DNA of 64,000 nt from an uncultured Cytophagales bacterium. Lineage in GTDB: Bacteria > Bacteroidota > Bacteroidia > Cytophagales > Thermoflexibacteraceae. This document shows, piece by piece, positions 1-64,000 of this stretch. The translations under genes and the position numbers were made by a program. Below the pieces are notes generated by a model. It searched no databases, had not been told where the DNA came from, and worked only from the letters and a program-made list of their open reading frames with translations. Positions within the stretch are counted from its first letter, which is position 1. The number at the start of each line of letters is the position of its first letter. Where the stretch lies: assembly GCA_938039675.1 (NCBI GenBank), contig CALHUI010000003.1:496001-560000 (forward strand). The letters are read 5' to 3'.

Positions 1-68
1 TGAATAGCATTCAGGACTTAGGTAATGCTTCTATATTGGCAGAAGTAGATAAAATTCTGAACGGTTGA
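1..68 (+). CDS. C-terminal end of an upstream gene (partial)
   Basis: An open frame enters from the left edge and stops at TGA 66-68. The last 21 residues can be read, ending in EVDKILNG, and look like an amphipathic helix. No family can be assigned from so short a tail. It is supported only by the absence of an earlier stop and by plausible composition, so it could be chance. Confidence 0.35.
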   Translation, partial: NSIQDLGNASILAEVDKILNG

Positions 69-223
69 TAGCACATTATTTCCTTTCTGTGACTTCTGTA
101 CGGCATACTTAACCATTGCTGTCGGCAGTGCACCAAAAGATGCCGCCTTTTATTTTCGGGGTTGAAGTCTCTACTGCAACAGGAAAAGTACACAGTTTTT
201 TAAAATCACAACTGTGCAGGCCG

Positions 224-253
224 TTGGTTTAGCGTGGGATAGGTTTACTTTTG
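224..253 (+). promoter_or_regulatory. Bacteroidota-type promoter of the M61 peptidase gene
   Basis: TTG at 224-226, a 19-base spacer, then TACTTTTG at 246-253. This fits the -33 TTG and -7 TAnnTTTG pattern known for Bacteroidota sigma factors. The start codon lies 27 bases downstream. It is the only site in the window where both boxes are seen at the expected spacing. Confidence 0.55.
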
Positions 254-280
254 CCATTATTGCAAAATCAATTAAATACG

Positions 281-2089
281 ATGATGAGAACAAAACTCTT
301 TGTGTTACTGGCTGCTCTATGGCTAACCGGCAGCATTTGGGCGCAGCAGCTTGCTTACCAACTCAGCATAGATGCCCCGCATACGCACTATGTGGATGTG
401 GAAATCCGTTTTGAAAATCTGCCTGCCAACATCCAAAAACGCGGCTACGTGGACTTTAAAATGCCTGTTTGGGCACCCGGTTCGTATTTAGTACGCGAAT
501 TTGCTAAAAATGTGGAAGGTGAAACTGCCAAAGACCTCAACGGCAATGCTCTCAAATTCCAAAAAATCAATAAAAACAACTGGCGCGTGCAGTTGGGCAC
601 GGCAAAAGGTGTTGTATTCAGCTACAAGGTATATGCTTTTGAGCAATCTGTTCGCACCAGTTTTGTAGATGATTCGCATGCTTTCATCAGTCCTTCGGGC
701 GTGTTCATGTTCCCCGATGGCTTTGTAAATCTGCCTTCTACGATTCGCATTAAGCCTTACAAAGAGTGGAAAGAAATTTCCTGCACCTTAGAAAAAGTAA
801 ATGGCGACAAGTACACCCTGCGCGCTCCTAACTACGACGAACTGGCAGATGCTCCCATTGAAATCGGCAATCAGAAAATCATTTCCTTCACCGCTGCGGG
901 CGTACCTCACCAATATGCCATGTACGGCGTAGCACAATACGACGAAGAACGCCTCGTTCGCGACACAAAAGCCATTATTGAAGCAGCAGTAGAAATTTTT
1001 GGCGAATTGCCCTGCAAAGAGTACATTTTTATTGTACACAACCTCGGCGGCGGTGCTACCGGCGGTCTGGAACACTTGAACTCAACCGTTTTGGCAGTGA
1101 ACCGCAATGCTTATCAGACGCAAAGCGGCTATCTGGGCTTTTTGCGACTGGCTGCTCATGAGTATTTCCACCTGTGGAATGTAAAACGCCTGCGCCCCGA
1201 TGTGCTCGGCCCGTTTGATTATGACAACGAAAACTACACCCGCCAACTCTGGATGGCTGAAGGTTTTACTTCTTATTATGACGACTTGATTGTGCGCCGC
1301 GCCGGTCTGATTGACGAAAATGCTTACCTGCGCAGTGTGGCTGCCAATATCAATGAACATGAAAATGCCCCGGGCAGCAAGGTGCAGTCTGTAGCCGAAG
1401 CCAGTTTTGATGCGTGGATTAAGTATTACCGCCGCAACGAAAACTCCATCAACAGCAGCATTTCCTATTACGGCTCGGGAGCAAGAGTAGCCATGCTCAT
1501 TGACTTGGAAATTCTCCACAACAGCAAAGGGCAGAAAAGTTTAGACGATGTGATGCGTGCCCTCTATGCCGACACCTACAAAAAAGCCAATCGCGGTTTT
1601 ACCGAAGCTGAACTGAAAAAGGCCTGCGAAGCAGCTGCCGGAAAAAATCTGGATGACATTTTCAATGACTACGTATTTGGGACAAAGCCAACCAATTACG
1701 AAAAATACCTTGCCTATGCGGGCTTGCGCTTGAGCGTAACTCCCGACAATACACCAAGCCTTGGCATGACTACTGCCGACGAAAATAACCGCATCATTGT
1801 AAAAGTAACCCGCAAAGATGCACCCGCCTATAACGACGGCATTAACGTAAATGATGAAATTATCGCCATAGACGGCTTTCGTATGAGCAATACAGCGGCT
1901 ATGGATGCCCACATTGCCAATCGAAAAATAGGCGATGCCGTAAAAATTACTCTTGCACGCAACGGTCTTATCCGAGAAATGACAGTAAAAGTAGGTACCG
2001 CCGGCACGGCACAATATATGCTTGTCCCTGTCAGCAACCCGACTGCCGAACAGCAAACTGTTTTCCGCAAGTTTACGGGCAGGCGATAA
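281..2089 (+). CDS. M61 family metallopeptidase with C-terminal PDZ domain, exported
   Basis: 602 residues. The ATG at 281 is chosen because it opens directly on a signal peptide (MMRTKLFVLL, then a hydrophobic stretch ending in a WAQQ cleavage region). The zinc site is H293-E-Y-F-H297 followed by WNVKRLRP, a hallmark of the M61 glycyl aminopeptidase family, with the third ligand probably E327 in the AEGFTSYY segment. An N-terminal beta domain precedes the catalytic domain, and the last ~110 residues form a PDZ-like domain (NDEIIAIDG). The protein probably trims peptides in the periplasm; the substrate is not evident. It stands alone, with its own promoter and a strong stem-loop after the stop. 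The family assignment is very secure. Confidence 0.93.
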   Translation: MMRTKLFVLLAALWLTGSIWAQQLAYQLSIDAPHTHYVDVEIRFENLPANIQKRGYVDFKMPVWAPGSYLVREFAKNVEGETAKDLNGNALKFQKINKNNWRVQLGTAKGVVFSYKVYAFEQSVRTSFVDDSHAFISPSGVFMFPDGFVNLPSTIRIKPYKEWKEISCTLEKVNGDKYTLRAPNYDELADAPIEIGNQKIISFTAAGVPHQYAMYGVAQYDEERLVRDTKAIIEAAVEIFGELPCKEYIFIVHNLGGGATGGLEHLNSTVLAVNRNAYQTQSGYLGFLRLAAHEYFHLWNVKRLRPDVLGPFDYDNENYTRQLWMAEGFTSYYDDLIVRRAGLIDENAYLRSVAANINEHENAPGSKVQSVAEASFDAWIKYYRRNENSINSSISYYGSGARVAMLIDLEILHNSKGQKSLDDVMRALYADTYKKANRGFTEAELKKACEAAAGKNLDDIFNDYVFGTKPTNYEKYLAYAGLRLSVTPDNTPSLGMTTADENNRIIVKVTRKDAPAYNDGINVNDEIIAIDGFRMSNTAAMDAHIANRKIGDAVKITLARNGLIREMTVKVGTAGTAQYMLVPVSNPTAEQQTVFRKFTGRR

Positions 2090-2112
2090 CCTGTAATTGT
2101 TTCGGCAATAAC

Positions 2113-2154
2113 AACAAATCCCTGACCCGAATCACAGCTTGTCGGGGGTTTGTT
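2113..2154. terminator. Bidirectional terminator between convergent genes
   Basis: A 14-base-pair stem (arms 2113-2126 and 2141-2154, two G-T wobbles) with a 14-base loop. The arms begin AACAAA and end TTTGTT. It lies between the convergent ends of the M61 peptidase and the deacetylase-family gene, so it can serve both strands. Confidence 0.7.
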
Positions 2155-2190
2155 ATGCAGGTGTTTTCGCAACTGCCTCAATTCTGATGA

Positions 2191-3108
2191 TTATTGGCAC
2201 AAATGAGCTATTATATCGCTGCCTGATGCACTCCACACACCCGGGCGTTGTAAAATATGGCGCAGAGCTTCTTCCACCGCATGAATGCGATAAGGCAGCC
2301 CACTGATGTACGGATACAGCACAAGCGACAAAATACGACCACCGTATTGTTTGCTTTCGGTAAACAGAGTGTCAAACTGGTCTTTCACCTGTTCGGCAAA
2401 CTGCGCTTCGGTGTGGTGATAACCAAAAATAATCTGCCGGTCGCTGATTTCTTCCGAATAGGGCATCGCCCAAATGCTTCCCTGACGCGTTTGGAAAGCA
2501 TACGGCATATCGTCGTTAGCCCAATCGCAAAGGTAGCTGAAGCCTTCTTCCTGCACCAAATCGGGCGTGAGGAAGGACTCAGCCGAAGCGGGCGAAAGCC
2601 AACCCTGCGGTACAACGCCTGTTATATCGGAGATAATAGTTTTAGACTTGCGAATAATCGCACGCTCATTGGCTTCACTCATGCCGCTGTGGTGGATAGT
2701 ATCCATGTCGTAGCCGTGGCAAATGATTTCATAACCATTAGCAACTACCTCGCGCGCCAGCACGGGGTAACGTTCTGCCACTGCAGCGTTCATAGCAACA
2801 CTTGCTTTAATGCCCAGTTGCTTAAACAATCGGAACAGGCGGAAAATGCCTACGCGGTTGCCGTAGTCGCGTGAAGAATAGTGCCTAAAATCCGGGTAGG
2901 CTGTTACCATCCCCCCGGGTGCTTTGAATGGCTTGCCCTCTTGGTTGAGTGGAAAAAATTCGGATACTACTGTAACCCACAAAGCTACATGCGCACCGTT
3001 GGGCCAAGTAACAGGCTGCCGCTCAAAAAGATTAGACCAGCGATAACGCTCATGGTCCATTGCATGGCGGCGATGCGGATACTGCAAATATTCGTCGGGT
3101 AGCGGCAT
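2191..3108 (-). CDS. Polysaccharide deacetylase family (NodB-like fold) protein
   Basis: 305 residues, no signal peptide, probably cytoplasmic. The sequence resembles the PuuE/allantoinase-like branch of the polysaccharide deacetylase family: an early ALWVTVVSEFF strand, the segment GYEIICHGYDMDTIHH carrying the likely metal-binding histidines, a WLSPASAES active-site loop and GGRILSLVLYPYISG near the end. The classic TFDDG motif of sugar deacetylases is not visible, so action on a polysaccharide should not be assumed; amide hydrolysis of a small molecule is as likely. It is the last gene of a minus-strand run, 41 bases after the metallophosphoesterase. Confidence 0.8.
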   Translation of the reverse strand: MPLPDEYLQYPHRRHAMDHERYRWSNLFERQPVTWPNGAHVALWVTVVSEFFPLNQEGKPFKAPGGMVTAYPDFRHYSSRDYGNRVGIFRLFRLFKQLGIKASVAMNAAVAERYPVLAREVVANGYEIICHGYDMDTIHHSGMSEANERAIIRKSKTIISDITGVVPQGWLSPASAESFLTPDLVQEEGFSYLCDWANDDMPYAFQTRQGSIWAMPYSEEISDRQIIFGYHHTEAQFAEQVKDQFDTLFTESKQYGGRILSLVLYPYISGLPYRIHAVEEALRHILQRPGVWSASGSDIIAHLCQ

Positions 3109-3149
3109 ATCAGTTCAACAATTTGACGCTGTATAGTTAATGAAATTAA

Positions 3150-4463
3150 TTATTTTATGCAAACCCATGCATGCACCAACTCCATAATGGTAATTTCGGG
3201 CAAAATGCCAATGCGCCCCGGAAAGCCTATGTAGCCAAATCCACGATTGACGTATAAGTATTGACTTTCTTTTTGGTACAACCCTGCCCACTGTTCATAC
3301 ATATATTGTACAGGACTCCATTTGAACGAGCCAACTTCAATGCCAAATTGCATACCATGCGTATGCCCTGCAAACATGATGTCCACATCTTTGTACTGGC
3401 GGCGCACTTCTGCATCCCAGTGGCTGGGGTCGTGTGAAAGCAGCAGTTTAACGGGGGCATCTGCTGTTCCGGCATATGCTTGTTTCATGCTGCCGTATTT
3501 TGGGAAATTGCCTTTAGCACCCCAGTTTTCAATACCTATCACGGCTATTTTTTCGCCGTCGGCTTGCAGGTCAATGTGTTCATTCATCAGCAGCCGCCAG
3601 CCCATGTCGGCATGAATTTGTTTGAGCGTTTGCAGGTTGCGGAACTTTGCCTGCGGGCTTGGCCACTGGCGATAGTCGCCGTAGTCGTGGTTGCCTAATA
3701 CCGAATAAACGCCCATTGGCGCGGTTACTTTTTTGAAAATGTCAAAATAATCGCGCATTTCATCGGCACTGTCGTTTACCAAATCACCGGTAAAGAAAAC
3801 CACATCGGGTTTTTCGTTGAGCAGCATATCTACACCGCCTTGAACGGCTACGCGATTAAAGAAACTGCCAGAGTGAATATCGGACAACTGTCCGATGCGG
3901 ATGCCGTCAAACGCCTTAGGCAGGTTGGGAAGTGCCACGCGCACGCGGCGGATACGGTAGTCATGTGCGCCTGAAACAATGCCAAAACTCATGGTTGCCA
4001 GCGGTACAGCAGCAGCAACCAAACCTGCCTGCATCAAAAATTCGGAGCGGGTAATACCTTTGGGTGCGGGTTCGGGCAGCAGCTCGGCGGGCAATTCTGC
4101 CACGGCTGGTTTAGGCGGACTTTGAGGAAACCATGAAGCTATTTGCGCATAAATCCACTGACCAAGCCGCAGCAAATCGTCTATGGCAATGAACAATACC
4201 GCAAACAGTTTGGAAAAGTAAAACATAAAGCCCCATACCATTACAAAACGGCGGGCGGTAAGCATAGCAGCGGATGCGGGCAGGTACGGATAGATACCCA
4301 AAATGCCGATGGTGAGCAGTGTAAGCGTCCAATAAGTACCGTAAATCATGCGGCGGGTTTGCACCTGTGAGTCTTCCCAAACAATGCGGACAGCCTGAAA
4401 AACATACCAGTCTATTGCCAGCAAAACAGTGGCAATCAGTATGAACGAAAGAATTTTATTCAT
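3150..4463 (-). CDS. Membrane-anchored metallophosphoesterase (calcineurin-like, YkuE type)
   Basis: 437 residues. The first ~110 residues carry about three to four membrane segments. After a linker comes another hydrophobic stretch (AGLVAAAVPLATM) preceded by a SRSEF-like stretch that resembles a twin-arginine-like anchor. The catalytic domain (from about residue 170) has every expected metal-binding motif: LSDIHSG, FTGDLVND, LGNHDYG, LLSHDP and FAGHTHGMQ. Such enzymes act outside the inner membrane on phosphoesters, often lipid-linked; the substrate here is unknown. It follows the sensor kinase by about 130 bases on the same strand and may share its transcript. Confidence 0.9.
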   Translation of the reverse strand: MNKILSFILIATVLLAIDWYVFQAVRIVWEDSQVQTRRMIYGTYWTLTLLTIGILGIYPYLPASAAMLTARRFVMVWGFMFYFSKLFAVLFIAIDDLLRLGQWIYAQIASWFPQSPPKPAVAELPAELLPEPAPKGITRSEFLMQAGLVAAAVPLATMSFGIVSGAHDYRIRRVRVALPNLPKAFDGIRIGQLSDIHSGSFFNRVAVQGGVDMLLNEKPDVVFFTGDLVNDSADEMRDYFDIFKKVTAPMGVYSVLGNHDYGDYRQWPSPQAKFRNLQTLKQIHADMGWRLLMNEHIDLQADGEKIAVIGIENWGAKGNFPKYGSMKQAYAGTADAPVKLLLSHDPSHWDAEVRRQYKDVDIMFAGHTHGMQFGIEVGSFKWSPVQYMYEQWAGLYQKESQYLYVNRGFGYIGFPGRIGILPEITIMELVHAWVCIK

Positions 4464-4593
4464 AACGATGTGATAAATCAGGTAATTAACGGTGAAAGTG
4501 CCGGTTTGTTTGTGAGAATCTGCCAGCCATCGTTAGCTCAACAAAATTCAATCTGCAGGCTTGATACGACATTTTGTCGGAAAATTGGTCAAA

Positions 4594-6987
4594 TCAGGTC
4601 TGCAATTCGGCTATTTGAGCAGCTATTTTCCTGTGTAGTACTTCCAGTAAGTTGCTGATTTTCAAGGCTGTCATCGTGCGCTCTTCCGCACCTGCACTCC
4701 TGATAATGGGCTTTATTTCTTGTAACTGTTCTATGAGTTGCTCCTGACAGATATAAGTAAGGATGCCTTTTAGCACATGGAGTTCTTTTCGATACAACTC
4801 TGCATCAGCTGTTGTAATAGCGCGGCTTAGTTGCTCCGAAGAGTCCTTCAACTGCTCATTTGTTAATTGCAAAAATTCAATAAACGCCTGATTATCAGCA
4901 ATAAAATTGGGTTGATGTATATCAGGGTTGAGTCGCTCGTGCTTGGGGGCATACACATAACCGGCTTGTTTTTCTGCCAGGATAGCTGCCACATGCTGAT
5001 AGAAAATCTTTTGGTCAATGGGTTTAGTCAAGCAGAAATTGACTCCCGCATCTTTGGCTTTTTGCTCAACAGCAGCCGAAACATCAGCTGTCAGGGCTAT
5101 AATAGGCGTATGAGCAACTCGCATGTCGGGGTGCTTCCTGATGTTTTCTGCCACCTGATAGCCGTCCATTACGGGCATTAGAATATCGGTAATAATCAGG
5201 TCGAAATAATGCCCCTGACTGCGCATATCGTCTATTTTTTCCAAAGCTTCTTTGCCGGAGGAAACGGTGGTAAGGTTTATCTGCCACATTTTAGCAAGGT
5301 TTTGCATTAGCAGCTGATTTACCGCAATGTCTTCTATGTAAAGAACAGGCTTGTCTTTTAACAGCTCGCTGATGGCAGCCTGTGTTTGTTGGAACTGTGG
5401 CGGTTCTTGAACAATATTATAAGGAATGGTAAAGGTGAAAACCGAACCTTTTTGCGTATTGCTTTCTACATAAATACTACCTCCCTGCATTTCAACCAAA
5501 TATTTGGTAATAGCCAAGCCAAGCCCCGTACCGCCGTATTTGCGCGTGGTTTCGTTCCGAATTTGGGTAAACAACTCAAATATGTGCTCTATTTTGTCGG
5601 CAGGGATACCAATACCCGTATCGGATACGCTGATTTGCAGCAAGACGCGGTTATCGTAGCGCTCCTTAACAGATACTGATATGCTTACACTGCCTTTTTC
5701 AGTAAATTTAATGGCATTACTCATCAAATTATGCAAAATTTGATTTAGGCGGATTTTATCTCCCATGAGCCATTGGGGAGTGCCCGTTGCTATGTTGTAA
5801 GAAAGTTGTAGCCCTTTCTCCGTAGCCGACAGCATGTGAATATCTTTGATGTTGGTTATTAAATCTCTGATATTGAATGGGGATGACTCAAATATAAGTT
5901 TGCCGGCCTGTAGCTTAGAAAAGTCTAAAATATCGTTGATGAGCGATAACAGATAGTCTGCCGATGATTGCAGGGTGCGTAAGTTCTCAATCTGATGCTC
6001 GCACGGATGGTTTTGCAATAAAAGGTTAGCCATACCGATAACTGCGCTGAGCGGCGTGCGGATTTCATGGCTCATAACGGAGAGGAAGTTGTCTTTGGCT
6101 TTAACGGCTTCTTCGGCTACTTGCCGTGCGCGAATCAGTTCGGTTTCCACTTTTTTGCGGTTGGTAATATCTCGGCCGTTTATGATAATACCTCTGACAT
6201 TCTCATCGCTCAACTTGTTTTGAGCGATAATTTCCAAGTAGATATAGCTTCTGTCTTGTTTGCGGATGCGTATTTCCAGTGGCTGATTGCTCTCATCCTC
6301 TGCAAGCAGACGTTTAATTTCCGATTGTGCCAGCGGCAGGTCTTCGGGGTGTACAAGCGTGAGTGCGTTTCTGATGCTGCTGTCTTGCTCGTTGTAACCT
6401 GTAATTCTGAAAAATGAAGGCGTAATAAATTTGGTTTCACCTGCTTTGTCAATTACGGCAATAATGTCGGAGGTATTGGCCATAATTGCCCGAAACCGCG
6501 CTTCGTTACGCGTGAGTTTTTGCTGGGTCAGTACTTGCTCGGTGATGTCTTTCAAGTAAATCATAGCGCCTCCGACTTCTCCGGATATATCCAAGTAAGG
6601 ATTCATTGTTACCGACAGTATATATGGTTTAGCATCCCTCAGCAAGTGATGAACAGTTTCTATGCGCTGTGCTTGAGATGTGCATTTTTCAAAATATTCC
6701 TGCCAGTATAAGAATGAAGTCTCAGGTAAAATATCTTTAATCAGCCCACCTTTGCAAATTTCTTTATCATATAGTTTTTTTATATGTTCAGCATAAGGTT
6801 TGTTGTAAGCTACTACCCGTAGGGAGCGGTCTATACACAGCACCATATCCGACGCGTTCTCAATCAGTAGTTGCAAGGTACTTACCTGATTATCGTATGT
6901 TTGCTGCTGCTGTTTGATTAATCCTATCAACTCCTCTTTGGACAGGTTTGCTAACTGCCAAGTACTGTTATTTTTTCCCTCCGCCAT
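4594..6987 (-). CDS. Hybrid sensor histidine kinase with two PAS domains, receiver and Hpt
   Basis: 797 residues with no membrane segment, so a cytoplasmic sensor. A short coiled coil (about 15-40) is followed by PAS 1 (38-155) and PAS 2 (165-285). The HisKA phospho-acceptor is H307 (SVMSHEIRTP). The ATPase domain shows the N box around N424, DTGIGIP near 460 and GGTGLGL near 490. The receiver domain has the phospho-acceptor D601 (IITDILMPVMDGY) and the conserved lysine in LTKPID. A C-terminal Hpt-like domain has H737 in LHVLKG, so one chain could carry a full phosphorelay. No separate output regulator lies next to it, so the target is unknown. Confidence 0.92.
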   Translation of the reverse strand: MAEGKNNSTWQLANLSKEELIGLIKQQQQTYDNQVSTLQLLIENASDMVLCIDRSLRVVAYNKPYAEHIKKLYDKEICKGGLIKDILPETSFLYWQEYFEKCTSQAQRIETVHHLLRDAKPYILSVTMNPYLDISGEVGGAMIYLKDITEQVLTQQKLTRNEARFRAIMANTSDIIAVIDKAGETKFITPSFFRITGYNEQDSSIRNALTLVHPEDLPLAQSEIKRLLAEDESNQPLEIRIRKQDRSYIYLEIIAQNKLSDENVRGIIINGRDITNRKKVETELIRARQVAEEAVKAKDNFLSVMSHEIRTPLSAVIGMANLLLQNHPCEHQIENLRTLQSSADYLLSLINDILDFSKLQAGKLIFESSPFNIRDLITNIKDIHMLSATEKGLQLSYNIATGTPQWLMGDKIRLNQILHNLMSNAIKFTEKGSVSISVSVKERYDNRVLLQISVSDTGIGIPADKIEHIFELFTQIRNETTRKYGGTGLGLAITKYLVEMQGGSIYVESNTQKGSVFTFTIPYNIVQEPPQFQQTQAAISELLKDKPVLYIEDIAVNQLLMQNLAKMWQINLTTVSSGKEALEKIDDMRSQGHYFDLIITDILMPVMDGYQVAENIRKHPDMRVAHTPIIALTADVSAAVEQKAKDAGVNFCLTKPIDQKIFYQHVAAILAEKQAGYVYAPKHERLNPDIHQPNFIADNQAFIEFLQLTNEQLKDSSEQLSRAITTADAELYRKELHVLKGILTYICQEQLIEQLQEIKPIIRSAGAEERTMTALKISNLLEVLHRKIAAQIAELQT

Positions 6988-7066
6988 CTGTGTATATGCG
7001 CTTGCGTATCACAAAAATCCTACTAAAAGTAACTATTTACGGTGTAAAACAGCATAAATATTAAAA

Positions 7067-8083
7067 TTATAAATGTTTTAAGACTTGCAGGAGTGTTTCC
7101 AGTTGCTGTTCGTTGAAATTGAGGTGCGTTACGAAGCGAATACCGCCGGCAAACGGGTTGGCTAAAATCCCCTTGCTTTTGAGTATTTCGCTGAACTGAG
7201 CCGGCTTGTAAGTGCTCGGTTGTAACTTGAATACAACGATATTGGTTTCCACAGGCAATATTTCGGCAACGTAGTTACATGCTGTTAAGTGTCGGGCAAT
7301 CATTGCAGCCCTCCTGTGGTCTTCTGCCAGTCTTTCCAAATGATTTTGTAGTGCATACAAACCCGCAGCGGCCAGCATACCTGCCTGCCTCATGCCGCCG
7401 CCCATAGCCTTGCGAATGCGCAGTGCCTTGCGAATATGCGCACGGCTTCCCAACAACAACGAACCCACGGGTGCACCCAAACCTTTGGAAAGGCAAATGG
7501 AAATAGTATCAAACGGTTGGCCGTATTGGCGGGGCTGCTCCTTGTTAGCTACTAACGCATTAAACAATCGTGCACCGTCTAAGTGCATCGGCAGCCCTTT
7601 TTCTCTACACAGCTTCGCAATCGGTTCAATATCAGCAACTTTATAGCAAATTCCTCCGCCTTTGTTTACGGTATTTTCTATGGCAACTAACCTTGTAACG
7701 GGGTAGTGAATATCGTCGGGGTTAATATTGGCGGCTATCTGCCCGACAGTCATTTTGCCGTTCTGGGACTCAATCAGCCGCACGGAGGCATGGGCATTGA
7801 GGGCAATACCTCCGCCTTCGTAGTTGTAAATATGCGCCAGTTTATCACAAATAACCTCATCGCCCGGTTGCAGGTGCAGTTTCAGGGCAATTTGGTTGGT
7901 CATTGTTCCCGAAGGACAAAACAAGGCAGCTTCCATGCCAAAAAGCTCGGCGGCATATTGTTGCAGGGCGTTTACGGAGGCATCTTCTCCATAAACATCA
8001 TCGCCCGGCAGAGCATTGAACATGGCCTCTTTCATGGCCGCATTAGGCAGCGTAACCGTATCGCTGCGGAGGTCTATCGTCAT
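7067..8083 (-). CDS. ltaE: Low-specificity L-threonine aldolase
   Basis: 338 residues. A PLP-dependent fold I enzyme that splits L-threonine or L-allo-threonine into glycine and acetaldehyde. The N-terminus has the family signature ([11 protein letters not shown], then GDDVYGED), followed by [13 protein letters not shown] and the cofactor lysine in [14 protein letters not shown]. Length is normal for the family. It is first in a minus-strand run and is divergent from purD across about 80 bases. Glycine from this enzyme would feed the PurD reaction encoded next door, though that link is only an inference. Confidence 0.93.
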
Positions 8084-8137
8084 GGCTATTCAAAATCGTG
8101 AACAGGCGGTAAATTTAGGCGTTGTGTAAGTAAATGC

Positions 8138-8145
8138 TAACTTTG
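8138..8145 (+). promoter_or_regulatory. Candidate -7 box of purD
   Basis: TAACTTTG matches TAnnTTTG and ends 18 bases before the purD start codon. No TTG is seen at the usual spacing, so the -33 box is weak or absent. Confidence 0.4.
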
Positions 8146-8163
8146 CTGCAACATTCTCATACT

Positions 8164-9438
8164 ATGAAAATACTCATTTTAGGCAGTGGCGGGCGCGAAC
8201 ATGCGTTTGCTTGGAAAATAGCACAAAGTCCGCTTTGTACGGCACTCTTTATTGCCCCTGGTAATGCGGGAACTTCACAGGTTGCTCAGAATGTTGCTAT
8301 TGAAGCCACAGAATTTGACAAATTAGCAGATTTTATAGCTGCTAATGCAATAGAACTTGTCGTCGTCGGTCCGGAAGTGCCTTTGGTGGCGGGTTTTACC
8401 GACTTTATGCGCCAACACCCAAACCTGAATCATGTGCGCGTGATAGGCCCCGATAAGGCTGGCGCAGCACTGGAAGGCAGCAAGGATTTTGCCAAGCAGT
8501 TCATGATGCGCCACGGCATACCAACTGCCTCCTATCGCAGTTTTAACAGCAGCAATTTGGAAGAAGGTATCGCCTACCTTGCAACCCTGCAAGCCCCTTA
8601 CGTGCTTAAAGCCGATGGGCTGGCAGCAGGCAAAGGCGTACTGATTATCAATGACTTGGCAGAAGCGCAGGCTGCCCTTCGCGAAATGATTGTCGAGGCC
8701 AAATTTGGTGCGGCAAGTGCAACAGTAGTGGTTGAACAGTTTTTGCAAGGCATCGAGCTGTCTGTGTTTGTACTCACCGACGGGAAAGATTATTGCCTGC
8801 TGCCTGCCGCCAAAGACTATAAACGCATTGGCGAAGGCGATACAGGTCTTAATACAGGCGGCATGGGGGCAGTTTCTCCCGTCCCTTTTGCCAACGAGGA
8901 GTTTTTGAAAAAAGTGGAAGAACGAATCGTGAAACCTACATTGGCAGGCTTGCAAAAAGAAGGCATTGACTATGTCGGTTTTATTTTCATCGGGCTTATG
9001 AACGTAGGGGGCGAGCCTTATGTGATTGAATACAACGTGCGCATGGGCGACCCCGAAACAGAGGCGGTTATTCCGCGCATCAAGAGCGACTTGCTGACCT
9101 TGCTGGATGCCGCTTCGCGCCGCTGCTTGGCACAAGCCACCTTTGAAATTGACAGCCGCACTGCCGTAACGGTCATGCTGGTATCGGGAGGCTATCCCGA
9201 AGCCTTTGAAAAAGGCAAACCTATCAGCGGTTTAGACCGCATCGGCGAGGTAACGGCTTTTCATGCAGGCACTACGCAACAAGGCGAAACGGTGGTAACG
9301 GCAGGCGGACGCGTTATTGCTCTCACAGCTCTTGCCGACTCTATGCAGGAGGCACTGCAACGCTCCTACCGTGCCGCCGAAACCATTGCCTACGAAGGTA
9401 AATATTACCGCCGCGATATCGGCCGCGATTTGATGTAG
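8164..9438 (+). CDS. purD: Phosphoribosylamine-glycine ligase
   Basis: 424 residues. An ATP-grasp enzyme of de novo purine synthesis that joins glycine to 5-phosphoribosylamine to give GAR. The start at ATG 8164 gives the standard beginning MKILILGSGGREHA; an in-frame upstream start would overlap the -7 box. Family motifs include KADGLAAGKGV (ATP-grasp), NTGGMGAVSPVP and EYNVRMGDPETEAVIPR. It stands alone, with a palindromic stem-loop shortly after the stop. Confidence 0.97.
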   Translation: MKILILGSGGREHAFAWKIAQSPLCTALFIAPGNAGTSQVAQNVAIEATEFDKLADFIAANAIELVVVGPEVPLVAGFTDFMRQHPNLNHVRVIGPDKAGAALEGSKDFAKQFMMRHGIPTASYRSFNSSNLEEGIAYLATLQAPYVLKADGLAAGKGVLIINDLAEAQAALREMIVEAKFGAASATVVVEQFLQGIELSVFVLTDGKDYCLLPAAKDYKRIGEGDTGLNTGGMGAVSPVPFANEEFLKKVEERIVKPTLAGLQKEGIDYVGFIFIGLMNVGGEPYVIEYNVRMGDPETEAVIPRIKSDLLTLLDAASRRCLAQATFEIDSRTAVTVMLVSGGYPEAFEKGKPISGLDRIGEVTAFHAGTTQQGETVVTAGGRVIALTALADSMQEALQRSYRAAETIAYEGKYYRRDIGRDLM

Positions 9439-9475
9439 AGAGTATGTAGGTGGTTGAGTAAGTTGAAAGATTCTA

Positions 9476-9503
9476 TTTTATCGTAAAGTACTTTGCGATA
9501 AAA
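9476..9503. terminator. Palindrome downstream of purD, likely terminator
   Basis: Two 14-base arms, 9476-9489 and 9490-9503, are complementary at 13 of 14 positions, the remaining pair being a wobble. The arms start TTTTATCG and end CGATAAAA and are followed by an A/T-rich tract. It lies 38 bases after the purD stop. A perfect palindrome with no spacer could also be a protein-binding operator for the regulator gene that begins at 9596. Confidence 0.5.
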
Positions 9504-9595
9504 ATTTTTAACTGCTTTAATTGCTTAAACTACTTGAGTTATTTAATCATGGTGGTAAATAAATCCTGCAAACCGATACAATAACCGAAATATCT

Positions 9596-11104
9596 ATGTC
9601 TCGTCCTTCTATTCGCGAATCGGCTGTTAAATTGCTTTTTGGTTTGAAAATCAGACAGTTGCGCGCGGAAAAAAATATTTCGCAAAGCGAGCTGGCCGAA
9701 AAAGCAGGTCTTTCGGTTTCTTACCTCAACGAAATTGAGAAAGGTAAAAAACTGCCAAAGGTTGAAAAAATCGCCCAACTGGCCGATACCCTTGGTGTGA
9801 GTTATGACTGGTTGGTATCGCTACAAACGCAAAAAAGCCTGATGCCTGTAGCGGAGTTGCTGCGCACCAATCTGTTGGAGGAGTTGCCGCTTGATTTTTT
9901 CGGCATAGACAAATCGCAGTTGTTTGATATTTTATCAGTTGCGCCTGTTAAACTCAATGCTTTTATCAATACTATTATCGAAATAAGCCGTAATTATGGC
10001 ATGAAGGTAGAGCATATTTACTTTTCGGCACTGCGTTCGTATCAGGAAATGCACGAAAACTATTTTGAAGATATAGAACAGCAGGTAGAAGCCTGTAAAC
10101 AAAAATATGGTATTCATGCTGTTCCCTTAGGCGCACGGGAATTGATACGAATTCTTACGGATGAGTATCAGTATCGCATTGAAGAGGATGGGCTGACACA
10201 ACAACCTGAATTACAGGAGCTTCGTTCCGTAACACTTAAAGGAAAGCAACCGCGCCTGTTGCTCAACAAAGACCTAAGCGAAACACAAAAATGTTTCATT
10301 TTGGGGCGTGAACTAGGATTTCAGTTTATGAACATCAGCGACCGCTCTTATACTACTTCGTGGGTAGAAGTCAATTCTTTCGAGCAGGCGGTCAATAATT
10401 TTAAAGGCTCTTATTTCAGTTGTGCACTTTTTTTGCCACGTGAGGAAATTCTGACTGACCTGAGAGCTATTTTTCAGTCGGGGGCTTTTCAACCCGAACT
10501 GTTTTTGCGGTTGTTAAATAAGTATGGCGTTGCTCCCGAATTGCTTTATCACAGGCTGACCAATCTTTTGCCTCGGTTTTTCGGGCTTCGCGATTTGTTT
10601 TTTCTGCGTTTCAGCAATCGTGCCAATGCCGAGCTGTACGACCTGAGCAAAGAACTGCATCTTTCGGGTTTGCAAGCGCCTCATGCTTCCATGCTCAACG
10701 AGCATTATTGCCGCCGTTGGGTGTCTATTCAGGTGATACAGGAACTAAGGACGCGGTTACAAAGGGAGCAGAGCAGCGAAGATGTGGTATTGTGTAAGGC
10801 GCAACGTTCTAAGTATTACGGACTGGAAAAAGAGTATCTGATTATCAGCATGGCGAAGCCTTCTTTTAAAGGCTCTCCCGTGATTCACAGCGTTTCTTTG
10901 GGTTTATTAGTCAATCAGGGGCTTAAAAAGAACATCCGCTTTTGGAACGACCCGTCTATTCCCATCCGATTGGTAGGCGAAACTTGTGAACGTTGCATGG
11001 CTACCGACTGTGAGTCGCGGGCAGCGGCACCGGTTATTTACCGTCAGGAACAGCGCGTAGCCAATTTGAAGGCGGCCTTAGAGGCCTTGCAGCGGGAAGA
11101 TTAA
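9596..11104 (+). CDS. XRE-family regulator of the ScfR (short-chain fatty acyl regulator) type
   Basis: 502 residues. An N-terminal helix-turn-helix (about residues 15-75; QSELAEKAGLSVSYLNEIEKG) is followed by a long domain related to IrrE/ImmA-type (M78) folds, then a C-terminal domain with a cysteine cluster (CERCMATDC) typical of the DUF2083 tail. This order is that of ScfR/RamB regulators, which sense short-chain acyl-CoA and control acetate, propionate or glyoxylate genes. The HExxH protease motif is missing: the aligned stretch reads FILGRELGFQF, as expected for a sensor rather than a protease. An acyl-CoA carboxylase gene lies at 23706, but no direct link is visible. Confidence 0.88.
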   Translation: MSRPSIRESAVKLLFGLKIRQLRAEKNISQSELAEKAGLSVSYLNEIEKGKKLPKVEKIAQLADTLGVSYDWLVSLQTQKSLMPVAELLRTNLLEELPLDFFGIDKSQLFDILSVAPVKLNAFINTIIEISRNYGMKVEHIYFSALRSYQEMHENYFEDIEQQVEACKQKYGIHAVPLGARELIRILTDEYQYRIEEDGLTQQPELQELRSVTLKGKQPRLLLNKDLSETQKCFILGRELGFQFMNISDRSYTTSWVEVNSFEQAVNNFKGSYFSCALFLPREEILTDLRAIFQSGAFQPELFLRLLNKYGVAPELLYHRLTNLLPRFFGLRDLFFLRFSNRANAELYDLSKELHLSGLQAPHASMLNEHYCRRWVSIQVIQELRTRLQREQSSEDVVLCKAQRSKYYGLEKEYLIISMAKPSFKGSPVIHSVSLGLLVNQGLKKNIRFWNDPSIPIRLVGETCERCMATDCESRAAAPVIYRQEQRVANLKAALEALQRED

Positions 11105-11131
11105 CGCTCCTCTGTTGAGTTTTTTGTCAGT

Positions 11132-11225
11132 TCATCGGGTGAGTAAATTAGATTGTATTACATTTCATCTGCCAAAAGTACACAAATACACAAGGTTTTT
11201 GTGTGCTTGGGCATGTGCGCTGAAA
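11132..11225. repeat. Dispersed intergenic repeat, family B copy 1
   Basis: Begins TCATCGGGTGAGTAAATTA and includes ATCTGCCA followed by ACACAAATACACAAGG and a TTTTTGTGTGCTTG arm. It closely matches the segment at 29192-29285. It fills most of the gap between the convergent regulator and permease genes and may double as their terminator. Confidence 0.5.
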
Positions 11226-11272
11226 TTTGACCCTTTACTTAATGCCGTTTACAAACTCCCGACAATCGTGGG

Positions 11273-12727
11273 CTATTCAAGTGAGTTTTTACCGCTCAGG
11301 CGGGCTTTCAGGCGGCTCAGCCAGATAATATAAACGTCGGTGTCAAACAGGCGGGAATCTTTTTGTGCCTGACGGAAGAACCACAGACCGAAAACCAGCA
11401 GCACTGCATCGGAAATCCAAGCGCCTGTGGCTACGGAGGTTACACCCTCTTTGGCATAGTGGCCGCCGGAGATGTTGATGACGTAAAAAACAATGAAGAA
11501 AATGATGGAAACCAACACAGGCACGCCCAAGCCCCCCCGCTTGATGATAGCCCCCAGAGGTGCGCCTATTAGAAACATCATCAGGCAGGCAACTGACATG
11601 GTGAACCGTTGGTGCTGCTCGAGGCGAAAGCTCCGCTCTTCTTTGTCGTAATAAGTTACGCGGTCTTTGGCAATGGTTGCCAGCGACTCTACGTTACGGG
11701 TTTTGGTTTGTGCCCGCTCGAAAAGCAGGGTAATATCGGCTGCTGTAACGGAGTCTTTCCATTGCATAAAATCCACCGAAACGCTGTCCTTGTCATCTGC
11801 CGGGTGCTTAACCCTGTCCACATTGAACTGGTAGTCGTAGTAAGGCTTCAAGTCTTGGTAGAGCGGTGTTTGATAGCGCTGCACTTCCCGCTTCAACGAG
11901 TCGGCTACGATGCCCAATTCAGATACATTCTTCATGATTTTATGCGAAAGGAACAGTTCCTCGTCCGTTTTCTGCATACCTAAGGCCGAGAGGGAGAATA
12001 CGAATTTTGCCTGTTGGAATCGGTCGCGAACAAACTCTTTGCGGTCGGTATTTTGCCCGATGTATTCGGAAAATTTATTGCCGTTCCAAAGCTCCATCAC
12101 CAAATAGTTGTTATCCATGATGGTGTAAATTTTTCCCGTATCGGCCAAAATCAGGTCTGTATTGCCGCGCTGTTTGGTGTGGTCGTAAATCATAACGCCG
12201 TAAACCGTGCTGTCTGCACCGCGTCCTTTGCGCTCAATGCGGATGCGATAGTCGGGAAGGTCGGTGTAAAAACCACCCTCTTTGAATTCCAGTGCGGGTT
12301 TTTTTTGCCGCACGTCATACATCAGGCTGTAGGCTTTCAGGTTAGCATAAGGCGCAAAATGATTGTTAAAAAGAAATGCACCCACTGTAATCAATACGGC
12401 GTAAAAGCCCATCGGCAGCATCAGTCGGGTTAGGGGGATGCCTGCTGCTTTTACGGCCGTGATTTCGAAGTGTTCGCCCAAATTGCCGAATGCCATCAGC
12501 GAAGCAAGCAAAACTGCCAACGGCAGTGCCTGTGGGGTCAGCACCAACCCGAAGTAGAAAAATAACTGCGCAAAAACCTTCCAGCCCAAATCTTTCCCTA
12601 CAAAATCCTCAAAGTACTGCGACATCACGAAAGTGAGCAGGATAAACAGCACAACGGCATAACTCAACAGAAAAATGCCGTAAAATGCCTTGCTGACCAA
12701 TTTATCAACCTTCGTAAAACGCAACAT
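11273..12727 (-). CDS. LptF/LptG family permease (YjgP/YjgQ), lipopolysaccharide export
   Basis: 484 residues. Membrane subunit of the ABC machine that pulls lipopolysaccharide from the inner membrane to the LptA bridge. Six membrane segments are visible, three before and three after a large periplasmic domain (about residues 125-390). The start at 12727 is chosen over an in-frame ATG 21 bases upstream for two reasons: a TAnnTTTG box covers that upstream codon, and the family normally starts just before the first helix (KVDKLVSKAFYGIF). The region EDFVGKDLGW is characteristic of Bacteroidota members. Whether it is LptF or LptG cannot be told from one sequence. Confidence 0.9.
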   Translation of the reverse strand: MLRFTKVDKLVSKAFYGIFLLSYAVVLFILLTFVMSQYFEDFVGKDLGWKVFAQLFFYFGLVLTPQALPLAVLLASLMAFGNLGEHFEITAVKAAGIPLTRLMLPMGFYAVLITVGAFLFNNHFAPYANLKAYSLMYDVRQKKPALEFKEGGFYTDLPDYRIRIERKGRGADSTVYGVMIYDHTKQRGNTDLILADTGKIYTIMDNNYLVMELWNGNKFSEYIGQNTDRKEFVRDRFQQAKFVFSLSALGMQKTDEELFLSHKIMKNVSELGIVADSLKREVQRYQTPLYQDLKPYYDYQFNVDRVKHPADDKDSVSVDFMQWKDSVTAADITLLFERAQTKTRNVESLATIAKDRVTYYDKEERSFRLEQHQRFTMSVACLMMFLIGAPLGAIIKRGGLGVPVLVSIIFFIVFYVINISGGHYAKEGVTSVATGAWISDAVLLVFGLWFFRQAQKDSRLFDTDVYIIWLSRLKARLSGKNSLE

Positions 12728-12745
12728 AATGCCCGAAATAGTCCG

Positions 12746-12753
12746 CAAAGGTA
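12746..12753 (-). promoter_or_regulatory. Candidate -7 box of the lptF/lptG-type gene
   Basis: On the minus strand this reads TACCTTTG, matching TAnnTTTG, 18 bases before the ATG at 12727. It overlaps the alternative upstream ATG at 12748, which argues against that codon as the start. Confidence 0.45.
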
Positions 12754-12827
12754 ATCGGCTTTTGCATTGGGCGCATCGTGTCGGCAGTTAATGTTTACTA
12801 ATGCAAAAATTTTTCACGTGCTCCTGC

Positions 12828-12835
12828 TAACTTTG
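12828..12835 (+). promoter_or_regulatory. Candidate -7 box of the E1 dehydrogenase gene
   Basis: TAACTTTG, 33 bases before the ATG at 12869. It argues for that ATG, since an in-frame ATG at 12767 lies upstream of it. Confidence 0.4.
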
Positions 12836-12868
12836 CAGCCGTTCAAACCTTTTTCACATATCATCCCC

Positions 12869-14851
12869 ATGAATCTCGCATTTGACCGTAAAAATTACAG
12901 CCCCGATACGCTGATTCATTTGTATAAAAATTTGGTACAGCCCCGCATGATTGAGGAAAAAATGCTGGTACTGCTGCGGCAGGGAAAAATCAGTAAATGG
13001 TTTTCCGGCATCGGGCAGGAAGCTATTTCCGTAGGTGCAGTTTGTGCGATGGCCGCCGACGAATACATTTTGCCCATGCACCGCAACTTAGGGATTTTCA
13101 CCGGTCGCGGCATAGACTTGGGGCAGCTTTTTGCACAATTTCAGGGCAAAAAATCGGGTTTTACCAAAGGTCGAGACCGCTCGTTCCACTTTGGTAGCAA
13201 GCCACATCATATTGTAGGGATGATTTCCCACCTTGGACCGCAACTGGCCATTGCCGATGGCATCGCATTAGCCGATGTGTTGCAGCAGCATAAAAAGGCT
13301 ACATTGGTATTCACCGGCGACGGGGCAACTTCCGAAGGCGACTTCCACGAGGGTATAAACGTGGCCGCTGTGTGGGATTTACCCGTCATTTTTGTGGTGG
13401 AAAACAACGGCTATGGCCTTTCTACGCCCAGTAGCGAGCAGTTCCGATGCAAGCAATTCATTGATAAATGTATTGGCTATGGTATTGAGGGCGTAAAAGT
13501 GGACGGTAACAATGTGTTGGAAGTTTACGATACCATTGTGCGCATATTGGAAGACATTCGCCAAAACCCGCGCCCGATTTTATTGGAAGCCATTACTTTC
13601 CGTATGCGCGGGCACGAGGAGGCATCGGGCACAAAATACGTACCGCAAGAACTGTTTGAAGAATGGGGTAAAAAAGACCCTGTGAACAACTACGAACAGT
13701 ACCTGCTGTCCGAGGGCGTATTGTCTAATGCCGATGTGGAAGCTATTCGCGCCGAAATTCGCGAAGAAATTGAGCGAGGCATTGCCGTTGCGTTCCCCGA
13801 ACCCGACCCCGTGCCCGATACGGCCGAAGAACTGGCCGATATGTACGCCCCTTACGTGCAGCAAGTAGTTGCCCCCGACAATGCGGGCAGCGAAAAACGC
13901 TTCATTGATGCAGTACAAGACGGACTCCGCCAAGGTATGGAGCGATGGGACAGATTGGTGCTGATGGGGCAGGACATTGCCGAATATGGCGGCGCATTTA
14001 AAGTTACCGAAGGTTTTGTCGGGCAATACGGACGCGCCCGCGTGCGCAATACGCCGCTTTGCGAAAGTGCCATTGTAGGTACTGCACTTGGCCTTTCCAT
14101 CAAAGGCTACAAGAGCATGGTAGAAATGCAATTTGCTGATTTTGTTACCTGCGGCTTTAATCAGATTGTCAATAATTTGGCAAAAATCCATTATCGCTGG
14201 GGGCAAAATGCCGACGTAGTGGTGCGGATGCCGACTGGTGCAGGTGTAGCCGCAGGGCCTTTCCATTCTCAAAGCAACGAGGCATGGTTTACCCATACGC
14301 CCGGTTTGAAAGTAGTTTACCCAAGCAATCCTTACGATGCAAAGGGCTTGTTACTGGCAGCCTTAGAAGACCCTAATCCGTACATTTACTTTGAACACAA
14401 AGCCATGTATCGCTCTATTACTGGGCTTGTGCCCGATGGTTTTTATACCGTAGAAGTAGGCAAAGCAGCAACCGTACAAAGCGGCAGCGACCTAAGCGTA
14501 ATTACTTACGGTATGGGCGTACATTGGGCGTTGCAAATTGCCAAAGAAATGCCGGATTTGTCTATTGAAATTATTGACTTGCGCACGCTGTTGCCTTGGG
14601 ACAAAGCGGCTGTTGCAGCTACGGTAAAGAAAACAGGCAAGGTGCTGGTTTGCCACGAAGACTGCCTCACGGGCGGCATAGGCGGCGAAATAGCTGCATG
14701 GATTGCCGAACATTGCTTTGAATTCTTAGATGCCCCTGTTATGCGCGAAGGCAGCCTTGACACTGCCGTGCCTTTTAGCCCTGCACTGGAGCAAAACTTC
14801 CTGCCTAAAGGCCGCATGCGCGATAAGATAAAGGCTTTGGCAGTTTATTAA
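12869..14851 (+). CDS. Fused alpha/beta E1 component of a 2-oxoacid dehydrogenase complex
   Basis: 660 residues. Decarboxylates a branched-chain 2-oxoacid (or pyruvate) with thiamine diphosphate and passes the acyl group to the lipoyl E2. Residues 1-330 match the E1 alpha chain, including the ThDP motif GDGATSEGDFHEG...VENN. Residues from about 350 match the E1 beta chain (GQDIAEYGGAFKVTEG, ADFVTCGFNQI, HEDCLTGGIGGEIAAW). Fusion of the two chains is common in Bacteroidota, where it is usually annotated as 2-oxoisovalerate dehydrogenase. E2 and E3 are not in this window. A perfect 13-base-pair terminator follows. The start at 12869 gives the usual short N-terminus. Confidence 0.93.
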   Translation: MNLAFDRKNYSPDTLIHLYKNLVQPRMIEEKMLVLLRQGKISKWFSGIGQEAISVGAVCAMAADEYILPMHRNLGIFTGRGIDLGQLFAQFQGKKSGFTKGRDRSFHFGSKPHHIVGMISHLGPQLAIADGIALADVLQQHKKATLVFTGDGATSEGDFHEGINVAAVWDLPVIFVVENNGYGLSTPSSEQFRCKQFIDKCIGYGIEGVKVDGNNVLEVYDTIVRILEDIRQNPRPILLEAITFRMRGHEEASGTKYVPQELFEEWGKKDPVNNYEQYLLSEGVLSNADVEAIRAEIREEIERGIAVAFPEPDPVPDTAEELADMYAPYVQQVVAPDNAGSEKRFIDAVQDGLRQGMERWDRLVLMGQDIAEYGGAFKVTEGFVGQYGRARVRNTPLCESAIVGTALGLSIKGYKSMVEMQFADFVTCGFNQIVNNLAKIHYRWGQNADVVVRMPTGAGVAAGPFHSQSNEAWFTHTPGLKVVYPSNPYDAKGLLLAALEDPNPYIYFEHKAMYRSITGLVPDGFYTVEVGKAATVQSGSDLSVITYGMGVHWALQIAKEMPDLSIEIIDLRTLLPWDKAAVAATVKKTGKVLVCHEDCLTGGIGGEIAAWIAEHCFEFLDAPVMREGSLDTAVPFSPALEQNFLPKGRMRDKIKALAVY

Positions 14852-14887
14852 CCGTTTGCTTACTTGCTTGCTGCCAAAATATTGAGG

Positions 14888-14921
14888 CAAAAAGTCATCC
14901 CTTGTTGCGGATGACTTTTTG
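14888..14921. terminator. Strong bidirectional terminator
   Basis: Perfect 13-base-pair stem (arms 14888-14900 and 14909-14921) with an 8-base loop. The A-run on the left arm and T-run on the right arm give a U-tract on either strand. It separates the convergent E1 and MoxR genes. Confidence 0.85.
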
Positions 14922-14922
14922 T

Positions 14923-15903
14923 TTATCGCGGTACTTCTACTTTGTCAATCAGTTGCTGCACCAATTGGTCTGCTGTAAAGCCCTCCATTTCCTTTTCTGC
15001 GGTGAGCATGATGCGATGCCTCAAAACATGTGGTGCCACAAAGCGCACATCTTCGGGAGTTATGAAATCGCGACCGTTCAGTACGGCATAGGCTTTTGAA
15101 CTATTCAAAATAGCAATAGAAGCACGCGGCGAAGCACCCAGATATACGGCAGCGTCGCTGCGCGATTCTCCCACAATTTTGACAATGTATGCCAGCACCG
15201 AAGGTTCGGCATGGATGCCAGCCACCAACTGACGGTATTGTGCAATATCTGCCGCTGTCAGCAGCAGACGTATAACCGACAGGTCGTTTTGCATGTGGCG
15301 GCTTTGAAAAGCGCTAAGCATCGTCAATTCCTCCTCCGATGATGGATAACCTACCTGAATTTTGAACAAAAAGCGGTCTAATTGCGCTTCGGGAAGCCGA
15401 TAAGTACCTTCTTGGTCAATCGGGTTTTGGGTGGCCAGTACAATAAAAGGTTTTTCCATTGGATAGCATTTGCCGTCAATGGTAACTTGTCGTTCTTCCA
15501 TCACCTCAAAAAGTGCAGCTTGTGTTTTGGCAGGTGCGCGGTTGATTTCGTCAATCAGTACCACATTGGCAAAAACAGGCCCTGCCTTAAATTCAAATTC
15601 GCTGCTTTTTAAGTTGTACACAGAAGTCCCTAACACATCGGAGGGCATTAAATCGGGTGTAAATTGAATCCGCGAAAAGCGAATGTTCATAATGCGGGAT
15701 AAAACTTTGGCTGTCAGTGTTTTGGCTACTCCCGGCACGCCTTCTATCAATACATGTCCGTCGGCAAGGATAGCAGTAATTAGTAAATCAACCATTTGTT
15801 GCTGACCTACAACGAGTTGCGCGACCTCTGCCCTGATATCGGCAATGGTTGTTGTAAGAGCACTAAGGTCGATGCGAGGTTGAAAGATTTCTTGGTTTTC
15901 CAT
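14923..15903 (-). CDS. MoxR family AAA+ ATPase
   Basis: 326 residues. MoxR ATPases act as chaperones that help mature enzyme complexes or surface proteins. Walker A is GVPGVAKT, Walker B is VVLIDEINRA, followed by the family signature KTQAALFEVMEERQVT and the sensor region LATQNPIDQEGTYRLPEAQLDRF. The C-terminal lid (ATPase lid 2) is complete. The ATG at 15903 is preferred; an in-frame upstream ATG would add 24 residues of unlikely composition. The usual partners (DUF58 and VWA-domain proteins) are absent here, so its client is unknown. It lies 126 bases downstream of the LeuC-like gene on the same strand. Confidence 0.92.
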   Translation of the reverse strand: MENQEIFQPRIDLSALTTTIADIRAEVAQLVVGQQQMVDLLITAILADGHVLIEGVPGVAKTLTAKVLSRIMNIRFSRIQFTPDLMPSDVLGTSVYNLKSSEFEFKAGPVFANVVLIDEINRAPAKTQAALFEVMEERQVTIDGKCYPMEKPFIVLATQNPIDQEGTYRLPEAQLDRFLFKIQVGYPSSEEELTMLSAFQSRHMQNDLSVIRLLLTAADIAQYRQLVAGIHAEPSVLAYIVKIVGESRSDAAVYLGASPRASIAILNSSKAYAVLNGRDFITPEDVRFVAPHVLRHRIMLTAEKEMEGFTADQLVQQLIDKVEVPR

Positions 15904-16029
15904 GCTGTTGTGTGTTTGACCGCAAAGTATTGGAGTATCGCACCAATGACGCAGGATTTCGGATTTTTTTGCCAACCATCCGAGCCGGTACTTAAACTGT
16001 GTTGTTTGGCTGTACTTGTCTGATTTTTA

Positions 16030-17271
16030 TTACAAATCTGCCGCATCGGTAATGCACCCGGCTATGGCGGAGGCTGCCACAGTAGCAGGTGAGCCTAAAT
16101 AAATTTCGGCTTTGGGGTTGCCCATGCGACCGCGAAAATTGCGGTTGGCAGCCGATATAACCACTTCGCCGTCGGCAGGTACGCCCATATGCGAGCCTAC
16201 GCACGGGCCGCAACCCGGAGTAGCAAAACTCACACCTGCATCCATCAGAATTTCTATGGTGCCATCGCGCATGGCAGCCTGAAATACCTGTTTAGAGGCA
16301 GGAATGACCAACATTCTGACCGAAGGGTGAATTTTTTTGCCACGCAGCACATCGGCAGCAGCGTGCAGGTCTTCTAACCTGCCGTTGGTGCATGTGCCTA
16401 TAAAAGCGTAATCTATCTTCTTGCCCTTGATTTTTTCCAAATCGGTAACTTGGTCGGGTTGATGCGGGATGCTGACCTGTGGTTTGAGGTTGCTCACGTC
16501 AAGTTCCAATACACGGCTGTACTCTGCTCCTTCATCCGGCACAATCGGGGTAAAATCGTAGCCTAATTGTAAGCCTGCGGGGTGTACCAGCCCTGCTTTG
16601 CCGCCCATTTCTACGGCCATATTAGACAGTACGGCACGGCTGGCGACCGTCATGCCGGCAACGGTTGAACCACAGTACTCAATAGCCTGATAGGTAGCGC
16701 CTTCTATGCCCATATGGCTCATTACGTGCATAATGACATCTTTGGCATAAACGCCTTTTTGCAGGCGGCCGTTGATGATGATTTTGATGCTACGTGGCAC
16801 TTTGAACCAAATTTTACCCGTCAGCCAAACTGCCGCAAGGTCGGTTGCGCCCACACCCGTAGAAAATGCGTTAATACAGCCGTAGTGCGTAGTGTGCGAA
16901 TCGGCACCGGTGAACACATCTCCCGGCTTTACGTAGCCGTGTTCCATAATCACTTGGTGGCAAATGCCTTGGCCTACGTCAAACACGCGAATGCCGTGTT
17001 TTTTGCCAAACTCCCGCATGAGTTGGTGCAGGTTGCTGATGGTCTGGTTGGGTGCAGGGGCAGCGTGGTCTATCACTAACGCAATTTTATCGGGATTCCA
17101 TACGGTTTTGCCGCCTGCCATCTCTTCAAAGGCTTTGATAGCATAAGGAGCGGTCGTATCGCTTGCCATAGCACCGTCTACACTTACAATAGTCAGCTCA
17201 TCGGCATAAACGGGCTTCCCGCCGTGGTTGGAAAGAATTTTTTCTGCAATGGTTTGAGGCTTGTGTCTCAT
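16030..17271 (-). CDS. LeuC-like 3-isopropylmalate dehydratase / homoaconitase large subunit
   Basis: 413 residues. A member of the aconitase superfamily, closest to the shorter LeuC type 2 / HacA branch. The three cysteines that hold the 4Fe-4S cluster are present: one in GTCTNGR and two in PGCGPCVG. Substrate-loop motifs include VFTGADSHTTHYG and AAGxI-type ends (SPATVAASAIAGCIT). Enzymes of this type isomerise isopropylmalate, citraconate or homocitrate-like substrates and need a separate small subunit (LeuD). No leuD or other leucine gene is in the window, so the true substrate is open. It may share a transcript with moxR. Confidence 0.87.
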   Translation of the reverse strand: MRHKPQTIAEKILSNHGGKPVYADELTIVSVDGAMASDTTAPYAIKAFEEMAGGKTVWNPDKIALVIDHAAPAPNQTISNLHQLMREFGKKHGIRVFDVGQGICHQVIMEHGYVKPGDVFTGADSHTTHYGCINAFSTGVGATDLAAVWLTGKIWFKVPRSIKIIINGRLQKGVYAKDVIMHVMSHMGIEGATYQAIEYCGSTVAGMTVASRAVLSNMAVEMGGKAGLVHPAGLQLGYDFTPIVPDEGAEYSRVLELDVSNLKPQVSIPHQPDQVTDLEKIKGKKIDYAFIGTCTNGRLEDLHAAADVLRGKKIHPSVRMLVIPASKQVFQAAMRDGTIEILMDAGVSFATPGCGPCVGSHMGVPADGEVVISAANRNFRGRMGNPKAEIYLGSPATVAASAIAGCITDAADL

Positions 17272-17338
17272 AGTGCTGAGGCATAAAATCTGTTGCCCTT
17301 AAAGATAAGTAAAGTACCTGAAAACAAAATTCGTTACT

Positions 17339-17346
17339 TATATTTG
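17339..17346 (+). promoter_or_regulatory. Candidate -7 box of the 17371-19546 operon
   Basis: TATATTTG, matching TAnnTTTG, 24 bases before the ATG at 17371. The only -33-like triplet at suitable spacing is CTG (318-320 of the 17 kb block). Confidence 0.4.
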
Positions 17347-17370
17347 AAAAAACCAAGAAGACATTTACCA

Positions 17371-17853
17371 ATGAAGTTTTTGTTTTGGCTGTGGTTAGCA
17401 ATATCGCTTTGGAGCAAACAGAATACCGCCATGCGGGTAGAGCGGGCAACGCTGACCGTCGGTGACCGACAAATTGCCTGTATGTCAAATGAGATAGTTA
17501 ATCTGCCTGCCATGCCTCCTAATGTGCGCATCCAGACGGTTTCATTCACTCTTGAACTCTCCGCCGGCGTGCGAGAGTGGGTAGCATTGCAGAACAGCCG
17601 CAAATTGCCTATTATGTTTAAATGGTTTCGGTTCAGCGGCGCGCGAATGTTTATTACAAGCGTAGCACAGGACAGCAACGCAGGCAGGATGATGACGGCG
17701 GTTCGGGTAGCAGGCGGCACAGTTGTACATCAGGCACAGGCTTCCAACGACCGCATCACATCGGGCACATGGGTTATCATACCCGTTTATGCCGATAATA
17801 CACCAATTATCATTAACGGAAAAGAGTTATCCTATCAATTCCAAGTACCATGA
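17371..17853 (+). CDS. Secreted protein of unknown function, first gene of a three-gene unit
   Basis: 160 residues. The ATG at 17371 opens on a short signal-like segment (MKFLFWLWLAISLW). The rest looks like an all-beta domain with alternating hydrophobic residues (VERATLTVGD, VSFTLELSAGV, WVIIPVYADN), which may be an extracytoplasmic sandwich fold. I do not recognise the family. Its stop overlaps the start of the next gene (ATGA at 17850-17853), so the two are probably translated together and their products may work at the inner membrane. Confidence 0.7.
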   Translation: MKFLFWLWLAISLWSKQNTAMRVERATLTVGDRQIACMSNEIVNLPAMPPNVRIQTVSFTLELSAGVREWVALQNSRKLPIMFKWFRFSGARMFITSVAQDSNAGRMMTAVRVAGGTVVHQAQASNDRITSGTWVIIPVYADNTPIIINGKELSYQFQVP

Positions 17854-18962
17854 GTGCATCCATAAACCAGCAAACACCTTCTACTCCAAGCCTGACCAGC
17901 TATCCCGACCCGCTCAAACAGGCGATAGAGGATGTCATGTTGATTCTGTCCTATGCTGCCGAGCGCGGTATTAACGTACCGCCTGAAATTACGCAGCAGT
18001 TGGTGCAGGCAAAGTTTTTGGAACAATCTAACGGATGGACACCTCAGACGGAAACACAGTTTTGGACAGCCTACAACGCCATCAGCCAAATTATCCGCCC
18101 CGTTACTACCGATAGTTTGCGGGCAGCTACCGATACGCTGCAACCCACTTACTTCTTGTTTCGCTTACTGGGCATTAAAACCTATCGCAGCATCTCCCTT
18201 GCGCAGAGTGCCGTGCGCCGCTATACTTGGCTGGGGCTTTTTTGGGTGGTGCTAATGCTTTCCATTCAGATTTATTCACTCATTGGCAATACGCTAATGA
18301 ATAATATTGCTTCCATCAATCAGAAAATGCTGGTGTTGGAAGATGAAATTGCCCGACTGAGTATGCTCACGGGTGAAACCGTTATTTTGCAGACCACCCA
18401 AAAAAATACTAATTTAGATGAGCTTACCTCCGACCTGCAAAGCAGCGTAGAGTTGCTTTCCAACTGGCTTACACCGATTAATGCCATTATTCTGCGCGAT
18501 AAATATTACAAAAAAGAACTGTTAAAAGAAGACAAAATCAAAAAACTTCGCCTCGAAGAGCGCATCAGTCTGATGAAAAAAGTACAGCAGGTAGCACAAT
18601 ACCCGCTGCTGATTGCCAATCTTTACATTTTGCCACTGCTTTACGGCTTATTGGGGGCTTTTGCTTTTGTGTTGCGCAAACTTACCGAAGACACGCGCCG
18701 CATGGTCTATACCAAAGAAAGCGACTTGAAATATGTTTTGCGCATCCATTTAGGAGCTTTGGCAGGGTTGGCAGTAGGGTTGTTCTTTGTTCCGGAAGAT
18801 ACCTCTATCACCCTGCCCATATCACTCTCGCCGCTGGCAGTGGCATTTCTAACAGGATACAGCGTAGAGTTCTTCTTCTCTGCCTTAGACCGTATTATTG
18901 GTATGATAAGCAAAAACAACGAAAATCGGTTGAACGATGAAAAAACCGACAAACAACCATGA
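17850..18962 (+). CDS. Membrane protein of unknown function
   Basis: 370 residues. A soluble helical N-terminal domain (about 1-115) is followed by a membrane segment (YTWLGLFWVVLMLSIQIYSLI). A charged, coiled-coil-prone middle (160-250, with KKELLKEDKIKKLRLEER) comes next. After that are three more membrane segments: YPLLIANLYILPLLYGLLGA, a GALAGLAVGLFF helix, and a third carrying LSPLAVAFLTGYSVEF. The last segment resembles the ends of several unclassified inner-membrane proteins. No catalytic motif is visible. It overlaps its neighbours by four bases on each side (ATGA), placing it in the middle of a tightly coupled operon that ends with an AcpH-like gene. Confidence 0.75.
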   Translation: MSASINQQTPSTPSLTSYPDPLKQAIEDVMLILSYAAERGINVPPEITQQLVQAKFLEQSNGWTPQTETQFWTAYNAISQIIRPVTTDSLRAATDTLQPTYFLFRLLGIKTYRSISLAQSAVRRYTWLGLFWVVLMLSIQIYSLIGNTLMNNIASINQKMLVLEDEIARLSMLTGETVILQTTQKNTNLDELTSDLQSSVELLSNWLTPINAIILRDKYYKKELLKEDKIKKLRLEERISLMKKVQQVAQYPLLIANLYILPLLYGLLGAFAFVLRKLTEDTRRMVYTKESDLKYVLRIHLGALAGLAVGLFFVPEDTSITLPISLSPLAVAFLTGYSVEFFFSALDRIIGMISKNNENRLNDEKTDKQP

Positions 18963-19546
18963 ATTTTTTGGCACATTTGGCGCTGGCTGCTCCCGATGAG
19001 GGTTTGTTGGTTGGCAACTTCATTGCAGACCACGTTAAAGGCAACCGGTGGCAGCAATTTGTGCCCTCCGTTCAAGCCGGAATTTTGTTGCACCGTGCCA
19101 TTGATTATTTTGCCGATACGCACCCATTAGTGCGACAGAGTGCCCAACGACTGCGTCCCCGCTATCGCCACTATGCGGGCGTGTTGGTGGATGTTTTTTA
19201 CGACCATTTTCTGGCTGCTTCTTGGAATCGCTACATGGAGGTGCCGTTATCCGTTTTTTCAAAGGAAATGTATGTACTGATGAATCGGCATTATGAGCTT
19301 TTGCCGCCTACTTCGCGGCTGTTTTTGCGATATGCTGCCAAACGCGATATATTGGCGGCTTATGCCCAAGTAGAAATCATCGGGTATGTATTGCAAGGCA
19401 TGGCGCGCCGCATCGCACGACCTTCGGGCATTGAAACCGCTACCGAAGAGCTGCAAACCCAATACCACGAATTTGGTGAAGAATTTGCTCAATTTTGGGA
19501 CGAAATTGTCCGCTTCGTAGCAGAAAAGAAACAGGTAATCAGGTGA
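18959..19546 (+). CDS. acpH: ACP phosphodiesterase (AcpH) family protein
   Basis: 195 residues, the normal size. AcpH removes the phosphopantetheine arm from acyl carrier protein. The N-terminus MNFLAHLALA is the family signature. It is followed by GNFIADHVKG, LLHRAIDYFADTHP and YAGVLVDVFYDHFLA, an HD-type metal-binding arrangement. It overlaps the upstream membrane-protein gene by ATGA. The final codons (VIR-stop) lie inside a sequence that recurs in intergenic repeats at 11132 and 29192, so a repeat insertion may have replaced the original end. Confidence 0.88.
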   Translation: MNFLAHLALAAPDEGLLVGNFIADHVKGNRWQQFVPSVQAGILLHRAIDYFADTHPLVRQSAQRLRPRYRHYAGVLVDVFYDHFLAASWNRYMEVPLSVFSKEMYVLMNRHYELLPPTSRLFLRYAAKRDILAAYAQVEIIGYVLQGMARRIARPSGIETATEELQTQYHEFGEEFAQFWDEIVRFVAEKKQVIR

Positions 19547-19672
19547 GCAAATTAATGCGTTCTTTTTTATCGCCGAGTGCGCAAAGGTTTAACCGCAGTG
19601 TACACAAAGAAAAGATTCATCAAAAAACACTCAGCGCTCTTAGCGTAATATTCAGCGGGCTTTGCGGTAAAT
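19537..19672. repeat. Dispersed repeat, family B copy, with rearranged interior
   Basis: Starts with TAATCAGGTGAGCAAATTA, which is nearly identical to the opening of the copies at 11132 and 29192. It continues with ATCGCCGAGTGCGCAAAGG, TTAACCGCA, GTGTACACAAAG and a closing TTTGCGGTAAA that is complementary to part of the left arm. The first bases overlap the end of acpH. Confidence 0.4.
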
Positions 19673-19735
19673 TTGAAAGGTCATTTTAAATTACTTACTT
19701 ACTGATACATCCAAAATCGCAAATCCCCAATCAAT

Positions 19736-20434
19736 ATGCCTCCTCGTTTAGTTGTTTTGTCCGGTGCGGGCATCAGCGCAGAAAGCGGTATCCCGACCTT
19801 TCGCGATTTCAACGGTCTTTGGAATAATTATCGCATCGAAGATGTTGCCTCGCCCGAAGGCTGGCGCAAAAACCCGCAATTGGTGCTGGATTTTTACAAT
19901 ATGCGCCGTAAAGATGCTAAAAAAGCACAGCCTAACCGCGCCCACTACATATTAGCAGAACTGCAAACCGATTTTGACGTTACCGTTATTACGCAAAATG
20001 TAGATGACTTACACGAGCGGGCAGGCAGTAAAAATGTTATCCATTTGCACGGTAGCCTGTTCAAAATGCGCAGTTCAAAGGATGAATCGCTTGTTTTTGA
20101 CATCAAAGAAGACATCAAATGGGGTGATAAATGCCCACTGGGTTCGCAGTTGCGCCCCCACATCGTTTGGTTTGGCGAAGCCGTACCGTTGATTGAAACG
20201 GCGGCGGAAATTGCAGCAACGGCAGACGCTTTTATTGTAGTGGGGACTTCTTTGCAAGTTTACCCTGCCGCGGGCTTGATTGAGGAAACCCGCGATGATA
20301 TTCCCAAATTTGTTGTAGATACCAAGATTCCTTATATAAGTCCGCGCCTTGGTTTTATTGCTTTGGAAGGCAAAGCAAGCCAAGGCATGGAGCGCGTAAA
20401 AGACGAATTGCGGCGTATTTTTGCCAAGCAATGA
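19736..20434 (+). CDS. Sir2-family NAD-dependent protein deacylase, class III-like
   Basis: 232 residues. Removes acyl groups from lysines using NAD. Motifs: GAGISAESGIPTFRD (NAD binding), TQNVDDLHERAG, catalytic histidine in VIHLHGS, and VGTSLQVYPAAGL. Y54 and R57 form the Y-x-x-R pair that in SIRT5/CobB-type class III enzymes binds succinyl or malonyl groups, so desuccinylase or demalonylase activity is likely. The four zinc cysteines are missing (only one cysteine remains in that region), as in other zinc-less Bacteroidota members. It overlaps the next gene by ATGA at 20431-20434. Confidence 0.92.
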   Translation: MPPRLVVLSGAGISAESGIPTFRDFNGLWNNYRIEDVASPEGWRKNPQLVLDFYNMRRKDAKKAQPNRAHYILAELQTDFDVTVITQNVDDLHERAGSKNVIHLHGSLFKMRSSKDESLVFDIKEDIKWGDKCPLGSQLRPHIVWFGEAVPLIETAAEIAATADAFIVVGTSLQVYPAAGLIEETRDDIPKFVVDTKIPYISPRLGFIALEGKASQGMERVKDELRRIFAKQ

Positions 20435-21735
20435 AAAAAGTACTGATAATTTCCTACTATTGGCCTCCCAGCGGCGGCATTGGCGTGTTGCGTTGCCTGA
20501 AAATTGCCAAATACTTGCGCAACTACGGCTGGGAGCCGGTTGTTTATACCGCTGCCAATGCGCATTACCCATCGTTGGACGAAAGCAATTTCAAAGATAT
20601 TCCACAAGGCATGAGTGTGCTCAAACACCCGATTTTTGAGCCATATGCCTACTACAAGAAATTTTTGGGTAAACCTGCCGATGCCAACGTCAATAACGAC
20701 TTGGTAGCCGCAGGGCGCACCGATTGGAAATACAAGCTCTCGGTATTCATTCGCAGCAACTTTTTCATTCCCGATGCGCGGGCAATGTGGATTAAACCTT
20801 CGGTAAAATTTCTGCTCAATTGGCTGAAAACCAATCGTGTAGATGCCATCCTCTCTGACGGGCCGCCGCATACAAACACCGTAATTGCCTGTAAAATCCG
20901 ACAGGAGACGGGTTTACCTTGGCTTGCCGACTTCCAAGACCCGTGGACACAGGTGGACTACTACCAGCGACTCATCCTGACCCCTTGGGCAGATGCAAAG
21001 CACCGCCGCATGGAGCAGGAAGCCTTCCAAACGGCTAATGTTACAACCATTGTCAGCCCCACTTGGAAACGCCATTTGGAAAGTATCGGGGCAAAGAACG
21101 TACAGGTGATTCCTTGGGGCTACGACGAAGACGATTTCAAAGGGCTAAACTACGCCCCCGACTGGAAACTGACCCTTACTCATGCGGGGCTGATTGGCCA
21201 AGACCGCAACCCCGAGCAACTCTTTGCTGCCATGGCAGAAATGGCACAGGAAAGCCCCGAGTTCCGACAGGTGTTTTTGCTGCGGCTTTTCGGGCAATTA
21301 GATGCCTCTGTGTATGAGGCAATTGCGCGCTACAAGGTGCAAGATATGACAGAAATACTGCCTGCCGTGAGTCGTGCAGAGTCTTTAAAACGCTTAGTGA
21401 ACTCGCAGGCGCTGCTCCTGATTTTGAACAAGGCCGATAACGCGCAGGGACGTATTCCGGGTAAATTGTTTGAATATTTGGCAGCCAAACGCCCCGTGTT
21501 AGGTATCGGCAATACAGGCAGCGACACCGACCATATTTTGCAGCTATGCGAGGCTGGCCGTTGCGTAGCTCATGAAGACAAAGAAGGCATAAAGGCTGCT
21601 CTGCGCTACTTCTACAAGGCCTACAAACAATATGGAAACTTGCCCTCCACTACTAACGAGGCAGCCGTAGCACAATATACCAATCGCCGCCTAACAGGTC
21701 AGTTTGCTGCACTGTTGGACGGTATCAGTAAGTAA
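20431..21735 (+). CDS. Glycosyltransferase of the GT4 type
   Basis: 434 residues. The N-terminal Rossmann domain begins KKVLIISYYWPPSGGIG, a typical GT-B opening with a glycine loop. The C-terminal domain starts near residue 245 (TLTHAGLIGQDRNPEQLF) and carries the donor-site region GRIPGKLFEYLAAKRPVLGIG with the conserved glutamate. It is cytoplasmic and may dock to the inner membrane. The acceptor is unknown, probably a surface polysaccharide or lipid. It is translationally coupled to the sirtuin gene. Three recognisable dispersed repeats or stem regions lie nearby, but no other sugar genes do. Confidence 0.88.
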   Translation: MKKVLIISYYWPPSGGIGVLRCLKIAKYLRNYGWEPVVYTAANAHYPSLDESNFKDIPQGMSVLKHPIFEPYAYYKKFLGKPADANVNNDLVAAGRTDWKYKLSVFIRSNFFIPDARAMWIKPSVKFLLNWLKTNRVDAILSDGPPHTNTVIACKIRQETGLPWLADFQDPWTQVDYYQRLILTPWADAKHRRMEQEAFQTANVTTIVSPTWKRHLESIGAKNVQVIPWGYDEDDFKGLNYAPDWKLTLTHAGLIGQDRNPEQLFAAMAEMAQESPEFRQVFLLRLFGQLDASVYEAIARYKVQDMTEILPAVSRAESLKRLVNSQALLLILNKADNAQGRIPGKLFEYLAAKRPVLGIGNTGSDTDHILQLCEAGRCVAHEDKEGIKAALRYFYKAYKQYGNLPSTTNEAAVAQYTNRRLTGQFAALLDGISK

Positions 21736-21851
21736 ACAAGTGAAGTTTTTATGATGTAAAAGCGCTGTTAGCGTCTGCGGTGGCAAACAGGCTTTAGAAA
21801 ATCCCCATTGGCAGGCGAGGATGGTGGTCAGTTAATTCAGATAAAAGCATC

Positions 21852-21937
21852 TTATACAAAAGCGCAAGAGTTTGCGAAAAACGTTTTGTTTAAATTGTTG
21901 GAAAACGGTCCTTCAAATCTAACAGGTTTTTAAGACC
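21852..21937. repeat. Dispersed intergenic repeat, family A copy 1
   Basis: About 86 bases. It shares TTATACA, TTTGCGAAAAAC, AATTG, AACAGGT and TTTTA blocks, in order and spacing, with 28956-29040, at roughly 70 to 75 percent identity by eye. It lies between the glycosyltransferase and the T9SS cargo gene, which converge here. Confidence 0.5.
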
Positions 21938-21961
21938 TTGCAGGTTTGCGTATAAACTGGC

Positions 21962-23260
21962 TTACTGCACTATCAACTTTCTGACAGCTGTTTGCCCATT
22001 TGTGAATAAGACTTTAACCAGATAGCTGCCTTTGCTGAGGCGGGTGGAAGTAACAGGTCGCAGACCTTGCGAGGTAAGTTCAAAGTTGGTGCAAAACTCC
22101 TGCAAACGCCCCGAAAGGTCGTAGATGGCAAGCAATCTTACTTCTTCGCTTTTCATATTTAGGAAAAAGCCGTTGCCTTTGTCCGGATTGGGATATACCG
22201 ACAAGTAACTTGCCGGACTCAGGTTTACCTGTACGGAAACTGTTCTACTGTAAGAAATGCTGCCGTCAAAGTCGGTTTGTTTGAGGCGGTAATAGCTGAT
22301 ACCGTGCAGAGGCGCAGTATCGGCAATGTCGTAGGAAATAACAGCATCGCTGTTGCCTGCCCCGCGTATGCGTTGCATTTCTTTGAAGTTTTCTCCGTCT
22401 GCGGAGCGCTCAATGGTGAAGAAATCGTTGTCTATTTCGCGGGCAGTTGTCCAACGCAGGGCTACATACGGCTCACGGCTGCCTTCATGCTGTTGCACAA
22501 AGGCCTCAAAACTGACCAAGGTGATGGGCAGAGGAGTTACAATGGCAATGCATCCGGGTTGCCCTCCCGGAGGAGCTGCACTTTGCCGCTGGATGGAACT
22601 ATCGGCGCAGGCCGCGCAGGTTATACAGTAAATAAGAGTGCCTGTATTTGAAAGGGGGGCATTTATATTATCACAAGTTCCTCTGTTATCGAAAAGATTG
22701 GGATTGCCACCGACAGTACCACAGTTCCTTACATTAAAGAATCCTGCCGTACCGCCAACAGCAATTGTATTACCATTGTTTGCACTTGCCCATCCACCCC
22801 ATACATCTACAATGGCAGCATTAATAACAGAAAGCGTACTGCTATTACCACTGATAAAATATACTTTGTTATTCGATGCGCCAACAGGGCCGACATTTAA
22901 GCGAGTATTCGCACCTGTAACGGTTAGCACAGAATTGTTGATAACTCCCAAAACATTTACAGTTCCTGAACTCAACCGTACGTTGCTGCTGATAACCACG
23001 CAGTCATTAGGCCCGGCAAGGGTCTTGCCTGTGCAGCCTGCACCACCTGAGGTAGTCCATGTTGCTGCATCTGTCCATTCGCGTACAGCCGGATTACTGC
23101 CACCTGTCGGGCGACTGGTAAAAGTACATGAACAACTCTGTGCATATAACTCTGCAACGCCACCTATTACGAACATGACAGTCAGTAACACAAACGAAAA
23201 AAAGCAGTATATTCGTAGTTTTTTGCAGCGTGTAAGAGAAGGTTGTATTAGTTGTACCAT
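21962..23260 (-). CDS. T9SS-exported surface protein with type A sorting domain
   Basis: 432 residues from the ATG at 23260 (an in-frame GTG 21 bases upstream is less likely). A signal peptide or signal anchor (FFSFVLLTVMFVIGG...YAQS) precedes a cysteine-rich, low-complexity N-terminal region. A run of short beta strands (residues ~55-190; repeated V-x-V-x-N patterns such as SGTVNVLGVINNSVLTV) suggests a right-handed beta-helix or G8-like fold. A fibronectin-like segment follows (VALRWTTAREIDNDFFTIERS). The last ~80 residues are a type A CTD (LSVYPNP...GSYLVKVLFTNG...RKLIVQ) that directs export through the T9SS and anchoring to the cell surface. Confidence 0.88.
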   Translation of the reverse strand: MVQLIQPSLTRCKKLRIYCFFSFVLLTVMFVIGGVAELYAQSCSCTFTSRPTGGSNPAVREWTDAATWTTSGGAGCTGKTLAGPNDCVVISSNVRLSSGTVNVLGVINNSVLTVTGANTRLNVGPVGASNNKVYFISGNSSTLSVINAAIVDVWGGWASANNGNTIAVGGTAGFFNVRNCGTVGGNPNLFDNRGTCDNINAPLSNTGTLIYCITCAACADSSIQRQSAAPPGGQPGCIAIVTPLPITLVSFEAFVQQHEGSREPYVALRWTTAREIDNDFFTIERSADGENFKEMQRIRGAGNSDAVISYDIADTAPLHGISYYRLKQTDFDGSISYSRTVSVQVNLSPASYLSVYPNPDKGNGFFLNMKSEEVRLLAIYDLSGRLQEFCTNFELTSQGLRPVTSTRLSKGSYLVKVLFTNGQTAVRKLIVQ

Positions 23261-23705
23261 AGGAGTGTTTATTGAAAGCACAGACTGTAGCTGTCACTAA
23301 ATAATTAACAAAATAGATGCATTATGTACTGAATGTCAGCATAAAGTGGGGCAATTGGAATAGATTTCTACGTTTTCAAACTCGCAAAACTTTGTTTTAT
23401 TACATGAAAATTATACTTTTCTTACCTACTTCTAACGTTGGTTTGCGGGAAAAAGTATGTAATGGGTGAAAAAAGTACTATTTGGTACAGGGAAATAGCA
23501 AGTTGATAATCACTCGGCAGGATTGGCATAATGCTTATGTTGGTGAAAAATCTTGGTGACGGTTGTTGCCTGCTATTGCCTGAAATGGCTGATGATAAAA
23601 GCAAAATGATATAATTTTGACGACCTTAGTACACAAAAAAACGCTGCAATTTATACATTGCGAAAAAGAAGAATTAAGAGTCAATCAAAAAATAGTAATA
23701 GACCT
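23261..23705. other. 445-base intergenic region between divergent genes
   Basis: A/T-rich. It should hold the promoters of the T9SS cargo gene (leftward) and the carboxylase gene (rightward). A TAnnTTTG box is found at 23612-23619, and a small stem GCAAT/ATTGC at about 23645-23660 in the carboxylase leader. No open frame or RNA gene is convincing. Confidence 0.5.
23612..23619 (+). promoter_or_regulatory. Candidate -7 box of the carboxylase gene
   Basis: TAATTTTG, matching TAnnTTTG, 86 bases before the ATG at 23706. No clear TTG at the -33 position. If used, the transcript has an untranslated leader of roughly 80 bases. Confidence 0.35.
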
Positions 23706-25259
23706 ATGACGAAAGCCGAAAAATCAGCGGAACTGCTGCGTAAAAACCGCGAAGCCCTGCTGGGTGGCGGACAAAATCGTATTGATGCGCAACACAAAAA
23801 AGGCAAACTTACAGCCCGCGAGCGCATAGACCTGCTGCTCGACCCCGGCACTTTTGAAGAAATCGGTAAGTTTGTCATGCACCGCTGCAAAGATTTCGGC
23901 TTAGACAAGGAATATTATCTCGGCGATGGTGTAGTTACGGGCTACGGCAAAGTAAATGGGCGTTTGGTTTATGTATTTTCGCAGGATTTTACGGTTTTCG
24001 GCGGCTCGCTTTCCGAAACACATGCCGAAAAAATCTGTAAAATCATGGATTTAGCCATGAAAAACGGTGCACCTGTCATCGGACTGAACGATTCGGGAGG
24101 GGCGCGTATTCAGGAGGGCGTTATGTCGCTGGGCGGCTATGCCGATATTTTTTATCGCAATACGCTTGCTTCGGGCGTAATTCCGCAATTGTCGGCTATT
24201 ATGGGGCCGTGCGCAGGCGGTGCAGTCTATTCACCTGCCATTACGGACTTTATCATGATGGTAGAAAATACCTCGTATATGTTCGTAACAGGCCCCAACG
24301 TTGTTAAAACCGTTACGCATGAGGAAGTAACCTCCGAAGAACTCGGCGGGGCAAGTACCCACAGCACCAAAAGCGGTGTTGCACATTTTGCCTGCGCCAA
24401 TGAAGTGGAGTGTATCAATTACCTGAAAAAATTACTGAGCCATATTCCGCAAAATTGCGAAGAGGAGCCTCCGATGTTGCCCTATACGCCATCGGACGAA
24501 ACTCGCCCCGAATTGGACAACATTGTTCCAGACAACCCGAATCAGCCCTACGACATCCGCGAGGTAATTTTCGGTGTAATTGATAAAGGCGAAAACGGTT
24601 TTCTGGAAGTACATAAAAATTTTGCCGAAAACATTGTGGTGGGTTTTGCGCGTTTGGCAGGCCGCAGCATTGGCATTGTAGCCAACCAGCCTGCTGTGCT
24701 GGCAGGCGTGCTGGACATTAACGCAAGCATCAAAGCTGCGCGTTTTGTGCGCTTCTGCGATTCGTTTAATATCCCGCTCCTAGTGTTTGAAGATGTTCCG
24801 GGTTTCCTCCCCGGCACCGACCAAGAGTGGCACGGCATCATCACGCACGGTGCAAAGCTGCTCTATGCCTTCTGCGAGGCCACTGTGCCGCGCGTAACCG
24901 TGATTACCCGCAAAGCATACGGCGGCGCGTACGATGTGATGAACTCCAAGCACATAGGGGCAGACATGAACTATGCTTGGCCAACGGCAGAAATTGCGGT
25001 GATGGGTGCCAAAGGTGCTGCTGAAATTATTTTCCGCAAAGAAATCAGCGAAGCGGCAGACCCGGAGGCAGCATTGAAAGAAAAAGAAGCAGAATACAAC
25101 CATAAATTTGCCAACCCTTGGCGTGCGGCACATCGCGGCTTTATTGATGAGGTAATTGAGCCGCACCAAACCCGTCAAAAACTGATTACGGCTTTTGAAA
25201 TGTTGCAAAACAAAGCAGTTGCACTGCCGCGTAAGAAACACGGCAATATTCCGTTGTAA
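23706..25259 (+). CDS. Acyl-CoA (propionyl-CoA type) carboxylase beta subunit
   Basis: 517 residues. Carboxyltransferase that moves CO2 from biotin to propionyl-CoA or a related acyl-CoA. It has both crotonase-fold halves: [14 protein letters not shown] with [13 protein letters not shown] in the first, and [26 protein letters not shown] with [25 protein letters not shown] in the second, the usual propionyl-type signatures. The ATG at 23706 is chosen over a TTG-initiated frame 48 bases upstream. No alpha (biotin carboxylase) subunit is adjacent. The next gene, a nucleoside transporter, starts 26 bases later and may be cotranscribed. Confidence 0.94.
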
Positions 25260-25285
25260 TTTTTCAATCTGAAAACTTTTTTGTC

Positions 25286-26587
25286 ATGGAAGACTATTTG
25301 CGCGGCATTATCGGTATTGCCGTATTGTTGGGTATCGGCTTTGCTTTTTCTGCCAACCGACGTGCCATAGACCGGCGGCTGGTAGCTACGGGGGTAGCCC
25401 TGCAAATCATTTTCGGGCTGTTAGTCATGAAAGTAGGTTTTGTAGCGGACGCTTTCAATGCACTCAGTCGCGGTTTTGTAACTTTTTTGGGCTTTTCGCA
25501 GGCAGGGGCACAGTTCCTTTTTGCTGATTTGGCAACTTCCACCGGTGAAAAATCCATCGGGGTTATTTTCGCTTTTCAGATTCTGCCCACGGTCATTTTC
25601 TTCTCCACCGTATCGGCGGGGTTGTATTACTTGGGCATTTTGCAAAAAATCGTCTATGGTATTGCTTGGCTAATGGCACGCACCATGCGCCTTTCGGGAG
25701 CGGAAAGTTTGGCGGCAGCAGGCAATATCTTTCTGGGGCAAACCGAAGCCCCTTTGTTGGTGCGTCCGTTTGTTTCTCGCATGACCTATTCGGAACTGAT
25801 GTGCCTGATGACAGGCGGCATGGCAACTATTGCAGGCGGCGTATTAGCGGCCTACGTATCATTTTTGGGCGGCAACGACTCCGCACAAAAGGCTGTATAT
25901 GCGGCACACCTGCTCAGCGCATCGCTGATGAACGCTCCGGCAGGGATTGTATTTGCCAAAATGCTTGTTCCTGAAACCGAAGCCGATAAAATTGACCGCG
26001 AGCTGAAAGTAAACAAGGAAAATCTGGGCGTAAACCTGATAGATGCGCTTTCCAACGGTGCAGCCGACGGCCTGAAATTAGCACTGAACATTGGCGGGAT
26101 GCTGCTGGCTTTCATTGCACTGATTGCCATGATTAACTATCTGCTCAAAGACGTAATCGGCGAATGGCTGGGGCTGAATAGGCTAATAGTTGAATCTACC
26201 GGCGGGCAGTTCAAAGGTTTTTCGCTTGAATATATCCTCGGGCAGATGTTCCGTTTAGTGGCTTTTGCCATTGGCGTAGAGTGGAAGGACACCTTGCAGG
26301 TAGGTAGTCTTTTGGGACAAAAAACAGCCATCAATGAGTTTGTGGCTTACTTGAGTTTGGCGGAGATGAAAGCAGCAGGAGGCCTTAGCCCTAAATCTAT
26401 TCTGATTGCAACCTTTGCTCTGTGTGGCTTTTCCAATTTCAGTTCCATTGCCATTCAGATAGGGGGCATTGGCAGCATGGCACCCAACCAACAGGGAAAT
26501 CTTTCCAAGTTGGGCTTCCGTGCGTTATTGGGTGCCAGCCTTGCTTGCTTAATGACAGCCGCTATTGCAGGTGCAATTGCAGATTAG
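25286..26587 (+). CDS. nupC: Concentrative nucleoside transporter (CNT family, NupC-like)
   Basis: 433 residues with about nine to ten membrane segments. A sodium- or proton-coupled nucleoside importer. The characteristic CNT motifs are the pore helix GQTEAPLLVRPFVSRMTYSELM and the later SLAEMKAAGGLSPKS...ALCGFSNFSSIAIQIGGIG block. Length is normal for bacterial CNTs. Its stop codon overlaps the stop of the convergent small gene (shared TTAG at 26584-26587), leaving no room for a terminator. It is the only intact nucleoside carrier in the window. Confidence 0.94.
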   Translation: MEDYLRGIIGIAVLLGIGFAFSANRRAIDRRLVATGVALQIIFGLLVMKVGFVADAFNALSRGFVTFLGFSQAGAQFLFADLATSTGEKSIGVIFAFQILPTVIFFSTVSAGLYYLGILQKIVYGIAWLMARTMRLSGAESLAAAGNIFLGQTEAPLLVRPFVSRMTYSELMCLMTGGMATIAGGVLAAYVSFLGGNDSAQKAVYAAHLLSASLMNAPAGIVFAKMLVPETEADKIDRELKVNKENLGVNLIDALSNGAADGLKLALNIGGMLLAFIALIAMINYLLKDVIGEWLGLNRLIVESTGGQFKGFSLEYILGQMFRLVAFAIGVEWKDTLQVGSLLGQKTAINEFVAYLSLAEMKAAGGLSPKSILIATFALCGFSNFSSIAIQIGGIGSMAPNQQGNLSKLGFRALLGASLACLMTAAIAGAIAD

Positions 26588-27036
26588 GAACATAATGTTT
26601 GTACCAATTCTGCCAATTCAACTTTTATCCATTGGTAAGCAGCAGGAATATCGGAAAAGTACTGAGTTTTAACTTCTTCTCCTCCTTTATTAGGCTGTAT
26701 TTGGCTGACTATCTTTTTAACGGAAAGTTGTCCAAACACACTTTCAGGAACAATAATAGCTCCGCGGCGATAGCCCAATGCAAAGGCTCTGGGATGCCAC
26801 TCGTTAATTGTCCAATCTTGTTCTTCTTTGCCAATTACTTCCGCATTGCGTAAGTCCCAAATAATACCATGCGCGTTGTACTGCATAAGGGCATCCAATT
26901 GTTTCAGAGCTTGCTCCCTGTAAACAGCAGAGGGCTGAAATCCTTTGGTAACGCAGAGAATGCAATTAATTTCGGTGAGTATTGAAATGGTTGTAGCTTT
27001 ACCTTTGAAAAAAGGTACAGATGGTACATTTAACAT
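26584..27036 (-). CDS. Small SpoIIAA/STAS-like protein of unknown role
   Basis: 150 residues. A central segment (HGIIWDLRNAEVI, then DWTINEWHPRAFALG) and the strand IIVPESVFGQL resemble the Bacteroidota family of SpoIIAA-like (STAS/Sec14-type) proteins, which bind small molecules or act as anti-anti-sigma-like switches. No conserved phosphorylatable serine is obvious. Its start is about 95 bases from tyrA, which is divergent. The stop overlaps that of the nupC gene on the other strand. The assignment rests on overall pattern only. Confidence 0.6.
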   Translation of the reverse strand: MLNVPSVPFFKGKATTISILTEINCILCVTKGFQPSAVYREQALKQLDALMQYNAHGIIWDLRNAEVIGKEEQDWTINEWHPRAFALGYRRGAIIVPESVFGQLSVKKIVSQIQPNKGGEEVKTQYFSDIPAAYQWIKVELAELVQTLCS

Positions 27037-27130
27037 TGTAATGGACAGCTAAATAAAAACTGAAAAAGTACATTGATTTAGTTAACTTAGCTTCTAATTA
27101 TTGCTTCAAGTCTAAGCAAAATATTATCAA

Positions 27131-28027
27131 ATGCAAGATTTGTACATAAAAAAAATCGGAGTGATTGGTGGAAGCCGTGGCTTGGGGAGCTGGTTAGTTA
27201 AATTTTTTGCAGAGAACGGCTATACGGTTTTGTTCAGCTCTGCTGATGAGGACTCGCAGGTAGCAGATAACCGCAGCTTATCCGAATGGGCGGACGTGAT
27301 TTTTGTAGCTGTTCCTATTGGTGCAATGTGCGCTGTGTTAGGTGAAATTTACCCTCATGCTCATGGTAAAACCATTGTGGAAGTTTGCAGTGTCAAAAAG
27401 TTTATTATAGACTATTACAAGAAGTTGCAGGCACAGCATCCCGAAGTGCAGGCAGATTTTTTGTCTGTTCATCCCATGTTCAGCCCCATGTTGCGGCATT
27501 TGAAAGGGCAGGTGATTTTGTTTAATTACCTGAACGGCAGCAATGTATGGGAAACCGAATTGCGTCAATTGTTTACCGCGCACCAAGCCCGGTGCTTCGA
27601 TATGGACTATCTGCACCACGACGAGGTAATGGGTGTAGTGCAGGGGTTGAACCACTTCAATGTATTTGCCAGTGCCAAAACGCTTAACACGTTGGGCAAT
27701 CAGTTAGGCATCATCCGCGACGTAGCATCGCCGCCATATCGGATTTTTCTCATTTTTTTTTCGCGCTACGTGTTGCAGGATGCGGGGCTATATGCTGACA
27801 TTCAGATGTATAACGAGTTTATACCCAAGGTTCTGGATATTTTTCGCCGCGAAGTGGATGCGCTTTATCAACTCATCGTACAAAAGGACAGGCAGGGTTT
27901 TCTGGACTATGTACAAACCGCTCGCGGCTATTTTGAAGAAAACCGCGAAGACATCGGCATTTCTAATCACCTGATTGAGCAATTAGGTGCATACTTGAAT
28001 AAGTTGAAAAATAATCCGCAATCGTAA
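27131..28027 (+). CDS. tyrA: Prephenate dehydrogenase-like protein
   Basis: 298 residues. Oxidises prephenate to 4-hydroxyphenylpyruvate with NAD(P) for tyrosine synthesis. The Rossmann motif is IGVIGGSRGLGSWL. It is followed by VEVCSVKK, a SVHPMFSP substrate-site motif, and a helical dimerisation domain. There is no fused chorismate mutase. No other aromatic-pathway gene is adjacent. The SVHPM motif makes the family secure, although cyclohexadienyl (arogenate) dehydrogenase activity cannot be excluded. Confidence 0.85.
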   Translation: MQDLYIKKIGVIGGSRGLGSWLVKFFAENGYTVLFSSADEDSQVADNRSLSEWADVIFVAVPIGAMCAVLGEIYPHAHGKTIVEVCSVKKFIIDYYKKLQAQHPEVQADFLSVHPMFSPMLRHLKGQVILFNYLNGSNVWETELRQLFTAHQARCFDMDYLHHDEVMGVVQGLNHFNVFASAKTLNTLGNQLGIIRDVASPPYRIFLIFFSRYVLQDAGLYADIQMYNEFIPKVLDIFRREVDALYQLIVQKDRQGFLDYVQTARGYFEENREDIGISNHLIEQLGAYLNKLKNNPQS

Positions 28028-28037
28028 AGATTTCGGC

Positions 28038-28045
28038 TACTTTTG
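28038..28045 (+). promoter_or_regulatory. Candidate -7 box of the methyltransferase gene
   Basis: TACTTTTG, matching TAnnTTTG, 29 bases before the ATG at 28075 and just after the tyrA stop, so the methyltransferase could have its own promoter. Confidence 0.4.
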
Positions 28046-28074
28046 CTGCCACAAATGAATGGGCATACGCTTTT

Positions 28075-28902
28075 ATGTTGTATCTGAAAGAGCTTCGTTG
28101 GGGTACTGTTACCGAACTGATGGAAATGCACCGCAAGGGCGTTCCTTTTGCCGACTGGGGCATTAAAGGGCATAATCGCCCATTTATATTGGAAAACTGC
28201 CGATTTAAGCCCGGCATGAAGGTGGTGGAAATCGGCGGTGCTTACAGCGATTTGCCGCAACACATAGCCATACAATTCGGCTGCGAGGTGCATGTGATAG
28301 ACGATTTCGGCGTGGAAAGCGGCGAGGCGGAAATGTGGAGTCGTTGGGGTGAACGCGAAGCCCTGCTGCAACGCAATCCCGACGTACGTTATATTTTTGA
28401 CCGTGCGGGAAATTTCGCTTCCGCCCAAATTCCGTTGAACTACTATGACCTAATTTTTACGGTATCCACCTTAGAGCACGTGCCTGCGGAGGCAATGGCA
28501 AACGTATTCCGTCACATGGAACAGATGCTCAAACCGGGCGGCACAATGGTGCACTGCATTGATTTGCAAATTCCGTTAAAGTTGCACAAAACCAAAGATT
28601 TAAAGGGGCTTTTGGCTGGTACACTGGGCTATTACCTGTATTTTGCCTTTGCCAATCGGTTGGCTTCGGCTCAAAAACCGCAACTCAAAACACTCAACGG
28701 CTGGAAATCTTTTCTGAAAAAAGTATTTGGCAGTCAAATAGATACAAGTGGCGTAAAGCCCGAGGGGGCATTGATGAGCAGCCTCAATACAGACATTGTA
28801 ACTGAACCGATGGAAATTGTTTACAAGTACTATCCGCCCAAAGATAAGCCTAAACTCTACCGCCGAAACGGCACTTTTGTGCTAATCATTGAGAAACAAT
28901 AG
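28075..28902 (+). CDS. Class I SAM-dependent methyltransferase
   Basis: 275 residues. The SAM site is visible: VVEIGGAYSDLP (motif I), VHVIDDFG (acidic residue of strand 2), YDLIFTVSTLEHVPAEAM (motif IV and post-motif helix) and MLKPGGTMVH. The substrate is unknown; the lipid- or sugar-methyltransferase pattern with C-terminal basic helices is plausible. It starts 47 bases after tyrA with a probable promoter of its own, so a shared pathway should not be assumed. Confidence 0.85.
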   Translation: MLYLKELRWGTVTELMEMHRKGVPFADWGIKGHNRPFILENCRFKPGMKVVEIGGAYSDLPQHIAIQFGCEVHVIDDFGVESGEAEMWSRWGEREALLQRNPDVRYIFDRAGNFASAQIPLNYYDLIFTVSTLEHVPAEAMANVFRHMEQMLKPGGTMVHCIDLQIPLKLHKTKDLKGLLAGTLGYYLYFAFANRLASAQKPQLKTLNGWKSFLKKVFGSQIDTSGVKPEGALMSSLNTDIVTEPMEIVYKYYPPKDKPKLYRRNGTFVLIIEKQ

Positions 28903-28955
28903 TTAAGCATATCGGATTGGGGGTTTCGGAGCAAAAGTCAGCATAGCCCCGTCAT

Positions 28956-29040
28956 TTATACACAAGTACAAGTGATTTGCGAAAAACACTTTATTTCAAT
29001 TGCTGAAAAGCAGTCGTTTAAACCTGACAGGTCTTTTAGA
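28956..29040. repeat. Dispersed intergenic repeat, family A copy 2
   Basis: About 85 bases, the partner of 21852-21937. Shared blocks in order: TTATACA, TTTGCGAAAAAC, CAATTG, AACCTGACAGGT and CTTTTAGA. The AACCTGACAGGT motif also occurs as AACCTGTCAG in the stem at 34685-34719. Confidence 0.5.
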
Positions 29041-29191
29041 TTTGCCGAAGAGAAGAGACTCATATTTACCGCAACCAACCACCTGTAGGTACAAATTGAA
29101 TTTTACAAAGATTTTTCTTTTTTAGGAAAAACGACAGAGCATGAAAGCTCATAGGCGAATTTCTGATGATAAGAACTGTCAGGTTTGTGTA

Positions 29192-29285
29192 TAATCAGGT
29201 GAGCAAATGAGCTTGTACTACATTACTTGATGTTTAATCTGCCACAAGAACACAAGATTTTTGTGTTTTTGTGTACTTGTGCCCG
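29192..29285. repeat. Dispersed intergenic repeat, family B copy 2
   Basis: Begins ATCAGGTGAGCAAATGA and continues through ATCTGCCACAAGAACACAAG. It contains a hairpin of 12 of 13 pairs at 29243-29281. It matches 11132-11225 in order and spacing. Confidence 0.5.
29243..29281. terminator. Hairpin inside family B copy 2, possible terminator
   Basis: Arms CACAAGAACACAA (29243-29255) and TTGTGTACTTGTG (29269-29281), complementary at 12 of 13 positions, with a T-rich loop. It sits just past the end of the dead permease and could stop transcription from either side. Confidence 0.35.
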
Positions 29286-29302
29286 GGAGTTTGCTTCCTT
29301 GC

Positions 29303-30160
29303 TTACCCGCATTCGGTGTTGGTCTGATTTTCTTTGAAAAGCAGTACAAAGGACACCAGCACCACAGCGGTAATACCTGCGGGAACAAGCCAGATGTTTG
29401 CCCAGTCTTTTACGCCATTGGTGGTATAAAGGTCGGTGATTTTGCCAAACAGCAGCGAGCCGATGTACATGCCTATGCCGTAAGTGGATAGCGAAATAAG
29501 CCCCTGTGCCTGCGACTTGACGGCATCAACTGCTTTGGCATCGGTGTAAATCTGTCCTGTTACAAAGAAAAAGTCAAAACAAACGCCGTGCAGCAGAATA
29601 GCTACCAAAAACAGCCATTCGCCCGAGCCTGCATCGCCGTAAGCAAAGCATACGAGCCGTACAATCCATGCAATCAGCCCCACCATAAGCATCCATTTAA
29701 CTCCCAACCGTGCAAATGCCAGTGGGATGAGCAGCATAAACAGCACTTCGGAAGCCTGCCCCAGCGATATTTTGTTTTCTACATTGGGCATGCCTGCATC
29801 GGTCAGTGCGGGGTTAGCCATTGCAATGATGGGGGCAAAGGTGAGGCAATAGGCCGGCATAACTCAGTAGAAATTATCGGCATTACCGATTTGCGTCAGC
29901 CAGAATAGCAACCCCGCACCCAACAAATTCAGCACGCTCAATACCTTTTGGGCGGCAAAATATCGGTCGGCAATCATACCGATGAAAAAAGGAGCGGCAA
30001 TCATTGCAATGGAAAAAGCAGCATAGGCACTACCCACCTGTGTGCCTGTAGCGTTGAGTTGGGTAAACATGTACTTGCTCATTTGACCATACCATGCTCC
30101 CCATACAAAAAATTGGAGGAACATCATGGCAGAAAGGCGGATGCGCAGGTTGATGTTCAT
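29303..30160 (-). pseudogene. Decayed MFS nucleoside permease (NupG/XapB type): nonsense codon plus internal deletion
   Basis: The first 98 codons (from ATG 30160; MMFLQFFVWGAWY then GMIADRYFAAQKVLS) and the last ~185 codons (GQASEVLFMLLIPLAF, GVCFDFFFVTGQIY, SAQGLISLSTYG) are both typical of the nucleoside:proton symporter family. An in-frame TGA at 29864-29866 breaks the frame. The residues after it, up to ANPALTDAG, run directly into the family's late segment. About 120-130 residues usually found between them are missing, consistent with an in-frame deletion. It follows mazG by three bases, so its operon context remains. Confidence 0.82.
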
Positions 30161-30163
30161 GGG

Positions 30164-30487
30164 TTAGTTCCAAGTTCGTTGGCTGTTAATAATTTCTTTA
30201 TCGCGGAAAGCCTTTTCAAGGTCTATTTCGAAGTGGTTGGCTAAATCTAATAAATAGCCAAACACATCTGCAAACTCCTCGGCCAGGTTGGGTTGTTTAT
30301 GTGCCTTGGCAGGTTCTATGTAGAGTTGGTGATGGCGGCGGATGGCTTTGGCCAGTTCGCCCACTTCTTCGGAAAAAAGCAGGAAAAGCTCGAGTGCCGT
30401 ATTTTTTGCCCAGCCGCGTTCTTTGCAGACTTGCTCCATATATGCCTGATAATCAGCAAGGGTTGGTTTTTCAGGGAGTTGTGCCAT
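30164..30487 (-). CDS. MazG-like nucleotide pyrophosphohydrolase
   Basis: 107 residues, an all-alpha NTP pyrophosphatase. The metal-binding signature EExxE is present as SEEVGELAKAI, with the second acidic helix EEFADVFGYLLDLA. Enzymes of this size hydrolyse (d)NTPs to monophosphates and pyrophosphate, a housecleaning role; the preferred nucleotide is unknown. Its stop is three bases from the start of the decayed nucleoside permease, which suggests an old operon for nucleotide handling. Confidence 0.85.
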   Translation of the reverse strand: MAQLPEKPTLADYQAYMEQVCKERGWAKNTALELFLLFSEEVGELAKAIRRHHQLYIEPAKAHKQPNLAEEFADVFGYLLDLANHFEIDLEKAFRDKEIINSQRTWN

Positions 30488-30524
30488 TTTAGCTTGCGTT
30501 ATAAGTATTTGCCAATTTATTGCT

Positions 30525-30532
30525 TAATTTTG
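30525..30532 (+). promoter_or_regulatory. Candidate -7 box of the gene at 30561
   Basis: TAATTTTG, matching TAnnTTTG, 28 bases before the ATG. A TTTG lies 13 bases upstream of it, closer than the usual 17-23 spacing. Confidence 0.35.
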
Positions 30533-30560
30533 AAATTATTCGGAACGAAAAAACCAACAG

Positions 30561-31028
30561 ATGCATACGTTTATAGATAACATCAGTCAGGTGCGCCGCT
30601 TTTATCTGGCAGCAGCGTTGGCCTTTCTTTTTCCGCTGGTGCTTATCTTTTTTCGGGAGTCGCTCGGTATGAGTTTGCCGGCTTTTCGCATCCTGATTTT
30701 TGCTATTGTCATTTTTATTACTGGTATTTTTTTCATCGTAAAGCCTGCCTACATTCGCTACGAAAACGATAATCAGTTCCTTAGGCTGCACTTCTACAAT
30801 TTGTTGCCGTTCCCTTTTGTAAAGCGAATGGGTAAAATTATTGAAATTCGCAAAGATGAATTCAGGGACTACGAACTGAACAGCTACAACTACGGACTGA
30901 GCAAAGTGCTGATTTTGTTAATCCACGAGCGATTTTCTTTGTTGCCTTATCCTCCCGTAAGCGTGTCGTTGCTAAACAAGCAACAACTTTCCGAGCTGAT
31001 TGCTTCTTTGGAGCATTGGAAGGGGTAG
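30561..31028 (+). CDS. Small membrane protein of unknown function
   Basis: 155 residues. Two closely spaced membrane segments (LAAALAFLFPLVLIFF and FAIVIFITGIFFIV) are followed by a soluble domain of about 90 residues with alternating strands (QFLRLHFYNLLPFP, GKIIEIRKDEF). That pattern resembles the PH-like domain fused to two membrane helices in many Bacteroidota proteins. Not recognised at family level. It has its own probable promoter and is transcribed toward the cyclophilin gene, 59 bases on. Confidence 0.65.
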   Translation: MHTFIDNISQVRRFYLAAALAFLFPLVLIFFRESLGMSLPAFRILIFAIVIFITGIFFIVKPAYIRYENDNQFLRLHFYNLLPFPFVKRMGKIIEIRKDEFRDYELNSYNYGLSKVLILLIHERFSLLPYPPVSVSLLNKQQLSELIASLEHWKG

Positions 31029-31062
31029 CCCGCCTTGTATTTCGGCAAGCCAAAAATTAGGA

Positions 31063-31070
31063 TAAATTTG
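31063..31070 (+). promoter_or_regulatory. Candidate -7 box of the cyclophilin operon
   Basis: TAAATTTG, matching TAnnTTTG, 17 bases before the ATG at 31088. A TTG lies 25 bases upstream, slightly too far for the consensus. Confidence 0.4.
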
Positions 31071-31087
31071 GCATTTTAAAAAGCAGT

Positions 31088-31849
31088 ATGAACCGATTGA
31101 TTTATTGGGCTATAGTTGCAAGTTTGCTGGCAGCCTGTGAGAGTAAAAGCCCTGCGGAGCGTCGCGAAATGGCACAACGGCAGGCCGAAAAATCGGGCAA
31201 AGCCAAAATCACTGCTCCGGTCTTCCCTGAACTGAATGAGCAAAACGTAGTGGCAGAACTCACCCGATACGGTGCGGAAAACCCTGAAAATGAGGTGGAA
31301 ATACAAACTCCGATGGGTAATATTCGCCTGCGGCTGTACGATGATACGCCGTTGCATCGCGCCAATTTTATTCGTCTTGCCAAAATGGGCTATTTTGATA
31401 AAACCGAATTTTACCGAGTCATCAAGGGTTTTATGATTCAGGGAGGCGGTTCCGAAAAGCCCGTAATGAATATTGGCAAGTACACCATCCCTTCGGAAAT
31501 CAGTGAGAAGCATCTGCACGTGCGCGGGGCATTGGCAATGGCGCGGGAATACAAGGACAATCCTGCCAAACGCTCTGCCTCACACGATTTTTACATTGTA
31601 CAAGGTGTTCGCTATACGGCAGCCGAATTGGAGGCTACCGCACGAGAAAACAACTTCAAAGTAACACCCGCACAGCGTGCAGCATATGCCAAAGCAGCCG
31701 GAGCTCCTCATTTGGACGGCGAGCATACCGTATTTGGCGAGGTGATTGACGGTATGGAGGTAGTGGACAAAATTGCATCGCTGGAAACCGACGAGGGCTA
31801 TTGGCCATTGCAGGCTGTCCCCATAAAAGTTGTAGTTTTGAAGAAATAA
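31088..31849 (+). CDS. Cyclophilin-type peptidyl-prolyl isomerase lipoprotein
   Basis: 253 residues. A lipoprotein signal (LLAAC, cleavage before the cysteine) anchors it in the periplasm, probably to the outer membrane. The cyclophilin domain starts near residue 70 (EVEIQTPMGNIRLRLYDDTP) and shows FYRVIKGFMIQGGG and RGALAMARE. The loop ERSASHDFYI-like segment (KRSASHDFYIV) holds the substrate-site region, and a Bacteroidota-type insert lies near 175-205. It speeds proline isomerisation during folding of exported proteins. The J-domain gene follows after 12 bases, so the pair is probably one transcript. Confidence 0.9.
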   Translation: MNRLIYWAIVASLLAACESKSPAERREMAQRQAEKSGKAKITAPVFPELNEQNVVAELTRYGAENPENEVEIQTPMGNIRLRLYDDTPLHRANFIRLAKMGYFDKTEFYRVIKGFMIQGGGSEKPVMNIGKYTIPSEISEKHLHVRGALAMAREYKDNPAKRSASHDFYIVQGVRYTAAELEATARENNFKVTPAQRAAYAKAAGAPHLDGEHTVFGEVIDGMEVVDKIASLETDEGYWPLQAVPIKVVVLKK

Positions 31850-31861
31850 AAAGCAGCACCG

Positions 31862-32974
31862 ATGCCAAGAAAGTCCAAAGCAGCCAAGCAGCCAATCGCA
31901 GATGAGCCTCGAGCAGATTCCCGCGAGATGATGCTCAGCATTCAACTCGACAATGATAAAGCATTAAATGCTACACAACGCGAATTTAATCGTTTGGTGC
32001 AGTCCATTGAGCAGACCAAACGCCAAATGGAGCAGGTGAAGGCTGTTGTGCAGAAAACCCGTGATAAAGTTCTTACCGAATTGGCGCCGCTGTTTGCCGA
32101 GTTAAAGGAAAAACAATTGACATGGCTTCACCGATTGGATGAGATACACGATACCATGTCGCTTACCAAAGGGCAAAAGAAAACGCTGGCTGCTTTCATT
32201 CTCAACGAAGCCGACCAGCTGTCGGAAGTGTTGGACGATGAATTTGTAGATTCGCTGCTGGAAAAGTACGAAACTCAAGAGGATAGAGCTTTTCGGGAGG
32301 AACGAAAGCAAATGACCAATCAGTTGTTTGAAAAACTGTTTGGCTTCAACCCTAACGATGAAGATGCGGAAGAGAAAACAGCGGCTCTTTTTGAGCGAAT
32401 GCACGAGCACATGGCGAGGAATCCGTTTGGCGGCAATTGGGATGAGCCGGAGCAGAAGGGTAGCAAAAAAGAAGCAGCCCGCCAAAAACGCATGAAAGAA
32501 GAGGCGCAAATGGAAGCTAAAGATGTGCGCAGCATCTATACCTCGCTGGTCAAAGCCCTGCACCCCGACCTTGAACTCGACCCGAAGGTGCGCGAGGAAA
32601 AAACCGAACTGATGAAAAAAGTAACACAGGCATATGAGCGCAACGACCTCTACGAACTGATGCGCCTGCAATTGGCACATAACTCGAAAGGCATGGAAAA
32701 AATGGCTGACATAGTAGAGGAGCAACTGAAACGCTACTGCAAGGTACTGCGCAAACAACTCGGCCAACTGCAAACAGAGTTTTGGGAATATACCCAGCAG
32801 AGTGACGATGCGAAAATCATCAGCGATTTTCTGACCTATAAATATGATTTCAGTGCAGCCAAATTTCGCTCTCGTAAAAAAAGACTGTTAGACGATATCA
32901 ACCACATCCAAGCGTACATTGATGAGTTGAGCGACAAAAAAGGGGTGGTCTATTTTCTGAAAGTAATTAAGTAA
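31862..32974 (+). CDS. J-domain protein with coiled-coil regions
   Basis: 370 residues. A long coiled-coil-prone region (residues ~20-90, then ~165-220, rich in Q, E and K) precedes a J-like domain at about 220-270. It reads RSIYTSLVKALHPDLELDP with the HPD motif needed to stimulate DnaK, then AYERNDLYELMRLQ. A helical tail (~280-370) follows. This layout resembles the family in which a J domain sits internally rather than at the N-terminus. No zinc finger or glycine-rich linker is present, so it is not DnaJ itself. Client unknown. It is probably cytoplasmic, with no signal peptide. Confidence 0.82.
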   Translation: MPRKSKAAKQPIADEPRADSREMMLSIQLDNDKALNATQREFNRLVQSIEQTKRQMEQVKAVVQKTRDKVLTELAPLFAELKEKQLTWLHRLDEIHDTMSLTKGQKKTLAAFILNEADQLSEVLDDEFVDSLLEKYETQEDRAFREERKQMTNQLFEKLFGFNPNDEDAEEKTAALFERMHEHMARNPFGGNWDEPEQKGSKKEAARQKRMKEEAQMEAKDVRSIYTSLVKALHPDLELDPKVREEKTELMKKVTQAYERNDLYELMRLQLAHNSKGMEKMADIVEEQLKRYCKVLRKQLGQLQTEFWEYTQQSDDAKIISDFLTYKYDFSAAKFRSRKKRLLDDINHIQAYIDELSDKKGVVYFLKVIK

Positions 32975-33009
32975 AGTTATTGGTTTTGAGGTAGTTAAAA
33001 CTAAAACCT

Positions 33010-34560
33010 ATGTGGAATAAACAACAACTCCTAACGGCTACCGCTCTGTTGGCACTCATTTATTTTGCTTATTCGTTCACTGCAAACGGGTTTTATCAGC
33101 AGGATGAGGCCGCCCACTTTCTTTCCATGAGGGGCTTTTGGTTCAGCCCTAACTCTATTTTGAGCAACTGGGCAAAACCCGGCTACAAACTTATTTACGC
33201 ATTGCCTGCACTGGGCGGCTCGGGTGTCGTAACTTTTTTCAACTGTGTGGTAGCTGCACTCACGGCTTTGATGGCCTACCGTATTGCCGAGAAGTTAGGC
33301 AGCAAAATACCGGCTTTGGCTTTTGTCGCTTTGGCATTGCAGCCGCTTTGGTTCAATTTGGGTTTCCGCAACTATTCAGAGATTATTACTGCCCTGCTGC
33401 TGTCGCTCGCCATATGGCTGCATCTCAAAGAAAAGTGGGTAGGGGCTGCCTTGGCGGCAAGTTACGTGGCATTTATCCGTCAGGAGTTTTATCCGTTTAT
33501 CGGGCTGTACTTTTTGCTGCTGGCCTATCGTCGGCAGTGGGTGGCGGCCTTTCTGTTGGGCACTTTTCCGCTGCTGCAACATGTGTGGGGCTGGATTATC
33601 ACAGGCGACCCGCTGTACCTGCTCAATCAGATTTTGAAATCGAGCGGCGAAATTGGCGGAGCTTTCCCCCGCAAAGGGTTCAATCATTACTTACTGATGT
33701 CCATTACTATCTATGGTGCGCCGGTAGTGCTGCTAACAGTGGTTTATCTGACCATGAAAATCAGAAAAGCGGGCGGCAACGCAGACCAACTTTTCAAACA
33801 ACCCGATGCGATTGTCTGGTCGGTTTTTGGTTTGTACTTCCTGATGTATTGCATTTTCAATTGGCAGGCAGTAGAAATTGGCCCTTCGGGTGGTGGTAAT
33901 TTGCGCTATTTGTTGGTAATTGCTCCGCTGGGCGCTGTTATGGCAGCCTTTGCCGTAGAGTGGTGGAACGATTTTCAACCCAAAAACCTGTTGCTCTATG
34001 TTATGGGCGGTCTGGCGATTGTCGTAGTCCTGTTCATGACCTACGAGCACAACTACGTGGTTTTTACCGATGAACGCGACTGGCGACCTTTCATACTGAC
34101 CATGTTGGGGATTCTCATACTGCTCATTCCTTTGAAACAAGAGCAGAAGTGGCTGGCAATCAGTGGATTAATGGTGCTTTCTGCATTAGTTACCGTTCGC
34201 CCCATCAAACTTTCGGGCGAAGATGCTGCCTGCCAACGATTGGCCGAATGGTACAAAAATTATGAACAAACCAACGGCGAACCTCCGCTATATTTGCATC
34301 ACGATATGTTCTATTACTATTTGGGCAGAACACGCTACGAGTTTAAAACACGCCCGCAGTTCATCACAGATGCCAATGCAAAAGCAGCGACCAAAGGCAG
34401 CCTGTTCATTTGGGATTCGCACTATTCATATCGCCCCGAATTGCGCAAAGAAAGCCTGACCTACGAATATTTTACTTCCAAGCCCGAGCTGTACGAAGTT
34501 ATCCACGAAGTTATCAGCGACGACCAAACCTTCGGCGCATTGGTATTTCGGAAAAAGTAG
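33010..34560 (+). CDS. Multi-pass membrane glycosyltransferase-like protein (GT39/GT-C type)
   Basis: 516 residues, about ten to twelve membrane segments. The acidic motif QQDEAAHF in the first periplasmic loop fits the catalytic DE of GT-C enzymes that use polyprenyl-phosphate sugars (ArnT/PMT type). Later loops include LGFRNYSEI and FIRQEFYPF. A soluble periplasmic C-terminal tail (about 410-516) ends the protein. The sugar and acceptor are unknown. It starts 35 bases after the J-domain gene and probably belongs to the same transcript, although a functional link is unclear. Confidence 0.8.
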   Translation: MWNKQQLLTATALLALIYFAYSFTANGFYQQDEAAHFLSMRGFWFSPNSILSNWAKPGYKLIYALPALGGSGVVTFFNCVVAALTALMAYRIAEKLGSKIPALAFVALALQPLWFNLGFRNYSEIITALLLSLAIWLHLKEKWVGAALAASYVAFIRQEFYPFIGLYFLLLAYRRQWVAAFLLGTFPLLQHVWGWIITGDPLYLLNQILKSSGEIGGAFPRKGFNHYLLMSITIYGAPVVLLTVVYLTMKIRKAGGNADQLFKQPDAIVWSVFGLYFLMYCIFNWQAVEIGPSGGGNLRYLLVIAPLGAVMAAFAVEWWNDFQPKNLLLYVMGGLAIVVVLFMTYEHNYVVFTDERDWRPFILTMLGILILLIPLKQEQKWLAISGLMVLSALVTVRPIKLSGEDAACQRLAEWYKNYEQTNGEPPLYLHHDMFYYYLGRTRYEFKTRPQFITDANAKAATKGSLFIWDSHYSYRPELRKESLTYEYFTSKPELYEVIHEVISDDQTFGALVFRKK

Positions 34561-34684
34561 GACAAAACAGCATGAAACAATTGTGTAGGGATTTATCCGT
34601 TGCAAATTCCTAAACGCAAAATTACAGGTAGGTTGGAAAAAATATTTCTGTATAAATTAATAAATTACTGAAAAACAAGCATGC

Positions 34685-34719
34685 AAAAACTGACAGATTT
34701 CTAAAACCTGTCAGTTTTT
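34685..34719. terminator. Bidirectional terminator
   Basis: Perfect 12-base-pair stem (arms 34685-34696 and 34708-34719) with an 11-base loop and T-run. It lies between the convergent GT-C-like gene and UPF0173 gene. The arms contain CTGACAG/CTGTCAG, a motif shared with the family A repeats. Confidence 0.8.
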
Positions 34720-34791
34720 TGTATGGATACCTTGCCAAAACTTGTAAAAGTGTTACAAGAAGTTTTTAAACTCCTGTCATTAGCGACCAAC

Positions 34792-35475
34792 TTACACGGA
34801 AATTGTTTGGCCAATGGCAGGTAGTAGCAGTTCTTTGCCTTGGGCGGCAAAATGTGCTTGTGCTTTTGCCGTATCAATGGTGATAGGGGGGAAGGTGTTG
34901 TAATGTATGCCCATTACCTTATTGCATTGTACAAAATCCGCGGCAATGGCAGCATCCTCGTAACCCATGGTGAAATTATCGCCAATGGGCAAAATAGCTA
35001 CATCGGGTTTGGAGCAGGTCAGCGGAATGAGTTTCATGTCTTCGGTGAGTGCTGTATCGCCGGAGGCATATAAGCAGCCATCTTTGCCCCAAATCACAAA
35101 GCCGCCCGGGTTGCCGCCATTGCTGCCATCGGGCAAAGCACTGGAATGAACTGCTTTGACGTATTTCACGGTGCCGAAGTCAAAACTGAACTTTCCGCCG
35201 TGGTTCATGGAATGACTTTTTTTCAGGCCTTTTTCGCTGAACCAAGTAATAATTTCAAAGTTGGAAATCAGCGTGGCATCGGTATTTTTTGCAATAGCTT
35301 CCACATCCAGCACGTGGTCCTGATGCCCGTGCGTAATCAGGATGTAATCTGTCTTAATTTGTTGCCAGTCAATGTCTTTTGCCAACGGATTGGCAGTAAT
35401 GAACGGGTCAAACAAGAGGTTTTTGCCTCCAAACTCAACCAGAAAACAGGCGTGTCCGAAATAAGTAATTTTCAT
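34792..35475 (-). CDS. UPF0173 metal-dependent hydrolase (metallo-beta-lactamase fold)
   Basis: 227 residues. Starts MKITYFGHACFLVEFGG at the ATG 35475; the reading frame begins nine bases earlier with a TTG that is less likely. The zinc-binding HxHxDH motif is THGHQDHVLD, followed by downstream GDTALTEDM and HYNTFPPI motifs. A cytoplasmic hydrolase of unknown substrate, widespread in bacteria. Neighbours give no clue. Confidence 0.92.
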   Translation of the reverse strand: MKITYFGHACFLVEFGGKNLLFDPFITANPLAKDIDWQQIKTDYILITHGHQDHVLDVEAIAKNTDATLISNFEIITWFSEKGLKKSHSMNHGGKFSFDFGTVKYVKAVHSSALPDGSNGGNPGGFVIWGKDGCLYASGDTALTEDMKLIPLTCSKPDVAILPIGDNFTMGYEDAAIAADFVQCNKVMGIHYNTFPPITIDTAKAQAHFAAQGKELLLPAIGQTISV

Positions 35476-35565
35476 GGCTTTCAAACGTTTGTGTGTATGA
35501 ATGAAAGTTTCGTATGCACTTGATTTGTACTTAGGGTTAAATAAGCAATTTAAAACGAACTTTCA

Positions 35566-35650
35566 AATTTTTTACCGCCAAGTGCACTAAGTACTTTTTT
35601 GTGATTTTTGCCTACGTGTACTTTGCAATTGTAACTTTGCGAACGCTGTG
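35566..35650. repeat. Possible dispersed repeat remnant
   Basis: The segment ACCGCCAAGTGCACTAAGTAC, then ACTTTGCAATTGTAACTTTGCG, resembles the accGCCAAGTGCGCAAAGG-type arms of the repeat at 19549-19672. The similarity is short and imperfect, and the whole intergenic gap is about 200 bases. Treat as a weak candidate. Confidence 0.3.
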
Positions 35651-35682
35651 GCAAATACGAACGATTGAATTGGGTTGAGTGC

Positions 35683-36933
35683 TTATTTGAATACCCCATC
35701 AGGCTTAATGAGATACTTGTCATTGGAGGAGTAAATCATTCTTTTGGTGCGCAGGTAGCGGTCATACTCATATTTGTCAAAGTTATTGGCTTGGGGGTTC
35801 ATGCTGCTGATGCGAACCATGCCTGAAGCATGAATGAACTCTCCGTTGCCAATCCACATACCTACGTGAATAACTTTTTCGGCGGTGCTGTCGGTAGCAG
35901 GTTTGCCAAAAAATAGCAAATCGCCCGGGCGCAAACGGGAGAAATCACGCTTGTTATCCACTTCTTCGCCTGCCAAAATTTGTTGCGAAGCATCGCGCGG
36001 AACAATCAGCCCGTTGAGCCAGTACACTGTTTTTGTAAATCCGCTGCAATCCACCCCCTTAGGCGAAGTGCCGCCCCATAAATAGGGGATACCCATCATG
36101 CGGCGTGCTGTACTGACCAATGCAGTTTCTGAGGGTTTAGCCGTTGCCAGCCACTCTTCCGATTTTTTAATTTGATTATCAGGTACATATGCCTTCCTGC
36201 CATCGGGGAATCCGACTTGCGCAAAGCCATTGGCTTCTGCCAATATGGCTACAATATTGCCAGCCGTCAGGTCGGTGATGGTTGCCGCCTGCAAATCGGG
36301 TTTTTCGTAGGCCAAGCCGAAAAGGGGTAGAAAAACGGCTTTTTTGCGTGCTTTCCATTGTGCTGTTTCGGCTGGATTCATGCGTTCAATGCCGCCGCCG
36401 TCCACCCAGCCCAAGTAGTGGTCGGGAGTTTGTACCAGATACCAGCCGCCTTTATTTTTCCATACTTTGAGCGGCATGCCCATCAGTGCCTGCGTGACAA
36501 GTTCGGCGGAGTGCTCAGGTCGGCTGCGGATATTGCAAACAGATATATTGACTACTGCATATGTTTTATTACCAACCGATTGGTTGGGCAATAATACAGT
36601 GGAGATGCGCACAGGTATCGTCAGTGTGGCGGCGAGGCTGTCTAATGCCCGCTTGGCTTCGCTTTTTCCTACATCGATGCTGATGAGCAGCGAGTCGCCT
36701 TTGGTTTGGCTTTCCGTCAGAAATGGTTCTGTGCGCTTGTCGGGTGCAAAACGGCGTTGAATAGTGTCTAAGGCTGCTTTCAATTTGGGATAGGCGTTTA
36801 CATCCTGCCCCCCGCACGGTTGGACATTCTGCATGGCAGGTACTTGTGCGTCTTGCTGTGCTTGTTGTTGTGCTTGCGGGCAGCCTACCGATAACAGCAG
36901 CAGTGCGCCCGCGATAATACCGTGCATCTTCAT
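35683..36933 (-). CDS. NlpC/P60 cell-wall peptidase with SH3-like domains, probable lipoprotein
   Basis: 416 residues from the ATG at 36933, which opens on a lipoprotein-like signal (MKMHGIIAGALLLLSVGC). The -3 position is serine, so lipidation is probable but not certain. A glutamine-rich linker follows. Bacterial SH3-like segments lie at about 125-180 and 205-255 (NIRSRPEHSAEL, YVPDNQIKKS). The C-terminal ~130 residues are an NlpC/P60 domain with the nucleophile in KGVDCSGFTKTVYW and the histidine in VIHVGMWIG, then GEFIHASG. It probably cuts peptidoglycan stem peptides. It follows the peptide transporter by 75 bases; murein recycling is a plausible link. Confidence 0.92.
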   Translation of the reverse strand: MKMHGIIAGALLLLSVGCPQAQQQAQQDAQVPAMQNVQPCGGQDVNAYPKLKAALDTIQRRFAPDKRTEPFLTESQTKGDSLLISIDVGKSEAKRALDSLAATLTIPVRISTVLLPNQSVGNKTYAVVNISVCNIRSRPEHSAELVTQALMGMPLKVWKNKGGWYLVQTPDHYLGWVDGGGIERMNPAETAQWKARKKAVFLPLFGLAYEKPDLQAATITDLTAGNIVAILAEANGFAQVGFPDGRKAYVPDNQIKKSEEWLATAKPSETALVSTARRMMGIPYLWGGTSPKGVDCSGFTKTVYWLNGLIVPRDASQQILAGEEVDNKRDFSRLRPGDLLFFGKPATDSTAEKVIHVGMWIGNGEFIHASGMVRISSMNPQANNFDKYEYDRYLRTKRMIYSSNDKYLIKPDGVFK

Positions 36934-37007
36934 ATGGTACAAAAACAATCGGCAGGGATTTGAGTCGCTGCCGAAAAGTTACTGTAAATATTCGCCTAAG
37001 GCAAGGT

Positions 37008-38510
37008 TTATTTGATGCCATGCATCATTTTATCTAAACGCTTGGCAATCAGGAACAACAGAATTGCGGCAGCACCTGACAGCCATACGTTGATAAGAAA
37101 AAACTCGTACAGGTTGGTAATTTCGATACCTAAGAAAAAGGTACTCTTGTCCGGTTCGGGATAGAGGGCAGAAATCATACCGGCAGCCTTATTAGCAATG
37201 GCAGGTGCAAGAAACCAAACCGCCATCAACAGGGAGATAAACTTCGGAGGGGACAGTTTGTTCACCAGCGACAGCCCGATAGGGGAGAGGCAAAGTTCGC
37301 CAAGCGTGTGCAACAGGTACAAACCAATCAGGTAGAACATGCTCACTTTTACGCCGGGTGCCAAATCTTTTACGGCAAACTCAATGACTACATAGCCCAA
37401 AGCTACCAGCACGAGCCCCCAAGCCATCTTCACGGGTGAACTTGGTTCTAACTTGTGGCGGTTCAGGAAACCCCAGAAAACAGCCATCGGCAGGGAGAAA
37501 ATCATGATGTAGAACGAGTTCAGGTTTTGGAATAGGCTTGGCGGAACAGTGATGCCGAAAACTTCGCGGTCGGTTTGCTCATCGGCAAAGAAGGTCAGCG
37601 AAGCGGGAGCCTGCTCAAAAGTTGCCCAGAAGAAAATCACGAAGAAGGAAACAATGAAAATTACCGCCACTTTTTCCCTGTCCACGCTTGTAAGCGATTT
37701 ATCAGCAAATACGATATAGGCAATCACCAGTGCGGAAACAATCAGAATCGGGAATACGATGTTATAAACAAAAGCGTCAATGTACAGCACGCCAAGGCTC
37801 ACAAGCAAGAGTACAGGCAGCCAAAAATAAACTTGTTTGACCCCCGGAGAGTCTGCGGGAGTCATACCCACAGGGTTGCCTTCCCATGAATAGAGGTAGC
37901 GGTCTTTACCCCATTGAAAAATGAGCGTACCCAGTGTCATGGCAATACCTACTGCCAAAAATGCCCACTTAAAATCATCGGCGTTACCGGTGTCGCCAAC
38001 AGTACTGGTAATCAGGTTGCCAAGAAACGCACCGATATTGATGCCAAGGTAGAAAATGGTATAGGCCGAATCGCGGCGAGAGTCATTGGGCGCATACAGC
38101 GAGCCTACCATAGAGGAAATGTTAGGTTTGAAAAAGCCGTTACCGACAATCATCAGCCCCAAACCCGTAAAGAGCGATATTACGCCAAACCCTTCTACCT
38201 CTCTAAACATGGCGGAGGTGAAAAGCGAGAATTGCCCTAATGCCATCAGAATGCCGCCAACAAGGATGGAACGACGGTTGCCCCAAAATCGGTCTGCCAC
38301 AAAACCGCCAATCAACGGTGTTAAATATACCAGCCCTACATAACCGCCATAGAGGTTAGAGGCAACTACTTTGTCGAATGCCAGTGCTTTTGTCAGGTAA
38401 AGCACCAGTACAGCCCGCATACCATAGTAGCTGAAGCGTTCCCACATTTCACTTGCAAAAAGCAGATAAAGTGCCTTGGGATGCCTTTGAGAAACGTTTT
38501 GTTGATTCAT
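37008..38510 (-). CDS. POT/PTR family proton-coupled oligopeptide transporter
   Basis: 500 residues with about 14 membrane segments. The E-x-x-E-R-F-x-Y-Y-G motif is present (SEMWERFSYYGM), as is the PTR2 signature FFKPNIS and a GINIGAF helix. A long loop between segments 9 and 10 holds the usual periplasmic insertion. Imports di- and tripeptides with protons. It precedes the NlpC/P60 gene on the same strand, 75 bases apart, and both may be cotranscribed. The start is at the ATG in MNQQNVSQRHPKALYL. Confidence 0.94.
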   Translation of the reverse strand: MNQQNVSQRHPKALYLLFASEMWERFSYYGMRAVLVLYLTKALAFDKVVASNLYGGYVGLVYLTPLIGGFVADRFWGNRRSILVGGILMALGQFSLFTSAMFREVEGFGVISLFTGLGLMIVGNGFFKPNISSMVGSLYAPNDSRRDSAYTIFYLGINIGAFLGNLITSTVGDTGNADDFKWAFLAVGIAMTLGTLIFQWGKDRYLYSWEGNPVGMTPADSPGVKQVYFWLPVLLLVSLGVLYIDAFVYNIVFPILIVSALVIAYIVFADKSLTSVDREKVAVIFIVSFFVIFFWATFEQAPASLTFFADEQTDREVFGITVPPSLFQNLNSFYIMIFSLPMAVFWGFLNRHKLEPSSPVKMAWGLVLVALGYVVIEFAVKDLAPGVKVSMFYLIGLYLLHTLGELCLSPIGLSLVNKLSPPKFISLLMAVWFLAPAIANKAAGMISALYPEPDKSTFFLGIEITNLYEFFLINVWLSGAAAILLFLIAKRLDKMMHGIK

Positions 38511-38632
38511 TTTCAGATTAAATAAAGTTGAAATGATAATATTTTAAACTTTTGTCTGTTAAAAAGATATAAAAGCTAAAAATCGGGGTGAACAGATTGC
38601 AACTTCCATCTTTTTTTGGCGTATATTTAACA

Positions 38633-38640
38633 TAGGTTTG
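38633..38640 (+). promoter_or_regulatory. Candidate -7 box of the small T9SS cargo gene
   Basis: TAGGTTTG, matching TAnnTTTG, 23 bases before the ATG at 38664. An upstream TTGG sits 14 bases before it, too close for the usual spacing. Confidence 0.4.
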
Positions 38641-38663
38641 CATTTAGCCCCCGCTGACTAACT

Positions 38664-39113
38664 ATGATAAACAATTTACTACGCAAGTTTCTTTTATTTG
38701 TTCTTTTGCTTGTCGGGCAGGGCTTATATGCTTTAAGTAAAGCCCCTCTTGATAGTAATTATTCATTTAAATGCTTAAATCTATCAGTTTCTCCTATAAC
38801 AAACAACTCCCCTTTGTCGGAGAAAGCGGACGACAATTGGCTTTATGTAAGCGACCAAGTTACCATATCCAATATCTATCCTAATCCCGCATCGGATAAC
38901 GCTTCTTTCAACTATATTTTTTATGATACCCAAATAAGCGTAAAGGTAGTAGTGCGCAATGTTTTGGGCAGTATTGTTGGCGAATATACCTTGCCTGCTC
39001 AAGAGCGCCAACTGACCCTGCCGGTTGACCGCTTCATTCCGGGTGTTTACTTTTATACTTTGTGGGTAAACAATAAAAGCGTTGTTACCAAAAAACTCAT
39101 TGTCAAGCGCTAA
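38664..39113 (+). CDS. Very small T9SS cargo protein with type A sorting tail
   Basis: 149 residues. A signal peptide (FLLFVLLLVGQGLYALS) is followed by about 40 unremarkable residues and then the sorting domain: ISNIYPNPASDNASFNY, RNVLGSIVGEYTLP, then GVYFYTLWVNNKSVVTKKLIVKR at the end. Almost the whole mature protein is the export signal itself, so the passenger is only a short peptide. It may be a real tiny surface protein or the remnant of a larger one that has lost its front domains. The gene stands alone between the POT transporter (divergent) and uvrA. Confidence 0.85.
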   Translation: MINNLLRKFLLFVLLLVGQGLYALSKAPLDSNYSFKCLNLSVSPITNNSPLSEKADDNWLYVSDQVTISNIYPNPASDNASFNYIFYDTQISVKVVVRNVLGSIVGEYTLPAQERQLTLPVDRFIPGVYFYTLWVNNKSVVTKKLIVKR

Positions 39114-39174
39114 TGGTGCGCTTCTTTTCTAATGTGCCCTAAGTGAGCTAACTTGCGGTTTATTTTCAGCCGTC

Positions 39175-41985
39175 ATGCCAGCCGCCAACATACCCTTAGA
39201 AGAATTAGACCCACGCGAATATATCATTATCAAAGGCGCTAAGGTGAACAACCTGCGCAACCTGAGCGTTGCCATTCCTCGCAACCAATTAGTTGTTATT
39301 ACAGGTGTTTCGGGGTCGGGTAAGTCCTCACTTGCATTTGATACGCTCTTCGCCGAAGGTCAACGGATGTATGTGGAAAGTCTGAGTGCCTATGCCCGTC
39401 AGTTTTTGGGGAGGATGGAAAAACCAGACGTAGAATACATTAAAGGTGTGTCGCCTGCAATTGCTGTTGAGCAAAAAGTTAATACTCGCAATCCGCGCAG
39501 CACCGTAGGTACAGCTACCGAGATTTATGACTATCTGAAACTGCTTTTTGCGCGTATCGGCACGACTTACTCGCCCGTTTCAGGCAATCCGGTAAAAAAG
39601 GACACTGTTACGGACATAGTAGACAACATTCAGGCAATGCCTGACGGTCAGCGTTTTACGATTGTATGCCCTTTGCTCCGCAAAGAAGGGCGCACATTGG
39701 CCGAGGAATGTAAAATATTATTACAGAAAGGTTTCACCCGCCTGTATTCGTCGGCTAATGAAGTGGTTTTTATAGAAAAGTTGATTGAAAATATATCAAC
39801 TACCGATGAGCAAACACAATGGCATATTCTTATAGACCGAAATGTTGTTCGGAAAGACAACCCCGATAATCAGTACCGCATTGCTGACTCTATTCAGACT
39901 GCCTTTTTTGAAGGTGAAGGTATCTGCATGGTTATCACAGCCGATAACCAATGGCGGACTTTTTCCGATAAATTTGAGGCCGATGGCATCCTGTTTGAAG
40001 AGCCGAGCGTCAATCTGTTCAGTTTTAATAACCCCTATGGGGCTTGTAAAACCTGCGAAGGTTTCGGAACGGTTATTGGTATAGACCCCGATTTGGTCAT
40101 ACCCAACAAACACTTGTCGGTTTACGAGGGGGCTATTGCGCCTTGGCGCTCCGATAAAATGAGCGAATGGCTGGAACCACTGCTGAAAAACGGCATTCGC
40201 TTTGATTTCCCTATCCATCGGCCTTACAATGAACTGACGGCAGCCGAGCAGCAACTGCTTTGGACAGGAAACAAATACTTTGCAGGTCTGAACGAGTTTT
40301 TTTCCTATTTGGAGTCGCAATCGCACCAAATTAAGTACCGCGTGATGCTGTCGCGTTATCGCGGGCGCACTACCTGCCCCGATTGCCGAGGTACACGCTT
40401 GCGCAAGGATGCACAGTATGTAAAAATTGGCGGGCAGTCTATTGCCGACCTCGTACTGATGCCTGTTGCAGATGTATATGCCTTCTTTCAGCATCTTTTG
40501 CTCACTCCGCACGAATCACAGATAGCTCGACGAATATTAGTTGAAATTCAGAACAGGTTGGAATACTTAGTAAAAGTGGGTTTAGGCTATCTGACCCTCA
40601 ATCGTTTGACTTCAACCCTCTCCGGCGGCGAGTTTCAGCGTATCAAACTGGCAACGTCTTTGGGCAGTTCGCTGGTGGGTAGTATGTATATTTTAGATGA
40701 GCCAAGCATAGGCCTTCACCCTCGCGATACGCAAAACCTTGTGGAAGTGATTAAAATGCTGCGCGATGTGGGGAATACGGTTATTGTAGTAGAGCACGAG
40801 GAAGAAGTCATCCGTCAGGCCGACCAAATCATAGACATAGGCCCGGGAGCAGGTTCGGAAGGCGGTGAACTGATTTTTCAAGGCACACCTGATGAGTTGC
40901 ATAGCGCACCTCAAAGCCTCACAGCACGCTATCTGCTCGGTTTGGAGCAGATTAAAACACCGACAGTTCGGCGGCCGTGGAAGCATTTTATTCAGGTGTC
41001 GGGCGCACGCGAGCATAATTTGAAAAACATCACTGTTAAGTTCCCGCTCCATACACTAACCGTTGTAACAGGGGTGAGCGGTTCGGGAAAATCTACCCTG
41101 ATTCGTAAAATATTACATCCTGCATTGAGCAAATACATAGGCGGTAACTCGGGCGAGGAGACCGGCAAAATGGATGAACTGTCCGGCGATTTGGGAATGA
41201 TTACACAAGTGGAGTTTGTTGACCAGAACCCAATCGGTAAATCGAGCCGCTCCAATCCCGTAACCTACATAAAAGCCTACGACGGCATCCGTCAGTTGTA
41301 CAGCGAATTGCCGCTGGCCAAACAGCGCGGCTACAAACCTGCAACATTTTCTTTTAACGTAGATGGCGGGCGCTGCGAAGCCTGTGAAGGCGAGGGCATG
41401 GTAAAAATTGAAATGCAGTTCATGGCAGATATACACCTGACCTGCGAAGCCTGCCACGGCAAGCGATTTAAACAAGAAGTGCTGGACATTGAGTATCAGG
41501 GCAAAAACATCTCCGATGTCTTAGAGATGACAGTAGCTGATGCACTTGTATTTTTTCAGTCGCAACCTAAAATAGCCGAAAAACTGCGCCCTTTGAGCGA
41601 AGTGGGGCTTGGCTATGTGCGCTTGGGGCAATCGTCCAGCACGCTGAGCGGAGGAGAGGCACAACGCGTAAAACTGGCTTCTTTCCTTGGTAAAGGCCGC
41701 CCTACCAATGAGCACATCTTTTTCATTTTTGATGAACCCACAACCGGCCTGCATTTTCACGATATACACAAACTGCTTCATGCCATTAATGCGTTGGTAG
41801 ATGCCGGTAATACGGTGCTGATTATAGAGCACAATATGGACGTGATTAAATCAGCCGATTGGATAATAGACTTAGGCCCCGAAGGAGGCTTGCAAGGCGG
41901 AATGCTTATTTTTGAAGGCACTCCTGAAGAAATGGTAAAAAATTCAAAAAGTTACACATCGGCTTTTTTAGCCAATAAATTGTAA
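39175..41985 (+). CDS. uvrA: Excinuclease ABC subunit A
   Basis: 936 residues. DNA damage-recognition ATPase of nucleotide excision repair. Two ABC ATPase halves are complete: Walker A GVSGSGKSSLAFDTL near residue 45 and GVSGSGKSTL near 630; signatures TLSGGEFQRIKLA and TLSGGEAQRVKLA; Walker B YILDEPSIGLH and FIFDEPTTGLH. Zinc-finger cysteines appear in CKTCEGFG, TCPDCRGT, CEACEGEG and CEACHGKR, so both zinc modules are intact. Length is standard. It is not with uvrB. A stem-loop with a T-tract follows. Confidence 0.98.
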   Translation: MPAANIPLEELDPREYIIIKGAKVNNLRNLSVAIPRNQLVVITGVSGSGKSSLAFDTLFAEGQRMYVESLSAYARQFLGRMEKPDVEYIKGVSPAIAVEQKVNTRNPRSTVGTATEIYDYLKLLFARIGTTYSPVSGNPVKKDTVTDIVDNIQAMPDGQRFTIVCPLLRKEGRTLAEECKILLQKGFTRLYSSANEVVFIEKLIENISTTDEQTQWHILIDRNVVRKDNPDNQYRIADSIQTAFFEGEGICMVITADNQWRTFSDKFEADGILFEEPSVNLFSFNNPYGACKTCEGFGTVIGIDPDLVIPNKHLSVYEGAIAPWRSDKMSEWLEPLLKNGIRFDFPIHRPYNELTAAEQQLLWTGNKYFAGLNEFFSYLESQSHQIKYRVMLSRYRGRTTCPDCRGTRLRKDAQYVKIGGQSIADLVLMPVADVYAFFQHLLLTPHESQIARRILVEIQNRLEYLVKVGLGYLTLNRLTSTLSGGEFQRIKLATSLGSSLVGSMYILDEPSIGLHPRDTQNLVEVIKMLRDVGNTVIVVEHEEEVIRQADQIIDIGPGAGSEGGELIFQGTPDELHSAPQSLTARYLLGLEQIKTPTVRRPWKHFIQVSGAREHNLKNITVKFPLHTLTVVTGVSGSGKSTLIRKILHPALSKYIGGNSGEETGKMDELSGDLGMITQVEFVDQNPIGKSSRSNPVTYIKAYDGIRQLYSELPLAKQRGYKPATFSFNVDGGRCEACEGEGMVKIEMQFMADIHLTCEACHGKRFKQEVLDIEYQGKNISDVLEMTVADALVFFQSQPKIAEKLRPLSEVGLGYVRLGQSSSTLSGGEAQRVKLASFLGKGRPTNEHIFFIFDEPTTGLHFHDIHKLLHAINALVDAGNTVLIIEHNMDVIKSADWIIDLGPEGGLQGGMLIFEGTPEEMVKNSKSYTSAFLANKL

Positions 41986-42013
41986 AAACCTCATTTTATT
42001 ATATTTTTCATTG

Positions 42014-42040
42014 AAAAACCTAATTTAAAATTGGGTTTTT
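42014..42040 (+). terminator. Terminator of uvrA
   Basis: Arms AAAAACCTAA (42014-42023) and TTGGGTTTTT (42031-42040) pair with one wobble around a 7-base loop. A T-rich tract follows. It lies 28 bases after the uvrA stop. Confidence 0.75.
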
Positions 42041-42164
42041 ATTTGTTTTTATGTTAAAAATATTGTAAAATTTCATAAAAATTATTTAAGTAATGTAATT
42101 AGTTTGAATGACGAATCCTATGGTTGGACGCAAACGGCTGAATTGATTTTGCTATGCACTATTC

Positions 42165-43492
42165 ATGTTACGAAAAACTTTTTATCCACCGTATTTGCCT
42201 TTTCCCTGTGGTTGATGTGTTCTACTGTATTTGCACAACAGGAAGGCTTTGCGCACTATGTTGACGGCGAAAATTTGCGCCGTTCCGGCCAGCACGAGAA
42301 AGCCATTAACGAGTTCAATAAAGCGCTTAAGCAACTACAACTATTTGTTCGCCCGTGCACAAAGCGAATATCAGATTAAGCGTATGGATGCGGCGTTGAG
42401 TTTGCTGCAAAGCACCTTAAAACTGAAAAATGATTTTGTCCCCGCATATGTACTGTTCGCAACAATTTATCGGGCTAAAAACGATATTACAAAGGCGGGC
42501 TATTACTACGAGCAAGCATTCAATTACGAAACAGATATCAACAAAAAGATATATTACAAGATGTTTGCCATTCAGGCAGCCATCAGAGAATGCAATTGGA
42601 CAGAAGCCTACCAGAAAGCAGCAGACACACATGGCATAGCACCCGATAATGAGATGGTAGCCTTGCACGCCTTGCCAATAAAATCAGCAAATACCAAGAA
42701 GCAATTAATGCTGTTACTGCAGTAGAAAGCAAACTTCAAAACATGAAGATTGACCAGAACGCCAAGTTTTACTATAAACTCGGATATGCCTACTATCACT
42801 TAGATGAGTTTGATAAAGCTAATAAGGTATGGAAAAAGGCGGATTTTGGCCTATACAAGGCGCGCATGGAAAAGTTTTCTGCAAAATATTTCTGCAATGT
42901 AAGCCACAGCTATTTCAAAATCTATGAAAACGACTTGGCAAAGCAATATGCCGAGAAAGCAGGTAAGGTTGAAAAAGGCAATTCTACGGCCTACGTGCTG
43001 CTGGCGCAGATAGCCAAACGCAATACGGAACACAGCAATACAATTGCCAATCTGAAGACAGCGGTTGAAGCTACTAACGACCGCAACAAACAATTGCCTT
43101 TGTATGTGCAATTGGCAGAGTTAGAACTTAGCGCTCAAAACTATGACAATGCACTTGCCGCAGTACAGGAAGCACTGAAAATCAGCCCTGCCTAGCCTAA
43201 GAGTGTAATGTTTAAAGGCATTGCCCTTTACAAAAAGGGTGAATACAAGGTTGCAATAGACTTCATCCAGTCCATGCTTACCAATCAGCGATTTGATGTG
43301 GCTACTACCGCCGAGATGAACTTTCTGATGGGGTTGGCAGGTAAAAAGTTCGGAGATATTGCCATTGTCCGGCAAGGTTTTTCTATGGCCATGATAAGCT
43401 CGCTGAAAGATGCGGCAGAAATAGAACTGCGAGCCCTACGCGATACCAAAGCAACGGAAGAAGACTCAGAAGAAGATATCATTAAAGAGTAG
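42165..43492 (+). pseudogene. Broken TPR-repeat protein gene with frameshifts and a nonsense codon
   Basis: A secreted tetratricopeptide-repeat protein is spread over different frames. Adding one T to the five-T run after ATG 42165 would give a proper signal peptide (MLRKTFLSTVFAFSLWLMC...VFAQQ). A net +1 change near 42335-42340 moves the reading into the frame with ARAQSEYQIKRMDAALSLL. A net -1 change near 42660 leads on to KISKYQEAINAV. An in-frame TAG at 43193-43195 then interrupts it before FKGIALYKKGEYKVAID. TPR-like repeats occur throughout. The decay, or the sequencing errors, are therefore multiple. Product unknown; probably a periplasmic or surface TPR protein. Confidence 0.8.
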
Positions 43493-43594
43493 CCACAGAA
43501 GTTCGTACCGCGTTTTTCTGCCAACCGATGCAATTTTTGTTGTGTTGGTTGGTGTTTTTTTGGCAAGTTGATAGAAAAGTGATACATGCAACAG

Positions 43595-43633
43595 CAAAAA
43601 AAGCCATCCTTACGTTCAGGGATGACTTTTTTG
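43595..43633. terminator. Terminator between the TPR pseudogene and ompH
   Basis: Arms 43595-43609 (CAAAAAAAG start) and 43620-43633 (GGATGAC, then T-run, then G) pair with one mismatch and one unpaired A, around a 10-base loop. A T-tract is present in both directions. It separates convergent units and serves the two OmpH genes. Confidence 0.7.
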
Positions 43634-43664
43634 TGCAAATACCTGTAAAAAAAGAAGTCAGACT

Positions 43665-44207
43665 TTATTTTTTAGGCTCCTCTTTGGCAATAGGTTTGCC
43701 GCCGAGTTTGGTGATAATCTTGTTGGTGATATCGTACTCCTCTTTTGCATAAAGAATGATAGGCATTTGGCCGGCATCTGCTACCAAAATGTAGTCATAG
43801 TTTTCAGCCTTTGCTAAATCGTCAATTGCTTTTTGGATTTTCTCATAAACAGGCTGTAACAGTTGCGCCTGCTTTACCTGCATATCGTTCTGTGCTTTCT
43901 CCTGAAATTCCTGCAAAGCCTGATTTAGTGTCTGGATTTCTTTCTCGCGACTTTCGCGAATGGCAGGGGTCATATCATTCACGTTTTTCTGATAGTTCTC
44001 AAACTTAGTCTGCAATTCTTTGCGTTTATTTTGCATCTCATTTTCGAGTTGCGTGCCATAAGTTTTGAGTTCGGTTTCAATTGTTTTGGCCTCCGGCAGT
44101 GCCGCCAGAATTACGTCAGGATTAGTGTAGCCGATTTTCATTTGAGCCTTCGAGTGGCTCGCCCACAGCAATAACCCAATTGCGAAAGCGAAAAATTTAA
44201 TTTTCAT
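43665..44207 (-). CDS. OmpH/Skp-family periplasmic chaperone
   Basis: 180 residues. Signal peptide (FFAFAIGLLLWASHSKAQ). The mature protein starts KIGYTNPDVILAALPEA, the usual first strand, then a long alpha-helical tentacle region (about 50-130, highly charged). Skp trimers cage unfolded outer-membrane proteins on the way to BamA. It is the last of two ompH genes downstream of bamA, an arrangement conserved across Bacteroidota. About 97 bases separate it from the upstream ompH. Confidence 0.9.
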   Translation of the reverse strand: MKIKFFAFAIGLLLWASHSKAQMKIGYTNPDVILAALPEAKTIETELKTYGTQLENEMQNKRKELQTKFENYQKNVNDMTPAIRESREKEIQTLNQALQEFQEKAQNDMQVKQAQLLQPVYEKIQKAIDDLAKAENYDYILVADAGQMPIILYAKEEYDITNKIITKLGGKPIAKEEPKK

Positions 44208-44304
44208 GTTGCGTTAGCGGTTTTTAAAAATAATCAGATTGTTAAATACAAATAGTAATCCAAAATAAAGCGGTACAAATATAGGCAACCGGCATTAACA
44301 GTTT

Positions 44305-44871
44305 TTAATTATTGCCTTTTTTGCCTGTACCGGGTTTGCCGCCCTGTTGCTGGTTATTTTCTGCTATACCCAACTCTTCCATTACAATGTCCGTGTAGTT
44401 GTGCGTGGGGTCGGCAAATATCACAACCAAATCGCCTGCTTTGTCAAAAATGAACGACAGGCGGCGTTTACGGGCTACTTTTTCCACAGCTGCGTATATC
44501 TTATCCTGAATGGGTTTCATCAGTTCGAGGCGTTTTTGATAGATTTGCCCTTCGATGCCAAACATTTTGTTTTGAAACTCCATCACTTCTTTTTCTTTGG
44601 CATCAATGTCAGCCAAGCGTTGTTGGCGAAGTTCTTCGGGGAGCAGCACCTTTTCGGCTTCAAAGTCCATCCGCATTTTCTGAACAATTACCTGCTTTTC
44701 CTCTACTTCTTTGCGCCATATTTCGGCTTGTTTTTCTATTTCGCTTTGTACCTGTGCATACTCTGGCATTTTTTCTACAATAACCTGTGTGTCCACATAG
44801 CCGAAGCGTTGGGCATTTACTTGCCCAAAAGTCGTCAGCAACAAAGCGATAAAAAACAAGCGCGTGAGCAT
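44305..44871 (-). CDS. OmpH/Skp-family periplasmic chaperone, second copy
   Basis: 188 residues. Signal peptide (LFFIALLLTTFGQVNAQ), then RFGYVDTQVIVEKMPEY and a helical region rich in E, K and Q (about 40-120). The end is a Gly/Lys-rich tail (GKPGTGKKGNN). It starts 22 bases after the bamA stop, so it is cotranscribed. The two OmpH copies differ considerably, which suggests distinct clients or a hetero-assembly. Confidence 0.9.
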   Translation of the reverse strand: MLTRLFFIALLLTTFGQVNAQRFGYVDTQVIVEKMPEYAQVQSEIEKQAEIWRKEVEEKQVIVQKMRMDFEAEKVLLPEELRQQRLADIDAKEKEVMEFQNKMFGIEGQIYQKRLELMKPIQDKIYAAVEKVARKRRLSFIFDKAGDLVVIFADPTHNYTDIVMEELGIAENNQQQGGKPGTGKKGNN

Positions 44872-44893
44872 AGTCTTGATTCGGTTAGTGCAA

Positions 44894-47452
44894 TTATCTT
44901 AACAATTGGCCAATAGTAAAGTGAAACTGGCTGCCGCTGATATTCGGTGCACCGGGGATGCTGTCAAAACCGTAAGCCCAGTCAATACCCAGCAAGCCAA
45001 AAGCCGGCATAAAGATACGAGCACCTACTCCGGTGGAGCGTTTCAGGTCAAAAGGATTAAACTCTTTGAAATTGCCCCAGTTGTTGCCGCCTTCTGCAAA
45101 ACCCAGCACGAAAATCGTTGCCGAAGGATTGAGAGATATGGGGTAGCGCATTTCGAGTACGAACTTGTTATATACAATACCGCCTGCACCGTTGCGGTTG
45201 TAGCGTAAGCCGCCGTTGCCGTCCGGCTCTAACGGGCGAATGGTATTGTCCTGATAGCCGCGCAGACCAATAATTTCAGTACCCAGCAGGAAGTTGTTGA
45301 TAGTCAAGCCGCTGCCGCCGAGTACAAACCGCTCAAAGGGGCTGGTGTCAATATTGCGATTGAACCGCCCCATAAAACCCATATGGGCACGTGCATGAAG
45401 GACTAATTTGCCGTTATTGGTCAGTTTCATGAACCATGAGTTGTCAAACATCCATCGGTGGTATTCTATCCACTGCGTAGAGCCGTTTACCAATGGCTCT
45501 GCACGGCCTGTAAACAGCGAGTAAGGCGGTGTTACGGTTATGGCAAGAGATACGTTCGAGCCCTCGCGGGGAAAAGTCGGGTTATCAATGCTGTTTCTGG
45601 ATATGGTAGTATTGAAGGTAAAGTTATTAAAGCGGCCGTTGTTAATCGCTCCGAAGCCAAAGAAGTTATTCAGGTTGTAAAACTGATAACTCAATGCGTT
45701 GGTCATTACAAACCAGTCATCGGGTACTTTCAGTTGTCTGCCCAAACTTACCGATATGCCCGACACTTGCAGTGAGCCCAATTGGCGAGACATAGCAAAG
45801 TCGGCAAAAGTGCGGTTTACCGAATGGTTGAAGCCAATAGTGAACGCATTGCGTTTTTTTCCGCCCAACCATGGTTCGCTGAATGTGAGCGAATAGTTCT
45901 GGAATCGGCGACCGTTGGCTTGTAAACGCAATTGCAGGCGTTGTCCGTCGCCTTGTGGCAGGGGCTTCCATGAGCTTAAATCGGTTAGTTTACGTGCAGA
46001 GAAGTTATTGAATACCAAACCTACCGTTCCTACAAAACCGAAGGCGCCGCCCCAACCGCCGGAGAGTTCTATTTGGTCGCTTGGGCGTTCTTCTACGTTG
46101 TAGTTGATATCTACCGTACCGTCGGCTATGTTGGGTACGGGATTCATGCCTATTTTTTCAGGGTCGAAGTAGCCTAATGCGGAAAGTTCGCGTTGGGTAC
46201 GAATCAGGTCGGCGCGGCTGAATTTGTTGCCGGGCAGCGTGCGTAACTCGCGGATAACTACGTGGTCGCTGGTGCGTGTGTTGCCACGCAGATTGATTTT
46301 ATTGATATTCGCCTGTTCACCTTCATACATGCGCAGTTCGATATCAATCGAGTCTTCGCCTACTTGCACTTCTACGGGTTCAATATTGAAGAACAGGTAG
46401 CCGTCATCCATGTACAATGAGGTTACGTCTTGTTGGGTTGGGCTGAAATTCAGGCGCTTGCTCAACTCTTCGGGGTTGTAAACGTCGCCTTTTTGGATGC
46501 CAAGTACTTTATTAAGAACCGTATCAGAATAAATGAAGTTTCCTACCCATTTGATATTGCGATAGTAGAATTTTTTGCCTTCGTGTATTTTCAGTTTAAT
46601 TCCTACCAATCCTTCGGCAATATCATAGACCGAATCGGCCTCGATGGCGGCGTTGCGATACCCGTTTTTGCCGTAAAATTCCAGAATATGTTTTTTGTCT
46701 TTCTCAAACTCTTCTTTGATGAATTTGGACGGCGTAAATATTTTCGCCAAGTTGAAGCCTTTGGCGCGCGTCTTTTTCATCTTGTTGATTATTTTTTGTG
46801 GTTTAAAGTCGTTTACACCCTCAACGTCAATGTTTTGGATGCGGACTTTGGGGCCTTTTTCTATCTTGATGAGCAGGTAGGCATAGTTGGAATTGGGGCC
46901 GTAGATGGTGTCCTTACGCTGGGTGATAATAATTTTGCTGTTGCGAAAACCTTTTTCTTCGTAATATTTGCGAATTTTATTTTCCGTATTTTTTATCAGT
47001 GCATCGTTGATAATGCGTCCTTTGGTAAGTTTGATTTTATCGTTCAGGGTTTCCTGTTGCCCTTTGCGGATGCCTTCAAATACGAAACGGGAAAGACGCG
47101 CGCGCTCTTTAACGGCAATTTCCAAATACACTTTATCCACTTCGGTTTTCGTAATCAGTACGGCAACATCGCTGACAATACCTGATTTGTAAAGTTTTTT
47201 GATAACATTACTAATGTCATCGCCTGGTATGCGTACTTTATCGCCCACACGCAAGCCCGACATGGAGAGCAAGGCATCACGGTCTAAGTGTTCGGCACCG
47301 CTGACGGTAACGGCTGCGATGGTATAATCACGCGGGCGGGTGTAGTCCACCGATTCCTGTTGGCGGTAGCGGTTTCGCAAACCTAAGCCGATTTGCGCAA
47401 AAGCTGTAACAGTATGCCAAAACAGGAAGGAAAGGAAAATGATTTTTTTCAT
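44894..47452 (-). CDS. bamA: Outer membrane protein assembly factor BamA
   Basis: 852 residues. Signal peptide (MKKIIFLSFLFWHTVTAFAQ). Five POTRA-like units occupy residues ~40-430 (VTVSGAEHLDRDALLSMSG, KIRKYYEEKGFRNS, GKNGYRNAAIEADSVYD), then a 16-strand beta-barrel. The lid segment, VRGF-like in other BamA proteins, appears as GLRGYQDNT. The end ...FHFTIGQLLR has the usual terminal beta-signal pattern ending in an aromatic-free tail. It inserts outer-membrane barrels. In operon with uppS upstream and two ompH genes downstream. Confidence 0.95.
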   Translation of the reverse strand: MKKIIFLSFLFWHTVTAFAQIGLGLRNRYRQQESVDYTRPRDYTIAAVTVSGAEHLDRDALLSMSGLRVGDKVRIPGDDISNVIKKLYKSGIVSDVAVLITKTEVDKVYLEIAVKERARLSRFVFEGIRKGQQETLNDKIKLTKGRIINDALIKNTENKIRKYYEEKGFRNSKIIITQRKDTIYGPNSNYAYLLIKIEKGPKVRIQNIDVEGVNDFKPQKIINKMKKTRAKGFNLAKIFTPSKFIKEEFEKDKKHILEFYGKNGYRNAAIEADSVYDIAEGLVGIKLKIHEGKKFYYRNIKWVGNFIYSDTVLNKVLGIQKGDVYNPEELSKRLNFSPTQQDVTSLYMDDGYLFFNIEPVEVQVGEDSIDIELRMYEGEQANINKINLRGNTRTSDHVVIRELRTLPGNKFSRADLIRTQRELSALGYFDPEKIGMNPVPNIADGTVDINYNVEERPSDQIELSGGWGGAFGFVGTVGLVFNNFSARKLTDLSSWKPLPQGDGQRLQLRLQANGRRFQNYSLTFSEPWLGGKKRNAFTIGFNHSVNRTFADFAMSRQLGSLQVSGISVSLGRQLKVPDDWFVMTNALSYQFYNLNNFFGFGAINNGRFNNFTFNTTISRNSIDNPTFPREGSNVSLAITVTPPYSLFTGRAEPLVNGSTQWIEYHRWMFDNSWFMKLTNNGKLVLHARAHMGFMGRFNRNIDTSPFERFVLGGSGLTINNFLLGTEIIGLRGYQDNTIRPLEPDGNGGLRYNRNGAGGIVYNKFVLEMRYPISLNPSATIFVLGFAEGGNNWGNFKEFNPFDLKRSTGVGARIFMPAFGLLGIDWAYGFDSIPGAPNISGSQFHFTIGQLLR

Positions 47453-47499
47453 AATTGAGAAGCAAAGCAGGGCTTTGTATCCGTATGCAAAAATAGTTT

Positions 47500-48240
47500 T
47501 TAAGGTTGCACGAGTTGCTCACTGATTTTACCGAAACGGCGTTCACGGCTTTGGTAAGAAAGTACTGCTTCGTACAAGTGTTCTTTCCGAAAGTCAGGCC
47601 ACAGAATGTCGGTGAAAAAGAGTTCCGAGTAGGCAAGTTGCCACAGCAAAAAGTTGCTGATGCGCATTTCGCCGCTTGTGCGGATAATCAGTTCGGGGTC
47701 GGGAATGTTGTAGGTGTTCAGGTAATAGTTGAAACGTTCGTCGTTAATGTCATCGCTGCTGAGCTTTTTTGCTTCAATATCGGTGGCCATTGCTTTAACA
47801 GCGTTGAGTATTTCCCATCTGCCGCTGTAGCTAAGTGCAAGGACTACGGTCATGCCGGTATTGCTTGCGGTATCGGCAATGGCTTTTCGCAGGGTTCTGA
47901 CGCAATCGGCGGGCAGGCGCTCCATGTTACCGATGGTCATTAGCCTGATGTTGTTTTTTTGCAGCGTTGGCACCTCTTTTTCTATGGTATTGACCAATAG
48001 TTGCATCAGCGCATTGACTTCTTCCTGAGGACGATTCCAGTTCTCAGTGGAAAATGCATATAGTGTCAGGTATTTGACACCTAATTCAGCGGAAGCTTCG
48101 GAAATTTCCTGCACGGCTTTCACCGCATTGCGATGACCGAAAACCCTTGCCGCCCCTCTTTTTTTTGCCCAGCGCCCGTTACCATCCATAATTACGGCAA
48201 TATGTTGGGGAACGCGGGACAAATCAATTTTTTCTTTCAT
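47500..48240 (-). CDS. uppS: Undecaprenyl diphosphate synthase (isoprenyl transferase)
   Basis: 246 residues. Makes undecaprenyl diphosphate, the carrier for peptidoglycan and surface sugars, by cis-condensation of isopentenyl diphosphate. Motifs: HIAVIMDGNGRWAKKRG (catalytic Asp and diphosphate site), FGHRNAVKAV, YAFSTENW, RTSGEMRISNFLLWQLAYSELFF (the family's substrate site). It is 47 bases upstream of bamA, the conserved order in Bacteroidota, so cell-wall carrier supply and outer-membrane assembly share a transcript. Confidence 0.97.
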   Translation of the reverse strand: MKEKIDLSRVPQHIAVIMDGNGRWAKKRGAARVFGHRNAVKAVQEISEASAELGVKYLTLYAFSTENWNRPQEEVNALMQLLVNTIEKEVPTLQKNNIRLMTIGNMERLPADCVRTLRKAIADTASNTGMTVVLALSYSGRWEILNAVKAMATDIEAKKLSSDDINDERFNYYLNTYNIPDPELIIRTSGEMRISNFLLWQLAYSELFFTDILWPDFRKEHLYEAVLSYQSRERRFGKISEQLVQP

Positions 48241-48361
48241 CAGTGTGTGGCAATCGTATTTGTTAGCTCTTTTTCAGAAGCTTTTTACTGCAAATTTCGG
48301 AACAATCTCTGAAAAATGATGCAACAAAGTGTGATTTATTGGAAAACTGCCTATAACAATA

Positions 48362-48410
48362 GATTGATTTTCAGGTGATTAATTAAGTAGCATCTACCTG
48401 AAAATCAATC
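48362..48410. terminator. Large stem-loop between slyD and uppS
   Basis: Perfect 15-base-pair stem (arms 48362-48376 and 48396-48410) with a 19-base A/T-rich loop. It lies beyond the slyD stop on the minus strand. No clear U-tract follows, so it may stop transcription weakly, stabilise the 3' end, or act as a boundary before uppS. Confidence 0.6.
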
Positions 48411-48449
48411 AAACTACAATTTACGAAAATACGCGACCAATCAAACAGA

Positions 48450-48962
48450 TTAATGCTTTACGCCGTCGGGGCCATGTACGTGTCCGTATTCAATTTCCGC
48501 ACGGGTGGCATTGCGCACGTGCACTACTTTGCCTGTAAAGTGCATGGTTTTGCCTGCCAGCGGATGATTGAAGTCGAGCAATACACCGCTGTCGGTAACT
48601 TGCTCTATACGTGCGCTAATCATATCGCCTTCGTCGTTGGTGAGCGGCAGCACCGTGCCGATTTGCAACATTTCCTTGTCTATTTCCCCGTCAATTTTGA
48701 AGGCTTCGAGCGGGAAAAGTTCTTTGGCTTCGGGGTCGTAGTGGCCATAGCCTTCTTCGGGTTTAATGCTGAACTCAAAGGTGTCTCCTGCTTGTTTGCC
48801 CATCAGCATTTCTTCAAATTTTTCGGGTAAACCGCTTTCGCCCACCAGAAACAGCATGGGGTCCTCTTCGGTAACAATTTCAACCAAAACTTGGTCTTCA
48901 GTTGCATCGCTCATACGCAATTCGTAGGTGATGGTAGCAACGGTGTGGTGTTCAATTTTCAT
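48450..48962 (-). CDS. SlyD-like FKBP-type peptidyl-prolyl isomerase
   Basis: 170 residues. Two FKBP halves flank an insert-in-flap domain, as in SlyD: EVGDTFEF-like GKQAGDTFEFSIKPEEGYG, then LLDFNHPLAGKTMHFTGKVV. The C-terminus has several histidines (HVHGPDGVKH), though no long metal-binding tail. Cytoplasmic, with no signal peptide. Its ATG overlaps the stop of malic enzyme (ATGA at 48959-48962), so the two are translationally coupled. Confidence 0.92.
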   Translation of the reverse strand: MKIEHHTVATITYELRMSDATEDQVLVEIVTEEDPMLFLVGESGLPEKFEEMLMGKQAGDTFEFSIKPEEGYGHYDPEAKELFPLEAFKIDGEIDKEMLQIGTVLPLTNDEGDMISARIEQVTDSGVLLDFNHPLAGKTMHFTGKVVHVRNATRAEIEYGHVHGPDGVKH

Positions 48963-51241
48963 GAGCGTTTGTATTTTTTGTTTTGTGCATCTACAACGGC
49001 AATAGTTGCCATGTTTACTATTTCGCGTACCGAGCTACCCAGTTGCAATACGTGCACGGCTTTTTTCATGCCTAGAATAATCGGACCAACGGCTTCTGCA
49101 CTGCCGAGGGCTTGCAAGAGTTTGTAGGCAATGTTTCCTGCTGCTAAGTTAGGGAAAATCAGAATATTGGGAGCACCGGAAACCAATTCGGAGAAAGGAT
49201 AATTTTCTTCCAGAATTTCTTTGTTGAATGCTACGTTTGCCTGAACGTCGCCATCCACACAAAGGGTAGGATGTTGGGCTTTGAGCATTTCCACTGCTTT
49301 GCGCACTTTGGTAGGCTCGGGGTCGTTAGATGAACCGAAGTTAGAGTAGGACAGCATGGCGATGCGTGGTTCTATTTCAAAACGGCGCACGGCATCGGCG
49401 GCAAACAGGGCGATATCTACCAGTTCTTCGGCTGTCGGGTTTTGAATCACGGTAGTGTCGGCCATGAAAATGGGGCCTTGTTTGGTCAGCATCATGTACA
49501 TGCCGGAAACTTTTTTACCGGCTTCGGCTGTGCCGATAATTTCTAATGCAGGACGCAAAACAGACTCATATTTTCGCGTCATCCCTGAAATGAGCGCATC
49601 GCCTTGGCCTTCGTGCAGCATCACCATGCCGAAATAGTTGCGTTCGCGGATGCGCTTATGGGCTTCGTTGTAGTTATAGCCGCGACGTTTGCGTTTTTCA
49701 AAGAAAATATCGCCGTAGCGTTTGCATTGTTCGGTTGTTTCGGCAGAATAGGGGTCTATGATGGAAGTATTACCCAAATCCAGCCCATTTTCGGCAATAA
49801 TTTGTGCGATTTTGTTTTTATCGCCCAGCAGGATAGGCTTGGCAATGCCTTCGTCCATCACAATCTGTGCGGCTTTCAGCACATTGTAGTTATCGGCTTC
49901 GGCAAAAATAACGCGCTGCGGGTCTTGCTTGGCTTTGTTTACGAGCACGCGCATGATGTTCTCATCGTTGCCCATGCGGCGGCGCAATTCGTTTTCGTAG
50001 GCTTCCCAGTCTGTGATTTGGTAACGGGCAACACCGCTTTCCATAGCCGCTTTGGCAACCGCAGGCGTTACAGTTGTGAGCAGGCGTGGGTCTAACGGCT
50101 TGGGAATGAAGTAGGTAGGCCCGAAAGTAATATTCGGCTGATTGTAAGCAATATTAACAATTTCAGGGACGGGCTTGCGTGCAAGTTCGGCAATGGCATG
50201 TACGGCTGCCAGTTTCATGGCATCGTTGATTTCCGTTGCGCGAACATCCAAAGCGCCGCGGAAGATGAACGGAAAGCCAAGCACGTTGTTTACCTGATTG
50301 GGGTAGTCGGAACGGCCTGTGGCCATGATGATGTCGCTGCGGGTAGCCACTGCCAAATCATAGGCAATTTCGGGGTTGGGGTTGGCCAGTGCAAATACAA
50401 TCGGTCTGTCTGCCATTGTGAGCAGCAATTCGGGCTTCAGTACGTTGGCTTTGCTCAGGCCAAGGAACATATCTGCGCCTTTCATTGCATCTTCGAGGGT
50501 GTGCAAATTGCGGGAAGTAGCAAATTCGCGCTTGTATTTGTCCAAATCGCTGCGGTCGGCACGCACTACGCCTTTGCTGTCGCACATGACAATATTTTCG
50601 CGCTTTACGCCGATTTTCAGAAACAGTTTTACGCATGAAAGAGCAGAAGCACCTGCGCCCGAAACTACGATTTTTATGTCTTCCAATTTTTTACCTACCA
50701 GTTCGGCAGCATTTATCAGACCTGCCGCAGTAATAATGGCTGTTCCATGCTGGTCGTCGTGCATCACCGGAATGCGCATTTCTTTTTTGAGGCGCGCTTC
50801 AATTTCAAAGCAATCGGGTGCTTTGATGTCTTCCAGATTAACCCCGCCAAAAGTAGGCTCTAATGCTTTTACAACATGGATGAAGTCATCAATATTGCGA
50901 GTATTGAGTTCTATGTCAAATACATCGATGCCTGCAAATATTTTAAATAAAATGCCTTTGCCTTCCATCACAGGTTTGGAGGCTTCTGGGCCGATGTCGC
51001 CCAGGCCTAATACAGCTGTTCCATTGGAAATAACGGCTACAAGATTGCCTTTGGCAGTGTATTTATAAACGTCTTCAGGGTTTTTGGCAATTTCAAGGCA
51101 GGGTTCGGCAACACCCGGCGAATATGCCAGCGCTAAGTCACGTTGAGACTTAGTGGCTTTTGTTGGAATAACTTCTATTTTACCGGGACGTTCCAGCGCA
51201 TGATAGTCCAGCGCATCCTGTTTTCTAATTTTAATAGCCAT
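48959..51241 (-). CDS. maeB: NADP-dependent malic enzyme, MaeB type with phosphotransacetylase-like tail
   Basis: 760 residues, matching the fused MaeB size. Residues ~1-430 form the malic enzyme: LALAYSPGVAEPCLEIA, GLGDIGPEASKPVMEGKG, and IPVMHDDQHGTAII (metal and malate site), with the NAD(P) motif VVSGAGASALSCVKLF. Residues ~440-760 resemble phosphate acetyltransferase (MADTTVIQNPTAEEL, MLSYSNFGSS), a domain thought to bind acetyl-CoA for regulation. It makes pyruvate, CO2 and NADPH from malate. First in the unit with slyD. Confidence 0.96.
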   Translation of the reverse strand: MAIKIRKQDALDYHALERPGKIEVIPTKATKSQRDLALAYSPGVAEPCLEIAKNPEDVYKYTAKGNLVAVISNGTAVLGLGDIGPEASKPVMEGKGILFKIFAGIDVFDIELNTRNIDDFIHVVKALEPTFGGVNLEDIKAPDCFEIEARLKKEMRIPVMHDDQHGTAIITAAGLINAAELVGKKLEDIKIVVSGAGASALSCVKLFLKIGVKRENIVMCDSKGVVRADRSDLDKYKREFATSRNLHTLEDAMKGADMFLGLSKANVLKPELLLTMADRPIVFALANPNPEIAYDLAVATRSDIIMATGRSDYPNQVNNVLGFPFIFRGALDVRATEINDAMKLAAVHAIAELARKPVPEIVNIAYNQPNITFGPTYFIPKPLDPRLLTTVTPAVAKAAMESGVARYQITDWEAYENELRRRMGNDENIMRVLVNKAKQDPQRVIFAEADNYNVLKAAQIVMDEGIAKPILLGDKNKIAQIIAENGLDLGNTSIIDPYSAETTEQCKRYGDIFFEKRKRRGYNYNEAHKRIRERNYFGMVMLHEGQGDALISGMTRKYESVLRPALEIIGTAEAGKKVSGMYMMLTKQGPIFMADTTVIQNPTAEELVDIALFAADAVRRFEIEPRIAMLSYSNFGSSNDPEPTKVRKAVEMLKAQHPTLCVDGDVQANVAFNKEILEENYPFSELVSGAPNILIFPNLAAGNIAYKLLQALGSAEAVGPIILGMKKAVHVLQLGSSVREIVNMATIAVVDAQNKKYKRS

Positions 51242-51286
51242 GAGAGGAGATAGTTAATCAAGTTATCTATTTTCTAATATTGGCTG

Positions 51287-51294
51287 CAAAGCTA
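51287..51294 (-). promoter_or_regulatory. Candidate -7 box of maeB
   Basis: On the minus strand this reads TAGCTTTG, matching TAnnTTTG, 45 bases before the maeB ATG. No TTG is seen at the expected spacing. Confidence 0.35.
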
Positions 51295-51608
51295 ATCATA
51301 AGTTAGCAGGAATTGATTGGCGATAGAGGGCTTGCAATTATTCTTATTGGACTGTTACGGGTATCTGACAGCATATTATAAAGTCATTGTTTAAAAAAAG
51401 AGATGCTTTCTTGGTAAAAGTGTAATGTTTTTTGGCTGTAACAACAAAATTGGTGTTTGTTTTCAACATCATCTGTAAAGGGGCGTGCTATTGATTAGCG
51501 GATATAACAAATATAACATTGATTTTCGGTGTGCTGTTTTAGCAAATAAATAGAGCTTGAATTAAGGATACAGCATTATCAGGATAGCGGGGGTGTTGTA
51601 AATAATAA

Positions 51609-51636
51609 CCCTGACGGATTATTTAAATCCATCGGG
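51609..51636 (-). terminator. Terminator of the S41 peptidase gene
   Basis: On the minus strand CCCGATGGATT and AATCCGTCAGGG form a stem of about 10 to 11 pairs with one wobble and one mismatch. A T-rich stretch follows. It is 34 bases past the stop of the S41 gene. Confidence 0.55.
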
Positions 51637-51669
51637 CTTACTATGTTGATTATCAGTGTTTTAAAAATG

Positions 51670-52965
51670 CTACTGCAATTGCTTGAAACCGCTTATAATC
51701 GGCAAGCGGCGGATGGCTTGGTCTTCGGTGTAGAGTAGTGTTTCGTTGAAATCTTCGGATTCTAACCTTGCGGTTTGTACGTAGCCGCCGAAAGAGCCAT
51801 TAGCGATAAAGTGCAGGGCAGCTGCCAACAGGTTTTCGTTGAGGTCGCCAAACGGGCGCGTGCGGTCGTCGGTGGTGCGGAATGAAGGCTCAAAACCATT
51901 GGCAAAGGTATCGCCGTTGGCGTTGATGCTTTGGAAACTGATAGGCACAACCGAATACCCTTCTCGATGCGTAAACACATAGCCGCCGACATATTTGCCA
52001 TTGGTAGTGCTGCCAATGGTTTGTACGTTTATAAAAGGTCGTAAGCCATTGATAACCAGTTCACTGGCAGAAGCTGTATTGCTTGTGGTCAGGATAAACA
52101 CGCGGCTCAGATTCAGCCCGTTGTTTACGCTTTTAAAATTGAGTTCCGTATTGCGCTGCGTGTTTTGGTTATTGTGCCGGTACTGCAAAAAGCGTCTGCC
52201 TGCCGCATTGGGTGCAATCAGGCTTGCCAGATGTTGAGCAGTTTCGGGTGAGCCGCCTCCATTGTAGCGAATATCCAATACCAATTCGTTGACACCTTCG
52301 CTGCGGAAGAAATTAAAGGCTTCGTCCAATTCCTGTACCGAAGATTGGGTAAAAATAGAGAATACCAGATAGCCTACTTTCCTGCCTGCCACCTGTTTTA
52401 CTTCGTACAGGGTAACGCCACGCATGTTAAAACTACGTGCTTGCAGTTCTACTTGGCGGATAGCACCTGAGGCTTCCTGAACGGTGAGTGAAACAGTGTT
52501 TTCAAAGCGGGGGATATTGGTTGCACCCGTATTGATGGGTGTGCCATTAACGCTCAATACGCGCATTCCGCGGGTCAGGCGTACATCTTCGGCTGGCGAA
52601 TTAGGATGCACCAGCACCAATCGCAAATTTTGGTCGCGGTCTAATCCCCACAGGAAACCGAAACCCTGCGTAGAACCTGTTTGCAGTTGTGCCGCCGTAG
52701 CCCCGTTATCCTTCACGATGTAACTCCATCTGTCGGTTGGTTTGTAAAGCATCGCATCCATTAGGGCTTCGGGCGTGCTGAAATTGTCGGGATTGATGTT
52801 TGTCGGTATTTTGGTGTCCCAAAAGTAGATGTACTTCATTACTTGGTAAACATAGCGCTTAATCGGCAGGCTATTTACGTCTGTAATAGGATTATTTTCT
52901 TTCTTTTGGCAGGCTGTCGCAAATACTAACAGCAGCCATATAAGCATACGAAAACGGCGTTTCAT
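51670..52965 (-). CDS. S41 family (C-terminal processing type) serine protease, lipoprotein
   Basis: 431 residues. A lipoprotein signal (LLLVFATACQKKEN) anchors it in the envelope. A PDZ-like domain lies at about 110-190 (LRLVLVHPNSPAEDVRLTRGMRVLSVNG). The S41 catalytic core follows, with the nucleophile serine in TSNTASASELVINGL and the general-base lysine in TTNGKYVGG. These enzymes trim or degrade envelope proteins. The gene is not next to the other envelope quality-control genes, and no substrate is obvious. Confidence 0.92.
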   Translation of the reverse strand: MKRRFRMLIWLLLVFATACQKKENNPITDVNSLPIKRYVYQVMKYIYFWDTKIPTNINPDNFSTPEALMDAMLYKPTDRWSYIVKDNGATAAQLQTGSTQGFGFLWGLDRDQNLRLVLVHPNSPAEDVRLTRGMRVLSVNGTPINTGATNIPRFENTVSLTVQEASGAIRQVELQARSFNMRGVTLYEVKQVAGRKVGYLVFSIFTQSSVQELDEAFNFFRSEGVNELVLDIRYNGGGSPETAQHLASLIAPNAAGRRFLQYRHNNQNTQRNTELNFKSVNNGLNLSRVFILTTSNTASASELVINGLRPFINVQTIGSTTNGKYVGGYVFTHREGYSVVPISFQSINANGDTFANGFEPSFRTTDDRTRPFGDLNENLLAAALHFIANGSFGGYVQTARLESEDFNETLLYTEDQAIRRLPIISGFKQLQ

Positions 52966-52990
52966 CGTTATCGAGTCTTTTAACTTCGTA

Positions 52991-53866
52991 CTATTTCATT
53001 CGTTTTTTCAGATAGTCCAACGACATGGCGTAGGCCTCCTCGGCAGCTTCCTTTGCATATTTGGGGTTGCTCGGATTGGCAAAGGCATGGTCGGCATCAA
53101 AAATTTTATAGGTTAGTTTTTTGCCTGCCTGCTTCATGTTTGCGTCAAACTCTTCCACTACTTTGGGCGAAATCCACTGCTCTTGTCCGGCAAAAATGCC
53201 CAGTACATCGGTATTGAGTGTTTTCAGGCGTTCCACATTTTTCTCAGGCATACCATAGTAAACGATACAGCCTTTGGCTTGGTTGCCTGCCAACAGCGCA
53301 GCTTGTAGCGACCAACTGCCGCCCATGCACCAGCCTAAGGTGAAAATATGGGCTTTTTTGCCGGCATAGGCAATGGCGCCGTTTACAATGGCAGCGGCAC
53401 GTTCTTGTTTGAGTCCTTGCATTTGTTTACCTGCTTCTTCGCGTGTGGTAGCTACAAGACCATCGTATAAATCGAGGCAGATAACGTTTACATCGGGTAA
53501 ATCTTTGTAGAATTTTTCTGCTTCTCCTTTAATGTGGTCGTTCAGCCCCCACCACTCGTGGAATACGAACAGGTAGTTTTTGCTTTTCTTTTTGGATGGA
53601 ATCAGCCATGCTTTGGCCGTTTTGCCGTCCGGGGTAGGATAGCTGATTTCCTGACCGCCCGCCTGCGAAACAAAAGTGAACGGCAGCGGCTCTTCGTGCT
53701 TATTGACAAAGTCGCGGTCGGAGGCGAAGGCGGCAAATGAAGCAGTTGAAGAGGAGGGTACATGGCAACAAACCGTATTGGCAGACTCGCTGCGATATTG
53801 ATTGTAGAAAAAAATGGATGCAGCACCCAAAATGAGGGATGCGGCAATACTCAGCATTTTTAGCAT
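52991..53866 (-). CDS. Dienelactone hydrolase family protein, exported
   Basis: 291 residues. An N-terminal hydrophobic segment (MLKMLSIAASLILGAASIFFYN) suggests export or anchoring. The alpha/beta-hydrolase core has the nucleophile in TLGWCMGGSWSLQAA (cysteine, as in dienelactone hydrolase) and a histidine in DADHAFANPS. The acidic residue position reads FAGQEQWISPK, where the usual aspartate appears to be replaced by glutamate or glutamine. Activity toward dienelactones is unlikely to be the native role; carboxylester hydrolysis is possible. It is divergent from deoC across 88 bases. Confidence 0.87.
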   Translation of the reverse strand: MLKMLSIAASLILGAASIFFYNQYRSESANTVCCHVPSSSTASFAAFASDRDFVNKHEEPLPFTFVSQAGGQEISYPTPDGKTAKAWLIPSKKKSKNYLFVFHEWWGLNDHIKGEAEKFYKDLPDVNVICLDLYDGLVATTREEAGKQMQGLKQERAAAIVNGAIAYAGKKAHIFTLGWCMGGSWSLQAALLAGNQAKGCIVYYGMPEKNVERLKTLNTDVLGIFAGQEQWISPKVVEEFDANMKQAGKKLTYKIFDADHAFANPSNPKYAKEAAEEAYAMSLDYLKKRMK

Positions 53867-53954
53867 GGGTTCTGTTTATTTTTGTGAACAAATAGTTGCA
53901 CTGATAACTTGTGTAAGTAAAAGAAAGTTTAGGATTTTAACAAGCCCCCATCGG

Positions 53955-54599
53955 ATGGAAACCTTAAATCAGCACATAGAGCATACCCTGCTTTCGCCTG
54001 TTGCCACTTCAGATGACTACGAACGCTTGGTACAGGAAGCAATCCAACATCGGTTTGTAGGCATATGTGTGCCCCCTTATTGGGTAAAAAAAGCCTGCCG
54101 CGATATTGGCGTGCACGACATACGCTTAGTAACCGTAGTCGGTTTTCCGTTAGGCTACAATCGTACAGAGGCAAAAGTCTGCGAAACAGAAACAGCACTT
54201 GCAGACGGCGCACAGGAAATAGACATGGTGATGAATCTGAGTGCATTCAAAACAGGTGTGATGAGTTGGGTAAAAGGTGAAATTGCCCAATTGGCCAAAA
54301 TGTGCCACGAAAGCCATGCCATGTTGAAAGTGATTATAGAAACCTGTTACCTGAGCGATGAGGAAATTGTCCGCGCCTGCAAAATTGCACAGGATGCGGG
54401 CGCAGATTTTGTAAAAACCTCTACCGGATTTGGCAGCGGCGGTGCTACCGAACACGCCGTGCGCCTGATGCGCGAAACCGTAGGCGAATATATGGGTGTA
54501 AAAGCATCGGGTGGCATCCGCAGCAAGGGGCAAGCATTGGCTATGATTGCTGCCGGTGCCGACCGTATTGGCTCATCGGCAGGTGCTGCATTGCTGTAA
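53955..54599 (+). CDS. deoC: Deoxyribose-phosphate aldolase
   Basis: 214 residues from the ATG at 53955; upstream in-frame extensions are not family-like. Splits 2-deoxyribose 5-phosphate into glyceraldehyde 3-phosphate and acetaldehyde, the last step of deoxynucleoside use. The Schiff-base lysine is in DFVKTSTGFGSGGAT. A second lysine motif, YMGVKASGGIRS, and the opening IEHTLLSP fit the family. Adjacent to SusC (148 bases downstream, same strand), but a shared operon is not certain. Confidence 0.94.
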   Translation: METLNQHIEHTLLSPVATSDDYERLVQEAIQHRFVGICVPPYWVKKACRDIGVHDIRLVTVVGFPLGYNRTEAKVCETETALADGAQEIDMVMNLSAFKTGVMSWVKGEIAQLAKMCHESHAMLKVIIETCYLSDEEIVRACKIAQDAGADFVKTSTGFGSGGATEHAVRLMRETVGEYMGVKASGGIRSKGQALAMIAAGADRIGSSAGAALL

Positions 54600-54747
54600 A
54601 TCTTCTTACTTGCTGATAAGCAATAACTTAAATAATAGGCATGTTAAGGTTAGGTTGCAATGATGCAAAAAATGTTCATACTTGATTCATTTTTTGCCTA
54701 AACCGATTAGATTTAGGGCAACCAAACTTAAACAAAATTATCTTGCT

Positions 54748-57741
54748 ATGAAGTTTTCTACGTTCAATCATGTCATCCGCTATTGGGGCGCACTTGCACT
54801 TTTGTGGATGGTCAACATTGCCCATGCACAGTACACGGTGCAGGGAACGGTCAAAGATGCTGCTAATGGCAGCCCTCTGCCCGGTGTAAATATTGTGGTA
54901 AAAGGCACCACGGCAGGTACTATTTCCGATGCCAACGGCTCCTACCGCATCAATGTGGGCAGCAGCGGCTCTGCAACGTTGGTTTTCTCTTACATCGGTT
55001 ATCTGTCCAAATCGGTTGAGGTAAATGAAAACAGCGGTACGGTGGATGTATTGCTGGCAGAAGATGTTACCAAACTGGAAGAGGTAGTAATTACAGGTTT
55101 GGCCTCTTCTGTAAAGAGAAGTAACCTTGCCAATGCGGTTTCTACGGTTTCTGCCAAAGAACTGATTGGTACTACGCAAATTCAAACAGTTGATAATGCG
55201 CTGTACGGTAAACTGACGGGTGTCAATATCAACTTAAACAGCGGTGCGCCCGGTGGCGGTGTTTCCGTGCAACTGCGTGGTATCTCTTCGCTGGTAGGTG
55301 CTTCGCAACCCCTCTACATTGTAGATGGTGTGTACGTAAACAACGCTACTAACCGTACCGGTCGTGCTGCCGTATCAGGTGCAGAAGCCGGTGCCGGTGT
55401 GGGTGCACAAGACGATGCTCCCAACCGCTTGGCTGACTTGAACCCTAACGATATTGAGAGCATTGAAGTTTTGAAAGGTCCTTCTGCTGCTGCTATCTAC
55501 GGTACGCGTGCCAATGCGGGCGTAATCATTATCACCACCAAAAAAGGTTCGGCAGGTCGTACAAAAATCTCATTTGCACAAGATGCAGGTTTTGCCCGTG
55601 CACAGCGATTATTGGGCGTAGATGATTGGAACGAAGCTAAAATCAACTTCTTTTTCCCGGATGCCCGTCGTCAGGTAGAATTAGACCGATTCCGCGCCGC
55701 TGCTGGTCAGAAATATGACTACGAAAAATACTTTTACGGCAATACTGCCACATTGCTCAATACTCGTTTGAGCGTATCGGGCGGTAATGAAAAAACCAAG
55801 TTCATGGTGTCTGGTGCGCTGACTGATGAAGAGGGTATCGTTCGTCGTACAGGATTTAAGCGCTACTCGCTACGCGTCAATATCGACCACAAAATTTCAG
55901 ACCGCGTTTCTTTCGGCGTAGGTTCTAACTATATCCGCACCAATACCGACCGCGGTTTTACGGGCAACCAGAACAACACAGGTGCAAGTATTGGTTATAA
56001 CATTGCTTATGTTCCGAACTACTTCAACTTGTTCCCCAATGAAAACGGCGTATATCCTGATAACCCGTACTTTGCGGAAAATCCCATTGCCGTAACCAAT
56101 AAAGGTATTAATAATTCGGTGGTAGACCGTTTCATTCAATCATTCAACTTTGGTGCAGACCTGTTGAAGACCGATAAGTCGCTCCTGAAATTTGTGGCAC
56201 AAGGCGGCTTAGACTTTACGCAAAACGCTACATTGGTTTACTTGCCTGAAGACTTGCAGTATCAGCGTGCACAGGCAAATCCCGGTGATGCGCTTTGGGG
56301 GGAAACTCGCAATGTAAATACCAACATCCAGGCAGCTTTGACCTATAACTTCAATATAGGTAAAGTAAATATGAACTCTCAGGCAGGTACAGTTCGCCTG
56401 AATTTTTTTGAAAACAGCTTGTTGACCCGTGCTCGCGGTTTGGCTCCCGGCCAGAAAAACCTGCGTCAAGGAACAGTGCAAGAAATCTTTCAAGCACTGC
56501 AAAGCAGCATTACCGATGTAGGCATATTTGCGCAGCAGGAAGCCAACTGGGATGACAAAGTAATAGCTACTGTAGGTATTCGTTGGGATAAATCAACCCT
56601 CAACGGCGATGCCAACAAGTTCTATGCTTTCCCCAAAGCCTCATTGGCTGTAAACGTTGCCAACTTCGATTTCTGGACATTTAAAGAAACCATCAACCAA
56701 ATTAAGCCGCGCATTGCCTACGGCGAAACCGCAGGCTTACCTGCCTTCGGACAAACCTTTACAGCATTGAATGCAGCTAACATTGGTGGTTTTTTGGGTT
56801 CTGTGGTTACCACAGCCGCAGGTAATACTTCTCTTGAACCGGAACGTGCCGGCGAACTAGAATTTGGCATTGATGCAGGCTTGTTTAATAATCGCATCCA
56901 ATTGGAGATAACTTATTACAACAAAGAAACTCGCAACAACATCCAAAACCTAAGCCTTGCGCCATCTACCGGTATCAACACCATTCCAAGCAACCGCGCT
57001 TCACTTTCCAATAAAGGTTGGGAAATTTCACTGGGTGCAACCCCTGTGCAATCAGACAATTTCCGCTGGTTTACTCGCCTAATGTATTGGCAAAATCGGC
57101 TGCTGACCAAGAGCTTGGGCATTCCCGCATACTTTCAAGGAGGTTTCGGTACAGCACTTGGTACGTTCTGGATTCGCGAGGGCATTTCGCCTACTACCAT
57201 CGTAGGTACGCCACAGGTTTCTCCGGGTGTATTTACTATCTGGGGCGACCAGCAACCTAAATTCCAAATGTCATGGTTTAATGAAATTACTTTCCTGAAA
57301 AACTTTGATTTCAATATGCTTTGGCATTGGAAGCAAGGCGGCGACAATATCAACCTGTCAGCCTTTTTAACCGACTCAGGCGGTACTACCCCGGGTTGGT
57401 TTAACGATGATGACGGCGATGGTATTCCTAACGGTCGTCAGCGTCCGCCTGCACCTTTCAACAACGCCGGTCGTTGGGTGCAAGATGCCAGCTATATTCG
57501 CCTGCGCGAAATTGCTTTGTACTACAACGTTCCTAAAACCACATTGACTAACTGGTTCGACGATAAAGTAGGCAGAGTCCGTTTAGGTGTATCAGCCAAC
57601 AACCCCCTTACCTTTACTAAATATGAAGGTTACGACCCTGAAACCTCCACTTTTGGTCAGCGCTCTATCGGCTCAGGTATAGATGTTACCCCATATCCAA
57701 CCTCTAAGCGCTTCTTTGGACATTTGATTGTAGAATTCTAA
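54748..57741 (+). CDS. SusC/RagA-type TonB-dependent outer-membrane transporter
   Basis: 997 residues from the ATG at 54748, which opens on a signal peptide ending WMVNIAHAQ. A carboxypeptidase-D-like domain (VQGTVKDAANGSPLPGV) and a TonB-box-like stretch (LEEVVITGLASS) precede the plug, with TYGTRANAGVIIITTKKG-like QYGTRANAGVIIITTKKG. A large beta-barrel follows, ending in HLIVEF, a normal terminal beta-signal with a final phenylalanine. It imports a nutrient bound by the SusD partner. The substrate is unknown; the neighbours give no glycan-degrading enzyme. Confidence 0.94.
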   Translation: MKFSTFNHVIRYWGALALLWMVNIAHAQYTVQGTVKDAANGSPLPGVNIVVKGTTAGTISDANGSYRINVGSSGSATLVFSYIGYLSKSVEVNENSGTVDVLLAEDVTKLEEVVITGLASSVKRSNLANAVSTVSAKELIGTTQIQTVDNALYGKLTGVNINLNSGAPGGGVSVQLRGISSLVGASQPLYIVDGVYVNNATNRTGRAAVSGAEAGAGVGAQDDAPNRLADLNPNDIESIEVLKGPSAAAIYGTRANAGVIIITTKKGSAGRTKISFAQDAGFARAQRLLGVDDWNEAKINFFFPDARRQVELDRFRAAAGQKYDYEKYFYGNTATLLNTRLSVSGGNEKTKFMVSGALTDEEGIVRRTGFKRYSLRVNIDHKISDRVSFGVGSNYIRTNTDRGFTGNQNNTGASIGYNIAYVPNYFNLFPNENGVYPDNPYFAENPIAVTNKGINNSVVDRFIQSFNFGADLLKTDKSLLKFVAQGGLDFTQNATLVYLPEDLQYQRAQANPGDALWGETRNVNTNIQAALTYNFNIGKVNMNSQAGTVRLNFFENSLLTRARGLAPGQKNLRQGTVQEIFQALQSSITDVGIFAQQEANWDDKVIATVGIRWDKSTLNGDANKFYAFPKASLAVNVANFDFWTFKETINQIKPRIAYGETAGLPAFGQTFTALNAANIGGFLGSVVTTAAGNTSLEPERAGELEFGIDAGLFNNRIQLEITYYNKETRNNIQNLSLAPSTGINTIPSNRASLSNKGWEISLGATPVQSDNFRWFTRLMYWQNRLLTKSLGIPAYFQGGFGTALGTFWIREGISPTTIVGTPQVSPGVFTIWGDQQPKFQMSWFNEITFLKNFDFNMLWHWKQGGDNINLSAFLTDSGGTTPGWFNDDDGDGIPNGRQRPPAPFNNAGRWVQDASYIRLREIALYYNVPKTTLTNWFDDKVGRVRLGVSANNPLTFTKYEGYDPETSTFGQRSIGSGIDVTPYPTSKRFFGHLIVEF

Positions 57742-57763
57742 GCAGTTAAATATTTTGAAAACT

Positions 57764-59137
57764 ATGTTGAAAAAAACAATATACGCGGGTCTTTTAATCG
57801 TTGCCCTATTAGGTAACAGCGGTTGCAGTTTTTTTACGTTGGAAAATGCAATTGACCCCAACAACCCTTCTTTGCAAAGCGTTTCTCAAAACGCTACACG
57901 CAATCAGATTCAATCTTTGATTACGGGTTTGGAATTTCGCCACCGTGCGCATGTTTTTACTGTTACGGCTGCATTCGGCTGTTTCGGCCGCGAGATATGG
58001 TATTTGAACGCTTCTGACCCGCGCTGGCAAACAGATTGGCTTGGACAAGGTGGACGTAAGCCGGATGGTCAGTTTTTTGCCGTTGGGCCTGCCTACGACG
58101 TACCCTATCAGACCATCAAGCAAGGTAATGTGTTGCTCCAAGCCATACGCAATACCAACGTACTGACTGAACAGGAACGCTTGGCTGTCAGCGGTTTCAC
58201 CAAAACCATTCAGGCATATCAGTACATGATTGTGGCCAACGGACAGTTTCAAAACGGTATCCGTATTGATGTAGCCGATGAATTAAACCCGGGCCCGTTT
58301 GTTCCTTACAATGAAGCACTGACCCGCATCAATGCCTTGCTGAATGAGGCTAACGATGAGTTGAGCCGTGCAGGAACAGGCAACTTCCCCTTTCGACTGA
58401 CTGCGGGCTTTACTGCCAATAACTTTGGTACAATTGCCTCTATCCGCCAGTTTAACCGTGCAGTTGCAGCCCGTTTAGCAGTGTACCGCCAAGATTGGCA
58501 AGGTGCGCTTACAGCTCTTGGGCAGTCATTTATGAACATCGACGGCGACTTGGAAGCCGGCCCTGCATTTGTATATGGTGCACCACCCGATATTTTCAAT
58601 CCGCTGTTTTTCGTATTGAATGCACCCGTTAATACGATGATTGTAGTGCATCCGTCGCTAATTAGCGATGCACTGCCCGGCGATTTGCGCGTACAGCGCA
58701 AGTTCTTCCGCCGCAATTCGCCTGTGGTGGTTACCACCGATAACATCCCCTTGTCGGGCGAATGGCAAGACTTGCGTTATCCGACCAACACCACGCCCGT
58801 CAAGTATTTGCGCAACGAAGAACTGGTGTTGATTTATGCAGAAGCTAACGCACAGGCAGGAAACAGCGGAGAGGCTGTACGCGCTATCAACCGCATACGC
58901 ACCGCGGCAGGCTTACCAGCCTATACAGGCGCTACTACACGCGATGCACTTATCAACGAGATTCTGTTCCAACGCCGCTACTCCCTGTGGTGCGAGCCTT
59001 GGGGGCATCGCTGGGTAGATGCACGTCGTTATAATCGACTCAACGAAATTCCGGTGGCATTAGACAGAGGCACTGTATTTACACAGTTAGAACGCCCGAT
59101 TGCCGAAGTAAACTGGGAGTTGTTGCAAGGTAGATAA
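57764..59137 (+). CDS. SusD/RagB-family surface lipoprotein
   Basis: 457 residues. The lipoprotein signal is MLKKTIYAGLLIVALLGNSGC. Typical SusD segments: DPNNPSLQSV, a TPR-rich helical scaffold (ALTRINALLNEANDELSRAG, FNRAVAARLAVYRQDWQGAL), and the C-terminal motifs RYPTNTTPVKYLRNEELVLIYAEANA and RNRIRTAAGLPAYTG. It sits 22 bases after the SusC gene and caps that barrel like a pedal-bin lid to trap the ligand. It is shorter than many SusD proteins and lacks a neighbouring polysaccharide lyase or hydrolase, so a peptide or small nutrient is possible. Confidence 0.92.
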   Translation: MLKKTIYAGLLIVALLGNSGCSFFTLENAIDPNNPSLQSVSQNATRNQIQSLITGLEFRHRAHVFTVTAAFGCFGREIWYLNASDPRWQTDWLGQGGRKPDGQFFAVGPAYDVPYQTIKQGNVLLQAIRNTNVLTEQERLAVSGFTKTIQAYQYMIVANGQFQNGIRIDVADELNPGPFVPYNEALTRINALLNEANDELSRAGTGNFPFRLTAGFTANNFGTIASIRQFNRAVAARLAVYRQDWQGALTALGQSFMNIDGDLEAGPAFVYGAPPDIFNPLFFVLNAPVNTMIVVHPSLISDALPGDLRVQRKFFRRNSPVVVTTDNIPLSGEWQDLRYPTNTTPVKYLRNEELVLIYAEANAQAGNSGEAVRAINRIRTAAGLPAYTGATTRDALINEILFQRRYSLWCEPWGHRWVDARRYNRLNEIPVALDRGTVFTQLERPIAEVNWELLQGR

Positions 59138-59160
59138 CAGCCGAATGTGTTTCTCTCCTG

Positions 59161-59197
59161 AAAGAAATTCCACTCTGCTTTGGAGTGGAATTTCTTT
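59161..59197 (+). terminator. Strong terminator after SusD
   Basis: Perfect 15-base-pair stem (59161-59175 and 59183-59197), a 7-base loop and a T-run after it. It begins 23 bases after the SusD stop, closing the SusC-SusD operon. Confidence 0.9.
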
Positions 59198-59253
59198 TTT
59201 TACGCCTATTTTTGGCAGTCTCCTAAAACTTCACCTGTTAAACTGCATTAGCT

Positions 59254-60969
59254 GTGTCGCCCATAGATTGGTTTGTTCTTATTTTTACGATAGGCTTTAT
59301 CACTGCCTATGGCATTTGGAAAACACGTGGAAGTAAAAACACCAAAGAGTACCTCCTTTCCAAAAAAATGAATTGGGGCACTATCGGGCTTTCTATCATG
59401 GCTACGCAGGCGAGTGCTATTACCTTCCTAAGCACTCCCGGGCAGGCTTACTCCGATGGTATGCGCTTTGTACAGTTCTACTTTGGCCTGCCATTGGCTA
59501 TGGTTGTACTTTGTATGACCGCCGTTCCTTTATACCAGCGTTTGAATGTTTACACGGCCTATGAGTTTTTGGAAAAACGCTTTGATGTCAAGACCCGTTC
59601 GCTTGGTGCTTTCCTGTTCTTGATTCAGCGAGGATTGGCTGCAGGGCTTACCATCTATGCACCTGCTTTGGTGCTTTCTACTATCTTAGGCTGGGAAATC
59701 TTTTACGTCAATCTCATTTTGGGCGGAATTGTAGTGCTCTATACTGTGGTAGGTGGTACCGAGGCTGTCAGCATCACCCAAAAACAGCAAATGTTTGTCA
59801 TTTTTATAGGCTTAATGGTCGCTCTGTATATGGTTTTTGCCCTGATGCCGCAAGAAGTAGGTGTTTGGGAGGCAGTACGTGTAGCAGGTAAAGCTGGCAA
59901 ACTGGAAAGTATTGATTTCAGTTTTGACTGGAACAACCGCTATAATATCTGGTCGGGCATCATTGGCGGATTTTTTTTACAATTGTCTTATTTTGGTACC
60001 GACCAGTCGCAAGTACAGCGCTACTTAGGGGGCAAATCAACCACCGAAAGTCGTTTAGGGCTGATTTTCAACGGCTTTATCAAAATTCCGATGCAGTTTC
60101 TCATATTGTTCATCGGGGCTATGGTGTTTGTATTTTACCAATTTCACGAACCGCCCCTATACTTCAATCAGGTAGAGGCAGAAAAAGTGCGCCGTTCGGA
60201 TAACGGCAACGAATTTATTGCATTGGAACAAAAATATCATCAGGTTTTTACTCAAAAACGCGAACAAGCCATTGCTTTAGTAAAAGCATTGAAACAGGGC
60301 GAGCTGCAGCAGATAGACCATGCCAAAGCACAGTTAGATGCACAAAACAACGCAGCCCGCAACATTCGCAACGCAGCCTTAGCCATTATTCACCGACAAA
60401 ATGAAGCAGAAGGCAAAGGCAAATCTAGCGATACGAACTATGTATTTCTCACCTTTGTCATCAACTACCTGCCCAAAGGACTGATTGGGTTGCTCATTGC
60501 ACTTGTCATTTGCGCCTCTATGTCATCTACCTCATCGGAACTCAACGCACTGGCTTCCACAACGGTTATCGACGTGTATAAACGTTCTTTCAGACCAAAT
60601 AAAAGCGAGTCGCACTATCTCAAAGCCTCTCAGTGGATGACCATCGGTTGGGGGGCTTATGCCATCCTGTTTGCCGAATTTGCAAGCTCGTTAAGCAATA
60701 ATTTGATAGAAGCGGTCAATATACTTGGCTCACTTTTTTACGGCACCATACTCGGCATTTTTTTAGTCGCCTTCTATGTCAAAAGCGTAAAAGCAAAGGC
60801 GATTTTTCAGGCAGCCATACTTGCCGAAATAGCAGTACTGTTTTGCTGGAAATTTACAAATATTTCATACCTTTGGTTCAACTTGATTGGCTGTGCAGCG
60901 GTGATTTTGCTGGGGCTGCTGCTGCAACTATTTCATAAGCATCATGCGGATGGTACAAGTTTTGCGTAA
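59254..60969 (+). CDS. Sodium:solute symporter (SSS family)
   Basis: 571 residues, about 13 to 14 membrane segments, starting at a GTG codon (59254). The family signature is in QASAITFLSTPGQAYSDGMRF and GGIVVLYTVVGGTEAVSITQ. A long charged insert of about 80 residues (roughly 300-390, with QVFTQKREQAIALVKALKQG) sits between two segments. Later motifs include IALVICASMSSTSSELNALAS. It moves a solute with sodium across the inner membrane. Following directly on the SusC-SusD operon (but with a terminator between), it may carry the same nutrient across the inner membrane. Confidence 0.9.
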   Translation: MSPIDWFVLIFTIGFITAYGIWKTRGSKNTKEYLLSKKMNWGTIGLSIMATQASAITFLSTPGQAYSDGMRFVQFYFGLPLAMVVLCMTAVPLYQRLNVYTAYEFLEKRFDVKTRSLGAFLFLIQRGLAAGLTIYAPALVLSTILGWEIFYVNLILGGIVVLYTVVGGTEAVSITQKQQMFVIFIGLMVALYMVFALMPQEVGVWEAVRVAGKAGKLESIDFSFDWNNRYNIWSGIIGGFFLQLSYFGTDQSQVQRYLGGKSTTESRLGLIFNGFIKIPMQFLILFIGAMVFVFYQFHEPPLYFNQVEAEKVRRSDNGNEFIALEQKYHQVFTQKREQAIALVKALKQGELQQIDHAKAQLDAQNNAARNIRNAALAIIHRQNEAEGKGKSSDTNYVFLTFVINYLPKGLIGLLIALVICASMSSTSSELNALASTTVIDVYKRSFRPNKSESHYLKASQWMTIGWGAYAILFAEFASSLSNNLIEAVNILGSLFYGTILGIFLVAFYVKSVKAKAIFQAAILAEIAVLFCWKFTNISYLWFNLIGCAAVILLGLLLQLFHKHHADGTSFA

Positions 60970-61075
60970 TTTTAATTAATGTTAGATAGATACAAGGCAA
61001 GCTACCCCTTGCCCATCTGATTGCTTTTATTGGCTTATCTACCTGATAGTGAAAAGGTTATAGCCCCATGCAAGT

Positions 61076-64000
61076 ATGAAATATAGTATATTTACTTTAT
61101 GGTTTATATGTTTCCTTTCTCTTTCGGTGTCTGCACAAATAGATGGTGCAGTACGAATGCGTGGTGGAAAAAATATTACCAATGACCCTGAGGGTTTGGT
61201 TGTACTCGAGCTTTTTGGTCGGGGAGCAACTGAAATGATGATTTCTAATGACCCCAGTTTTCCTAACCAACGTTGGCGACCATACGAAACCTCCATCAAA
61301 TGGCGCTTAAAAACCACCGATGGCGATGGCTTGAAGAACGTTTATGTAATATATAAAGACAATCAGGGCAACGTTTCGGAGGTTGTCGAAACTGTCATAG
61401 AATTAGACCGCCAACCTCCCTTCGACTGCAGCATTACTATTAACGGCGGCGCACGTTTCACCAATGCGCGCGACCGTGTGGTCAGCGTAGAGCTCTACGC
61501 GCAGGAAGCTAAAGAAATGCAGATAAGCCTCAGAAGCGATTTTATCGGTGCGCAGTGGGTGCCCTATGCCGAACGCAGAAAAATGCAATTGTTAGGCGAA
61601 GACGGCGAAAAAATTATTTTTGCACGCTTTCGCGATGCGGCCGGCAACGTATCGCAACCGGTAAGCGCCCGCATTATAATGGATATAGTACCGCCGCTGA
61701 ACCCAAGAGTGCTCATCAACAACGGCGACCAATACACCAATAAAGAAGAAGTAACACTTTTCCTCAGCGCACAAGGGGCAAAAGAGGTATTCATTCGCGG
61801 TGGTTCGGAATGGATGCCGATGCAAAGTACCATTCAGTGGAAATTAGAGCCTCCCGGCGAAGGCGAGCGAGTAGTGCAAGTTCGTTTCCGCGATGAGGCC
61901 GGCAACTATTCGGCTGTTGCCCAAGACGCAATTATTGTTGATACCGAACCGCCGCAAATGCCTCGAGTACTCATAGACGGCGGCAACCGTTTTACTAAGA
62001 GTCAGTCTGTTTCTCTGCGGCTATCTGCTATTGGTGCATTTGAAATGCAAATCAGCAACGACAGTTCCTTTCAAAATGTGGCATGGCGGCCTTACAACGT
62101 AGCGGCAGTATGGACGCTTGCCGAAAAAGACGGCAACCGCCGGGTATATGTCCGTTTCCGCGACCAAGCAGGTAACATCTCTGAGACCGCATGGGCGGAG
62201 ATTATATTAGACAGAGTACCGCCGACCAAGCCTCATGTAGAAATCGTAGGCGACATGTCAAAAATATCCAACGATACAAGTGCTACGGTCAATTTGAAAA
62301 TATCTGCCGAAGGTGCCAAATACATGATGGTAAGCAATACCAGTAATTTTTACAATGCACGCTGGGAAGTTTATCGCACGGAGGTCAAAAACTGGAAACT
62401 CGGAAGCCCGGGTGATGACGGTGAAAAAAGCGTATATGTCAAGTTTCGGGATGAGGCAGGTAATGTTTCCGATATTGCAAGCACCAGAATTAAACTTGAC
62501 CGCACCAAACCGGTTGATTGCCGTATTATCATAGACAACGGTAAAGAATTTACCACGAATCCCAACAAAAAAGTAAACCTGATGCTTTTTGCCAGAGGGG
62601 CTACCGAAATGATGATATCTAACAACAGCACTTTTACAGGCGGCAAGTGGCAGCCGTATGCAACCAGTGTCGAGTGGGAATTAGAAGGTGAAGACGGCTT
62701 GAAAAACGTGGTGGTTAAGTTCCGTGACCAAGCAGGTAATGAGTCTGATGTGGTAGCCGACAATATTATATTAGACCGCAAACCTCCGTTTGATTGCAGT
62801 ATTGTCATCAACAGAGGAGACTCCATTACTAATGACATAGACAAAGTTGTGATATTGAAGGTAAGAGCAAAGCAAGCAGCCCTAATGATGATTTCCAATA
62901 CACCTGATTTTTCGGGCGAACGCTGGCGCGGCTATTCGGAGTTGAATATCAGTTGGGTACTGGCCGGTGCAGACGGTGTAAAAACAGTATATGTCAAGTT
63001 TAAAGACGAGGCCGGCAATGAATCCGCCGTCTATTCCGATGATATTATTCTGGACAGAACACCGCCTAAAAAAGGTTCTGTGAAAATTTTAGCCGAAAAC
63101 CAACAAGTAAAATTCCAACAGGTAAAACTGGAATTAGTCGCTCAGGATGCCGTAGAAATGATGATATCCAATTTTTACGATTTTCGAGGAGCTAAGTGGG
63201 AGCCTTATGCAACAACCAAAGACTGGACGCTCATTGGCGAAGACGGTGTAAAAATGGTATTTGTCAAATTCAAAGACCGGGTAAACAATGTATCAAAGGT
63301 AGCCTATGACCGTATCGGCTTGGATATGACTGCTCCTAAGGGCGGCGATATAAAAATTAACAACGGAGCGCGCTATTGTACCAATATTAATAAGTTGGTA
63401 ACGCTGCGTTTGTCTGTACAAGATGCTACTGAAATGATGATTAGCAATAATAAAGATTTTAAAGATGCCCAATGGCAATACTTTGAAAACTATGTGTATA
63501 ATTGGAAACTGGATGGTGACGATGGCGAAAAACAGGTGTTTGCCAAGTTCCGCGACAAAGCAGGCAATGAAACGCAACCTGTGGTAGCTAACATTATACT
63601 CGACCGTCAGGAGCCTATTAATGAGAAGATTGTTATCAATAACAACGAGGAATGTACTAATGCTGCAAATGGCAGAGTTAAATTGGATATTGAGGTAGAG
63701 GGTGCTAAGGAAATGATGATTAGTAATAACAAATATTTCAACAATGGTGTATGGGAGCCGGTAAGAAAAACCAAAGAATGGAATTTATCGCCGGGCGACG
63801 GTGAAAAAACCATTTATGTGAAGTTTCGGGATGAGGCCGGTAACGAATCGGGTGTTGCCTACGACAATATTTATTTAGATACAGATGCGCCTATACCCGG
63901 ACTGATTAAATTTGCCGGTAATCAAACGATTACGAAAACAACCCTTGTAACGCTCGAGCTCAATGCCCGCAAAGCTAATTATATGATGATTTCTAACTCT
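61076..64000 (+). CDS. Secreted tandem-repeat protein (partial; runs off window)
   Basis: At least 975 residues, open to the right edge. A signal peptide (FICFLSLSVSAQ) is followed at once by ten complete and one partial Ig-like repeats of 86-96 residues. Each unit has EMMISN, then W-x-PY, a W-x-L, DGxK, YVKFRDEAGN and ends in D-x-IILDRxPP. This Ig-like (beta-sandwich) repeat pattern is known from surface proteins that end in a sorting domain or a catalytic module, which here would lie past the window. No catalytic domain is seen so far. Cysteines are few and occur in scattered positions. Confidence 0.85.
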   Translation, partial: MKYSIFTLWFICFLSLSVSAQIDGAVRMRGGKNITNDPEGLVVLELFGRGATEMMISNDPSFPNQRWRPYETSIKWRLKTTDGDGLKNVYVIYKDNQGNVSEVVETVIELDRQPPFDCSITINGGARFTNARDRVVSVELYAQEAKEMQISLRSDFIGAQWVPYAERRKMQLLGEDGEKIIFARFRDAAGNVSQPVSARIIMDIVPPLNPRVLINNGDQYTNKEEVTLFLSAQGAKEVFIRGGSEWMPMQSTIQWKLEPPGEGERVVQVRFRDEAGNYSAVAQDAIIVDTEPPQMPRVLIDGGNRFTKSQSVSLRLSAIGAFEMQISNDSSFQNVAWRPYNVAAVWTLAEKDGNRRVYVRFRDQAGNISETAWAEIILDRVPPTKPHVEIVGDMSKISNDTSATVNLKISAEGAKYMMVSNTSNFYNARWEVYRTEVKNWKLGSPGDDGEKSVYVKFRDEAGNVSDIASTRIKLDRTKPVDCRIIIDNGKEFTTNPNKKVNLMLFARGATEMMISNNSTFTGGKWQPYATSVEWELEGEDGLKNVVVKFRDQAGNESDVVADNIILDRKPPFDCSIVINRGDSITNDIDKVVILKVRAKQAALMMISNTPDFSGERWRGYSELNISWVLAGADGVKTVYVKFKDEAGNESAVYSDDIILDRTPPKKGSVKILAENQQVKFQQVKLELVAQDAVEMMISNFYDFRGAKWEPYATTKDWTLIGEDGVKMVFVKFKDRVNNVSKVAYDRIGLDMTAPKGGDIKINNGARYCTNINKLVTLRLSVQDATEMMISNNKDFKDAQWQYFENYVYNWKLDGDDGEKQVFAKFRDKAGNETQPVVANIILDRQEPINEKIVINNNEECTNAANGRVKLDIEVEGAKEMMISNNKYFNNGVWEPVRKTKEWNLSPGDGEKTIYVKFRDEAGNESGVAYDNIYLDTDAPIPGLIKFAGNQTITKTTLVTLELNARKANYMMISNS
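61136..64000 (+). repeat. Tandem coding repeats, about 276 bases each, 10 full + 1 partial
   Basis: Unit ends (after the D-x-x-PP or D-x-x-AP/EP motif): 61420, 61696, 61954, 62224, 62512, 62788, 63067, 63337, 63616, 63892. Lengths in residues: 95, 92, 86, 90, 96, 92, 93, 90, 93, 92. Units 6-11 keep the MMISN core almost unchanged; units 2-4 have diverged (MQISL, VFIRG, MQISN). Confidence 0.85.

Follow-up and report, generated by a model that had tools for sequence, protein, structure and literature searches.

The Ig11 gene, located at the end of the stretch of DNA analysed here (the window, 64,000 nucleotides, G000:C3:496001-560000), encodes a signal peptide followed by eleven Ig-like repeats and nothing else. 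The number of repeats is fixed, each repeat has kept its positional identity, the protein family is present in every genome examined of three Cytophagales families, and the gene is under purifying selection. We tentatively propose, with a confidence that stops short of even, that its product is a complete, unanchored chain of eleven non-interchangeable Ig-like domains exported by Sec, which could serve as a rod or scaffold of set length in the cell envelope and which is encoded by a vertically inherited core gene with a shorter companion.

The complete gene and its product

The Ig11 gene starts with an ATG at position 61076 of the forward strand, and its frame is open up to the window end (61076-64000). 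The contig runs on past this point, and the complete frame covers 61076-64165 (1029 amino acids; G000:C3:557076-560165), with the stop codon outside the window at 64163-64165. The same frame is L010:1077-4166, in which the window coordinate equals the L010 coordinate plus 59999, so that the frame end at 4166 is window position 64165. The earlier note, made from the letters of the window, had described the gene as cut by the window edge and its informative C-terminal part as missing. The frame is indeed open at 64000, but the cut hides little, since no more than 54 residues and the stop codon fall outside the window. These residues finish repeat 11, and the C-terminus of the protein (...EITLAYDN) is the last strand of that repeat. 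The idea of a missing informative part was thus refuted, as the stop is reached at 64165 with nothing after repeat 11.

The N-terminus is a signal peptide, MKYSIFTLWFICFLSLSVSA (61076-61135, forward strand), which reads from the sequence as type I (...LSVSA-Q), with no cysteine at the cleavage site. Signal peptides of the signal-peptidase-I type, without a lipobox, were read in the same way in the orthologues, where they end in A/G/S-Q. The rest of the protein consists of 11 repeats of 84-96 amino acids each, delimited with a profile built from its own repeats. Ten of them and part of the eleventh are inside the window, exactly as the earlier note had counted, and these data support an exported, all-Ig repeat protein.

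All the repeats are encoded on the forward strand. Repeats 1 and 2 occupy 61142-61408 (residues 23-111) and 61409-61684 (residues 112-203). Repeat 3 (61691-61942, residues 206-289) is the shortest and lacks the usual MISN...F..A.W segment, while repeat 4 (61946-62212, residues 291-379) is the first of the four that match a 4-repeat paralogue, and repeat 5 (62213-62500, residues 380-475) is the longest. They are followed by repeats 6 (62501-62776, residues 476-567), 7 (62777-63055, residues 568-660), 8 (63056-63325, residues 661-750), 9 (63329-63604, residues 752-843) and 10 (63605-63880, residues 844-935). The first part of repeat 11 is at 63887-64000 and the whole repeat extends to 64150 (residues 938-1025). 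The motifs that had been quoted from the window (EMMISN, W-x-PY, DGxK, YVKFRDEAGN and IILDRxPP) are present and recur across the orthologues.

The architecture of tandem Ig-like repeats behind a signal peptide, already recognised in the earlier note, was confirmed by the sequence, by the repeat profile and by the Pfam family Big_13 (PF19077), which matched seven stretches of the complete protein with 99.6 bits against a gathering score of 27. The OmpL47-type domain model (NF047446) was also above its cut-off (53.9 bits against 40), whereas the full Leptospira OmpL47 equivalog (NF047441) was not (49.4 bits against 250). The Ca_tandemer adhesin repeat (NF033510) scored 35.1 bits, below its cut-off of 50.

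Searches of the complete protein against Pfam and NCBIfam, at E values up to 5, gave no match to the T9SS type A sorting domain (TIGR04183), to the type B domain (gliding-motility-associated C-terminal domain), or to an autotransporter barrel or anchor; for OmpA, RTX and catalytic families they gave nothing but fragments far below the cut-offs. With the stop found soon after position 64000 and no further domain in these searches, the options of a T9SS cargo or an enzyme, which had been left open at the window edge, were contradicted. Elsewhere in the same genome, more than 20 type A sorting tails of the T9SS scored above the cut-off, so the type IX route appears to be in use in this organism, but the Ig11 protein lacks its signal. 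Two type A sorting tails map inside the window itself, at 21965-22198 on the reverse strand and 38874-39107 on the forward strand (G000:C3:517965-518198 and 534874-535107).

The repeats of the Ig11 protein average 42% identity to one another. Their DNA copies have diverged as well (60-82% alike, none near-identical), and TRF reported no tandem array on the coding DNA. Most of the invariant residues are structural Ig positions, e.g. W, D and GN. A disulfide was considered from conserved cysteines and dropped, because the best column had 13 of 17 and none was universal.

The gene has no stops in the four species of the genus. Comparison of the two closest species gave a dN of 0.028 and a dS of 0.276, that is, a dN/dS of 0.10, with values of 0.02-0.26 when the repeats were taken separately. 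Purifying selection acts on an intact gene; with no frameshift and intact orthologues in four species, the decayed gene that the earlier note had raised does not hold. The repeats are not due to chance, because Big_13 matched with 99.6 bits against 27, a repeat pair was modelled with a pLDDT of 96.8, and dN/dS is 0.10.

Fixed repeat number, positional identity and relatives

Orthologues were found in three Cytophagales families (f1, f2 and f18) and include those of the Bernardetiaceae MAGs SKYG123 and SKYG34, plus Cytophagales MAGs. When 18 of them were scanned repeat by repeat, all 18 had 11 repeats (in one, L056, the contig end falls inside the eleventh repeat) and at most 12 amino acids after the last repeat. 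Identity of the orthologues across the three families is about 47%. The protein family was carried by all 42 genomes examined (13/13 in f1, 11/11 in f2 and 18/18 in f18). The full-length profile matched in a single open frame, of 1033-1115 codons from stop to stop, in 38 genomes; the other four comprise a gene cut by a contig end, a gene split over contigs, a fragment, and an incomplete assembly with the 4-repeat protein only.

In the rest of the order, a single match (E up to 1e-30) was found among 390 sampled genomes, a 9-repeat protein in an 860-codon frame of genome G019. At the same threshold, the sample of 395 genomes of the phylum gave none besides the source genome itself. With a looser 4-repeat profile, weak matches also came from one more family in the order and from three genomes in the phylum sample. 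An 11-repeat protein from a Cyclobacteriaceae MAG (L017) was rejected as an orthologue, as its same-position matches were near chance, and its count was not used. Directly upstream of that protein there is a run of PorP/SprF, PD40/OmpA and TPR genes (L017:1779-5764).

Comparisons between families showed that a repeat was matched best by its positional counterpart in 70% (f1-f18), 78% (f1-f2) and 79% (f2-f18) of cases, with 9% expected. Average identity was 36-42% within one protein, 44-45% at the same position between families and 37% at different positions, indicating that each repeat has stayed distinct and that homogenisation has not taken place. In the gene tree each of the three families forms one clade, which fits vertical inheritance and suggests that the eleven-repeat arrangement is older than the split of the three families.

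Shorter relatives accompany the long protein. On contig C13 of the source genome (G000), a gene on the reverse strand (L011:10416-11621) encodes exactly four repeats behind a signal peptide, and nothing else. Matches of this 4-repeat type, in frames of 392-480 codons, came from 41 of the 42 genomes examined in these families, and the 4-repeat protein corresponded to positions 4-7 of the long protein in 16/16 tested. A 2-repeat protein, present in three f1 genomes of three genera (L075:5995-6669, L076:5887-6525 and L077:785-1435), corresponded to positions 10-11 in 3/3. Family f18 has a further all-Ig paralogue of 11 or 15 repeats (15 being 11 + 4), also with nothing after the last repeat (L078-L085).

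Some features of the surroundings of these paralogues were recorded. Within the genus, the 4-repeat gene sits between genes for a TPR protein and a DUF2911-like protein. In one genus of f18, the 11- or 15-repeat paralogue adjoins a TonB-dependent-receptor-like gene. An exported protein of 371-397 amino acids without a Pfam match (L018:4547-5662, with family members in L065 and L070) is kept beside the f18 4-repeat gene. Contig L018 is labelled Thalassovita sp.; its 4-repeat Ig gene has the TPR and 371-amino-acid neighbours seen in f18, which belongs to the Bacteroidota, so that this contig has probably been binned under the wrong label.

Predicted fold and putative calcium sites

The AlphaFold model of a repeat pair reached a pLDDT of 96.8 and a pTM of 0.80. 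The model of the full chain had good local confidence (85.0) and poor global confidence (pTM 0.35), for which reason we claim no arrangement of the domains. Among solved folds, the closest are Ig-like domain chains, namely GhpA, SiiE and MpAFP RII. The best-ranked for several consecutive domains was GhpA (9fls; Z 12.8 over 319 residues, rmsd 5.8), and lower scores were obtained for SiiE (2yn3, Z 8.7; 2yn5, Z 8.0) and MpAFP RII (4p99, Z 8.0). Generic FnIII and Ig chains scored almost as high as these, and the likeness is therefore taken as a resemblance of fold only. A sequence search of the PDB with the Ig11 protein gave no match at E values up to 0.1, and a search with the repeat-pair profile gave marginal matches only (SiiE, E 0.083; Bap, E 0.082). 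A literature search aimed at such a protein found no description of it.

SiiE of Salmonella and the RII extender of MpAFP are BIg rods rigidified by Ca2+, and the Ig11 repeats share their BIg-type sandwich. The type I calcium site of SiiE is made up of three Asp, one at the C-terminus of a domain and two in the domain that follows it (PMC5466336). At 180 domain interfaces of the Ig11 family, the C-terminal Asp was present in 174 and the FG-loop Asp in 175, so that two of the three acids are kept at about 97% of the interfaces each, as far as sequence can tell. The FG-loop correspondence comes from a profile alignment to SiiE; the third Ca2+ ligand position, mapped by our own reading of the same alignment, is acidic at 85 of the 180 interfaces, about half. 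Calcium binding at the domain interfaces is plausible on this pattern. Four MpAFP RII repeats span about 190 A (PMC4083281), and the eleven shorter domains of Ig11, if straight, would form a rod of ~45-50 nm at 4-4.7 nm per domain.

Possible roles in the cell envelope

We infer that the Ig11 protein would be exported by Sec and would by default be periplasmic, because it has a signal peptide and no outer-membrane sorting signal. Judging from the predicted fold and from the solved relatives MpAFP RII and SiiE, it could form an extended rod, and it may act as a scaffold whose different domains do different jobs. Its gene would be a core gene of three Cytophagales families, passed on vertically, and the shorter companion would be built of the equivalent of domains 4-7. 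The locked number of unlike domains, the universal presence and the vertical descent are easier to reconcile with a structural or scaffold role in the envelope than with a phase-variable adhesin.

The main rival, which we consider somewhat unlikely, is an adhesin or matrix protein, secreted or at the surface, whose export route went unrecognised; the last Ig-like domain could, for example, hold an atypical sorting signal. Tandem arrays of Big_13 and BIg domains are characteristic of adhesins (PMC9704523), the grappling-hook protein GhpA and the adhesin SiiE are among the best solved folds, and the source genome has T9SS cargo tails; moreover, a protein with a signal peptide may reach the surface even when it has no known tail. 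However, at E values up to 5 no sorting domain of type A or B was found in the Ig11 protein, nor an RTX tail, an autotransporter barrel or an anchor. It has no distinct tip domain, and it differs from variable-length adhesins in the fixed number and the divergence of its repeats and in its universal presence.

Big_13 was among the Pfam families picked out by the survey of Periscope proteins, which have near-identical tandem repeats, often in variable number, with a tip and an anchor (PMC9704523). Ig11 shares with these Big_13 (PF19077) surface rods the tandem Big_13 Ig-like domains in one chain and a predicted rod-like shape, but its repeats are far from near-identical (42% on average, without a TRF array), its count is fixed (11 in 18/18 orthologues) rather than variable, and it has neither tip nor anchor. 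SiiE (53 BIg domains) and MpAFP (about 120 RII repeats) are giant adhesins that rely on a C-terminal signal for type I secretion; no such features were found in Ig11. GhpA comes from Aureispira, a member of the Bacteroidota. It is a T9SS-secreted heptameric hook protein (PMC11205867) of about 5000 residues by PDB titles (9fls, 9fly and others), while Ig11 lacks a T9SS tail; identity between the two is 6-15%, a common fold only.

A molecular ruler or strut of the envelope, that is, a stiff rod of eleven unlike Ig domains setting a distance or a lattice in the periplasm or at the surface, is a doubtful reading. The count would then have been held since before the three Cytophagales families diverged, and the shorter partner would be equivalent to the centre of the rod.

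It also seems unlikely that the protein is a periplasmic multi-domain binding hub, acting as a chaperone or as an assembly platform for outer-membrane complexes, in which every Ig-like domain would bind its own partner and the length of the rod would not matter in itself. Filamin-like hubs offer a general precedent, each Ig11 domain is conserved by position, and the shorter versions keep domains 4-7 or 10-11. Nevertheless, no conserved partner gene was found next to the Ig11 orthologues, most of the invariant residues are structural Ig positions, and no conserved pocket was identified. No family was clearly enriched at the adjacent position: TPR was found in 4 of 74 adjacent proteins, against none in the list for 61 proteins three genes away, and OmpA appeared only in the list for that distant set. 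TPR or PD40/OmpA neighbours were rejected as a weak functional clue, given counts without clear enrichment. In one genus, PD40/OmpA genes adjoin the 11-repeat gene in L045 (3730-5814) and L056 (3406-5787) and are near it in L046 (6143-8476).

Upstream of the Ig11 gene and on the same strand are the genes for SusC (54682-57741), SusD (57755-59137) and, directly adjacent, a sodium:solute symporter (59254-60969), in the order given by the earlier note and with the symporter identified by Pfam SSF. The gap of 106 bp between the co-directional symporter and Ig11 genes, and an adjacency conserved in six genomes from three genera, namely in four species of the genus and in two further genera of the same family, would suit an accessory protein of this uptake module. 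The adjacency does not extend further: elsewhere in the family and in both other families the orthologues are beside unrelated genes, and such a role is very improbable. A T9SS cargo, an enzyme or a decayed gene had nothing more in its favour than a window that cuts through the gene, and can be practically discarded for a complete gene with no such domain and under purifying selection.

Bacterial Ig-like arrays are usually taken as adhesin stalks of variable length. The envelope rod or scaffold that we tentatively favour has a number and order of domains that are locked, lineage-wide and vertically inherited, with neither tip nor anchor, which suggests that such chains may also be core parts of the envelope. 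The Ig11 gene would be a clean test case, as it encodes no domain other than the chain and has a ready 4-domain companion in the same genomes.
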